From NCBI GenBank assembly GCA_950106755.1, contig OX467087.1:17364047-17428046 (forward strand): a stretch of DNA of 64,000 nucleotides, in the 5' to 3' direction. A program made the translations under genes and the position numbers. The notes beneath the pieces were generated by a model that worked only from the letters and a program-made list of their open reading frames with translations, was not told the origin of the DNA and ran no database searches. Shown here piece after piece: positions 1-64,000 of the stretch. Numbering within the stretch: the first letter of the stretch is position 1; every line of letters begins with the position of its first letter. This DNA is from Climacium dendroides (taxonomy: Eukaryota > Streptophyta > Bryopsida > Hypnales > Climaciaceae).

Positions 1-1242
1 TTTGTTAGATCTCAACGTATCAAACAAAAAGAAACAAAAAAAGAAACAACCTATCTTAAGGTATAGATGGAGATTTCCCAAAAGTGATCCCAAACTTTTC
101 CATCACTTTGCAAACTCCTCCATTGCCTAATTTTTGATGACACAAGAGCATGGTCACCCTTGCACAGTAGAAGTTGACACTCTTCATATGCCAATGATAA
201 GTGCTTACATGGCCTCACAATATTTTCTTGACACTCAATCTTAGTGTGTCGAGGAATAGCCCTTGAAATCATTGCTCATTCTAAGTTAGTTTATCCTTTA
301 TTCTTGTTGATGAATGGTCAATGGTCATTGCACTCTTTAAAATTAGATGGAAAATTTGAGCTTGCTAAATTTGGCAAGTAAGATAAAACAACCCATTCAG
401 TGGTCAGAATTGGATGTTTGACCTCGTGTTGTTACTGAAACTTTTTCAATTTTTTCCCCATTTAAAGACAAGTGTGAGGAACAATAGGTCCAATTGAAAT
501 TATATTTTATCGACGAAGTATGAGTTTGCTATGAATTTTTGAAATGTTGAGTGCATCATGGCCTCAAAGAGTCTGTTAGTAGACTACCCTATAACCAACA
601 AAATCTGAATCCATGATGCTCATCTTACTACCTAATACATTCGCAATATTTTTTAACTTGGAAAGGCCTAGAATGTCAATTCTTACAATGAATTTCACAT
701 TGAAAAGTGGTAAGTTCCTATTGAGGTCACTATTCACTCCATTACTGTCATATAAAATCATTGATTGTGGCCCAAATCTCACATACTGAAAAAACCTAGA
801 ATGGGGTCATTTCCTAGGTGCCCACTATGGATCATTTAACTGCGATGGGTTGTTTTAGCTTAACAAGGATGTAGCAAGAGCAACAAAGAAGACAATATGC
901 GTATTTGAAACTGCCTGGCCATCCCGCCAATTCACGAATTCCGCTTTCCACCTCCTCTTTGAAGAACACCTTGGGTGGGAAGTAGGGACAAGCAACACTT
1001 GGTGTTAAACCCATGTTCAAAATCCCACCATCCAATCTAGATCAAACGGCCCGAAACCTTGATCCTTAGTAGGTAAATTGAGGTTGTGTATTGGCTCTGG
1101 CCAGACCTCTAGGTATAAAGTGTTTGAACCACTTCTAGTTCTCTGTTCCTCACAATTTTCCTATGCCCTTTGTATTGGTTGCATTCTAATTGTCAAATTC
1201 TATATTTCTTTGCTTTTTCACGTTCGATTTTCAGTTGCTGCA

Positions 1243-1786
1243 ATGGCGTCTAAGTTCACTAAGGAGTAGAAGGCTGGCAAGTCCAAAGCTGAGAAGAAGC
1301 CCATAGTGAAAAAAGCGGAGAAGAAGATCAAGGCCGACAGTAAGGGTAATGTGAAGAAGAAGTGTTCAAAGAAGAGCATAGAGACGTACAAAATTTACAT
1401 TTACAAGGTGTTGAAGTAGGTATGTTTCTATGTAATTTGGCTTTTTCTTTTTTTCGTGTTTTGAGTTCTTTGATTTGTGAGTTGGCGTTGTGGTGCGTTT
1501 GAGACCTTGAAGAGGAATGGTTTTGTTTACCGAGCATCTTTTGTTGGGACAAGTGCATCCTGACACTGGTATCTCATCGAAGGTGATAGGTATTATAAAC
1601 TCGTTCATCAACAACATCTTCGAGAAGCTTGCGTAGGAGGACGCTTATTTGGCTCGTTACAACAAGAAGTTGATGATCATTAGACGCAAGATCCAGACGT
1701 TGGTGCATCTGATCTTGCCTGGCGAGTCGGTGAAGCAGACAATGTCTAAAGGTATGAAGGCGGTGATGAAGTTCATGAGTGCATGA
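1243..1786 (+). pseudogene. Histone H2B pseudogene, copy A (intron retained)
   Basis: This is a decayed copy of the intact H2B gene at 18552-19131. It keeps the start ATGGCG, the lysine-rich tail, the [12 protein letters not shown] segment, an intron at the same place, and the end of the fold. Codon 9 is TAG, the last exon 1 codon is TAG where the intact gene has CAG, and the first exon 2 helix has GCGTAG. A TATAAA lies about 120 bp upstream at 1113-1118, as in the intact gene. Because promoter, intron and 3' flank are all kept, this was a DNA-level duplication and not retroposition. The three stops are shared with the copy at 52159, so they predate the block duplication. It cannot make H2B. 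Confidence 0.93.
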
Positions 1787-1825
1787 ATGGTTGGACCGTG
1801 ACATTGTCCCTCTCGAAACCTTTTT

Positions 1826-1841
1826 GGTGTATACGAACACC
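1826..1841 (+). promoter_or_regulatory. Decayed histone 3' hairpin, pseudogene copy A
   Basis: GGTGTATACGAACACC lies about 40 nt after the pseudogene stop. The stem is down to 5 bp because the top pair is now A/A. The following CTACGAAAGCC matches the purine-rich element downstream of the intact gene. It is recognisable only by comparison with the intact gene (18500-18515) and copy B (52732-52747). Confidence 0.7.
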
Positions 1842-2180
1842 ATCTTTTCTACGAAAGCCACCACTTTTTTTTTTCCTTTGCATTGTGGAAAGTATTTTGC
1901 CACAAGGATTAGCGTGTCCATCATTGTGGTTTATGTTTCAGCCTTTTATTTTTTGTGTAAATAGTGCATGAAAATGCAAGCAAGTCTTGTAGATTCTATT
2001 AGATTTTAGCTTGAGGATCTTAGGTGTTTGTTGCTTTTTTTATTTGGGGTGTTGGAAGCTCTTTTTGTTGTGTGGATGAAGCCATGCGATGCTCTAATGT
2101 GACTTGATGTCCTGCATCCTTGGATGTGTGCAATTGGTGCATTTCAATGATCTGCATTGAGGTGTGCATTCTAATATTGT

Positions 2181-4585
2181 TGATCCATTTATGGAGTTGG
2201 AGGAGGAGTTTTCTACACCCTAAAGTGTTGAAATTAATGGACACTTCTGTTGAGGCCTTAAACTTGCGTCCCTCCTGTAATTTGGTTGTTGAATCCTTTC
2301 CTTTCTGTCAACGAATGGAAGGGTTTTGGTGAGTTTTCGTTGCCTTGAATGTTATTCTATATATCACACCATTGAATGAAAATGACTTTCTCTGTGGTAG
2401 TCCTTTGCCAGTCTAGCCCCAAGTTATGTGTGTGTCGGAAAGGTTTGAGTAGGTTGTATGGAGGCTTTGTTGGTTCCAAATTTAATCTAGATTGCTAGAA
2501 TTTCTTTGATTTTTGTGACCTAAAATTTGGAACCTTTTCAATTATGCATTTTGTAATATGATCAATAAACTTTGTGCCCCCAAAGCAATACATTCAAATG
2601 TGGACGCTTATTTTGTCGTTGGAGTGAGTATTTTTTATGCTCTTCAAACCAAGTCGCACTAGTAAATATATATATGCCTCTTACATTGATGGCTTGCATC
2701 CCAAGTGTGAATGAATTTCACCTTAAGGTAAAACTCATTCACAAAATTGGGCCGGAAGAGGAATGGAAGGACCCTAGTCTAAATGCCTTCCAAGCAATGG
2801 ACTTATACATGCTTCTTTTAGATTTAAGTTTTCACATCAATTGCCCAACTAGAAGAGGGCAACCCATCTAAAAATTGCTAAAAGCACCTCATACTACTCC
2901 AATTTCACCAAAACTTGTGGTTCAAACTCTTAGGACAAATCCCTAATTAAAAACCTAGTCTAATTGTGCCATGATGGGCCACAATTGGTCCAAAATTGAC
3001 CCTCAAAACTAAGGGTAACATACATTGTCTTCACCCACCACTCAAGTACACCCATACATTGCACTCCATAAACCCAATTGAACCTCCCTTCATACAACTT
3101 TATACTCCAAATTGCTTCCACCAAGAACTCCATACATGCTAATTAGAACCACTCTATCCTTGTGGTAAAAACAAGAATATTGTTATGAAAATTACAGTGA
3201 ATTTAGCCTAAGATCCAATGGGCCATCAAGCAAAAGCAAGGAATGAGGGTCCTAACCACCATAATATGGGCAGCAGACCCTCCTTGCACAAACTCAATCA
3301 CCAACGCTTCATTTTAGCTTTGATTTGGTTGAGACTTGTCTTGATAGAAAGCTAACTTTCATTTTCAGCTTTCTTCCAAATTTCAACTTCAAAGGTTGTA
3401 TAGATCATCCGTAGGAACTGGTCGAAGTTGCACCTCATCATAATATGGGCAACAGACCCTCCTTGCACAAAATCAGTCACCAACGCTTCATTTTAGCTTC
3501 GATTTGGTTGAAACTTGTCTTGATGGAAAGTTAACTTCCATGCGCAGCTTTCCTCCAAATTTCAGCTTCAAAAGTTGTGTAGATCATCCGCAGCAGTTGG
3601 TTGAAGTTGCAGCTCTTCCTATAGGTCACAGTTATCCTTCATCCTTCCCAATTCTTCTAATTTCCACGTCATTCTCTCACAATAGGATGCAAACCTAATC
3701 GACTAATTCCTCTAACCCTCTTTCTAAGTCATTTCTTTCTTGATCTTCACACACACATTCCACAAGCATCTCCCCACACATACCAAAGAGGGGAGAAAGA
3801 AGAAGCATCCCAAACCCTAATTCAACTTTTTCCCTATTTTTCCAAGTTACTAACTTCTACTTACCTTCATCCATCCTTCATTTACTAAAAAATGCCTTTA
3901 AATTACTATTTTGTCTAATTTAGTGCTCCTATGACTATGTAAGTATTTTCTTAATAGTTTTCAATTCAATAACTTTTTTGGTATTTTTATATTTCTTCTT
4001 TACTCATAGTTTTCCATTCACATTATATTTATTTTCTAATTCTATGCTTGGTTTCCACTTGATGTTTTGTATTTTTACTTTTTATGTTTTTTAGTTAATA
4101 ATTTGATCTAGGTTCATTTTCTATGAACTAAAAAGTGTTCAATCTAATGGTTGTAGCATACTTTAGGATATTAACCTTTTTAAATTTAAAAACTAACACC
4201 TAATTTTTATATTTTCAATTATCATATATGTGAACCAATATGGTGGTTCACACCAAGCAATGAAGCTCGTATATGAGCATAAAGCAAGAGCGTAGAGTGT
4301 AGAGTGTGGAATTGGAGCGTGAAGAATGGATTTAGTGCCATTTTCTATGATTTGATGTGGTAGAAAGTGAAATTTATTAGATTCTTTGGCAGGTTGGGTG
4401 ATTATTTGTAGAAATTGGCTGTAAAATGTAGGCTTGTTTTTCATAAATTGGCATATTTTAGGGCAACGAAAAAGCCAGGTTTAGAAATGATTGGGTTTCA
4501 AAACTCAAACACCAAAATTTGTGCTTGATTACTATTTGAACGTGTGCATAAAATTTTTATAAGCTTTCACCACATGGAATGAAGG
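2181..4585. repeat. AT-rich intergenic DNA with a 179-bp tandem duplication
   Basis: No supported gene. At about 3256-3613 a segment starting near ATAATATGGGCAGCAGACCC is repeated once in tandem (period about 179 bp; starts near 3261 and 3440), with several differences between copies. Short ORFs here lack family motifs. The rest looks like old unclassified repeat sequence. Confidence 0.6.
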
Positions 4586-4588
4586 ATT

Positions 4589-4738
4589 CACTACTAGAAA
4601 ATTTCATTTTTCTGTTGTTTTGGTCGCGTTGATCTGGTCAAAATATGACAGAAATCTGTTGAAACCAACAGATTTCTGTCAGATTTTGACCGGATCAACG
4701 CGACCAAAACAACAAAAATACAAAATTTTCTAGTAGTG
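4589..4738. mobile_element. CACTA-type hairpin MITE, 150 bp
   Basis: The element begins CACTACTAGAAAATTTC and ends with the inverse, GAAAATTTTCTAGTAGTG-like. The two halves pair along almost the whole length around a centre near 4660. It is flanked by the 3-bp direct repeat ATT (4586-4588 and 4739-4741). CACTA-like termini with a 3-bp target duplication identify a non-autonomous CACTA-superfamily foldback element. It has no coding capacity. Confidence 0.85.
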
Positions 4739-4887
4739 ATTCTAATATTTGAAATCTGAAGAATTTATTAGTTTATGTGTTAATGTCTAACAATAACAAC
4801 AACATTGAATCCCTCCTACTATGGAATTATTAAGGTACCATCTTTGTTGACTTTTGCAATTCTATTTTATAGGGTTTGGGGTCTATA

Positions 4888-5214
4888 CACTAAAAGAAAA
4901 CTAGATTGCCCATGAGTTTACACTATGTTGGGAACGACCAAACCATGTCATATGGTTTTTGTTGAGATCCTTGTTTTAAACGCTAAAATTCTACGTTGGA
5001 GTGTTGTTTCGAACGCTAAAATTCTATGTTGAAGTGCATTGCAATGCAAAATTTTGTGTTAGAATGCATTCCAACGCAGAATGTCAGTTTGAAAACTACA
5101 CTCCAACGCAGAATTTCAATGTTTAAAACAAGGATCTTAACAAAAACCATATGACATGGTTTGGTCATTCCTGACACAGTTTAAACTCATGGGCAACCTA
5201 GTTTTCATCTAGTG
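4888..5214. mobile_element. CACTA-type hairpin MITE, 327 bp
   Basis: The left end is CACTAAAAGAAAACTAG and the right end is CTAGTTTTCATCTAGTG. The inner arms pair over long stretches (for example AACCATGTCATATGG on the left against CCATATGACATGGTT on the right). The 3-bp flank ATA occurs on both sides (4885-4887, 5215-5217). The middle has an AACGC(A/T)AAATTCT-like motif repeated in both orientations. It is non-coding. Confidence 0.85.
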
Positions 5215-5217
5215 ATA

Positions 5218-6026
5218 TATGTGCCAAATCTTACTTAGGATATAGAGCATCTGCTAAAGTTGCCCAAAAAGAAAGAATTGGGATACTTTAATTTTCGATG
5301 CGGACAATTGTTTGGGAATATTTTGAATTCCTATGAAGGATATTTGGTTGTACATCGTGTGTGAATATCCTTAAACCTTTAGTAACACATGAGTTTAGGC
5401 TTATGTACCTAAAAAGTAAAAATGGAAATAATATTTGGTTAAACAATTATCCTTCAAAAATTTAGACTTGATTTTGTTTGAATTTCTAGAAAGTGTAATA
5501 CAAGAATCCTATGTTTATGTATCTATGACCATGGTAGTAGCCCTATCACCGTGCATCCAAGACCACAGACTTGAGGTTTCATTGCAAACATAGGATATGG
5601 ATGGGTACCTATGACCATAATCCCAAGACCAAAAATATATTCTTTCATCATGGATTTCAAGAGGGGGAGGCGTTAACCTATAATCGTGTCCCAAGACCAA
5701 AATCATACCCTATCACCATGGATTTAGGGTGTGATCATAAATCTATAACCATTATCTAATACTGCAATATACTTATGGATCTAAGACCTCAAGCTTATCC
5801 TTTTAGGGTTAAATAAGGGCATACAATTAGGATTGCGAGGAAATGTGGTATTGAACATTGTCTATTGACTTTCGTTTATGTTTACTATACGTCCTTTAAA
5901 ATTTTTAGGATTCAAGATTTAGGGTATAGGATTTCAAGTCTAAACTTCATAGAAACTACTTATCGTTGGATGTACATCTTCATATTCTATTGTACACTAA
6001 CGTGCTTATGCTGAAGTGCTTCAATG
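5218..6026. other. Intergenic, no gene seen
   Basis: AT-rich sequence. A motif resembling 'cccaagaccaaaa..' and 'cctatcaccatgg' recurs several times at 5520-5760, suggesting a decayed short tandem repeat. I see no coding signal. Confidence 0.5.
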
Positions 6027-6570
6027 GTCACTTGAACATTGGAGCTCTAATTGTTGAATAATTGTAATTGCAATGTGTAGGATTAGCTTAACATTTTTAT
6101 GCAATAGAGTGAGAAAGCATAAGGGAGGCAATCCATTTTTGATCACTTAAGCACTTTAGCATATAAAAGATGTTGATATATTGGTTGAACAAATTTGCAC
6201 ATGCACAAAAATAGTGTTTAGGACAATTTCATATTCGCTTTAAATTTTATTTCTTAAAACAAAATTACCACTTCTTTTATATTTGAAGATTGGGTTCAAC
6301 CCATTGTGATCATATAGGTCTTTGATTTACGACTAAGGCCTGGTTGCAATATTGACAATCTTGCAGCCAATCATTATGTGCTACAACAGTGTTAGCAACT
6401 ACACCATAGATAATCAATATGCATCTTCAATGTACGGGAAGCTAACCCACTATAGTGCTAAAATGTGAAAATGAGGTGGTGCTCATTTGAAATGGGTTGT
6501 GCACTATAGCAAGTTCTAGTCATTTTACAAATTTAGGAAATCGTTCAGTGCATAGTTGTTTGATCCTTGA

Positions 6571-6596
6571 GTTGCCTCTCGATACTGAGAGGCAAC
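6571..6596. other. 10-bp perfect hairpin conserved in both copies
   Basis: GTTGCCTCTC and GAGAGGCAAC form a 10-bp perfect stem around a 6-nt loop (GATACT). The other copy at 62495-62520 has the same stem with loop GATACC. It lies 4-5 nt from the target site of the 568-bp element. Its function is unknown; it could be the relic of a transposon end. Confidence 0.6.
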
Positions 6597-6608
6597 TTTT
6601 CAATGGTC

Positions 6609-7176
6609 CTCGGGGGGCGCACTACAAAGGAAGTTCATGGGTGAAGACCCTTACTACCCATTTCTACTTTTTCTAATTACTTTCTAATAAACTATAATTT
6701 CAACCTACAATTTTGAGCTTTGTTTAACAATGTCTATAGGTTTCTATTGCCAAAATTTTCAATCCTAAATAACATGTGATATATTGTCTAGAAAGGATTG
6801 AAAAATGAACTAAAATTCAACTAAAATATTTATAGAGATCACATGAAGATGACTATTGTATCAATATTTAGCCAAAATGTACTTTCAATAGAAAGCTATT
6901 TTATAAATTTTTTTTCTCATTTTTCAAATTTGTTTTTCTTATATAATATAGGGGTGTGAAAGTTATTTTTAGCTTTATAGTGTACCTTTTTTCTTCTAAA
7001 ATTTGTAACTAATTATTATTAACATAAAAAAATACCAACAATTCAAAATATAAACTTTCAAAGTAGGAAAATCTATTCATATTTTTTTTAAGAAAAACAA
7101 TTTAGGATATAATATAGGGGGTCCAAAACTTGGTTGCTCCTCACCCATGAACTTCTTTTGTAGTGCACCCCCCGGG
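6609..7176. mobile_element. Non-autonomous DNA element, TIR CTCGGGGGG, 8-bp target duplication
   Basis: The left end CTCGGGGGGCGCACTACAAA matches the inverse of the right end, TTTGTAGTGCACCCCCCGGG, and pairing continues through GAAGTTCATGGGTGA. The flanks are CAATGGTC (6601-6608) and CAATTCTC (7177-7184), an 8-bp duplication with two changes. Copy B has a single CAATGGTC at 62525-62532 and no insert, which proves the insertion. An 8-bp duplication fits hAT-like elements, but the G-rich terminus is not the usual hAT end. The interior is AT-rich and non-coding. Confidence 0.88.
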
Positions 7177-7551
7177 CAATTCTCATCTTATCCATCATTT
7201 TCTTCTATTATCCTACCATCCTCATTATAAAAATTGAATATGGACAAGATCAATTGAATTAGACAAGGTTCAAGGTGAGGCCATTGTTAAATTTCTGGCA
7301 TTCATTCATTAACAATATCAACAGCCTTATATGAATATTTAATGGTGAGAGATATACATGAATCATCCTAGAGGGTTGAAGACGAGCATGAACACTTGCT
7401 AGTACAACAAGAATGGGACAAATTGAAATTGAAATTGAATAGTGGCCCTTTTAGTCTCACTACACTTTTTGAATAAAATCCCATTGGAACACGTCACTCG
7501 AAGGTGTTTTGCTCTATGTTAGTGCCCATGGTTTAGAACTACGTTCATGTC

Positions 7552-10500
7552 CTAATTGGATTTGAGCTTCAAGATACCATTCTGAAGAAGACGTTTCACT
7601 TTGTTAAAGCTAAAGCTTGGAGCATGAATAAAAAGATTTACTTTTGCATCTAATTGACAAATGCCAACAAACTGAAAGTACAAGTGCTTGCAATTTGCCC
7701 ATTGTCCTCTTTTTCCTAGAGCCTTTGTTGACATCTCTTTGAAATATGGGCAAGTACATTCAGGAAATGAACTTATAGTGACTATGTACTGTTTAAAGGC
7801 AAGTAGTGTACCTTAGTCAAGTATGATGATGCACCCAAAGCCAAGGTGCGGTACCATAGTTCCCTAACAAACCGTTGCCTTCAATGTTAGGGCTAAAGTG
7901 CAATTATTAGCTTGTTTATTGTAAGTGCTTTAGGATTCCTTCGCATCTTCTTGCTTGACTGCATCCTAGGATGCTCCATGGGAGACTCTGGAATTTGAAC
8001 CCCTGAAACATCAACTAGTAGATCATGGTTTCCAAATAGCCTGCGAGGGGAGATTTCAACACGTTGCAAAAGATGGAACCCCACATTTTGAAGATACAAA
8101 ATCTCTTTTGGCGTTAAACTAGTTCCAACTTTTACTAGCCAAGAATGACACTTTTGGTTTAGAAAGAACCCATTTTTGTCGTGAACCTTTCACGCAACAC
8201 GAAATGTTGTTGTTGCAGAAGAAAAATTCCATCTTCTCAATTCTATTCTTCATGTAATTGTCCATGCTTTTGGTGTACATAGGTGCAACGGTGGCTCTAT
8301 TGCCTTGCACTATCTTCGCAATGTACTTCTTCCTTATAATGGCCTGCAATGCAAAACCCACCTTAGAAGATGTCTTATTCAACTGGGCAGTATGCCATTG
8401 AGACTCGTCACAATTAGTTTCTTGAACGCTTCTCACTTGAGAGGCTGAATTGTTGTGTCAATTGACATTAGATTATATGACTTCAATAACTTTGTATTGT
8501 CTTCATCTATAGATGGCCATGCTTCTTCAGCAATTTTGTCCAAGCAAATAACTGATGTACGTGCTGTGGTGGCCCTTGTTCCTATATAGGGTTGGGAGAA
8601 ATTCACTTTGTCAAGGCGGTGTGAATTGTGCTCAGAACAAGGTGGAAGGTTGGGCATTTGCTTCTCAAATCCAAAACTTCTTTGCCTTCAAAATGAGGCT
8701 CTCTAGTACAATACTCTCCAAGATTTGGTATAGATGCCATGGCATCATTCAATCCTTTTGGATTACCTATACGTTAGACATACTTTGCGCTAAACAAAGC
8801 GGTAGTTCTTTTCTTGGACCATTTCTTGGATTCTCATCTTTCAAAAACTGGTAATATCTAACCATTTGCATGAAAGCACAAACGTAGTCATCCACAATAA
8901 TCATGTACAAATCAGATTCTCACTTTCCAAACTCCTGCATCCACTTATTATAGACCGTCTCAGCAAGGTTTCAAGTAGAAACTTGCGCAAGTTCATCTTT
9001 AGATAGTCCTTGTTCTACAGAGCACATGTGAGGATTACAAAAAAAAAAGTACAAAAGTTTTAGTGTTTGACAATTTAAGTTTAGAGTTTCTGCATGAAGA
9101 ACTTATCAATTTGAAGAGAGCAAGTATTTTTGAAATGCATGATTAATAAGGCCAAAAGAAACAACAGAAGCATGAAATTTAGCTTCAGAACACTAGAAGA
9201 AACCCGTGACGTTTTGTAATTTTTTTAGACGGATTTTAGGTGACGTCGGAAAAAACAACTTGTGTTTTTTTTGTGTCTAATATAACATCTGGATGTTATA
9301 TTAGACACAAAAAAACACAAGTTGTTTTTTCCGACGTCACCTAAAATCCGTCTAAAAAAATTACAAAACGTCACCTAAAACGCGGGTTTCTTCTAGTGGA
9401 AACAAAAGGTACCAATTACACATAGAGAATTCAAGAATCTTACAGTGTCTATGAATGCTCCCCACTGTCTATATGGAAAGTGCCAAAACACTAACCATAA
9501 TTCTAAGCACCTAAGATCGTCCACAATTGTAGCTCCAAAAGAATGCCACCACATTTGAATTGCATGAAACCTAATTTTTGACTTTGTTAAGGAATTAGTA
9601 CCTTTATACTGCTTGCACAACTTTCAATGCTGATCTTGAAGGTCACCACAAATGTCTATTTTTGTGTGTTTTTCATCGACTGAGTCTAGTGAAATAAACA
9701 TATATGTTCTCAATTGGGCACGGGATCGGTTGGGTCACCATTTCTATAAACCATTCGCATTGTATTCCAATATGCTTGTGTCAAATCAGCCATGAATCCC
9801 TTAAAGTAAGGCATTGTAAGTCCATATCTACCCATACCAACGTTTAAGTTTTTCCTAAAGTCGCATTGGACAACTACATCTTTTGATTGCATATCATATA
9901 TCACAATAGTCATGACACAACAGTAGCTTATGTCATAAATATGACATATAATTGTTGTCTTGCGTTTCACTTGTCTAACATGATCAAACATGATCCAAGC
10001 ATCTTCTAGGTTACCACCAAGTTGTATATGTGTTACCAAGTCCACGCCACTACTAGGACCGATCTTTGACATTTTGAAGACAAATACTTTATCAAAATCA
10101 GATCCCTATCTAGGGAATTTGTTCTTTTGTACAAAAGTGCAATTGCTACAACCATGGAGTTTTGTGATGCTATCCATAACTCCAAAATGGCGAAAGTACT
10201 TGAACGTTCCACTCAACTTGGTCCCAAATCAAATACTAAGTTCCTTCTTTGGATGCCCGATAGTCTCCATCTTTTACAAGGTGATTGTGAGTACCAAAAT
10301 GAATACAAGCTCAAGTCATGTCCTTGGAACCAACTACATAGTAGATTTTGGTAGAACAACTATTAATACAGGATGGAACAGTAGAGTACATCTTGCACGC
10401 GATAGTTGAACCACGTGGAGGATTAGCATGAACCTCAAATGGAATAGGAGAACAACCATCCCATTTAGTCTCGTTGATGAGGGCTACACGGTGTTGAGGA

Positions 10501-10622
10501 GTGAGGTAGTCACAAGTTGGGTTGTTACAGCAAAGATGCCCCATACAAGATGACATACAAAATGTGAAACCCTCTCCATTCTTGATATTCATTGTGTGAA
10601 GATTTGACGAGATGTGACCATC
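7552..10622 (-). pseudogene. Mutator-like transposase gene with WRKY-GCM1-like zinc finger, degraded
   Basis: On the minus strand several exon-like pieces follow in order. A zinc-finger piece (about 10565-10390) has FTFCMSSCMGHLCCNNPTCDY and later C/H residues, resembling the WRKY-GCM1 fold seen with plant Mutator-like transposases. A core piece (10072-9710) has AWIMFDHVRQ, the phrase SYCCVMTIVIYDMQS and FKGFMADLTQAYWN, the region around a DDE acidic residue. A third piece (9620-9400) has the helical WLVFWHFPYRQWG ending. Further pieces run to about 7560. The 5' end is cut at 10622 by an LTR, and a 208-bp MITE interrupts it at 9191-9398. It is not expected to be active. Family assignment is from motifs; exon limits are approximate. 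Confidence 0.65.
9191..9398. mobile_element. CACTA-type hairpin MITE, 208 bp
   Basis: The ends are CACTAGAAGAAACCCG and CGGGTTTCTTCTAGTG. The arms form an almost perfect palindrome centred near 9295, including TTAGGTGACGTCGGAAAA and its inverse. The 3-bp flank GAA occurs on both sides (9188-9190, 9399-9401). It sits inside the decayed transposase gene. A diverged relative is at 25386-25612. Confidence 0.88.
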
Positions 10623-12130
10623 TGTGAGTCCCGATTTTGTCACCCAGGACTCAACTATTATTTTTCTATGCTTATATGTTTTTGAGTGTAGTTTTAGATG
10701 TAAAAGGACGAGGATTAGGCGTTGGACAGAAGCATAGAATGCACATGCCAATACCCTCCCTAGTCACTTTAGGCCTACTTTTATACGTATGCAACCAAAA
10801 CTCGCATGTAAATAGGGTAGAAACCTCACTTTTGTATATAGAAAACATGTTATGTAGAAATGCCCGATTATCTACACTTAACCCATGCATTGTGACATGT
10901 ATTGGCTAAACTTGGTCAGAGGGAACTTGTGAGAACCCCATACTGGAATTCCCTTGATAGGTTTCAGTTTCCCCATCCCATCGACGAAACAATAGAACCC
11001 CCAAATGTTAGCTTGCTGGTGAAGAAACTCAAGACTGGAGCATGGAAGGGCATCTACAACATAAGTATGGTGACTTGGAGTGGGAGTCGTGCCAGGAGTC
11101 CAACGGAGCGATCGCCGCGCCAAAATTCCTTCAATTACAAAAGATTCTCTATTCACCAGAAGTTAAAGGAGGTAGCGGGATTTTGTACTCCTTTTTCCAC
11201 ATGTGCAAGGTATGAATTCAAATTGCACATAGCTTGAAGAACTCCATGAAAGGTTCCCCAAGAAGTCTCGGTTGTTTCTGATCATTATAAGATCTTTTTC
11301 CGAGCAATCAACCGCCTGAACTTGATATGGTAAAACTGTGAAAATTACCATGAGTGCGGTAAAATCTCACTAAAAATTAGAGTAGCTTTTTTCATCATCA
11401 TAAAGCGCTCCGACAAGTTTCACTACATTCCGATAGCGAGATGTGCCAGAATTAAAAAGATCCTCCAAACCCGGTGAAATTAACGGTCAACCGCGAGCTT
11501 TACCGGCGCTTCGGGAGCATACGACATCGGAATGAAATGAACTTAGGGTCTTTTCTGACTTTCTTGGACCTACCTAAGAGCCTAGGCTAGTTACTTTTAG
11601 CTTTCAATAAAAACTCCACCTTTTGGGTTTTTTACCTAGGGTTAGTTCTAGTTGTCGCCAATTTCTATGAGGTTTTTGAGGTAGGAAAAAGGGGTAGGGA
11701 TTGCGCTAAAGGCTTCAGAAGGCCACCCTAGGCTAAAAGTGGCCTTCTGAAGCCTTTAGCGCAATCCGTTTGCAAGTTGGAGCTTTTCTCCGAAAGTTAC
11801 CACATAGGGGCAGCATAGAAAGTGGAAATCCAAGAAGATTAGGATGAAAATCTTAAGTGATAAGATTACCTTGTAGGAATTGAGGGGGGGTGAGGTCCTT
11901 GGATTAGTATTTAAGGGCTCTCATTTTCCTCTCAAATCACCCCTTAGGTTCATTTTGAACTGCCCCATTTCATTTGGATCTATTAAGTTGGATTTTGGCT
12001 AATTTTCGTCCACGTTGCCAAATTCTCGTGTTTTTCGGGCATTTTAAGCCCATTGTTGATACTTTTCAAGCTCTCTTGAAGGACACTAGGGTCCCTTCAA
12101 GTTTGATTTGAGTCATTGAAAATTGAGTGT
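10623..12130 (-). mobile_element. LTR fragment (family R1), minus orientation, truncated
   Basis: Reversed, this aligns with the 3' half of the solo LTR at 27272-30521. Shared landmarks are the terminal TGTGAGTCCCGATTTTGTCA (the inverse of an LTR 3' end in ..TCACA), the CTCCCGAAGCGCCGGTAA-like segment near 11500, and the segment with GGATGAAAATCTTAAGTGA and CTTGTAGGAATTGAGG at about 11843-11886. The corresponding forward copies carry a CTTATATACT box likely to be the LTR promoter. Similarity stops near 12130, so the 5' part of the LTR is missing. It cuts off the start of the transposase gene to its left. This copy is less AT-rich than the others, so it may be younger. Confidence 0.72.
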
Positions 12131-12486
12131 CTTTCACGCAAAATGATTAGTATTACAATAATCATTTATTAATATAGACAATTTATATATATTTTGTACA
12201 AATGCATATCACAATGAAGCGGTCCTATATATATGTCCTACTTCGGATTAATCTAGAATCCATATTTCTTCTCCATAGGTAATAGAATGAAGTAGAAAAC
12301 ATACTTGATCCCCATTTGTTTTAATTGATCTTCATTTATTGGCTTGATAATGGCACAAATCATTCATTAATTTTATAGGTACAATTCTTAGCCACCCTTT
12401 GAATACATACACTCATTCACTATATCCTATATTATGAAAATAATTTTTTTAATGAAAATAAAAATTTGGAAATAAACTAGTTTTAG
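12131..12486. other. Intergenic, no gene seen
   Basis: AT-rich sequence between the LTR fragment and the 8-bp-TSD element. I recognise no repeat or coding signal. Confidence 0.5.
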
Positions 12487-12887
12487 GTTTTAGACTCGGG
12501 GGGGGGGGGTAGTCATCGGGCGGATTAGCAAACTATGAGCGAAAAAATGATAGGGTATTTTTTATTCATTTGGGCTAAAAATTATAAAAGAGTTTAGAGT
12601 ACTATAGGGTATAGAATAATAGGCCCCATTAGAAAATGCAGTAGTACTAAAATAGCCCCCTTTATATTAAATTCTTTGGCCAAATGTCTGAAATTGCTTA
12701 TTGTACTATAGGAAATATACATCTTAGTTCATGTAAGACTCTCGGATTCCTACAGTGACTTAACTACTCTTACAACTAAGTGTTATACATTGTACATGGA
12801 TACATAATTTAGGGTCTGACTACTGTAAGTTAATACGGAGAATGATTTAATATTACAGAATACAAGATTGTGCAGATCTCGTTTAGG

Positions 12888-13800
12888 GTACTCAGTGATG
12901 GTTTACTGCGCTTAGGGGTCAGTTCAATCTGGCTCAGTGATGGGGTTTTCGGCTTAGGGGTCAGGGCAATCTGGCTCAACTCGGCTTAGGGGTCAGTTCA
13001 CTTGAAGCCGACCGTTGCGTCTGAGTTTGCAAGGAAGAGGTTTAGGGTTTGTTCAATTGGTCGGGACTGGGTGCAATCTCCCGACGTGTGCAAGAATCCG
13101 GCCGTGGCGTGTGCAAGGACCTGAGTTTGCTGTCGACGAGGTGGAGGGTTTGTGCAATCAATTTGCTTTGGACGAGGTGGAGGGTTTGTGCAAGGACCTT
13201 AGTTTGCTGGATACGGGGTTTACGGTTTGTGCGCCCGTTCAGTTTCGGGTGTCCCACAGCAGCCCTCGTTACGGTTTGGGGCGGATCTGTGTTGTGCGTG
13301 TAGGGTTTACGGTTTGTGCAATCAATTTCGTTGTTTGGCTACGAGTTTGTGTAATCAATTTTGTTGTTTGGCTACGGTTTGTGCAATCAATTTTGTTGTT
13401 TGGCTACGGTTGGTTCGTTGGGAGCATCCCCAAGCAGCCCTCGTTACGTTTTGTTGCAAATCCGTCACGGTTTGGTGCAGATCTGTATTTTGGTTTTAGG
13501 CTTTACGACTTTAGGGTTTGGGGAATTGTTTTTTCTGTGTCTTTTTCTTGCGTGACAGCGTCACATGGTGCCTGGGGTCGCTGCGATCATCTTGGCACCT
13601 GCTGCTTTGAGGTATTGCTAGTCTCTGAATTGGGCAACGTAGGATTTTGTATTGCGGTTGTCTTGTGGTCTTCAGGCTCTTGTTAATTTGTGGTTTACCT
13701 TTCAGGGTTTAGGGTGCGTTGCTCTTGCGTTCTGGATCCAGATGTGCTGCGTGGTGTAATGACAGATTCGATTTGTTGAACGCAGGGTTTAGGGGCATAG
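12888..13800 (+). promoter_or_regulatory. Leader with telo-box-like motifs and direct repeats
   Basis: At 12888-13012 the phrase CTTAGGGGTCAG recurs at least three times with CAATCTGGCTCA between. At 13310-13410 a phrase near GTGCAATCAATTTTGTTGTT, with TGGCTACG, recurs three times. GTTTAGGG (the plant telomere-type motif TTTAGGG, a common promoter box in plants) occurs near 12880, 13030, 13508, 13703 and 13786. The stretch is GC-richer than its surroundings and ends at the ATG of the ORF. A promoter plus transcribed leader is my inference. Open frames here look accidental because the repeats shift frame. Confidence 0.5.
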
Positions 13801-15065
13801 ATGATGGCGCTCAATTACAAGATCAGATTGTACTCTGTGGAGGATGATGTGGGGCGGCCGGAGCTACTCAATCCGTTTTTTTGCAACTCCAGCGATACTT
13901 ATGCGGATTTGCGCATGCGCTTGGAGAACGGGGAATGCGTGGAGTGGCCTTTCCTTTTTTGGGACTTAGATGATGCATGCCAAATACCAAAGCGGTTCGA
14001 GGCCATGAACCCGGTTAAAGAACGCGTTTATGTAATTCCGTCGGTGGAGGGCGACGCCGGACGTCGCAAGCGGTGTCGTGTTGGGGACCAGGCTGACACG
14101 AGGAGCAACGACTTGGCAGCAAAGCAACCAGGGCAACTTACGGGTTTGGGAGGTGTCCAACCGTGTGGCACGGATGTCTTGCACGCCGGTGCTGCACGGA
14201 CGTTGGAGGAGGCAGGAGCTGCCGGTTTAGGGCATCCCACTGAAGTTCCAGAATTTCCTAAAGACGACGAGGCTGAGCCACAGCCGACACTGTCACCTAC
14301 TGATGTGCTCGAGGAGACCCTGCTACAATCCACGCTGTTAGCCACTGATGTGCTTAAGAATTACAAGCAGGGTGCAGAAAAGCTGAGAAGGGAGCTAGAG
14401 TCACTTGATTTTGCAGATCACAAGTGGGACCTAAAAACTTACGATCACTGTGGCTTGGCTGTTGTGAAGATATATTACGGGGAGTGTAAGAGAGAAATTG
14501 GGGGTACGGGCCGTGATCACTCCCGGATTGCAGTGCAAAACCTATTTTCAAATTTTTCAAGAAGAGTCATTTACATTCAACTCTCCACATCAAGCAATGG
14601 TGTAGGAAGAGGGGTTTAGTGTACAACGACCACCCAAAGGAGGGCAAGTCCAGCAAACCCATCATTTTGACACCAGCAGATCACCGGCGACTCGTGGAGG
14701 AAGGTGTTAGCATTCTTCAAAGTGTGAATGACTTGATCTCCTCAAATGATCCTCCGTTTGTAATAGTCAGAGATGTGGGTGTTCCCCAATTGAAGTCCTT
14801 TTGGTTCAAGGTGCGCTGCAAGCTCGATGGAGAACTACTGCTCTTGTGCCCGCAGAAGGGGAACCTTAGACAGAACTTAGAGAATCACGTCCATGGCCTG
14901 GTTCATACGAAGTGTTGTGAAGACTTGGCTGCGGCAAGCAGTTCGTCGAAGAGTTCATGTGCAATCAGCTCCCACATAAGACTGAATCTTGTGAGATATC
15001 AAGTAAAGGGTGACACCAAAGTTTTTTTTGGAGTAAAAGCTTTCTTCTGTCAAATTTCGTTGTAA
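13801..15065 (+). CDS. Element-borne protein of unknown function, one frameshift
   Basis: The start is ATGATG right after the leader. The first frame (13801-14619) encodes an ordered N-terminal part of about 80 residues (MALNYKIRLYSVEDD, later WPFLFWDLDD and ERVYVIP), an acidic, Ala/Gly/Thr-rich linker, then a second ordered part from DHKWDLKTYD. Near 14553, at a run of T, the sense passes into another frame whose open part runs to 15065 and includes SFWFKVRCKLDGELLLLCPQ and an NHVHGLVHTKC stretch resembling a zinc-binding C/H pattern. A one-base indel in the T run would explain it. Codon use and GC are higher than in the flanks. I do not recognise the family; I see no transposase catalytic motif. 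Confidence 0.55.
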
Positions 15066-15399
15066 CTTAAATTGTCGTTGGCCTGAAATATTCTCAACAT
15101 TTTTTGGGTCCATGCTACATTATATATGTCGAGAACATTCCCTAAACCAAACCACCCCATTCAATTTTGGGCCAAAATTATAGTAGAATAATTTTTCAAT
15201 CTAATTTACCATATCATTTATTCATAGAAAATTGGAATTGTAAGTAATGCAAGCCCCTTCTCTATTAACCCAAATTAGAAAATTACATAATTGTAGCATG
15301 TGAAAAAAAAAAAAAAAAGTAATAGCCCCCTATAAAATAGTGGTTGGTTGCTCATATATCCTTATTTTTTTAAGGCACAGCACCCCCCGAGGTTTTAGA

Positions 15400-17705
15400 G
15401 TTTGGGGTTTAGCCTTTTAAAGACTTGTATTAAACCAAAATATGCATTATCAATGGAATCATTACTGATATATAAAAAATTACTATTTTTAATTTTTCAT
15501 CCTCTCCCATTGTTGAGCTCATTTGTTTATCAAGCATCAGATTACAATTTGGAGCCGTTTTCTGCAATCTGGAAAGCTATGATCTCCTTTGCACGAGGAA
15601 AGTGGTCATAGACAGCAAAGGCCTTTCTTTGCAAAGGGGGTATGGGCTCCACCTCCCAAACACCCTTGAGGGAATGAAGCAGGCAAGGTCTGCCTAGCAT
15701 CTTAAACCAATCCCCCTTACATAGGGGAACAAAGTAGGTCTGCCCTATACTTTGACTATGTTTTCATCTATGTAGTCTATATATCATAGGGCATTTCATT
15801 GTTAAATCCAATGCCACCTATTTCCTTGTTTAATGACAATTAGACACATATTGGCCTAAATGGTAATTGATGTTCAATGTCATTTGTAGCATTTCAGTGA
15901 CAAAGATAGGTACTTTCAGGGTATTATAAGCACACAATACGTGGTTAACCTCATCATCGTGGATGTTCCAAAAGGTCTCTATGTGCCAATGGTGTCAGCT
16001 CTTCTTCACCCAATTTCCAAGTGGAACAAGTTAAAAAAAAACTACCTTTTTCCTATCTTTGAGAATACCTCCACGACAATGGCGGTTGGTGCTACGTATA
16101 CGGATATTATTGTTCAAGTTTTTTGTGTCACATGTCATCATATGGTAGTACTTGAAGAGGATAAGGGTAACTTCGACGACCTCATTGCTTTGCCCATGCC
16201 AACAATTGTAGTTGGTCAAGTAGATCCGCCACGCTTTGATTTTGTAGCCATAAATTTGAAGATGACATTCATGGCTTGTATACTACATCCTCGTCTTTTA
16301 GAAATTTGAAATGATTGTGTTGTAGAGTTAGATCCGCAGACAAAAGAAATTGAGAGTAGTTCAACTTCAAGTCATGGTATCTATTATCAGGTTCAAAATT
16401 TTTTATTTCAACTGTAGTATTGTTCAATTTTTAACATTAAAATTTGTAGTCTTCAAATAGGATGTTGTTTAAATTGATCCTCATTTTGTCTATTAGGATT
16501 GTCAAACCAAGATGTTGAAGACAATCAAGACAACATCTTCAAAAAATCTATTGTATATTTTCTTCAACCATCTGACATATTCATTGACCAACACTTTTGA
16601 ACTCCATAACTACTAGCCTTTTTAATCACAACATCATAAAGACGTGATTTTGGGTTAAAATAGGTGAACCTTAAACCCCAAAGAAACAACTTTGTGTCAT
16701 TCTGATCATTTTGACCTACAATTATCTAGAGCAATAGTGTTAATTGATGAATATGTTATGTGCTACAGAAAATACACGATGATTGTTGCAAAGACTATTA
16801 TATTATCCCTTCATTAACATGTTTTTCAAATTCTTGAGATAGTGTAAGTATTCACAATATTTCAAGAGATTTCAACTGCAATAGAACCTAAAAACAACAA
16901 TTGATGTTCAATATTGAGCAAGCACTATGACAACTACTAATCCCAACCCTTTATTACACTAACTATCCAAGATCCATATTATCCTAATTGGGTGGTACAT
17001 ATCTACATACAATGCATTAGTGATTGAAATAATTATCCCTTCTTTGAATCAAATGATCCTATTCCACTTTGCCTACTCACAACATAGACATCAATTTTCA
17101 ATTTTGTATATGCTTTACTAATCTATCATTATGACTGAAATTGCAAAGCTTTTCATGCAATTGTTACTTTCATTTCTATCCTCAACTCAGTCACACCCTA
17201 ACTCTTCTTACATTCCACTACTATAAATTATAGTAAGATAATTCACACCCTAACTCTTCTTACATTCCACTACTATAAATTATAGTAAGATAATTCACAG
17301 CTATGAATTTAAAGTATGCATTCCAAATCCCAACCACCAATTATAAGCTCACAATCCCAGTCATAGAATCCTATATTTCTATGGATCATAACCTTGTAGT
17401 AATAAAAATACCAAATTCAATTCAACAATGGAAATATCTTGAAATTTGACCAATTTTCATCTACTTCATCATACATTTTAATCCAAATTTCCACCTACAT
17501 TCATCTATTTTCTATCCACTTTCATCCACTTTGGCTTACATTTTCCATCCAAAACTCATCTATTTTATAAATCCACTTTCATTCATTTTTTCATCCACTA
17601 TCACATTTATATAATCCTACTTTTTTCCTTGACCGCTCATTTTTCTTCCAATATAACCACTCACCGCTTCCCACTCCGCTTCCCAATCGCCGCATCCCGC
17701 CTCCA
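15400..17705. other. Intergenic, unassigned ORF and a 52-bp tandem repeat
   Basis: One plus-strand open frame of 122 codons (15941-16309) starts MVNLIIVDVPKGLYVPM; I find no family for it and it may be chance or a transposon relic. At 17191-17294 a 52-bp unit starting TCACACCCTAACTC is present twice in tandem with no visible difference. Each unit contains the near-palindrome TACTATAAATTATAGTA. No other feature is supported. Confidence 0.5.
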
Positions 17706-18480
17706 TCTCACATACTAGCAAGGTTTTATACAAAGTTGTCTCACATACTAGCAAGGTTTTGTACCAAGTTGTATATGGCTAGTCTTGTTTGGCTGGAAAT
17801 GGGAAATCACCTATTCAACTTCAATTCCCCATTTGCAGCAAGCCACCCAAATTCACATTATGTGGTTATAGACCCTAAAAGCCAAAGTCCTTTCATGAAA
17901 TGCGACGTTGTGGATCCCAAATTAGTCCATCTTACAAAGCGTTATTCAAATAAACGATTTCGTGCGAAGCATCCTCTGTTCCATGAGCAATACATATTCC
18001 CATCACGTCAGCGAGAAGGCGTGACACAAACATCAGGTCGAACTTAACCAAAACCCTTCGAGTAGTTGGCAAACAGGACAGGATTTAACACAAAAACTAC
18101 AGAAGGAACGCAATTTTACAGTCAAACGCCAGCATTCGCCAGTCACAACAGATCAAGATTTAGGAAACTCCTCGAATTGCCTAAACAGATCGCCAATGTT
18201 AATAAATGCACCCGACAGCAAAACACGGAACTACATCACTTAGGTCATCGCCTACAGCACGTCCCCCATACAAGACTACCGCATGACGCCATACCCACAA
18301 TAAGACCAGTTGCCAACACCACAAACAAGAAAAACATCTCGTAACAGCTTCGATCCAATTCCAATAGCAGGCACAACGACCGCATGCATTCTCACGCACA
18401 GCAGAACGCCTCATTTAATCAGTGACGCTCTCATCGCTGGGAGAGAAGTCGAGCAAACAGTGCTTCCAAATGAGGAGCGG
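17706..18480. other. Less AT-rich DNA 3' of the H2B gene
   Basis: This starts with a 33-bp tandem duplication (17706-17738 and 17739-17771, unit TCTCACATACTAGCAAGG...). Base composition rises here and stays less AT-rich through the H2B gene, as expected of a host-gene island. Open frames on both strands, such as 17736-18047, have no recognisable motif and I do not call them genes. No poly(A) signal stands out on the minus strand just after the histone hairpin. Confidence 0.45.
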
Positions 18481-18481
18481 T

Positions 18482-18515
18482 GGCTTTCTTACAAAGGATG
18501 GTGTTCAGAAACACC
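18482..18515 (-). terminator. Histone mRNA 3'-end stem-loop plus downstream purine element
   Basis: Reading the minus strand, GGTGTTTCTGAACACC (18515-18500) starts 36 nt after the H2B stop. GGTGTT pairs with AACACC over 6 bp around the loop TCTG. The animal/green-algal histone consensus GGYYYUUYUNARRRCC is met at all positions except one paired stem position, which is G-C instead of Y-R, so the stem stays intact. Eight nucleotides further is TAAGAAAGCC (18491-18482), placed like the purine-rich histone downstream element (typically CAAGAAAGA) that pairs with U7 snRNA in animals. Two broken H2B copies keep related hairpins. The function is inferred from consensus and position. Confidence 0.75.
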
Positions 18516-18551
18516 AATTAGGTTTGTGTAGGGCCGGGATTCACCAGTGCT

Positions 18552-19131
18552 TCAAGCACTCGTAAACTTCGTCACCGCCTTCGTCCCTTCCGACACGGCG
18601 TGCTTCGCCAACTCACCAGGCAAGATCAGACGCACCGCAGTCTGGATCTCGCGACTGGTGATCGTCGGCTTCTTGTTGTACCGCGCCAACCGAGCGGCCT
18701 CCTGCGCCAGCTTCTCGAAGATGTCGTTGATGAACGAGTTCATAATACCCATCGCCTTCGACGAGATACCGGTGTCAGGATGCACCTGTACAAATAAAAG
18801 GCCGTTACGTTAGACAACCCACGACGAAACCATTCCCCTTTCAGAAGCTCAAACGCACCAAAGGACCCCAACCTCACCATAACGCGAAACCCCAAAACCA
18901 GACACCAACGAATCTCAAAAACACAAAAAAATGAAGCAAAACACAGACACATACCTGCTTCAACACCTTGTAGATGTAAATCTTGTAGGTCTCCACGCTC
19001 TTCTTCGAGCGCTTCTTCTTCGCATCGCCCTTGCTATCGGCCTTGATCTTCTTCTCCGCCTTCTTCACCACCGGCTTCTTCTCGGCCTTGGACTTGCCTG
19101 CCTTCTGCTCCTCTGCAACCTTGGGCGCCAT
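18552..19131 (-). CDS. Histone H2B, 136 aa, one intron
   Basis: This is core histone H2B, which pairs with H2A in the nucleosome. Exon 1 (19131-18955, 59 codons) holds [15 protein letters not shown], a lysine-rich tail of about 45 residues, then [13 protein letters not shown] at the start of the fold. Exon 2 (18785-18552) begins [13 protein letters not shown] and ends [10 protein letters not shown], with the AGTCAT-ubiquitylation-type C-terminal lysine context AVTKFTS. The 169-bp phase-0 intron (18954-18786) has GTATGT at its donor and TTTGTACAG at its acceptor; exon 2 starts with a GTG valine codon, not a start. The reading frame is intact and full length. The start is supported by the conserved GAATGGCG context, by the TATA box 120 bp upstream and by the matching starts in the pseudogenes. 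An intron inside H2B is unusual for plants. The 3' hairpin suggests cell-cycle-regulated, non-polyadenylated mRNA. Confidence 0.97.
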
Positions 19132-19251
19132 TCCAGCAACTGATAATCGAACGAGAATAACGAAGAGATACAGAAATTCAACAAAAATGAAACTCAGACG
19201 AAAGCGTAAGAAAACTGCTGGTAAGACTGAAACGAAGATGATCCAAAATGC

Positions 19252-19343
19252 TTTATACCTGGGGGGCTGACCCGAACCAATGGGCGGACTCCGTTTCCCT
19301 ACCGAGGATCGAGGTTTCGGGCCGTCCGATCTGGATCGGACGG
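19252..19343 (-). promoter_or_regulatory. H2B promoter: TATA box, CCAAT and a 10-bp palindrome
   Basis: On the minus strand TATAAA sits at 19257-19252, leaving a leader of roughly 90 nt. CCAAT reads on the plus strand at 19277-19281. Further upstream CCGTCCGATC and GATCGGACGG form a perfect 10-bp inverted repeat with a 2-nt gap (19322-19343). The half-site loosely recalls the CATCCAACG nonamer of plant histone promoters. The pseudogenes keep worn versions at the same distance: CCATCCAATC/GATCAAACGG near 1028-1050 and a form with GATCGGATGG near 51950-51971. Shared position in three copies suggests a functional element; the factor is unknown. Confidence 0.65.
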
Positions 19344-19499
19344 TGGGATTTCAAAACCGGGTTGGCGCCAGGCCCTCTTCCCGCCCGAGCAGGACTGGCG
19401 GGACGGGCACCAGGCATTTTCAAAAACGCTTCCCTGTTGAATTCGTTTATGTCACCATTAGTTACATAAATGTCATACCGTAACCAGGAGTTCGATTAC

Positions 19500-21130
19500 G
19501 GAGGGAAAAGTCTCAGATCGCCTTTTAAAAATCTTCATGCAATACTACGTTTGTCACAATGATACAAAATTTCCTATTATTGTGTGTGGGGTTATAGATT
19601 GCGATGCTAGTTTTTAGAGTTTCTTGATTGTGATTCACCAAAAAAAATGTTCAAAACTACCACTCGCTAGTGCATGAAGCAAAATTAAAACATAAAAGTA
19701 TTTTAATAGTGCATGTCAATCATGCCAATTTGTGCTTGACTTTTAAAGGAATGTGTGGTAATTTTAGTCTCTTCAAGCATGTGGGTTATAAGATTACAAG
19801 GTTGAAGTTTGAAGGAGAAGAAGAAATTGGACCTTTTCTAGTAGCATGTTGTCCAAATTGAATCAATTAGAATTTTGGGTTCCATAACTTTTTGTATAGG
19901 CACCTAATTGAAAACAAGAAGAACATACATATTTTAAAACTTACATATGCTTGCATCTTTGGTAATGATTCTATTGGTTAATCCAAATTTTGTTTGGCAT
20001 GAACCTACTAAAGCTTTTGAAAAAAAATACCATAGAAGTTTATTGCCTTTTATACGTTGAAATAATTGTACCCGAATTTTTTTTTGAAATATGTAGTAGA
20101 TTCTAGAGATACATAGATTTTATTGTGTTTGTAGTATTTGTATTGTATTGAGGTGTGGTTGCTTTAAATTTTCATAAAAGATGAGGTCAAGTTTTCTTTT
20201 TTCATATAGTTTCAATAAATATAGCAATTTATATGAGTTTCATTTCCAACGTAGAATTAGGTATCTCTAACAATTTGAACAACTGGTTGGCTATAGTTAT
20301 GGACCTTGTTGCTTAGATAGTTTTTATTCAAAGTTTGCCTTGGAATTTGACACTAATTGGTTACATATAATTTTTGAATATCAAATCCTAAATAAGGACA
20401 AACCTCAAACCCAAGGGTAGATAGAATTTAGACTTTGGTATTTTGATTGTGACTTATCCAAATTTTCTATGGCAAAAAGAAGCATTACTAGGGTGGCAAC
20501 TTGGACTTTGCCACTAACCACATTAGAATGTGGATTTCTAAATTATAATTTTAAGATATAAAATTACAAAATTTGACTTAGTCATCTACAGAACAATACT
20601 ACAGGATTTAGGCCAAAAGCCTCCTACACTTATCATCTAAATACAAATAAAATATTTTAAAATTAGCATGAAGTATGTTCATTCATAAATCTCTAATTTT
20701 TAATAGTACCACAAACTTCCATCAACCTTTATGTCAGGCTTATGAAAGCTTGATTGGATTTATGTCAAGTAAAACTTGAATTAAATGAAAGTCAAGTTAT
20801 TATCCAAAAAGCTAATTTATACAATCTTTGTAAAAATATATGCCTTTTCTTTTATTGATTGCCATAATCAAAAATTATGGGATTCAAAATTTCAAAGACA
20901 TCTTGATCAACAACCAAAAGTTCTAGAGAGGGATTTTAGGTTGCTCTTGATGTAGTGATTTATTCAATTTGCAAACACTCTGAAGAATTCATGGTTTCAC
21001 TTTGGATATAGTATTCCACCTACAACTCATTTGTCAAAATATTACTTGTAGTTGTGAACAAAGGCTAGGTGATTTTATTGCATTGATTATCATAAAACCA
21101 GTTGCCATTTTGAATTTTGGATGCTGATTT
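19500..21130. other. AT-rich intergenic DNA, no gene seen
   Basis: Short open frames (for example 19670-19861, +) have no motif. The sequence reads like an old, heavily mutated element; I cannot classify it. Confidence 0.4.
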
Positions 21131-21149
21131 TTCTTCTATAGTAAACTCC

Positions 21150-21595
21150 ATTATTTATGCAACCTTGTGGCCACTATGACATTTGCAAAAAATGTGCTGG
21201 TGAAATTCTAGTTTGTCCGTCTTACTTTGGAATTGTCGAAAGGTGCAAAGATCCTACACTAATTACTCCTTTGAGTCCTATGGCCTTTAGAGATGCATTC
21301 AACTCTATTATATAACTAGATGTAGAAATGCCAAGCAAGAAGGCTAAAAAATATAGTAGGATCAACGCTAGTGTGGAGATATTTTGGGATTGAGAGCCAA
21401 AATTATGTTCAAGATCCGACGAGAGTTTTGAAGATGAGGAAAGTTTTCGCAATACTCCCGCTACAACCATTTTGAACAAATCTAAACGATTGTATGCCTT
21501 TGGTCCAACTACAAAAACATTAGAGGATTCTAAAGGTGGATTCACAAATCACAATGATTGTGATGTAGAAGATGGTGGCAACCATGACCTTAATT
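21150..21595 (+). pseudogene. RING-finger (C3HC4-like) gene remnant
   Basis: From about 21159 the plus strand reads QPCGHYDICKKCAGEILVCP, which matches the second half of a C3HC4 RING domain (Cys-Gly-His, then C-x2-C, then CP). The last zinc ligand after CPS is tyrosine instead of cysteine. A stop (TAA) follows at codon 52, and a frame rich in K/S/D continues to about 21593. There is an upstream in-frame stop nine bases before the motif, so the first half is missing or lies in a lost exon. It is a broken E3-ligase-like fragment, or part of a transposon that picked one up. Confidence 0.45.
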
Positions 21596-21599
21596 AGCC

Positions 21600-22219
21600 T
21601 TCCAAAAGCAAGTTTTCAACATCAAGTGGGATCAACTACAAGGTAGATGTACTTGATATTGGATCTATTGACACTTCCGCCCTACTTCATGAAGAGAACA
21701 ACTTTTAGGAACCTCTAATTTAAGAAAAAGAACAATCTATCTTGTATACATTTAGAAGAACTAATAGCAAAGGAGGCAACAACTCTTAAAACAAGCCTAG
21801 AAGCAATGCCAAGAATGAGACTCGACCCCCCAAAATGAAAAAGAACCATTTGAAGCCCGTCCAAGCGAAAGAGGTATTGCGGCCCCTTCACTAGAAAAAA
21901 CCCACATTTTGTGGTGTTTTCAAAGACATGAAAGTATGTCTCTTTCAATTGAAGGCATGTCAACTCTAATGTCATCCAAAATCCGTCATAGGTGGTGTTT
22001 CTACAAATGGCTGAAATCTATTGTAATGTGCCCTAATGTCTATATGTTTTATGAAAATGGATGCTAATACCTCTTGTTTGCATTCTCCAAGAGTTGCCAT
22101 GTGGATGCCACATGGCGACCACATCATCTTTTTTTGTTCGGACAATGTCCCTTTTTTTTTTAATAAAAAATCAGTCTGACTATGTAGCATTAATTGTGTG
22201 AAATAATCATTTATTTTAA
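21600..22219. other. Intergenic with a possible lone CACTA end
   Basis: CACTAGAAAAAACCCAC near 21889 resembles the CACTA-type ends elsewhere in the window, but I could not find a matching right end. No gene is supported. Confidence 0.35.
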
Positions 22220-24353
22220 TTTTTTTTTTATATCGTAGTATTAAGTGAATATTTAAAGCCAAGGCCAAGAGTAAAGAGAGGAAGTGGCGGTAAACAATTG
22301 AGTTCAAAATTATAGAGTAGAAGTTGAGAGGTTCGAAGAATGTAAAATACAAAACAATTTGAGTTGAAATAAGTGAGATATGAGCGGATGAAGTTTTTAA
22401 ACACTGATTTGTAGTTAAACTTCATCCATGTATATCTTCTACTAGGAAGGTCTAATTTGCAAGAAACTTATTAATATATAAAGCTGAGTTTAGCTTTTAT
22501 AAGGAAAAAATATTTAAAAGTCTAAAAATAGTAATCTGTCAAAAGTCAGACCAAGAGTTAGAATATCACGAAGTAGAATTAGGTAGAAAAAAGTTAGAAA
22601 TTAGAGATGGGAGTTAGCCACTAGAAGGAGAAATTAACAATTCGATACTCACCACTCTTTCTCTCACTAAAACTCTTCAAATTGCAACAAAACTAAGAAA
22701 TTGAAGGAGTATAGACTAGAGGAGAAGGAAAACATCTAGTTCCTTGTTAGACATCAACTTTCAAAATACAAGTGAAGAGGATGAAGAGTCCATTTGATAG
22801 TTGAAGAAAAATTAGAGTTGATAAGATTTAAAAAGAAATCCTTGAAATCCAATTAAAACCATCAAAAACTTAGGTAGAATATTAATGACTTATAAATATC
22901 AAGAGTCAATTATTATTTAAAAGTTGGTGCAGTTATTTAGTGTTTCAAAGTCAACCCTTGGCATTCAAATAATTGAAAGGAATAGTGGGAAAGAAAAGAG
23001 AAGATAAGGGAAAGAGATGGGACCTTGAAAGATTTTGAACTTTAAGCTTGTAATTACTATTCAATTTTAAGCTGTGGGCAAAAATATCAATCAAGTTTGG
23101 AAGATGACGGATGATGGAGCATTTCAATATGCGTACAACTACCTCAATGATGAACCCAACTCGGAGGTAAAAAATTGCAATCTTACCTTACTTTTGAATT
23201 ATCGAAAATAGATTAAATTACTATATGGCCGAATTACTCATAGGATTCAGAGCATAAAGATTAAGTCTTTATTCAAATTTAGTAAGATCATATGGTAGGT
23301 ATTGCTTAGAGGTTTCCAGAAACATCTCACACTTAGAAATCCGGTTTAAACTAAGAAAGATAGAAGTAGATGAAGTTTTGAGTCAAAATTGGATGAAAGT
23401 AAGATAGAACCAAAAACTTTGGAATAAGTTGAGTGAGTCAAAGGAAAGTTATTATTTAGCACCCAAAAACAAAAGAAAAACTTAATTTCAAGTTGTAGAT
23501 TAGAAGATATTAATAGATGAAGTTTGAAGAACTAATTAGCGATCAAACTTCATCCATCAATAACTTATAGTAGAAGAATCCAATTAGCAATTATGAATCC
23601 AATCTAGAATCCTAGAATTAGGAACTACAAGAAAAAGATGCAAACTTTCCAAAAATAGTAAATTGACAGAAGTTAGACCAAGGCCAAAAGAACGATAAAG
23701 GCTAATCTAGAACTTGGAGGTTAGATTATAATGATTATTTAGAACCACAAGCTCATAGAGGAAGATAATTAGAACCCATGGGAACTCCAAACTCAAGAAA
23801 AGACTCAAATATCAACAAAATATTAAAGGATGAAGTTCTAGGCTAGGATTGGATGAAACTTCAGTAGAATTGTCGACTTAAGACCAAACTTCAGATTTAG
23901 ATAGCAAGAAATATCTTAAGTATATCTTCAAAATCTCAAAGTCTTTTGAATTAGGGAACTAGCATAAAACCGCGGATGAAGTTTGATGAACTGATTAGCG
24001 ATCAAACTTCATCTACTCATATCTTTTGCTAAGAGTGTCCGATTGGGATGAATTTTATAGTTTTGGAAAGGGGAATTAATCGTCTACAAAATGGCATACT
24101 TAGGTTGTGTCCAAACCATCTTTTACAAAATAACCACAGCGGTACATTAGAATCTACAATCACTTGACAAACAATAGTTTAGATCTTGTTTTGATTGGTT
24201 TTTTACATACTTAAAGCTTAATTAGGAATTAAAAAAGATTCATTGCTTGTAAGGCACAATGGACTGATGTTAAAACATCCATAAGATAAAACCAACTAAA
24301 AGAACCTGGTTGTGTTTGTTGATTTACCATGAGTGGGTAAATAAGCGCTCACA
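22220..24353 (-). mobile_element. LTR fragment (family R1), minus orientation, 5' half
   Basis: Read in reverse it starts TGTGAGCGCTTATTTACCCA, the same as the start of the solo LTR at 27272. It can be followed along that LTR to about 28490, through CATTGTGCCTTACAAG, several AAACTTCATCC phrases, and TTTCAACTC...TTTTGTATTTT. The 3' half is absent. The AAACTTCATCC/GGATGAAGTTT motif is repeated many times in both orientations, often as short hairpins around a GATTAGCGATC core (about 23530 and 23990). Confidence 0.7.
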
Positions 24354-26023
24354 TAAACATTGGAAGGTTAGAAAACCAATTTCATATGAGACTTTGGTAT
24401 TTGAGAAAAAATCTTGAGGAAGTTCAAAAACCTTATAAATTAAAAAAAGATGTATTTGAAAGTGTATAGAACTTGTAAAACAAGTGAAATATAAAAGCAG
24501 TATGAATAGATGGAGTTAGAGAGTAGTAATTAGCCAACTCTGGAATGAAATATCCAAATCTAAGATTCATCTACGAATGTTAAAACAACCCATTATTGAC
24601 CAAAATATGAAAGGATGAAGTTTAAAGAAGAATTCATCCCAAACTTTGAAATCCTATAACTTTTGCATACATAGTCGGTTTAAAATGTGTAAATCCTTTT
24701 TAGAATCAACACAAAAGTCTATATAACATCCATCCATGAAAATTAGCAAATGATTCACTTGAATTTTTGAGGACCAAAGTTTTTCCATTAGTGTTAGGTT
24801 AAACATACCAAACAAGCTCAACTTTTATTTTTTTTAATCAACTATAAGTAAAACTTCAGATACTTAAAGATTAAAAATAAACCTAAAAACTTCATTGTTT
24901 TAAAGGTTGATTGGACAAGTGCATAGATATGCAACATAAGATTTTTCAAATAAAACAAAGTCAAAGTCTCCAAAATCTAGTCATGTCCGTTTCATTGCAA
25001 TGGGGGAGATAAAATGCTTACAAACCCCTTTACTAATGTTTGAATTGCAAATGTGTCATTAGAGTTGTCTTGTCCTTCAATTGCTTCAACACCTCTAAAT
25101 ATTGTGAATTTTGTTCAAATGGCAGTATTCCATGTGCAATTTTAAAATCACAAAATCACCATAATTAGTATAGATTTCAAATTAGATAGTCTAAATCTCA
25201 AAAGTAACATCTAGGATTGGTATAGATGTTAGACATCGAGGACAAGTATAGAGTTTAGATTGAATGATTTAAACTATAAAACTAAGTTATTGAATGAGTG
25301 TCATTTCCACAAAAGAAATTCCCCATAAATACAAGATGTACTTATTTACAACAAAGCTAGATGTCCACCAAAAAATATAACAATCCATTATAAGAAAACC
25401 TTGTTTTAGGTGACATTCAAAAAAACAGCCGACGTCAAAGGGAACGAATTTTAGGTGACGTTGAAAAAAACAACCTGTATTTTTCATGTCAATAATGATG
25501 TCCAATGGAACATTAATGGAGATAATTGTTGACAGAAAAACATAGGTTGTTTTCTTCAACGTCACCTAAAATCCGTTCCCTTAGACATCGAAAATTTTGG
25601 TTTCTTCTAGATATCTATGCCACCTAATATGAGATCTTGTATAGCTAGTGTATGACCTCTTCAATTGATTCGCTACATCTACATCACCTGAAAATGGATT
25701 GTATATTGTAAATGCATCCGTGGAGTGAAAAGCATACGATGAAGTGTACCACTTTGATGTAATAATTGTAAAATGGGTTCACATAGCAAGGCAATAAGGT
25801 TTGCATGTGTAGAAATAATTAAACAATATGGCTTTCATATCCTTCTAAATAAGACAAACTAATTTGTAAGAATAATGCATTGTCCAATCTAAGTACCTTG
25901 CTTGGATTTGTTGAATCCTTTCACTATAAGAGAAAGGGGCAATTTAAGTAAAGTCCTAGGAGTATAGTTCTAAAAGTAATGACCTTTTAAAGAGATTTTT
26001 AGTAAAATTTTATTAGAAATAAA
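24354..26023. other. AT-rich intergenic DNA
   Basis: Apart from the MITE at 25386-25612 I see only decayed sequence without coding signal. Confidence 0.45.
25386..25612. mobile_element. Diverged CACTA-type hairpin MITE
   Basis: It starts CATTATAAGAAAACC and ends GGTTTCTTCTAG. The arms share TTAGGTGACGTT and its inverse with the 208-bp MITE at 9191-9398, and TTTTTTCAACGTCACCTAAA-like sequence. The ends have lost the exact CACTA bases and no target duplication is clear, so it is an older copy. Confidence 0.65.
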
Positions 26024-27061
26024 CTAGTGGTTGACGCTTGCTTTGCTACGCGTTTGGGTACACGTTAACTATATTACTTTCATTAATTTCTCATGTAATA
26101 GAATGTATATTAATAAAATATTTATAATATTTAAATGAAAACATTGAAATCTTCATACAATATTCTTTGGAAATACATATATTGTGCAATAGAAAGTAAT
26201 TAAAGAAAATCTTTATATCATAATTTTCAGAAAAAAAATCTTTGCAAACATGAAAAAATTGCAAAAAAATGAAATTAATCAAGTGAAAAATGTAAATATA
26301 ATCTTCACATTTGAATATGTAGAGTAATAATTTCAATTTCAAGAAAATCTTCAACTAAAAAATTATTAACCTTCATATAATAATTTATAAATATTTATAC
26401 AATGAAATGTAGAGTAATTCTAATGTTTTTCAAATCAAAATATTTACAATTAAAGAACATGCAAAATCTTCATTTATTAAAATGTAGAATAACAATAACA
26501 ATTTCATTTTTAATAAAAAATTATAAAAATCTTCATAATCATTTGAATATATTACAAAGAAAATATCCAAGTTAAATTTTATACATTAGAATCTTTGCAT
26601 ATTTGTATATTTAAAAAAAAATGATAAATTTTATAAATGGATTGCATCCAAAGATACATTGTAATATTATTCCATTGGCTATAAAAAAAATGTAAAAAAA
26701 TGGCTACAAATATCATTCTATCATATTTATTGATATAGTAGGCTGTCTCAACTCTCAATTGAAACAATGAAATAATGATAAACACCAAAAGAATGCAGTT
26801 GGATAGAAAAGAACGTCGTTGAATCATGCATGAACCCTAAACATGTAGAGTTTGAAACAAACTCTTAACTTTTCCATCCATATGATTCAGGTGTAGATAT
26901 ATGTAGAAATCTTTATGACAATGTCATACAAAAACCTCATGGTAAATCACATTTTTTACCATTCCCACGGCATTTGAATTGTCATTAGCAACTTTAATGT
27001 TTGTAGGATGTCTACCACGAGACATAACCACATATAACTAATCCTGGCTAAATACTTCATT

Positions 27062-30000
27062 TCAAAGATAAATGCCGACTCGATCATATGATTGGCCCTG
27101 AGATTTATTGATTGTCATAACAAAAGCACTAGTAATAGGAAATTGTTTCTGACAAAGTGTAAATAATAAGTAGCTATTGTTGTAATGATGTGTGATTTTT
27201 GAAATCAACACTTTTTGACTATAATGGCACCCTTTCACAATTTTACACAATAATACAGTGGGAGACACTTGTGTGAGCGTTTATTTACCCACCTTTGGAA
27301 AATCAGTGTGCACAACCAGATTCTAGTAATCACGGTTAATTCCTATGAATGCTTAACATTGGTTCATTGTACCTTTCAATTAATGGATCTTTTCCTAATG
27401 TTATATTAACTCTTTTATTTTGAAATTAACCAACGAAACCAAGCCAAATTAGAAGTGTATATTTTTTACTAACTTGTTTTTTTAGGCCTTGGTAATGTTT
27501 AGTTAATTGAAAGATAGTCTAAATTTAGACATTCTAAGTAATAGAACACTTCATGCCATTTCTGAAAACATAAAATTCACCCCATTTCAACTTTCTTAGC
27601 AAAAGTTATGGACAGATGAAGTTTAGCTTTTAAAAAGCTTTAAAAACTTCATCCAAGGTTTTACCCTTCTTTCCTATTTCAATTTATCTTGAAATTTTAC
27701 TCTTATCTTTAAGTTACTATGTTCTAATTAAATTCCAGGTCTTAACTTCAATGAATGATTTTTGCTACAAGTTATCCGATTTCTAACCTAAACTTCATTC
27801 ATCTTTATCTTTCTTATTTTAACTCCAAATTTGATATATAATATCTTTTTGGAAAGCTACAGACTTATTCTACAAGTTTATGAATTCAAAATTTGAAATT
27901 AATCTAATCTATACTCTCTGAATTGGACCTCTAGTTCGGTTACTACATATAAATATCTTTTTTGAAGACTTAAAAAAAATTACTAGAAGTTGGTATCATA
28001 CCTCAGATTGGGCGTTGATAAGTAAATGATTCAACATTCCAACAAATTCTTTGTCATTTGCCATGTTTTGAAGTATTTTGACAATTTTTTCAAAGGCCCC
28101 AAGTAGGTTCAAAAATATTACATAAAACTACTTAATGCAACTTCATCTTTTTCTTCTAACGCATTTCTTTCCCTTCTATACTATTCAATTTCAATTATTT
28201 TGTTTATTCTTGATAAAGATAAACTTAGGTTACTTAGGTTTAGTACTTAAGTTGGACTAAGTACTAAACTTCATCCAATTTAAGTACTAAACTTCATCCA
28301 ACTTAAGTACTAAACTTCATCCAACTTAAGTACTAAACTTCATCCATTCATAACTTACTCGTTTCAACTCGGATTCTTTCGTATTTTTTGTTTTTGAAAA
28401 CCTTTCAATCTCTACTTTATGATTATAAACTCACTTGTATATTGTCAACTCTTCTCTTCACTCTTAGCCTCGGTTCTAAATAAATACTATCACACAGAAA
28501 TGAACAACTTGGCCAATCTTCCACTAATCAAGCCAAATGGCTTGACAAACTTTAAAAAGTGAAATCAAAGCTTCGTCGTGTTTTGAGAATACTTTAAAAT
28601 TCTAAGACAAACTCACACTTCTTAAAGCCAAAGCTTCGCTATGGTTTTAAAATATCCAAACAATTTCTATAAACTTAAAACAACCAAAGCCAAAGCTTCA
28701 CCATCGTTCTTAAAACACTCTATAATTCTAAAATAATTTCTAGCACACAAAGTTAAAGCTTTGTCGTCCCAAATGGGACAAGGAAAAATATGGGCAACAA
28801 AATGTTATTAGTATAAACTAAAGCTAACATATGTTTGTACAAGATTAGTACAATTAGAAATGAAACCACCAATTAATATATGTGTATTAACACTAAAATA
28901 ATTCAAAATCAGCATTAGAGTTTTTTCCTAAGTAGCATCGCCAGTCATAAGGAGAGAGATCTTTTTAAAATTAGTACAAATGTTAAAAATAAACCCCAAA
29001 AACTTCAATAAAGTACCAAATTTCAATAAAACATCAATAAAAGTTTTCAAAACTTCAACAAAAACACAACAGAAAGAAAGCTAAGCTTAAAGGGACCCCA
29101 AGTCCTTCAAGAGAGCTTCAAAAATAACAACAAAAGAGCTTGAAATGCTTCAAAAATAAGAAAATTTGGCAACGTGGCCTAAATGGCCAAAATCCAACTA
29201 AATGGACCTAAATGAAAATAAGGCGGTTCAAAATGAACCTAAGGGATGTTTTAAGAGAGAAATGAGAGCCCTTATATACTTTTTCAAAGGCCTCACTCCC
29301 CCCTTCAATTCCTACAAGGTAATCTTATCACTTAAGATTTTCATCCTAATTCTAAGTTTTTGACTTTCTACGTTGGTCTAAAACTCTAACTTTTGAAGAA
29401 AGACTTCAAATTGCAAATGGATTACGCCATTGGCTTCAAAAGGCTATTTTTAGTTTTGAAAAAATCTCCCTCCATTTTTTTCTATGTCAAAACCACAAAT
29501 ATTTCTAGTGCTAACTAAACAACCTAAAATGGATAAAAATCTAACTTTTGGAGATCAATTTTTGTATGAAAAGTAACTAGCCTAAGCTCTTTAGTAAGTG
29601 TAAGGGAGTAAGAAAAAGCCCCATTTTGACCTCAATCCGATTCTGTATGCTCCCGATACACCGGTTAATTCCACATTTAATCTTTAATTTTGCCAATCTT
29701 GGAGGATCTTGTTAGTTTTTAGTCTTATGACTATCAATATGCCACGAAACTTGTTGGAGATCATTATTAACATAAAAGAAGCTATAATAATTTTTAGTGA
29801 GATTTTATCGTAGCCTGAGTAATTTCTAGGAATTTTCCATCATGACTTTTGCGGTTGATTGCTCGAAAAAAGATCTTTTGGAGATAAAAAAATTCGAGAA
29901 TTTTCATAAAACCTCTCATGGAATTCTACAAGAGATGTTCAAGCTCATATTTTTACTTTGCACATTTGAAGAAAGAAAATCAAATCCCGCTATCTCCCTT

Positions 30001-33000
30001 AATTTTTGGTAATCTTTCACACGAAGAGGAATCTTGGTGAACCGATTTTGCTATTGAACTCCTAGCATGATTTCTTTTTAAAACTGCCACATTTATATCA
30101 TAGATGCCTTTCTCTGGTCTGTCTTGAGTTTCTTCGCCTACATGCTAACAATTAAGATTTCTACTATTTTGTCGGTTTGATGGAAAAGCTGAAACTTCTC
30201 TCCAGAACTAGTTTAGGATTTTCATGTAGGTTCCCTTGGATCAATTTAGCCATGTCTTTATCACATGCAAGTTAGGTTTGGCTATTTCGGACAATTCTAC
30301 TTAAATACTATAATATGTACAAGTTTTTTTTATTTCTATTCTATTTACATGCGGATTTTATGTTACGTTTCAAGGAAAATATGCTAATTAGGACCAAATA
30401 CTATAATGGCATGTAACACACCTATTTTGGCTTTATATTCTTTTTATGGATTTTTTGTAGATTAATTCACACTCAAAAGAAAAAAAAAAATGAGTCCCGA
30501 GTGACAAATCGAGCATTCACAACTTGCAAAAAACACAAGCAATTACCATTGCATAAATCCTTTGTCAAATTCAAGTTCCTTAGCAACATGACATATAGAC
30601 CACATTTTAGATTTAATTGGTGAAAAGACAAACCACTGAGTTGTAATGAATTAAAAAACTCTACTGGATAATGATGGGTATGCTCATTATTTTCATGTAC
30701 AAAATCAGTACTAAAATATTGATGCACATCACCAGACATGCAATCAGTGATTTTTCGATTGATATCTTGAACATCATCATTTCACACAGCCAAAATAACA
30801 CACTTAAAGAAATCAACCAAATGATCAAAAATGACATCAATGAGACCATTTAAAGAGTTTCTAACCGCAACCATTCCTAACAGTAAATCCACTTTTGAAC
30901 CGATTTTGTCCTCATTAATATCTAACAAAAATCGTTGAAAGTCTAGTTGACTTTGCAAACGCATATTTGTGGTCAAATAAAAATGTTGCATCAATGAAAA
31001 TAAATATGAACGTTGCAACCAAGCCTCAACAGTTTGTTGGCGGCCTTCACGTACAACTATGGACAAAGTTTGGCAAAAACCACCACCATATAAAACTACA
31101 AGCCCACCGTTTAAACAATTTAAACCCTGGATATCTCGTAAAAATCTATCTATAATTTTTATCATAAATCGATGTTCAACACAAGCTTCATCAAGTACAA
31201 TCAATTGCACTTCTCGCAAACTTTGAGTCAACGACAATTGGACACTAGTATTACAAGTCAAGGCCTCATGCAATTGTAATGGAATGATAAGAGAGGAATG
31301 TAGTGTTCGTCCTTTATGGAAAAGGCAAGCAGCTATTTCACTTATTGTCATTGCCATACATTTGACACCACAACCACGAAGATAACCTAATATGTCATTA
31401 TACATAAAAAATTTGTCGATCCCACCAAACTCATTCATGAAAAAAAAAATATTTTAGAAGTTGGTATTTTAAAACAGCAGAAGTCATTGTATTGAAAACA
31501 ATGTGTTGCTGTTCATTGAGTCTATCTATATCTTTCTTTACAAAATGAATGTTTTGAATATCTAAATCATTGTTGTCATTGGCATCAATACCAACATCAA
31601 CAATATTTGAATAACCATAGTCATTCAAATATTGAGTGTCAAAAAAATCTATAATGTGTTTATTTGAAGATGACAAATACTCATAGATAAAAATAACTTT
31701 AGAATAGCAGTTGGATCATCATGCTAATCATTAGATATAATATCAAAATGTTTTCTAAATAAATTAAGAGAATTCAACGAATTTCCAAATACACAAAACA
31801 TTGCAAACAACCGCCGAATTTGTTTAAGCAAAGCAATGAGAGATGCTTCTTGAAGACAATTGTCCCATTCGACATCATCTTGCAAAAGACCTCTTGTAAT
31901 ACAAGTGGCTTTAAACGTTGAATGAACTATATCTTAAAAAGAAAATAAGTCATCAAATGAAGTTAGTGCTTTAACATTGATCAACAACAAATACAAATAA
32001 AATAAGTCAGTACCTATGAGAATCATATTTACCCTACCAAATTTTTTTATTTTGCGTTGTCTTCTTTTCCATATATTCTTCTTTACATTCCACTTATAAT
32101 AAAGTGGAAGATCTATGTATTGAAGAAGCGTATAATTGTTTTGATTATCAGAAGTAATTAAGGTACAAATACAGTGATTGAGTTCAAAAAACTTTGTGAG
32201 TTTAATCTCAGTATTTTAATCAATCACCAATTACAAAATGTATCTTTGTGAAAGGCAACATACTACTGATTGAGAAAATAAATCGGTAAACGACAAATAC
32301 TATGACTTTTATTGTTGGTTTCAAAACTAAAGAGTCTTTAACATGCTTCTTGAGCAGTCAAATAACAGCCCTCAAAAAAATCCTTAATCTCATCTACTAC
32401 CTCATTGATTTCTATCACTCCACAATTTGGACCCTTAAAAATACACTTGTAGAGGTATTTGATAGTTTTTACTCAATTGGAAACCTCCACATTAATATAG
32501 CAATTAAAATGGTCTATCAAATGTAGGTTGTATGGCAGAACCCATTGATTATTCAAGCGGACAATTTGACCTCATGTATGTTTCTCAACATTTTTACCAT
32601 GATTTCAGCGATAGTACAAAATATGGCCGTCACCATCAACCACAGTGGTATCTCGAACTTACATAGGATAGTTCTTTAAATATCTATTGTCTTCCATACA
32701 AAAACAATTGGAATTGTTCAAACCACATAAGACATGCATCATGTGCTTTACAACCACCATATAAAGCAATGATTGTCTATTCACATATGAAATCTCAGCA
32801 CATACAAATCTATCTACAACATCACAATTGTTGATCTTGTCTTTCAACCCAAAAAGAATGTGAGCATAAGGAAGACTATGCTTTTGAAACTCGATAGTGT
32901 AACAAAAAAACAATTGTTTTTCCCAACACATTTTTTTGTGATTTATTTTCTTGTGGCTTCAATTTGAGCTCAAAAACATGTACAACTAAATCTGGACAAT

Positions 33001-33714
33001 TCGCAAGTTCATCTATAATCTTAGACCAAATTGGATTACATGTCATCATGACAACAAATTCGGTTTACCTAAGACTCTAACCAAAACCATATTATCTTAA
33101 AAAAGATTTTGCATATATCTAAGGGAACCAATAAATGTTGCAAGTAAAACAATGCGACATCCTTGGCGACATCCATTGAGTACTTCATTGTCTTCTTGCA
33201 AAGTATCTACAATTCCTTGATAACATTCAACACAAAGTTCTACTTGGTATTGTCTAATGAAAAGTAAATTTTTGTGTTCTACACATAAATATTGATCTAC
33301 TTCATATTATTGGAATAATCTTCCAGCTATGTATAGTATATTACACTCAGGTCGTTTTTGAAGCATATATTGAACAAATTATTTTAAAGTCACTCCAGTA
33401 TTTGCTTTAAAAGCAAATGACCACCCATATTGCCCTTCAAAAAATAACAATAGATAAGACAATGCATCATAAGAAAGATGGATTTCCTTAATCATTTGTA
33501 ATCTTTCACCACGTTGATGAAAAATAATATCAAGTCTAGATTCTATGTATTGTTCATCAAAAATAATAGCAACAATCTCAGGAATGACGGATTGGTTGTA
33601 TCTTCGATAATGTTCTCCAATAGGAGCCTCACCGAATAAATGAAGTCCCACATTGTATCCTCCTACAAGGACATCACATAAAAATTTAAAACCATAAAAT
33701 AATACATTAATCAA
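27062..33714 (-). pseudogene. Helitron Rep/helicase (RepHel) coding remnant
   Basis: On the minus strand the pieces follow the usual RepHel order. First comes an N-terminal region (33714-33379) with LQMIKEIHLSYDALSYLLLF. Then (about 33070-32660) VVMMTCNPIWSKI and FQKHSLPYAHILFGL, where the HUH motif normally has His-x-His and here the first His is Tyr, followed by MMHVLCG. Helicase start LNEQQHIVFN (about 31560), GRTLHSSLIIPL, LIVLDEA (Walker B-like) and LTTNMR follow to 30782. Then PVEFFNSL to CNGNCL (to 30527), and after the LTR the last motif FVMTINKSQGQSYDRVGIYL (27121-27062). Several frame breaks separate them. It is dead as a gene. Confidence 0.88.
27272..30521 (+). mobile_element. Solo LTR (family R1), 3250 bp, TSD ACTTG
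   Basis: It begins TGTGAGCG and ends GCATTCACA, so the termini are TGTGA/TCACA. The 5-bp repeat ACTTG lies on both sides (27267-27271, 30522-30526). Removing the LTR and one repeat joins the Helitron helicase in frame, which confirms the limits. Within it is a CTTATATACT box (about 29273) as likely promoter. No gag-pol lies beside it, so it is a solo LTR left by recombination. Other copies: 10623-12130 (minus), 22220-24353 (minus) and 42361-44407 (plus). AAACTTCATCC is repeated four times near 28264-28345. Confidence 0.88.
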
Positions 33715-34559
33715 TTCTAAAACTTTTTGGATGGTATTTACTGTATCACAATCGAGATCTTCAAAAATCTCTATCTAACAATCTATTTATAAATCATCAT
33801 ACCAAAAATAAATTTGTGCAAATTTTGCACCATGATCTACTTCAGGCTCTAAATTTTCAATATAGTAGCATAACTCTCAATTCACACAAAATGTATATAC
33901 CTCTCATCTTTTGACTTGTCCAAATTGAAGCTTACTATACATACTTGTAAAGGCAAAAACTTGATTATATTTTCTAATAGATTTTTAAAATCCTCGAGAC
34001 TTAGGAATGTTGCCCATAAAAAGCTCATAGAGCATTGGATGGATAATAGAATCAAGGTCTATTTTTATAATTGAAGGGTTTAGAATCAAGGCCTAAACCC
34101 TTCAATTATAAAAATAAAGGTTTAAAATAATATGAATACCTAAACAACAAAGCCTAAAATCCTTTAAAGATATAATGCACGTAATGCTCAATCTAAAAAA
34201 ATTAGGGATATAAATTTCTAAACAGTAAACCTTATAAAAATATTTTTTGCATACAAATGTAAAAAAAAGTTAAAAACTTACTTATAGAACTTGTGCTTCA
34301 AAAATTTGCACCTTTTGGATATACTTCACTGTGCTCCAAGCACTCTCACTTCAAATTTTCACTACATATAAAAAACATAAACACATTAAGTCATATTCAT
34401 TTGTTAATATCAAGAGGATATTAAATCAAAGTGTTGACATTAAAAAGAAATTAGGGCAAATTATTGATATTAAGATGAAATTATATCAAAATTGCTCCAA
34501 AAATGATTCATTTGCTCTTATTAGACTATAAGTAAATCAAACTCTATAAATTCAATTAG

Positions 34560-34990
34560 ATTAGAGCTCAAATTGTTCATATTAAGTCATATTGTGAACA
34601 TTAAAGTGAAATTAGGTCAAATTGTTTCAAAAAATTACTCCAATTGCTTCTATTAAGCTCTATTTAATTCAAACTCTTAAAATTCATTTGAATTAAAGAT
34701 CAAATTACACTCAAATTGATCACATTAAGTCAAATTGCTCACATTAATCTCAAATTAGGTCAAATTGCTCCAATTTTGCTTTAATTACGTCAATCTCTTA
34801 AAATTAAATTTATTAAAGCTCAAATTATACTTAATTTATTCAAATGAAGCTCAAATTTCTCACACTTGGTCAAATTGCTCCAAAAATGCTCCAATTGCTC
34901 CAATTTGGCTTTAATTATATCAATGTCTTGAAATTAAATTAGATTGAAGCTCAAATTACACTCAAATTGTTCAAATGAAACTCAATGTTC
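34560..34990. repeat. Degenerate short repeat, (T)CAAATTGCTC(C/A)
   Basis: Phrases such as TCAAATTGCTCCAA, CTCAAATTACACTCAAATTG and ATTAAGTCAAATTGCTCACA recur many times with irregular spacing. This is a low-complexity satellite-like stretch in the Helitron leader region, without coding potential. Confidence 0.55.
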
Positions 34991-35560
34991 ATATCACCAT
35001 TCTATACATGAATTCAAGTTTGCTCAAAACAAATGTAAAGAATGCTCAATATCTTGGAGGTATTGTTGAGCTTAAGAATACCATCACTTGATAAATTTCT
35101 TCACTCACAAACAATGGTGATCAAAATTGAAAAATTAAAATGCAAATTTGTCAAATTGCAAAGACTTTGTAAATACTTTGTTATAGAATCCAAAATTGCT
35201 TCAATCTAACAAAGCTTCAAATCATTTGGTAGTAAGAAAAGAACATTAGAATTGAGAACATTCAAAGCTTCAACATTCAAATCATAAATTTGTGGAAGTA
35301 AAATGAAATGTGAAGCCAAAGGTGATATGGCCATTGTAAATATTGTGTGATATTACAAAGGTGAAATGGCCATTGGACCTCTATAATATCATATTGTATA
35401 CAAATGTGACATTACAGAGGGATCATACCTCTATAACATCACACAATGTAAAAATATGATATTATGGAAAGCCTTGTGATTTAGTAGTATGATGTGTTTT
35501 TTGTAAATTTTTGCTAAAAATCTCCTATAAAGGTCATTTTTGTTAGGACTATACTCTTAG

Positions 35561-38187
35561 GACTATACTTAAAACACTCCTTTTTCATGTAGTATTTGAT
35601 AATTATAAATAATGATGGCAATTCAATACCATTTAAACTAATGGTTCTAGAAATATATGTCTTCTAATCCTCTAATTTTGTGAGGAGCTCAATGGAAGAG
35701 AAGAAGTTGTCTAATACAACCACATGCTTGTAGTTGCAAATGCACTAAATTCATGTGGCCAATTTTGCCTTTCTATGTGACGACTTTACATTCTCTAAAG
35801 TCTCTTGAGATTTCCCACAATAAACATCAATGTTGAATACAAACTTTGATGTAGAATCAACTAAGTAACATAATTTCATATTCCATTTTTCAAGCTTTTT
35901 TGGCATGTTCTAGCATGCTAGACAATAACTCTTCATATAGCATACCATCATTTTTTCTTTTACAATAAATTGCTCTAAGTTCTAGAGATTCTTGCATGAA
36001 TTCAAAATACTAGAAAATAACCACTGTATTTGTTACTTTTGTCCATTTGGGGGTACTTCAATGTTGTAATGTGGGCCATCTGCTAGTTGAAGTAGGTAAC
36101 TTGTATGTTAAAGGATGTGTGTAGTGTTGGGAATTCTTGTAAGATGTTCTTATTAGTTATTGGTTGATAATTGATTGGTTAGTAGAACTTGATTTTAAGA
36201 TTAGGGAGATAGGATTAATCAATAACTAGCCTCCCAGGATTGTAATTCAATACTTAAAGGCAAGGGTTGATTCATTGTTTCTCTTTCTTTCTTAAAAGGT
36301 TTAAAGTGTGGCATGCATTTAGATGCTAAGTTGTACATTTGTTCGTGATTTATTATTAATATAAGCATTGATATGCCAGGGAGTTTTGGATGTGTATATT
36401 TCATAAAGTATTAAATCAAAACAAAATTTTGGATCCAAATTTTTGAATAGTTGATCTACCATTTGTTCAATTTTTAAATCTAAATCAATTATGAAGAAAG
36501 AAATAAGAAACTTCAAAGTGAAGGTGTTTGGAATCTAAGGCAACTAAGAAGAATGCATTTGGGAGCTTCAATCTTATTGAATTTTTATGATATGGCTATG
36601 AAACTCAAAGAATACTTTTTAAAACTTGTCTAACACCTTGCATCAAAAATTTGGCTACAATGGATATGGGACCTATTAGTTATGCACAAAATACAAACGG
36701 CATATAGAAATTGCGACATGGCAAAAATTCAATTGTAAAAAAAAGTCCACCAAAGTTGAACAATATCTTAAGGTGGTGATGAAAATTCATATGTAAGTGC
36801 TTGATTAGGTGATATACATTTTGGCAAAGTTTAAAAACAATTGGAGTGATTGTCTATCATTCATGCAAGTCAAAGCTAGTTGTGGTAGTTTCTAGGTTAT
36901 TATGGGAATTATAGGATTTATAGAGATTTGGAAAAAAAAATTGGATTTTGGCTTGGCCTTTGGAGACTTCACACTATGGCCATCCAAGTTGAGAGGCCGC
37001 GGGAGTTCATTGCCAAGGGTTTGGACTTTGGGCTTGGCCTTTGGAGGCTTTATACTATGGCCGGCCAAAGTCTCCAACACCTATTATTTATTGCCTATTT
37101 ATTTCTCATTTCTTTGAACTCTCAATAAAGTTTGGCCACTTAATTCTATGGCCTCTCAACTTGAACGGCCATAGTGTGAAGTGCCCCTAAGAGACTCCAA
37201 ATTGATGGAGAAAGATTTGTTGGTTTCCTTGAAAGGAAACAATCAAGATCCCATTTGTAAAGTGATCAAGTTCAAATTGAAAGTTGAAGAGCCACAATTA
37301 AACTATACTAAAAATAGTGTTACAATTTGGTGAAAGATTGACATATAAGGAGATTAATTAGGAGTTTCTTTAGCCTTGTAGTTTTTAAGAGGGCAGTGAC
37401 AAATTTTGGAATTAGAATAATGTGTGGAAAAAACACATGATCAAAGTTTAAGGAACATTTTCTCTTACAATCTTTTGGTTGCAGTGATCAATTTGGATAT
37501 TTTGAAAAGTATTCCTATTTTAATTGCTTTGTTGGAATGAATTTAATACTATAGCTTAGTTTCCTAATTGGATTTTCAAACTTGTATACAAAAGCCATGT
37601 AGGAATTTTTTTCATCTAGTCCCATCTACAATGTGACATCTAATATGGCACTTAAAAGACGTCAACTAAGACATCCAAAGGTTTTCTAAAATGTCATCTT
37701 AGACATCCAGACATTTTTGAGACATCAACTCAAACATCCAAAGGTTTCTAAAATGTCATCTTAAACATCCAAACATTTTTTGAGACATCAACTCAAATAT
37801 CGAGACAATTTTTGGGATGTATTTTGCAATGTCCATGTAGACATTCATACGTTTTCTAAGAAGGTTTTTGAGATGTCAACTTCAACATTTAGTCAATTTG
37901 TGATGACTACTTGAACATAGGCATTTTATCATGACAACCTTTTTACATGTTCAATATGATTCAAGTCCAAAGCAAACATAATGTCCAATACAATATGTCA
38001 TACACAATACACCATACATTGTGCATAGTATATCATACACAAGACACCATACAATGTATATAATATGCCATACATAATACAATGTACATCATATATAATA
38101 CATCATACACTATATTTAACAGATATGTTACAACGCCTTTAAAGTTGCTTATTGTGTATAAACAAGGATGACAAGATGAGCTACATA
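35561..38187. repeat. AT-rich relics with an inverted repeat and 60-70-bp tandem repeats
   Basis: Near 36968-37181 CACACTATGGCCATCCAAGT with GAGAGGCC is repeated inverted as GGCCTCTCAACTTGAACGGC with CATAGTGTG, and GGCTTGGCCTTTGGAG occurs twice directly, so this is a foldback structure. At 37640-37900 phrases like GACATC.AAAGGTTTTCTAAAATGTC recur in tandem. At 37970-38115 ATACAxxAT(A)CACCATAC repeats occur. No gene is supported. Confidence 0.55.
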
Positions 38188-38469
38188 CACTACTAGAAAA
38201 GTTAATGACTAGATTAACAAAAATTCAACACAAAAGTGTTGAATTTTGTTATTGATTTGAGCAGTTATTAACAGAAAAATATTCAGATCTTTTGTTAATT
38301 TGGTCAAGTGAAAAATTAAAAAATTAAAAAGATTAAATACAATTCAAATATAGAAATTGGAATGTGAAACTTGTTGCATCATCTTCAAAAAGAACCACGT
38401 AGATAGCCAACCACCTTGGCAACCTTGCCACATTGGTGAACCATCTTAGCGATATCACCAAGCAAATAA

Positions 38470-38550
38470 AAGGATGTCAAGGGGTTTTGAACCTTGCACC
38501 TCATGCTTGAAGTAGAGGGACTCAAGCCAATACACCATGCATCCATTTGC
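38470..38550 (-). repeat. tRNA-like module inside the CACTA-type element
   Basis: On the minus strand GGTGTATTGGCTTGAGTC resembles a D-arm/A-box. CCTCTACTTCAAGCATGAGG has a CCTC/GAGG stem like an anticodon arm. CAAGGTTCAAAACCCCTTG resembles a T-arm/B-box. A related patch is at 61205-61290. It lacks a full acceptor stem, so it is not a tRNA gene; a SINE head or tRNA relic is possible. Confidence 0.35.
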
Positions 38551-39333
38551 ATGTCCATGTATGAGTTATATTTTTATTAATTTAGTTTTTGATATTTTTT
38601 TTCCTTTCGCTTTGTGAACTCACTAGACTTCAGAGGTCATTTAGGTACAGTAAAACAACTATTTTCAAAAACTTTGAACTAAAAAAAGTTGAAAAATCAA
38701 GATTAATTTTACTACCAAAAATGCGTTTGATATTTGAACCCTCCAATCAAAAGTGATGGACAAAATTTAGATGTTAAAAAATGTAAAGAAAATGTCCATT
38801 CCAACCCTTCTTTGAACTTTGTCCATAACTTTTGATTGAAATGTCAAATAGTTTTTTTGGAAATGAAAGTTAGATTAATTTTCCAACTTTATTTCGTTCA
38901 AAGTTTTAGAAAAAAAGTTGATTTACTATGCCTAAGTTTTTTGATTTTAAAAAACACCAAATTTTAAATGATCAAGTGAAAAAAATAAAATTTCATTGTA
39001 CATAGAATTCCAACCTCGGTGATTTAAACCCTATATGCCCATGCCTTTTAAAGTGTGTTTTCCTATGAAAAAGAACATGAGCATATAGTTATTTTCAATG
39101 AAGAATTTTTTTTTCAAGACCTAACCACATAGATGTTTGAAGGGCTTGCTTATTAATGTATTCTAATTTTGGATGTGAAATTGCATAGAATTTGTGTGAT
39201 TATAACGAAAAATGTAATTACCTCATTTTTAGTATGGTATCCCTCCCCACAATGTTTGAGAAATTTGCATACAAGAATTTTTGAAGATTGGAAGGGACAT
39301 AAACTACTAAAAATTGAATTAGCACACTACAAT

Positions 39334-40387
39334 CACTAGAAGAAAAACGTGTCCGTTGCAACCCACTGAGATGCGACTATGTGTCCTATACAACTGAGAT
39401 GCGATTGTAGCCCTCTGTATTTGCACCAAATTTCACATGTATGTAGTTGTAGTCGCAAAGTAGTTGGAAAATGAAGAATAGGGTTACGATATTGTAACAG
39501 AAGAACTGACATGAGGTATTCTACATCCAGTATTCATCGCAGTTGTCCATGTGGACAGCTATCCGCGAAGTAGAGTCCACCGTGGAAAAATGCAATCGCT
39601 CTGATTACAGGCTGCAACTAAAAACTAGAAGATTGCAACTTAGAAATGACTCAAATGCAACTAGGAATCAACTATAATGCAACTAGAGCCCGACTACAGT
39701 GCAACTAAAAAACGATTCAAATGCAACTAGAGAACAAGTGCAATGCAACTAGAACATGACTGAAAATCGATTCAATTGTCCCATATCGATTGTCAAGAAT
39801 ATCATCAGCTTGAACATATAAGAATGGTAAGTTATAGCATTCTTGTGTAATGAATTTTGATAGTGAAATTCTAATATTTATATATTTTGTAGATTTCTAC
39901 AATTTGTAGATTTCTATAATCTACAACTCTATAAATTATAACCAAGTCGCAAACTAGTTGCAAACCAGTTGTATGTCAATCGCAAACTAGTTGCACACTA
40001 ATCGCAAACGAGTTGCACACTAGTTGCAAACCAGTTGTATGTCAATCGCAAACCAGTTGTACTCTAGTCACAAACGAGTTGCACATCAATCGCAAACTAG
40101 TTGCACACCAGTTGTATGTCAATCGCAAACCAGTTGCACATTAGTCGCAAACTAGTTGCACACAAATAAGTGAAATAACTTCCACATCAGCAACCACGTC
40201 ACAGCAGTTCATCGACGAAGTTCTCCATTGCCTATCGAATGACAAACAACCTCGCGACTGCAGTGCAACTCATGCAACTTGTCCACTGCGACTACGGACT
40301 CCAGAATATCACCAAGTCGCAAACGTCCGATACGACTACAAACCAGTCGCAAACCGCAGTTGCAAAACCCTGCTTTTTCTTCTAGTG
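39334..40387. mobile_element. CACTA-type element, 1054 bp, nested, TSD AAT
   Basis: The ends are CACTAGAAGAAAAACG and CTTTTTCTTCTAGTG, with AAT on both sides (39331-39333, 40388-40390). The interior is non-coding and full of subterminal repeats: AATGCAACTAGAA-like units at 39600-39770 and units of about 20-22 bp such as TCGCAAACTAGTTGCACAC at 39940-40165. Repeated GTCGCAAAC/GTTGCA motifs probably served as transposase binding sites. It is younger than the element it sits in. Confidence 0.88.
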
Positions 40388-41129
40388 AATGCACTTTCAA
40401 AAATCTTAAGTTCTAATGAAGAGGTTCCAAATTCATTACATAATCCACCTTGCAATTTCTAAAATGCAATTTTTTTATAAGTAGAAATTGTATAAGTTCA
40501 AATAAACACTTGCATGTTTAAATTTCCAATAGTGAAAATCATGAAAATAATTTATTCTTTCTATTGGGACCATTTTCAAAGCAAATGGAATACATACGAT
40601 TTTTTAAATTCCAAATCAAGTGAAATTGGCAAACTTTGTTCAAAACCAAGAAATCAAATAAAGTTGATAAGTTGCACTCTTCACTAACTGTACATATATG
40701 TGTTTGTAGGACCTCTCAAAAATCAAATATTTATTTATTTTCAGTAAAAAAAGGAAGCTTCCAATAGTTAACCTTCAAAACCGCCCTTAAAATATTTTTA
40801 AATAGTCAAAGGAATTTAAATACCAACACCAAAATAAGCCTAAAATTTCAGATCAATCATACATGGTCGATTGGGCATTTAAAGATTAAACATTCCTAAT
40901 TCACAAAAAAACTTATTTCAAACTCTTATAAATCAAAATGAACAAAAAAAAGTGTTGAATTTTTTGTTGTTTTGGATGTTGCACTATTCAAATCAACAAA
41001 ATTTTGTGACCATTTTGTTAACTTGTGCCAAAATCAACTAAAAACTATAAAAATGGAAAATGCAATATCCACTTTAATAAAAAAATTGGTTGATGTTTTG
41101 TTAAGTTGATCATTGTTTTTCTAGTACTG

Positions 41130-42360
41130 TAAACTTGTTTTTCAATCATTGTTTCTACATTCATAAGTTGAAGCATATTTTTCCCAACAAACCAATTTTT
41201 GAAAACACCAGCACCGGTTCTAATGATGTCTTCAAAATCTTTCAACTCTCATGCCACATTTAACTACTTCTGGACTATTCATTGAATTCTGGACTATTCA
41301 AGGAATTCAAAACATCGGGAGATCTCCCGATATTTGTATAGATTGGGAGATCTTTTGATGTTGGTATAGATCTCTTGATGTTTTGAACTGATCCCCCGTT
41401 GAATATTTAGATCCCCCGATGTTTTGGATAGATCCTTTGATACATCTCCCAATGACCATTATAAATTCTAGACTTTCAAAAGTCCAGAAGTAGTTAAATG
41501 TAGCATTCTCCAAGGTCAAAGATCTATGATTGCACTCATTGCTAGGAATTGTTACTCCTCACCTCCCATTGTTGTTTTATTGCTTGGAAATTTTATCAAT
41601 TGCTAAATCCTGTCTTTAGACATTAAGTCCTAAAGAAATAGTAAGGCTATAAAAGTGTTCTATAATCAAGACTTATCTCTAGCCCTTAGAATTTGCATTG
41701 GAGTCAATACATGTTGATCAACAAGCACTATAAGAAATCTATTAGAAAAAATACGGTCATGTTTTTGTTGACATCAATGCACTACAAATTTTGAGCCTAT
41801 GGGAGGCAATTTTTTTTATTGATGTTGGAAAAAATGTGGGAAAGTCCTCCAAAACATGGAAGTGCCACATTGACTAGGGGTTCTGAATTCAATTGGATAA
41901 ATTCTATAAATGATTGTAGGCTAAGGTAAAACATAAACCAAATGTGAAAAAAATAGGGGAAGGGTAGCCATATGACATGCTTTGGAAAAAAAGGGAAATG
42001 GATGGATGTACACTATGGAAAAAGAAGCTCTTTAAACAAATGGGGTGGTAGGAAGTAAAACAACCCATATGGGATATATGAAGCAAATTTTTTTATCAAA
42101 GTTGAATGTCTGAAAAAACATCCACATGTCTGAAACAACGTCCACATGTAGTATAGTCAAGTTTCCATCTTTGAATTATTCCATATCTTTTGTCATGGAT
42201 GAACAATGGATTTTAGTATAAAAGAGGCCTTTCCACCTTTCATTCTCACTAAATGCCAATCAAGTAATTACTTGATTTTGCCATCAAAATTTTTTATGAT
42301 GTTAGATGATAAATTCATGGTGAATTTGACAATTTTTTCTTGTTCAATTTTTCTTGGAAG
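41130..42360. other. Intergenic with a GATCYCCCGATG short repeat
   Basis: At 41310-41460 the phrase GAT(C)TCCCGATGTTTTG recurs at least four times in variant forms between two copies of a TCTGGACT(A/T)TTCAA phrase and its inverse (41265-41300, 41463-41490). It looks like another small foldback repeat. No gene. Confidence 0.45.
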
Positions 42361-44407
42361 TGACCAACTTGGCCAAACTTCTATTAACAAGGCCAATAAC
42401 ATAAAACAAGTACAAGAGGGGGTTCAAAGCTTTGTCGTGCTTGGGATTGTATAAGATTTCTAAAACATTAAAACCATTTAAGGTCAAAGCTCTGTTGTAG
42501 TTGTAGACAACCTCTAAATTCTACCAATTTCTATAACCTCTAAATTCAAAGCTCCACCGTGTTTTTTTTTTTTTTCTAAAATTTTAATAATTTCACAATA
42601 TGTAAAGTCAAAGCTTTGCCGCCCCAAATGGAACAAAAATACAAGAAAATACTCCCACTCCTACTCCCACTCCAAGTTAATACAAACTTTCATATACATG
42701 TTAGTACAAATTCTAACCACACATTGTTAGTACAAACATAAATTAGAACAAAACAAAAATTTTTGACATACAATTTGTTAGTACAACCATAAAAACTCTA
42801 GAGACCCTCACAAAGTGGCATTGCCAAGGTACGGAGTGGAATTTCTCTAGGATTAGTACAAAAACACAAGAAACTTAAGGACATACACAATCAACTTCAA
42901 AAATTGGTTAAAACACCACAAATTATAAAAAATATACCAAAATACAAACAACAAAGTGTCAGTAAAGTTTAAAGAAACCTCTAAGTCCTTCAAAACTTGC
43001 ACAAAAGTTAACAATAGAGCTTGAAATGCTCCAAAAACACCACGTTTACAACTTTAAATAAAAAATGGCCAAAAAATCCAAACTAATGGACCAATGTGTA
43101 CAAAGCCAAAACTTGGCAAAAAAGAGGTGTTTTGAGAGGAGAGGAGGTGCCCTTATATACTCTTATAAGGGCATCCACCTCTTCTCATTTTCATAAGGTA
43201 AACTTATCACTTAGGATTTTCATCCTAATTTTTCAAATTTTGACTTCTACGTTGGTCCAAAACTCTAACTTTTGGAGATTAACTCCAAATCACAAATGGA
43301 ATGTGCCATTGGTTTCATAAGGCCATTTTTAGCTAGAAAGAATCCCCCACCTCTTTTTCATCCGCTAAAAAACCACTAAAAGCTAGCGCCAACTAGAATC
43401 CAAAAGAAGTAAAATTCAACTTTTGGAGGTTGATTTTTTTGAAGAAAGTAATTAGCTCAGGCTCTTTAGTAAGTGTAAGGGAGTAAGAAAAGACCCCTCT
43501 CTGACCTCAATCCAATTCTGTATGCTCCTGATACACTGGTCAACTCCACGTTTAATTTTCAATTTTGTCAATCTTAGAGGATCTTATCAGTTTTGAGTCT
43601 TTTGACTATTGGAATGCCACGAAACTTGTTGGAGTTCATTATTAACATAAAAAAACTATATTAATATTTAGTGAGATTTTACCATAGCTTGGATAATTTC
43701 TAGGAATTTTCTATCAAGGCTTTTAGCGCTTGACCACTCGGAAAACGATCTTTTGGAGATCAGAAAAAACCGAGAATTTTCATGGAACCTCTCATGAAAT
43801 TCCACAAGAGATGTGCAAGCTCATATTTTTACTTTGAACATCTGAAGAAGGAGAATCAAATCCTACTATCTCCTTTAACTTTTGGTAATTAGGAAATCTT
43901 CCAAATTGAAGGGAATCTTGGAGAACCGATTGTGCCATTGGACTCCTAGCATGATTCCCACCTCAAGTCACCATACTTAGGTTATAGATGCCCTTCTCTA
44001 ATTCGTCTTGAGTTTTCTTCACTTGCAAGCTAACAATTGTGGTTTCTAATATTTCACTAATGGAATGGAGATATTGAAACTTCTCTTTGGGAATCTAAAC
44101 TAGGATTCTTACAAAATTCCCTTAGATCAATTTAGCTAGGATTTGTCAGGTTTAGACAAGTTGAGTAATTTCTACTAAACACGCTTATTTTATACAATTT
44201 TTGGTTTCTACCCTATCTACATGCGGAATTTGGTTATAATTAAAGAAAAATGCTCTATTTAGGACCAAATGCTATATTGGTATGTGACATCTCTATTTTG
44301 ATTATTCACTCTTTTGGGGGATTTTTGTATATAAAACTATACTCAAAACTAATAAAATCCAAAAAACATCAACTTACGAGTTCCCAATGACTAAATGGAC
44401 ACTCACA
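42361..44407 (+). mobile_element. LTR copy (family R1), plus orientation, 5' truncated
   Basis: It aligns with 28501-30521 of the solo LTR from TGACCAACTTGGCCAAAC to the terminal GGACACTCACA. Shared landmarks are AAAGCTTTGTCGTGCTTGG, CCCTTATATACTC (promoter-like, about 43150), TAGGATTTTCATCCTAATT and ATTCTGTATGCTCC. Upstream of 42361 similarity stops, and no 5-bp duplication is found. The three plus/minus copies show clear but old divergence. Confidence 0.75.
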
Positions 44408-47400
44408 GTTTATAACTTTATATCTTGCTTTATATATTTTAAACTTGAAGAGTTTTGTTCTTGATTTTTAGATTCTAAATGACTAGAGCATATCATTCAT
44501 GTAAAATTCAAAATGATTTCACACTTACTAATCAAACCTTTCTAGCATGAATTATAGAGTTTCATAGTTTTGGATGGTTTTTAATCATCAATAATTCATC
44601 TAGATTTATCCCCTAGAATTTTTAGTCTTTCTTAGTCTATTTTAGTCTTCTCAATGTATTTGGGTGACCAATGACTTTGGATGTGAAAGTTGATTTACTT
44701 TCTAATTCCACTCTAACTTATGAAACTACTTTTACATCCAAACTTGATCCAACTAATGTCCAAACTTCATCCTTCTATATTCTCCTTGGATTTTGTTTGT
44801 CTTAGGATTGTAGTGCCTTATAAGGAAACTACTCTTTAAATTCTTTGTGAATATTTGACTAAATTTTACTTTTGAACTCAATTTAAGGTAAGTTCAACTT
44901 AGTGACTAAGTATGTAATCATCTATTGTACTATTTTTGGATATTAAATAGTTAATTTTTGGCAATTTTCATATAAATTAAACATTCTACCTCCTACTAAG
45001 AAATGTAAAAAAATAATTTTAGAATTATTTTATAAACGTATTAATTCATTGTTTTTCTTTTGTTAACCCATAAAGGACTAAGGTCGTTTTTCTACCAAAA
45101 AAACATTCAAAAATGCCATTTCTATAGTAAAGAGTAAGAAATTTTGAAAATTGCTTTTTTTTCATATCTAACTATAGTATCTTACACCTAACTAATATGA
45201 GAATGTGTGGAAAAAATTTCAAAAATTTTGTCCACAAAGATTGCAAGATGTTTGCTTTTAAAGTAAAAGAAACAAGTTCTTCATCACAATGTGGGGTTAG
45301 ATTTTTTGACTTTGAACCTTCTTACCCCCTAAAGAACCAAATGGTGTTTTTTTTGGCAACATAGCAATTTTTGGCAACTCACAATGAATGGAATTTTTAT
45401 TTTTTTCTTTGAAATATTCACACAACATGTACCCAAGGAGGAGCTTTAAGGCCCAACAATTTTCATAACTTTTGGTTTCATGGTTAAAAAGTTATTGTAT
45501 GTTATGTAATTTTCAAAATTTGGTGGTCAATCTAGGTAGCAAAAAAATTCTTTAAAAATTCTATTTTTAATAGAATACAAATTTGAAATTGGTTCTCTAG
45601 ATATATTTATACATGGACAGCTTTGAATCATTCCATTTTGATTAATGAGATGAAAGTTATAAGGAGTTTTAGTTGTGGGTAATTTGTGGGTGGTTATGGA
45701 ATCTCTACTCTAAAATAAACTTTGAAGTCCTTTACCTAACTCAATTTTCAATATTTTCGTAAAAAGATAAAAACATTAGGTGCACATTTTTTTATTACAA
45801 CATTTCAACCATTGGGATTGTCATTTTTCAATCCCATAAATAAATGGTTAATAATTTAGTATTTTGAATCATTCTCTACTTCTTTCTACTTACTATTTTT
45901 TTCTTATATGTTGTATAATTCCAAATGATCTAAAAAAATTTAAGCATGTAGCCAACTTGATTTGGAGAATGAATACAAAGAGTAACCATCATTTTGGACA
46001 ATTTTTCATAAAAATGTGACCTTGTAAAGTGCAGCTGCCCGATTTTTTGTAGGGTAAAAAAAGGATTTTTGTCATTTCAAAGGTTAATATCTTGCAATCT
46101 ACATGGTAGAACTTTCTAAAATTTTTCCACATCTTCTCAAACCACAATACTATAAGATCCTATGGTTACATGTGTCTAAGAATGTTTTATTTCAAAAATT
46201 TGGTACTTGTACTAGAGATGGCAGTTTTGGAGCATTCTTGATGAAAACATAGTCAAAAACCTTTAGGGGTTAACTTAAATTTTTGGCATTAAAATTTTTT
46301 GAGGTTTAAATATTTACAATGGGAAATTGAATTGAGGGTCTAGGAAAAAAACATTCAAAAAAAATTAATTTGCATGCTTCAAAAAATTGTAAAGTAGAAG
46401 TAGCTATGAAATAGAAGGAAAATCTAAATTATATATATATATCTCTAAAATGGAATTAAAACGCACTATTCTCAATGGTGAGATTGTTTTAGGAAGAAAA
46501 ACTAAACCATGTGGAACTTGTTTCTTTCAAATTGTAAAAATTGCATTCAGAAATGGATCTTGCAAGTTATTTTTTCAAGAAAATACTCTATTTGCTCAAA
46601 AACCAGACTGTCCATAACTTTCTCACAACAAATCCAAATGGAATGAATCAAATCTTTTTATGTAGAAAAAAAATTAAGGAAAAAAAAATTCAAATTTTGA
46701 AATCTTTTTTTGCTTCCTCCTGTCCCCTCTTTTGAGCTTATTTGGGCATAACTTTTGTTCATAGGTACTATTGAAAGAGGATAATGACCTACTTGGAAAT
46801 TACCTTATTAGTATAATAAGTTCATTCCAAAGGAGGCTTATCAATGGAAATTTCATATCAATTAAGAAATGATATTTGGTTCCTAATGTCAATTAGAAAA
46901 TTATTTCCAACTCAATTGCCTAAGATATACATTATTTTCAATTGCATCACATAAGCACATATACACATTCATTGCAATGATATTTTTTTTATTACTTTCA
47001 ATTTGGTGAATATATCACCGTTAAATTTTATACTTAGATTTGTCATACAATACTAATACTTCATCAGTTTTTATCTATCTTACATTTCTATCGTCATCAC
47101 AAACATAACATCTCAATTAAGTCTCCTCCTCTTCCTCATTCATACACATAAACTAATCTCCTTCAATCCACACTTCACTTCTCCAAACATTCTCTGATTT
47201 GATCACACTCATAATCTTCAATTTTCATTTTCTCCCAACTAGGAAACATCCACAAACTCTTCACTCGATTACACTTAAACAATCTGGATCATTTTTTTGA
47301 TTCTATAGATGCATTCACTTCACACACACACACATACCAAGCAACCAACTTGGAACATACAAACCAAAAAACTACATAGATTAACTAGTTGGGATTCACA

Positions 47401-49296
47401 GTGGACTTCTTTGATAGTGGATAAAGAAAAAATGGAATCAAAACCAACATAATAGGAAAGACAAAAGCGACGGTTATAGAATTGAGAAAAACGACTAACT
47501 ACCAACAACTACCCAAATTGGAATCACAAACTTGATTACTAATATTCATTCTATTGATATTGACAAAATTGACATACTATCGATGAGGATTACAATTCAC
47601 CCTACTTATCCCTTTTTGACTCATCCAACTAGATAAATACTTAACCTAATCCAACTTGGCACTTGATTTGACTGCATTCTTCTATCCCATTAGATACAAA
47701 GTAAAAGACATAGCTCAACAATCAAAAAGACTAAACTTTAGATCAAAATAGCTCACCCAAATGGCCCACTTGGACTAAAACTTAACCAACAAATTATCAA
47801 AATACTATAAAACACTCAAAAATCCAACCCAAAAATTACAAAATTAACAATCAGACTAGGAGATCTGTAGGCATTGATTGGAAAAAGATTTATTCCCATG
47901 AAGCTAATTAGTTCTTCTATCTTCAAAAAGAATTTAAAAAAATCATGACAAAAATTCAGCCCATAGGTTCCTACCTAAAATCCCATTAGTCCCCAGAAGG
48001 GACAATGGTCCTTTAAGGGTTAGTTGAAAAAAATCAAATAAAAATGAAGTTTAAAGACTCACCAAATATTTGATCTTTTGGTCTTTTGGGATTTTATTAC
48101 AAACTCTAGTACCATTGTGTTATATTCCTCCAAGTCTATGATGATGGTTCTTTTTAGTTTTTTTTACTCATTGCTTAATTTTTATAATTTCTTACAAGGG
48201 GAATTCTTTATAGGTTTAAATTGTTTTATTTTACTTTTCTATTTTTTTCTATTTTCAACTATTATTTTTTTAATATTTAATATTCTATTTTAGACCTACA
48301 TTCTATAGGTGCTCTAACTTCTCTATTTTGCGAGGATATTGTCAATAGAAAAGCATACTATAATTCTACAATTAATAATATGTGGGATAATAGGATCTAA
48401 ATACTATTGGTTCTTCCCTCATTTAATTCTCTCTCACTACTAAAATGTTTATAGATATGTAGATTTCAATCTAATTTTGAATTCAAAAAGTCAAAAAGAT
48501 GGACATTGCTAATAGTAGACTTCTAGTCACTATTAAATAAACTCCTTTTTGAATAGTGGAATGTTTTCTTCATTAGATCTTTTTTGGACGGCATCAAAGG
48601 GTTGTTTCAAGCTTGTTTCCTATGCTATGAATTAGCTAGTGCAAGCCAAAATAAAATAATAAAATATTTTATTTTATTATATTTAAAAAAAATTCGAGGC
48701 CTTGTAGACTAGCTAAATTTCAATTAATGCCAAATCCAAACTAGCCTATACTACACTTGAGTTAGTTACTGCTAGTGTGTCAAAATTAGCTTTAGTCTCA
48801 TTGTTGGGAAATCAAACTCAACTCTAGTTGAATAAGTGTCCAAGATTGAAATGGACTCACCACTAAGTATCTAGAATTGATACAATAGTCACACTACAAT
48901 AGCAAATCAATAGCCTATTTATGACCAAATGGACCATGTCTAATGTTTTTCTATATTTCAAAATGAACCATGTGATTTTTCAAAGATGCCCAATTCCATG
49001 TTGGAAGTGAAAACTTATAAAAATTGTTATCCTTATTGAAATTGCTTGAAATGAGATCTTGATCTAAAGAGTATGAAAATTCAAAGCCACCACATCTCAA
49101 TACAATAAAAATACTATAAATACTAATAAATCTCTATATCTCTACTATATGTTTCCAAACAAAAGTCTCGAGTCCAAAAACTTTAACTTATAAGGGCAAT
49201 AAACTTCTATGGTGTATTCTAAATTTTTTTGGATAGGTTTATCATACTACTAAAATCATAACTCCCTCTGTAATATCACAATTGCTACCATTAATA
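44408..49296. other. Long AT-rich stretch without genes
   Basis: I see no coding motif on either strand. Phrases such as 'ataacttttggtt', 'cttgcaatctacatggtagaac' and 'aaaaatttcaaaaatt' recur at 45100-46800, which suggests several badly worn copies of one repeat. Short microsatellites occur, (AT)n near 46433 and (CA)n near 47322. Open frames here (for example 46541-46735) are chance. Confidence 0.5.
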
Positions 49297-50008
49297 CTAG
49301 GGGCTCATGCTTGCTATGCTATGCATCTATTGTATTACATATTAGTAAAATTTTGATATATTTGAATAGAATCCATGATAATGATTTCAATAAGTCTTTA
49401 AAATAATTATTTTTTATATTTTGTAAAAATATTTTCAATCATGCATACATAGAAATTATATTTTCACACAATGTTATATTACGGAAATAGAGTAGGAATA
49501 TGCAATCACCTCTGTAATATCACTTTTATAAAGGGTGATATTATAGAAATAATATATTCGTTGCAATTGAGGTGATATTAAAGAGGATCCATAGGGTGAC
49601 ATTATAGAGGTATCAATTTGATTGCTTCTCTTGGCTTTGCACTTCTATGATTTTGTGCTTTTGTGAGCTTTGAGCTTTTATGATTTCAAAATTTTATTGC
49701 TACTACCAAATGATTTGAGAAATTTATTCAATTGAAGTGATTTTGGATTTTACAACAATTAAGTTGTTTACGAAGTTTTTGAGATTTACAAGTTTTTCTT
49801 TTCAATTCACCAAGTTTTGGGGTGCCATTGTTTGTAACAATTGAGTCAAATTTCAAACGCATTATAATAAATGTGTATCTTTTACAGTATTCACCATTGC
49901 ATATATTTCATTCATCATTCAATACATTTCTTAATACATTTCTAATACATAAAAATTCTTATGAAATTCTAATGGTGAATGCGTAGCATAGCAAGAGCCA
50001 CCCACTAG
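49297..50008. mobile_element. Two outward-facing Helitron 3' ends
   Basis: At 49297 the minus strand ends GCATAGCATAGCAAGCATGA then GCCCCTAG. At 50008 the plus strand ends GCGTAGCATAGCAAGAGCCA then CCCACTAG and is followed by T. Both carry the Helitron hairpin and CTAG terminus and resemble the end at 26024. The sequence between is AT-rich and non-coding, with AATATCAC/GTGATATT phrases also found at 35330-35460. It may be two Helitron fragments inserted tail to tail. Confidence 0.6.
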
Positions 50009-50921
50009 TATAATATAAAATCTGAACTAGGTGATAGCCAAAAGAATTGTTATTATGAACATGTGTAAGCTTGTGAAAATATATATGTCTTATTTCTCAT
50101 TAGGTACCCAAATCAAAAATTATGGGACCCAAAATTCTAAATTCAACTTAGATGGCATGCTACTAAGGAACATCCAATTTCTCGTTCTTTGAACTTGAAC
50201 CTAATAATCTTGCAACCTATATGGTCAGATGGACTAAAATTTCTACACATTCCTTTAGAAGTTGAGTACAACTTGGCATGATTGACATTTGATAAAACAT
50301 ACTTTATCTTTCAATTTTGCTTAATGTACTAGAGGGTGGTAGTTTGGGACATATTTTTGTGACTCACTATCAAGGAATTGTAGGGATTAACATTGTACTC
50401 TATCCCCCCCTACAATAATAGGAAATTTTGTATAATTGAGAAAAGAGAGTATTACATGTAGTGCTAGTATACCATGTGCTATTGCCACAACCCAAACCCA
50501 AACTAAAATATTTCAAAATTTTTTAATTCATTCAAACTTTGAAATTCAATAACTTTTATACCATAGTGTAAGAGGTTGTGTTCTTCATACAAATAGAAAA
50601 CTTTATACACAAAGGAGTATTTAATTCAAGTTTTCTATTAAAAAATCCATAACTTTCACATCATATGTCCAAACGCCATGAAATTGGTACAAATAGAAAG
50701 CTTTATGTACAAAGGAGTGCAAGGGCTTTGTTGTGTGATGTTTGGACGTGCAATGTGCAAGTTATGATTTTTCCAAAATAAAAGGTAGTTTATTTGATTT
50801 TGAATTCATAAAAACTTTGAAATTCTAGAACTTTCACATTGTAGGTTCAAATGCCATGAAACAAAGTTCATGCACCCCTCCTTGCCAAGAGCTTTTGAGC
50901 AATACCAAGAACACCTCATGA
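50009..50921. other. Intergenic, no gene seen
   Basis: AT-rich. A segment with ACAAATAGAAA(A/G)CTTTAT(A/G)(C/T)ACAAAGGAGT occurs twice (about 50599 and 50690), indicating an old tandem duplication. Confidence 0.45.
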
Positions 50922-52158
50922 TTTGTTAGATCTCAACGTATCAAACAAAAATAAACAAAAAAGTAAACAACCTATCTTAAGGTATAGATGGAGATTTCCC
51001 AAAAGTGATCCCAAACTTTTCCATCACTTTGCAAACTCCTCCATTGCCTAATTTTTGATGACACAAGAGTATGGTCACCCTTGCACAGTAGAAATTTGAC
51101 ACTCTTCATATGCCAATGATAAGTGCTTACGGGGCCTCACAATATTTTCATGACATTCAATCTTAGTGTGTCGAGGAATAGCCCTTGAAATCATTGTTCA
51201 TTCTAAGTTAGTTTATCCTTTATTCTTGTTGATGAATGGTCAATGGTCATTGCACTCTTTAAAATTAGATGGAAAATTTGAGCTTGCTAAATTTTGGCAA
51301 GTAAGATAAAACAACCCATTCAGTGGTTAGAATTGGATCTTTGACCTCATGTTGTTACTGAAACTTTTTCAATTTTTCCCCATTTAAAGACAAGTGTGAA
51401 GAACAATAGGTCCAATTGAAATTATATTTTATCGACGAAGTATGAGTTTGCTATGAATTTTTGAAATGTTGAGTGTATCATGGCCCCAAAGAGTCTGTTA
51501 GTAGACTACCCCATAACCAACAAAATCTGAATCCATGATGCTCATCTTACTACCTAATACATTCGCAATATTTTCTAACTTGGAAGGCCTAGAATGTCAA
51601 TTTTTACAATGAATTTCACACTAAAAAGTGGGAAGTTCCTATTGAGGTCACTATTCACTCCATTACTGTCATATAAAATCATTGATTGTGGCCCAAATCT
51701 CACATATTGAAAAAACCTAGAATGGGGTCATTTCCTAGGTGACCACTATGGGTCATTTAATTGCGATGGGTTGTTTTAGCTTAACAAGGATGTAGCAAGA
51801 GCAACAAAGAAGACAATATGTGTATTTGAAACTACTTGGCCATCTCGCCAATTCACGAACTCCGCTTTCCACCTCCTCTTTGAATAGCACTTTGGGTAGG
51901 AAATAGGAACAAGTAGTATTTGGCGCCAAGCCCGGGTTCAAATTTCCATTGTCCGATGTAGATCGGATGGCTCGAAACCTTGATCCTCGGTAGGCAAACC
52001 AAGCATTGTCTCTATCCAAGCCCCTAGGTATAAAGTGTTTGAACCACCTCTAGTTCTCTGTTCCTCACAATTTTCCTATGCCCTTTGTATTGGTCGCATT
52101 CTGATTGTCGAATTCTATATTCTTTTGCTTTTTTCACGTTCGATTTTCAGTTGCTGCA

Positions 52159-52698
52159 ATGGCGTCTAAGTTCACTGAGGAGTAGAAGGCTGGCAAGTCC
52201 AAAGCTGAGAAGAAGCCCATAGTGAAAAAAGCGGAGAAGAAGATCAAGGCCGACAGTAAGGGTAATGTGAAGAAGAAGTGTTCAAAGAAGAGCATAGAGA
52301 CGTACAAAATTTACATTTACAAGGTGTTGAAGTAGGTATGTTTCTGTGTAATTTGGCTTTTTTTTTTGTATTTTGAGTTCTTTGATTTGTGAGTTGGCGT
52401 TGTGGTGCGTTTGAGACCTTGAAGAGGAATGGTTTTGTTTACTGAGCGTCTTTTGTTGGGACAAGTGCATCCTGACACTGGTATCTCTTTGAAGGTGATA
52501 GATATCATGAACTCGTTCATCAACAACATCTTCGAGAAGCTTGCGTAGGAGGACGCTTATTTGGCTCGTTACAACAAGAAGCTGATGATCACTAGTCGTG
52601 AGATCTAGGCGGTGGTGCATCTGATCTTGCTTGGCGAGTTGGTGAAGTACGTAGTATCTAAGGGTATGAAGGTGGTGATGAAGTTCACGATTGCATGA
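52159..52698 (+). pseudogene. Histone H2B pseudogene, copy B (intron retained)
   Basis: Same structure as copy A. Shared stops: codon 9 TAG, TAG at the end of exon 1, and GCGTAG in the first exon 2 helix. It adds a private TAG in GAGATCTAG, where the intact gene reads GAGATCCAG, while copy A keeps CAG there. The TATAAA box is at 52031-52036. In places this copy is closer to the intact gene than copy A (for example the 3' hairpin), so the two decayed separately after the block duplicated. Confidence 0.93.
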
Positions 52699-52731
52699 AT
52701 GGTTGGACCATGATCCTCGCGAAACCTTCTT

Positions 52732-52747
52732 GGTGTTTATGAACACC
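52732..52747 (+). promoter_or_regulatory. Histone 3' hairpin, pseudogene copy B
   Basis: GGTGTTTATGAACACC keeps the full 6-bp stem of the intact gene, with loop TATG instead of TCTG. CTACGAAAGCC follows at the spacing of the downstream purine element. Confidence 0.75.
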
Positions 52748-53077
52748 ATCTTTTCTACGAAAGCCACCACTCCTTCTTTTTCCTTTGTGCTGTGGAAAAC
52801 ACTTTGCCACAAGGATGAGCATGTCCGTTGTTGTAGTTTGTGTTTCAGTCTTTTATTTTTCATGTAAGTAGTGCTTGATAGTACAAGCAGATCTTGTGGA
52901 TTCCATTGGATTTCAGCTCAAGGATCTCAAGTGTTTGTTGCCTTTCTTGTTTGGGGTGTTGGAAGTTCTTCTTGTTGTGCGGATGAAGCCATGTGATGCT
53001 CTAATGTGACTTGATGTCTTGCATCCTTGGATGTGTGTAGTTGGTGCAATCCCGCGATCTGCATTGTGATGCGCATT

Positions 53078-56000
53078 CACTACAAGGAATTGGGGGTTAT
53101 CATGACTGCGGCAAATGATTGCAAAACTGTCATGTTGCAGTCGCAAAACGAGAATGTGACTTGAAAAATGAAAATGTGACTCTGGGGCCCTGCAGTCATT
53201 TTGGACAAGTCATTTATAAGAATGACTGCAGATTTATTATCACCCAACGAAGTGGGGACGGATGGAACTTTGGATGAGAAGAGGCACAGTTGAGGGAGAT
53301 AAAGAAAATGAGACTAAGGAAAGATGGCTTGGGTTGAGTTGGACAAGCACAAGATCCCTCTAAAATCTGACGTGGACATTTTTGCAGCAGTCACGTGTAA
53401 GTCATTCTGGAGTCGTGTCTGACCCCATCTAAATCTGACGTGGACAATTTGAACGTAGTCGTGCTGAAGTCATGTTAGAGTCGTGTATGACCCCTTTTAA
53501 ATCTGACGTGGACAGATTGGGCGTAGTCACAAGGAAGTCATTCTGAAGTTGCGTCCGACCCCTTTTAAATCTGACGTGGACGTTCTGAACCGGTTGTCCT
53601 GCAGTTATGCTAGAGTCGCGCGTGACCCCTCCTAAATTTGACGTGGACGTCAGTCACAGTCATTGTGCAGTCATGTTGAAGTTGCATATGACCCCTTTAA
53701 AATCTAACGTGGACGTCACTCGCAGTCATGGTGAAGTCACGTTGCAGTGGTATCTGACCCCTCCTAAATCTGACGTGGACATTCCAAACAGAGTCATATT
53801 GCAGTCACGCTGCAGTTGCAAATGAACATGATGTGGGCAACAATTTAGGGGCAGCATGGAGTCATTCACAAGTCGTGCTGCAATGTAGATGGAGTTGCGT
53901 CACAGTAGTACGTGCACTATTCCACTAGTAGTGCTGAAGTCACGGCAACTTCAAAGGGGTCATTCACTAGTCGGTTCATCTACACTACATTCAAGTAATA
54001 TGTACTAATAAAATTACGTGCAAACAAGCAAGAACAACATTGCAAACGCAGAGCCGTGGTTGAGGAAACGGTAAGCCAACAAAAATTGACACAACAATGA
54101 CAAAGTCACAGGCACGGAGTTAGAAATTGAGTCCTCTATTGCAAAAGGAATGGAGTGGGATAGAATAGTAGCCCAAATATACATGGCGTCCACAAGTGGG
54201 TTTAGGGTGCAGTAAGTCTCCAACAAAATTTACAAGCTAAGTCAAGTACCATTAAAAAGCTTCATTGACTTCTCCGACCATATTGCGCAAGACCCCTTCA
54301 TGTCCTCTATAAACTCCTGGTTCGCTGCATAATTGGGAACCATGAGGCTCACCCCTATTTGTAGAACCTCACGGACGTCCACCCTCACCCACAATGCTGG
54401 TATGTCCTTACCATGATACTTGTGAGACCCTGGAAGTCCGCTGACCGTTCCAAGGGCCACCTTCTGCCGTACAGCGCGTGGGTTCATGAGGAAAACTTCA
54501 TCGCCAATGATGAAACCCTGTGGCATGCAAGACATAGCACAATTCAGTTACCGGTTACATAATCAAAAAAGCGCAAGATGCAATTCACTTGAGACATCAC
54601 GCATTCTAGAATGGCCTACAAGGTTCACAAGAGTATTACTTAGTGCAGTGCTACGGAGCCTATGAATATACCACTTCATCGTGGGACTGACTCATGATGG
54701 ACACTTGAATGACCAACGACAATGCTGATAGGCGGGATGAACTCATATTTCACAACAACAATGCAAAAAAACCCTACAAACAACAATTTGTAGTCGATCT
54801 TGGCAGTGGCATCCATTTCTGTTCTCAGAGTAACACCTTGCATTGCATACGCCATTGAGTCATTGTGAAGTCATGAAGCAGTCATAGACAGAATTCACGA
54901 CTTTCTCAACACTACAGTACGACTTGATGACCAGCCATGACTGGAACATCACTTCTGGGCAACTTATACACGACAAGAATGCAATTGAAGGGTGGACCGC
55001 TTGAACAAAAAGTGAAATGAGTGCTATGTAGTGCCTACCTTATCACGGCGCGACCCTGTGGCAGAGGCTGACTTTGATCGCGTGTTCTGCTTCCCCGTCC
55101 TTGCCTGCAAAAACAAGGAGCAGAAGTTAAAAATCAAAAAAATATGAAGGTAAGGGTCGCAGGGTGTTCGAACCAGCCGGACTGCAAGTCCCTCACCTTC
55201 CACCATGTTCACAAAATTGTATCCAGTTCCACTTCTGCGCTTCAGGAGCCATTGAGATTTGGACTTGTTCACAACTTGCGGGTACTTTGCACGGAAGGTA
55301 GTCACGTCAGGGCATCTCCAGAAGGCTTTCAGCAAAGGCCACAGGTATAACTTTAAATATTCCTTGTTGTCAGCCAAGGTGCGCAGCCACTTCATATAGA
55401 AAGGATTTGTGATGAGCACGTTGGATTGTGCATTCTCCGTGACCCTACAAAGCTTACTATCTACAATGATTGTGTTCTCTGGATTGAACTCAGGGTACTG
55501 CCCGTACACTACAGATAAGTTTTTTTGACCCGAGGTTCCCTTATCTTGCTCCCCTCCACTTTCGGAATCAACTGTACAAGACCAACAAAAGAGTGGATCC
55601 CTATCATAGGCACGACTGTAAAACCCTGCCAACATTTGAGGGACCACATCCTCCATGTACGGAGCACTTCTACTACCCCAAAATGCAACTTTGAAGTGCC
55701 TGAAGCATCGGTCCAAAAAGTGCTTCAGCCATGGTCGAAAAACTACTCTATGGAACTACGTATGGTTGCTAGCACGGATACTACAGTTCGGGTTTGGAAC
55801 AACAAGCAAACTGCAGTCCAACAGGGTTCCTTGTACATTGAAAATGACAAGCTTCCAAACATGTAAACTACTGCCGCCCATCCGATTAGTCATGAGGTCC
55901 TGCAATATAAGGAAAGGCACTCCGGGAATGGACGCACATGGACTTGTGTGCTTGGAGATATAAACCTTAGGAGACTTGGGAGCTTTCTTAGCCTTCCTTG

Positions 56001-57743
56001 ACGGCATTGCTGCGACATTGGCTGTAGTTAAGCGGTCAGTGGAGGCGTCCTCGAAACCTCCCTCGCCTCCTTCATCGGGGCTGACCTCCACGTTGCCGCT
56101 TGGAAGGGCTAGCTCCTCGGAGGACTGGGCCGCATCAACGACTGCTGGAGCTGCTCCCGTATCTGCTACAACGGCGGGTGAACCTGCAGGGGTGCTTTCA
56201 GGGCGTCTTTTTGCTTGTCCCTGGACCGCGAAACACGATAATGAGCGCCACGAAGAACAAGAATGCAAGCGCCGCGAGCAGATGCTAGGACAGATAGTCG
56301 CTAAGAATCAGCTGCAAAAATGATCGCAAAGCCAAAAAATGATCCCCTCTACGCGGAGGTGACATTAGAGTTTGCTAGTGCACTGCAGGACGCCTGCTCC
56401 CACGAGCGCAGTGGATTCCACGTGGACTACCAGTGGATTCCACGTGGACCGACAGTAGATTCTATGTGGACTGCTAGTGGATTCCACGTGGATCGGCAAT
56501 AGATTCCACGTGGACCGGCAACCTCAAATGCAAATGAGGCTCGACCAACTTCAGAATGACTGCGACACGACTTCATTTTAGTGACGATAGAGTCGTGACT
56601 TCGCAAAAGTGACATCCTTGCGACTGTTGCACGACTTCGCGGCCTCCCAAAAAGCAAACGGCGCCAAAATTAATGACTGAACACCGGCAAACCCTAGGAC
56701 GCCAAAACAATTAAACCTCCCTATCAAATTATTCAAATTGTCATTGCAAAATTGAATCCTACTACCAGGACCCAACGTCTACAACTGCGTACAGGACGAC
56801 TATACTGTTTGGATAGCTGCAGACGGAGGCCTATACAAACTGAAGTTTGCATGCAACACAGTCGATCGAGGGAGGCACTACATGCATGCAAGAAGCAAAT
56901 TTGCGACAATTCGTAAGGCGCAGTTAAGTGGAACTCACAACTCTCTCCTGGCGCGGAGAACGGGTTCCAAGGCCTTCAACATCTCGGCCTTCTTTTGGTC
57001 GCGTAGGACCTCATAAGTTGTCTTCAGATGAGGCGAGCTCTCTGGCGGCGACTCCATGACACAACGACTGTCGCGTTAGATGCAAGCATGCATGGAATTC
57101 ACAGTAGGCCGTTCTGGACGTTGATTGTCGACAAAATCGCGGAGACAAGCTGTTGCTCCAAGGCGCTAAATCGAAACAATTCAGGAGGCAGCGGAGCGGG
57201 GAAGAGGCTGTAACGCAGATGGCAGAGTCGCGGACTGCCTTGTAAGTGCCTGAAACCTTACTTTGAACTCTAATGGCGGGGCAGGGAGTGGTCATCATGG
57301 GGTCCCGGTAGTTGGCGGTGGATCATAAAGTCCCTCACAAAGGCGGCGAACGTGGGGCGGAGCTGCGCAATGAACACGGGCGACTATGAGGAGTGAGTGT
57401 ATGTACATCGGTTTTCAAGTGCGGTGTGACCGTGTACTTTTCAATCTTTTGTTCATAATGATGATTGATGGATAGAATTGTGCGTTGTCGTCCTCATTTT
57501 TTGTGTACATGGTACGGTGGGCGGCGGTCCCCCCGGTCGGTAGTGCATTGGAGTCCACTTCAGCATGAATTCGTTGTCCCGTAAAGAAAAGTCACCCGGA
57601 AGTCACGGTGAAGTCATTCTAAATCGTGAACAACTCCTATGTGACTTTTGTTAGTCATTTCTCTGTCATGACTTGATTTTCGTTACTCAAAAATGACTCC
57701 TGGAAGTTAGTCTATGGTGCCGAGTCTAAATTTGTGTGTAGTA
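53078..57743. mobile_element. CACTA-type element carrying an FCP1/transposase-domain gene
   Basis: The left end is CACTACAAGGAATTGGGGGT directly after a point where copy A of block 1 continues differently. The right end read inward is TACTACACACAAATTTAG, one base from CACTAC. Both subterminal regions are dense in AGTCAT/ATGACT and AGTCGC motifs. The left has about seven tandem units of roughly 60-75 bp containing AAATCTGACGTGGAC (53360-53800). The right-hand interior has five 25-30-bp units containing GTGGATTCCACGTGGAC (56400-56520). A multi-exon gene lies inside on the minus strand. The 3-bp target duplication is not clear. Confidence 0.62.
54242..57057 (-). CDS. FCP1-like HAD domain joined to plant-transposase C-terminal domain
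   Basis: Likely exon 1 (57057-56939) starts MESPPESSPHLKTTYEVLRD and ends at a GTGAGT donor. A central exon (about 56240-55197) has an Ala/Glu-rich N-part, then PSRKAKKAPKSPKVY, then an FCP1/HAD phosphatase fold: KLVIFNVQGTLLD (motif I), FRPWLKHFLDRCFRHF, VAFWGSRSAPY (motif II) and NTIIVDSKLCRV (motif III). Motif I lacks both catalytic Asp (NVQ instead of DxD) and motif III has DS for DD, so phosphatase activity is unlikely. One in-frame TAG lies at 55756-55758. After one or two introns, the last exon (54517-54242) has GFIIGDEVFL, VALGTVSG and a C-terminal IWSEKSMKLF, like the DUF8039-type tail of plant CACTA transposases. Splice phases are not all resolved, so it may be a pseudogene. Confidence 0.55.
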
Positions 57744-59030
57744 GAGGCCTTCTGTTCCAATTCCTTATGATGCATAGACCACTTCTTTTCTTTGTAATTC
57801 GTTGTAATCTCTTCCCTAAGGACCTTAAACCTTATAGCACTCCCATTATAATTGCTCAATCAGAAACCACCTTATAAATTATGGAGTATGGAGGCCTTGG
57901 AAGAGGAGTATGTGTGTAGTGTAAAGTTTGAGCCTCTTCCCAAGTGCAACCCATTAACTTCAATGCCTTGTTCAGGTCTCATGCATCCTGAATTCAGTAC
58001 ATAGGATAGTCAGGCTAGATGAAGGTGTGTTAGAACGATAGACACTATAATAATTTGGGACCCGAAAGTCACGCTGTAGGACAATGACTATTTCCATGGA
58101 CAAGAATATGAGTATGACCAACGATAATGTTCATGACAATGGACGTGCATGCTTAAGAACACCCATTCAAAGAAAGGTTAATTGTTTGTTGATGAAAGAT
58201 TGCGAAGCCAAAAAAAAAATGGAATCAGAATTGTTATGAATTGACCTCAATTTTAGCTGCCCTTAGACTCATGTCTGACGCAAAAATGGAATTTGGCTAA
58301 TCATAGCACACGCTCTAATTTTCATACATGCAATATGACAAGTAGCAGTCGAAGAGGAGGATACAACTACGAAGTGACTTCACTGTGGGTAAGTCCATCG
58401 TCCCGTCCACAGACACAGAACCCTTAGAAGTCATATAGAAGTCAGTGCGTAGTCCCTGGCTTCTACGTGACTTGCTCGTCACTCCGTCGGCAGTCACACT
58501 GAAGTCATATTTCTGTCTTTCATTTCAATCCCGTAATTGCACACCGTGGCAACTATGAGTGTCTGCAGTGTGTTTCTTCAAATAGGAGTTCCTGAAACGG
58601 TGTTTGCAGACATGACCACACTATACTATGGGTGAAACCAATTGACACGCGAGGGAACCCTACGTATGTGTGTGATGACGTAGGATTCCTTTTGGTGAAC
58701 TTCTGCCCTAAACTCCCTCGCATAGCCGAGCCATTCATCTTCCCGAGTCAAGCCACACAAGTATTTTTCTCCAATGCGGCGGACAGACCTGGCTAGAAAG
58801 TGGTCTTACGCCACGAAACCCGTTCGAAACGAGAGGTACTCGACCGCACAGATGCCTTCATCACAACCAATGGCGAGGACATGGGACTTGCAGCTCCACG
58901 AAGAGTGCCGGATAGAAGCTCCACGGCCAATCTAGTCGGAGCCATCGAATTATCGGTGGAAGAGAACCTATTGGCGCAAGAGCAATATTAGGTACAGTCC
59001 TGCTTAGGTCCGTAGTCAGAAGGTAATCAC
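57744..59030. other. Intergenic, no gene seen
   Basis: Moderate GC. Some AAGTCA(C/T) motifs like those of the neighbouring CACTA-type element appear at 58370-58520, so another worn copy may lie here. Open frames show no family motifs. Confidence 0.4.
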
Positions 59031-59300
59031 GTCTGCTCGCTCGTCCGCCGTCTGCCCGTCCATCTGTCGTCCGCTCGCCCGTCTGCCGTTCGCTCGCCCG
59101 TCTGCCGTCCATTGTCCGTCCGCCGCGCAGTCGGAGCGTCCGTCCGTGCAGTCGGAGCGTCCGTCCGCGGGCTCCGTCCGCTGCAGTCGTCCGCAGTTCA
59201 TCGGGGCCGTGCGATTGGATACGCCGGGGTATATTGGCCGTCCGATCTGGCCGTCTGCCCGTCGGATTCGGACAGTGACGTCCGAATTGGCAGACGGTAT
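59031..59300. repeat. GTCCG/GTCTGCC-rich short tandem repeat
   Basis: Units such as CGCTCGCCCGTCTGCCGT and CAGTCGGAGCGTCCGTCCG repeat with variations. It is strikingly GC-rich compared with the flanks. All six frames stay open for long because of the repeat, and the encoded strings (for example DGRADGGRAS-like) are repeat artefacts. Confidence 0.65.
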
Positions 59301-60714
59301 AAACAAGGGCGCGGATGGCCCATTCTGCACAGTTGTTTCCCTTGCGGAGTGGGCTGATCCAGTACCAATTGGTATCTGTGAGCCCCTTCCGACTTGGAGT
59401 GTGAAATTTAAGGAAGTTGAGAAGAAGCCTTGGGTCTATTTTTTTATTATTAGGCATTGAAATGCCCAATTCCTCCAAAACAAGAAGACCTACATAAAGC
59501 CTATTGAATGAAAAGGGGGAAAAATCACTCTAAAAATGCTGGACAAAAATAAGGCTCTACATATTTTTGCCAAAATGCTTCCAAAACCTCATTTCATTTC
59601 TCATATAGTCATATAGAGCCCAAATATATACAAAATTTGCATACATAAATTATCTATTCCAAATTGCATACATTAAATTTGCCTCCTTTGATTCAAACCC
59701 CTAGAATGAAGCTTGAGAGCAGACTCTAGACCTTCATTTGCCTCCTAAGTGGTTTTGGGTGTCTTATAATACATATGTACAATGGCAATTGCAGTATACA
59801 AAGCTTTGCATGTGAATAACTTACATTCCAATTTTTTTTAAATATTTTGTTGGAATGTTTAATGAAGTCTTCTATTGAGATACGTACTTCTTGGTTGCAT
59901 TTGACATGTATGTAATTTTGTAGTAATATATGTATTTTTGTAGAACTACAGAGTTGAGTATATTTGGTGGCCTCTCATTTCTACAATGAGCATTACACCA
60001 TTTTTTTTAAATCATGAGGAAATCAACGGGTATTCCACCTTCAATTTTGTAGTTTACATATTTGGTCAATACTTCATGTAATTTGAGGAATACATGGCAC
60101 GTAGGAATTGCACTCGAAACCACTCAGGGGTTTAAAAAGGCCACATAACCATTTGTCGGAGAACCCCAAAAAAAAACTGCTTGAAAATCTTCAATCGTCC
60201 AAATTGCGCTAGATGTGGTGGACGGCCTGGCCCGTCCGCTTCATCGGACGGTTGAGATGAAGCAGGCGATCTAAAAACCACCCCCTCTAGACCGTCCAAT
60301 CACGCAGATGGCTATCCGTCCGCTCAATCGGACGGGCCAGAGGGGGCGGATGGCCACCCCGTCCACCTGACTGGATGGCCTCTGTCTGACCGGGCGGACC
60401 GGACAATTCTATCCAAAATATAGATGAATACTAAAAAATTTAGTAACATTATTTTCTCGTATATTGCCACTTCAGCAGTTCTCCAAAAACTAAAAAAACC
60501 AACCTGATTTGGTCCCTACACCGCCGTTTACCTCATTTTCCGCCCGATCGGACAACCCCACACCGACCCGCCTTTCCGTCCACCCTGTCCGTCTTCCCGT
60601 CCACTAGACGGGGACAGTCCGAACATCCTATATTGGCGGACGTTCGGGAACCGGCGGCCACGGCCGCTGGACGTTCGTCCGAACGTCCGAACATCTGGAC
60701 GTCCATGTAACCCT
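59301..60714. other. Intergenic with a second CGGACGG-rich patch
   Basis: 59300-60150 is AT-rich and featureless. From 60200 to 60712 CGTCCGCT, ATCGGACGG and GAACGTCCGAAC motifs cluster, several as short palindromes (for example GGACGTTCGTCCGAACGTCC). No coding signal is visible. Confidence 0.45.
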
Positions 60715-60747
60715 GTCACTTGAATGTTGGAGCTCTAATTGTTGAAT

Positions 60748-61981
60748 CACTAGTAGAAAAATACAGTGACCAAATTAACAAAAATCAACAGAAAAGTGCT
60801 AATTTTTTTGGTCTGGATGTCCATGTAACCCTATCACTTGAACGTTGGAGCTTTAATTGTTGAATCACTAGTAGAAAAATACAGTGACCAAATTAACAAA
60901 AATCAACAGAAAAGTATTGATTTTTTTTGTTGATTTGGACGTGTTGATTTGGGCACTTTTGAACAGAAAAGTGTTGATTTTTGAACAAAAATGTGTTGTT
61001 TAAGAACAAAAAAGTGTTGAATTTCTAACAAAAAAGTGTTAATTTTTTTGTTAATTTGGTCACATTATTTTTTTAAATTATTTTTTTTGAAAAAAATTAA
61101 ATAAAAGGTGACACATGGCAATGCCACATAGGCATCCCAACTAGCCCCATGGCATGCCACACAAGCTAATTGAATGCCACATGGACAATCCAAATGCCAC
61201 GTTAGCAATTCACATGGCAAATGTTGCCATCAAGGTTTGAACCTTAAACCTCATGGTTGAGGCTCTAGAGTCAAACCAATGCACCACTTATACATATACA
61301 TGTTTATAGTGTATATTAAATCTTATTTGTTTAGTTTTTCATTTTTTTCCCATCGTTTTTTAAACTCAGCATACTTCAGGGCCAGTTTTGACTTAGTAAA
61401 TGACCTTTTTTCAAGAAACTTTGAACTAATAAAAGTTGGGAAATCAAGCCAAATTTCACCTCCAACAATCCGTTTGAGATTTAGATCCTCCAATCAAAAG
61501 TTATGGACAACAATCAGAGGGGTGAAAATGAATCATATTTTTTACATTTCTAAAACCCCTCTGATTTTTGTCCATAACTTTTGATTGGAGGATCTAAATC
61601 TCAAACGGATTATTGGAGGTGAAAGTTGGCTTGATTTTCCAACTTTCATTAGTTCAAAGTTTCTTGAAAAATGGTCATTTATTAAGTCAAAACCGGACCT
61701 GAAGTAAGCTGACTTTAAGAAATACCGAATTGTTAATGTTTAGTTTTAAAAAAAATCTACATTGTACAATTAAAGATTCCAAAAGATTCCAAAAAGATTC
61801 CAAAAAATTTAACAAAATTTTGTTGATTTTAGATGCACTATCCAAATCAACAAAAATAATGGTGCCATTTTATTAATTTGGGCAAAATCAACAAAAAATT
61901 GTGAAAATGGACAATACAATACCCAAGTTAACAAAAAATTGTTGACTATTTGTTGATTTGGTCACTGATTTTCTACTAGTG
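60748..61981. mobile_element. CACTA-type element, 1234 bp, TSD AAT
   Basis: The ends are CACTAGTAGAAAAATACAGT and ACTGATTTTCTACTAGTG. AAT flanks both sides (60745-60747, 61982-61984), and copy A shows the single AAT of the empty site at 6057-6059. The interior is non-coding, with many CAACA(A/G)AAAAGTGTTGATTT phrases, a hairpin around 61475-61640, and a tRNA-like patch. A 118-bp tandem duplication covers the left flank plus the left terminus, so a second left end with its own AAT starts at 60866. Confidence 0.93.
61205..61290 (-). repeat. tRNA-like module inside the CACTA-type element
   Basis: On the minus strand GGTGCATTGGTTTGACTC resembles a D-arm. GCCTCAACCATGAGG gives a CCTC/GAGG stem, and AAGGTTCAAACCTT a T-arm with B-box-like GGTTCAAACC. 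It corresponds to the patch at 38470-38550 in the related element. There is no complete cloverleaf. Confidence 0.35.
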
Positions 61982-62899
61982 AATAATTGTAATTGCAATG
62001 TGTAGGATTAGCTTAACATCTTTATGCAATAGAGTGAGAATACATGAGGGAGGTAATCCATTTCTGACCACTTAAGCACTTTAGAATATAAAAAATGTTG
62101 ATATATTGGTTGAATAAATTTGCACATGCACAAAAATAGTGTTTAGGGCGATTCCATATTCGCTTTAAATTTTATTTCTTAAAACAAAATTACCACTTCT
62201 TTTATACTTGAAGATTGGGTTCAACCCGTTGTGGTCATATAAGTCTTGGGTTTACGGCTAAGGCCTGGTTGCAATATTGACAATCTTGTAGCCAATCATT
62301 ATGTGCTACAACAGTATTAGCAACTACACCATAGATAATCAATATGATTCTTCAATGTACGGAAAGCTACCCCCTTACAGTGCCAAAATGTGAAAATGAG
62401 GTGGTGTTCATTTGAAATAAGTGTGCACCACAGCAAGCTCTAGTCAATTCACAAATTTAGGAAACCGTTCAGTGCATAGTTGTTTGATCCTTGAGTTGCC
62501 TCTCGATACCGAGAGGCAACTTTTCAATGGTCACCTTATCCATCATTTTCTTCTATTATCCTACCAGCCTCATTATAAAAATTGAATATGGACAAGGTCA
62601 ATTGAATTAGACAAGGTTCAAGGTGAGGCCATTGTTAAATTTCTGGCATTCATTCATTAACAATATCAACAGCCTTATATGAATATTTAATGGTGAGAGA
62701 TATACATGAATCATCCTAGAGGGTTGAAGACGAGCATGAACACTTGCTAGTACAACAAGAATGGGACAAATTGAAATTGAAATTGAATAGTGGCCCTTTT
62801 AGTCTCACTACACTTTTTGAATAAAATCCCATTGGAACACGTCACTCGAAGGTGTTTTGCTCTATGTTAGTGCCCATGGTTTAGAACTACGTTCATGTC

Positions 62900-63750
62900 C
62901 TAATTGGATTTGAGCTTCAAGATACCATTCTGAAGAAGACGTTTCACTTTGTTAAAGCTAAAGCTTGGAGCATGAATAAAAAGATTTACTTTTGCATCTA
63001 ATTGACAAATGCCAACAAACTGAAAGTACAAGTGCTTGCAATTTGCCCATTGTCCTCTTTTTCCTAGAGCCTTTGTTGACATCTCTTTGAAATATGGGCA
63101 AGTACATTCAGGAAATGAACTTATAGTGACTATGTACTGTTTAAAGGCAAGTAGTGTACCTTAGTCAAGTATGATGATGCACCCAAAGCCAAGGTGCGGT
63201 ACCATAGTTCCCTAACAAACCGTTGCCTTCAATGTTAGGGCTAAAGTGCAATTATTAGCTTGTTTATTGTAAGTGCTTTAGGATTCCTTCGCATCTTCTT
63301 GCTTGACTGCATCCTAGGATGCTCCATGGGAGACTCTGGAATTTGAACCCCTGAAACATCAACTAGTAGATCATGGTTTCCAAATAGCCTGCGAGGGGAG
63401 ATTTCAACATGTTGCAAAAGATGGAACCCCACATTTTGAAGATACAAAATCTCTTTTGGCGTTAAACTAGTTCCAACTTTTACTAGCCAAGAATGACACT
63501 TTTGGTTTAGAAAGAACCCATTTTTGTCGTGAACCTTTCACGCAACACGAAATGTTGTTGTTGCAGAAGAAAAATTCCATCTTCTCAATTCTATTCTTCA
63601 TGTAATTGTCCATGCTTTTGGTGTACATAGGTGCAACGGTGGCTCTATTGCCTTGCACTATCTTCGCAATGTACTTCTTCCTTATAATGGCCTGCAATGC
63701 AAAACCCACCTTAGAAGATGTCTTATTCAACTGGGCAGTATGCCATTGAG
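62900..63750 (-). pseudogene. 3' part of Mutator-like transposase gene, duplicate
   Basis: The minus-strand frames are the same as at 7552-8436, with only one residue changed in the part read (His for Arg in LLQHVEIS). The part with the zinc finger and the DDE core is not present here because the duplicated block ends at about 63757. It is non-functional. Confidence 0.6.
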
Positions 63751-63757
63751 ACTCGTT

Positions 63758-64000
63758 GTCGTGTTGAGAGCGGTTTGCCTTGGGAAATCACGAAGATTCT
63801 GGCTGCAACTAGAAATGGCTAAGGAATAAAAATATGATAGGAGAATAAAGGCAAGTGGACTTGTCACTTGCAAACCCAGTCTTCTAACTAGAATGATGAA
63901 GGTGAGTGAACTTGTCACCCACAAATTCACCAGTCAAATACAAAATGATATTGTACAACAACAAAATTTGTTGTCTCTCGTGAATCTCTAATCTTGGTCT
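63758..64000. other. Unrelated sequence past the duplication edge
   Basis: The phrase GAACTTGTCAC or GGACTTGTCAC occurs twice within a loose repeat (63855 and 63910). Nothing else is recognisable before the window ends. Confidence 0.4.

Follow-up and report, generated by a model that had tools for sequence, protein, structure and literature searches.

The window, a 64-kb stretch of the genome of Climacium dendroides (412.6 Mb, 123 contigs; C35:17364047-17428046), harbors on its minus strand a histone H2B gene with one intron. Exon 1 (18955-19131) comprises 59 codons and ends at the donor CAG|GTATGT, while exon 2 (18552-18785) ends with a TGA stop (18554-18552). The joined protein matches PF00125 with 83.7 bits and is 94% identical to H2B.11 of Physcomitrium patens and 99% identical to a protein from a metagenome. 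The sequence-only reading had described a hairpin behind this gene, and the hairpin GGTGTT-TCTG-AACACC is indeed located 36 nt past the stop on the minus strand (18515-18500). It is followed after 8 nt by the purine-rich element TAAGAAAGCC (18491-18482), as had likewise been claimed, at the position of a histone downstream element. The pentamer TGTAA, which we take to be a motif of algal and plant poly(A) signals, is found 6 nt after the hairpin. A second perfect hairpin on the same strand (AGTGCT-TGA-AGCACT, 18546-18560), the loop of which is formed by the H2B stop codon, appears in the computed fold, but is not conserved in the pseudogenes described below. Five near-identical H2B genes lie, together with degenerate copies, within approximately 200 kb around the window (G000 C35:17332440-17528942).

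Two H2B pseudogenes with in-frame stops and a retained intron are located on the plus strand of the window, copy A at 1243-1783 and its near-duplicate copy B at 52159-52695. The hairpin of copy B (GGTGTT-TATG-AACACC, 52732-52747) has kept all six pairs, whereas that of copy A (GGTGTA-TACG-AACACC, 1826-1841) is decayed and has lost the top pair, which qualifies the earlier statement that both copies carry the same element. Since the copies are 91.4% identical over 2175 aligned positions, they count as one witness, and their use as two independent ones was rejected. Compared with the pseudogenes, the gene shows 82-84% identity over its exons and 68-70% over what can be aligned of the intron. From the stop to the hairpin the value is 53-57%, and past the hairpin block it is 48-50%. 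The block itself, 45 nt comprising the hairpin and its downstream part (18474-18518), is identical at 78% (copy A) and 84% (copy B) and is better kept than the 3' flanks with their 48-57% (P = 1.4e-3 for copy A and 7e-5 for copy B). Compared to the intron the difference was not significant (P = 0.26 and 0.08, respectively). That the element is an old part of the gene is backed by the conservation of the block against its flanks, with the two pseudogenes as a single witness.

When the 120 nt following the H2B stop were shuffled 20,000 times with their dinucleotide composition preserved, a perfect GG..CC hairpin with a 6-bp stem and a 4-nt loop was obtained 29 times, with a U-A top pair twice and with both the U-A top pair and a U-Y-U loop not at all. 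The only perfect GG..CC hairpins of this shape in the 64 kb are that of the H2B gene and that of pseudogene B. The looser motif GGNNNTTYTNANNNCC was found twice in the window against an expectation of 1.18, which is not significant, and the 91-nt region containing the hairpin has an unremarkable folding energy (z = -1.18; equalled by 29 of 200 shuffles). Among Rfam families, Histone3 (RF00032) matched best in a 241-nt stretch including the hairpin (18.6 bits, E = 0.011). This score is below the gathering score of 34, with an E-value of only 2.8 over the whole window, and no Histone3 match was obtained at the hairpin region of either pseudogene. As outside controls, eukaryotic H2B stretches in five bacterial MAG records (L001-L005) were used, which are likely assembly contamination. 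In four of the five, a hairpin follows the stop at a distance of 26-34 nt. Histone3 scores at or above gathering were obtained for three of these hairpins. The remaining one (L005, GGCGTT/AACGCC), which shares the G-C pair 4 of the moss stem, scores 17.7 bits, so that a low Histone3 score does not exclude a real element. One of these records (L004) also carries U1, U2 and 5S RNA genes.

The other histone genes of the genome, to which the sequence-only reading had pointed, carry the same hairpin in all five histone classes. Upon gene-by-gene inspection it was identified at 27 genes of H1, H2A, H2B, H3 and H4, the window gene and 26 others, at distances of 20-46 nt from the stop. A genome-wide search for the exact pattern GGTGTTNNNNAACACCAYC gave 28 matches, compared to 0 for the reversed control. 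Twenty-four of the matches are located at histone genes (H1, 3; H2A, 4; H2B, 5; H3, 5; H4, 7), two at degenerate H2B copies (copy B of the window and L044) and two in a single non-histone repeat (L088, L089), so that 26 of the 28 are histone-linked when the degenerate copies are included. At L017, L076 and L078 the hairpin deviates from the exact pattern in one or two bases; these three genes complete the total of 27. The gene-by-gene counts leave aside partial H4 matches (L025-L028), the H2B matches L054, L055 and L059, seven weaker H1 matches (PF00538) and centromeric-H3-like matches.

Nine H4 genes encode a protein identical to the query, eight of which have the hairpin GGTGTT-NNTN-AACACC (in one case with AATACC) 31-43 nt past the stop, the exception being L019. 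Four divergent H4 genes showed no such hairpin within the 127 nt examined. A cluster of divergent H4 genes (L021-L026, G000 C3:13176847-13239211), the products of which are 84-86% identical and end with LLGFGG, is likewise without the hairpin in the 127 nt examined and perhaps represents an H4 variant. Nine stretches of 9.9 kb around canonical H4 genes contained no related histone gene besides the H4 copies themselves. The hairpin was found at five of six intronless H3 genes (20-34 nt past the stop; not at L064) and at all three clear H1 genes (28-30 nt). Besides the two window pseudogenes, 12 loci have matches to H2B exon 2; eight of the genes are readable and five of these carry the hairpin, namely the near-identical L038-L042, L042 being the window gene. 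L043, L045 and L046 are without it, while L044 has the hairpin, but is a degenerate copy. At L043 (G000 C34:14663823) the string GGTGTTATTTAATGC is located approximately 95 nt past the stop and might be a decayed hairpin. Ten H2A loci were inspected, and six of the eight non-Z genes (L075, L076, L078-L081) have the hairpin 35-46 nt past the stop; it is missing at the non-Z genes L077 and L084 and at the two H2A.Z-like genes. Both H2A and H2B genes contain introns. H2B was also sought in viral contigs, where none was found.

The moss stem, GGUGUU-NNNN-AACACC, is almost invariant, with one-base variants at two genes. The loop always consists of 4 nt; over the 27 hairpins, its first position is U in 19, A in 5 and C in 3, and its third is U in 16 and A in 11. 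The base preceding the stem is U in 22 of 27 and the 3' flank A(C/U)C in 25 of 27. In animals the stem follows the consensus GGYYYU/ARRRCC. The moss stem, with G-C instead of a pyrimidine-purine pair at position 4, departs from it and likewise does not fit the GGYYYUUYUNARRRCC given in the sequence-only reading, since position 4 is G and pairs with the C at position 13. Downstream of the hairpin, the purine fraction over 23 unique sequences peaks at 0.87 at +12 and +13, and GAA is present between +6 and +22 in 15 of the 23, compared to 2.6 in shuffles (0 of 2000 shuffles as high). A purine-rich element is thus statistically supported at the position expected of a histone downstream element.

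A different hairpin, GGGTTC-TTNT-GAACCC, was detected 54-62 nt past the stop at three of five intron-containing H3 genes (L070, L074 and L071; G000 C2:34789513, 34805759 and 34813817), while the two others have no hairpin. Judged by gene structure only, these five genes may be H3.3-like. Among the putative replication-independent variants the picture is mixed: the two H2A.Z-like genes and two of these H3 genes have no hairpin, and three have the second one. The second hairpin occurs three times in the genome, exclusively at these H3 genes, and not at all in the control. It differs from GGTGTT in three pairs, on both sides of the stem, and pairing is still perfect. At all three genes an AATAAA precedes it, with the two starts 15 nt apart.

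Two loci with an SLBP RNA-binding domain (PF15247) were identified in the genome, a protein family which the sequence-only reading had named as an expected partner of the hairpin. Two exons encode the domain at each locus, with the junction at VPR|YQR, and the joined domains score 114.4 and 113.7 bits (cut-off 27). The first of them can be aligned to the solved SLBP chains 4TUX, 4TV0, 4TUW and 4L8R. The idea of mosses without SLBP was dropped in view of these loci. In a protein search with a length filter of about 133-422 aa, 120 of 181 matches were listed, and neither a named moss nor a named angiosperm SLBP was among these 120. For the moss this would be explained by the apparently greater length of the protein, the first exon of which comprises nearly 400 codons. 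SLBP is also carried by proteins of Chlamydomonas and its relatives, five proteins with Gb_ identifiers, which we read as Ginkgo, two from Taxus chinensis and one from Cryptomeria japonica. The Taxus and Cryptomeria records are located on contigs of more than 700 Mb. In a tree of 47 rows, which does not comprise the moss SLBP, the gymnosperm proteins group with plant-like proteins in a 22-row fork (support 86/92, not a starred fork). When five plant SLBPs were compared with the moss exons by tblastn, identity over the first half of the domain was 66-88%. Moss and gymnosperm proteins have in common an SHKF motif preceding the domain and, as a tail, IYxxW. SLBP is reportedly traced to early eukaryotes in surveys.

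The hairpin at the H2B gene most probably represents, with a likelihood of roughly 0.8, the 3' stem-loop known from replication-type histone mRNAs, and a variant SLBP/stem-loop system would have survived in mosses. This assignment is made from genomic sequence. The hairpins in five histone classes, the two SLBP genes and the purine-rich element support the claim that SLBP-type processing persists in this lineage, with the poly(A)-free mRNA ends and the participation of U7 being its predicted parts. Of the refuting conditions named beforehand, a lack of such hairpins at other histone genes and a lack of an SLBP homologue were both examined, and neither applies. In such a system, the moss SLBP would attach to the hairpin while the pre-mRNA is still nascent. 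Cleavage within a few nucleotides downstream of the hairpin would then be carried out by a complex that uses CPSF73 and is probably directed by a U7-like RNA base-paired to the purine-rich element. The mature mRNA would end in the hairpin instead of poly(A), and the amount of histone mRNA might thereby follow S phase. For the second stem just after AAUAAA (GGGUUC/GAACCC), a polyadenylated form or two possible ends are conceivable.

The strongest alternative, which we consider unlikely, is an SLBP-bound hairpin located inside polyadenylated histone mRNAs, where it would control translation or S-phase stability, while the 3' end is formed by ordinary cleavage and polyadenylation further downstream. 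The AATAAA in front of the second stem at three intron-containing H3 genes is in line with this alternative, as is the TGTAA after the window hairpin. Furthermore, several histone genes are devoid of the hairpin and must therefore be ended otherwise, and plant histone mRNAs are described as polyadenylated in PMC6827988. A U7 snRNA was not found either: the Rfam model RF00066 gave no match in the genome, and none in the control genomes. A U7 pattern search returned 48 places compared to 14 in the control, with none convincing among the 20 of 48 inspected, and a poorly specified promoter pattern (trailing N ignored) was at background level (233 versus 267 in the control). Against polyadenylation downstream of the hairpin stands the position of the purine-rich element, the presence of which makes a U7-like guide plausible. 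Moreover, when 21 GGTGTT hairpins were scanned, AATAAA was seen upstream of none and, within the scanned stretch, downstream of only one (L076). This absence says little, however, since the hairpin-less genes L064, L019 and L043 are also without AATAAA.

It is far less probable that the hairpin is read by another protein or acts as DNA, for example as a terminator or regulator site, and that SLBP acts elsewhere. An almost invariant stem would also be expected for a DNA or sequence-specific site. In contrast, three of the intron-containing H3 genes show another, yet perfect stem in a similar place, the loop is always 4 nt long and SLBP is encoded in the genome. A chance palindrome behind a single H2B gene, which might be considered given that GGNNNTTYTNANNNCC alone is expected 1.18 times per window, was rejected as practically negligible on account of the shuffle test, the 28 exact matches against 0 in the reversed control and the recurrence at histone genes of five classes.

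The 3' stem-loop proposed for the moss resembles the metazoan stem-loop/SLBP/U7 system (RF00032) in its 6-bp stem with a GG..CC base, the 4-nt loop, the distance of 20-46 nt from the stop, the ACC-type 3' flank, the purine-rich element about 12 nt later, its presence at H1, H2A, H2B, H3 and H4 genes and the SLBP encoded in the same genome. It differs in the stem fixed as GGUGUU/AACACC with its G-C pair 4, in the U or A at the third loop position, in the Histone3 score below gathering and in the lack of a detectable U7. A further difference concerns the introns of the moss H2A and H2B genes, since typical animal replication-type genes are intronless. With the histone 3' palindromes of Volvox and Chlamydomonas it shares the occurrence of a stem-loop on histone genes of the green lineage, here in a moss instead of an alga. 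In PMC6827988, these algae are named as an exception among plants in having the histone stem-loop, and the usual description of histone mRNAs in land plants is that they are polyadenylated and devoid of it. The flowering-plant mRNAs so described are, like those of the moss, products of land-plant genes, but are said to be without a stem-loop (PMC6827988). The moss system is most probably a variant of the known SLBP/stem-loop system, in a lineage commonly described as being without it. The accessible parts of PMC5089844 and PMC7457121 hold nothing on mosses, and no report of SLBP or of the hairpin in mosses or gymnosperms was found in the open-licence literature, which does not prove priority.

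The moss hairpins in five classes, the two SLBP genes and the gymnosperm SLBPs contradict the absence of the stem-loop as a rule for all land plants. A scenario that we favor with some reserve is that the SLBP/stem-loop ending was kept at the origin of land plants, operates in mosses and, as their SLBP genes suggest, also in gymnosperms, its loss having come later, perhaps with the flowering plants. Mosses would have recoded the stem to GGUGUU/AACACC, and some intron-containing H3 genes would have acquired a second, compensated stem joined to AAUAAA, which might allow them to switch from stem-loop to poly(A) ends or back. The finding makes the loss of the system datable. Mosses are genetically tractable plants in which histone supply tied to S phase could be studied, and the near-invariant recoded stem represents a natural test of the RNA requirements of SLBP. 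How genes move from one kind of 3' end to the other might be seen from the second stem class of the intron-containing H3 genes.

Further features of the window are apart from the H2B gene. At 9238-9342, 4936-5166 and 25438-25582, animal and plant miRNA families of Rfam match long inverted repeats, mostly on both strands, which look like palindromes of mobile elements, not miRNAs. A fragment of a PIF1-like helicase (30782-31438, minus strand; PF05970, 116.6 bits) is perhaps derived from a Helitron.
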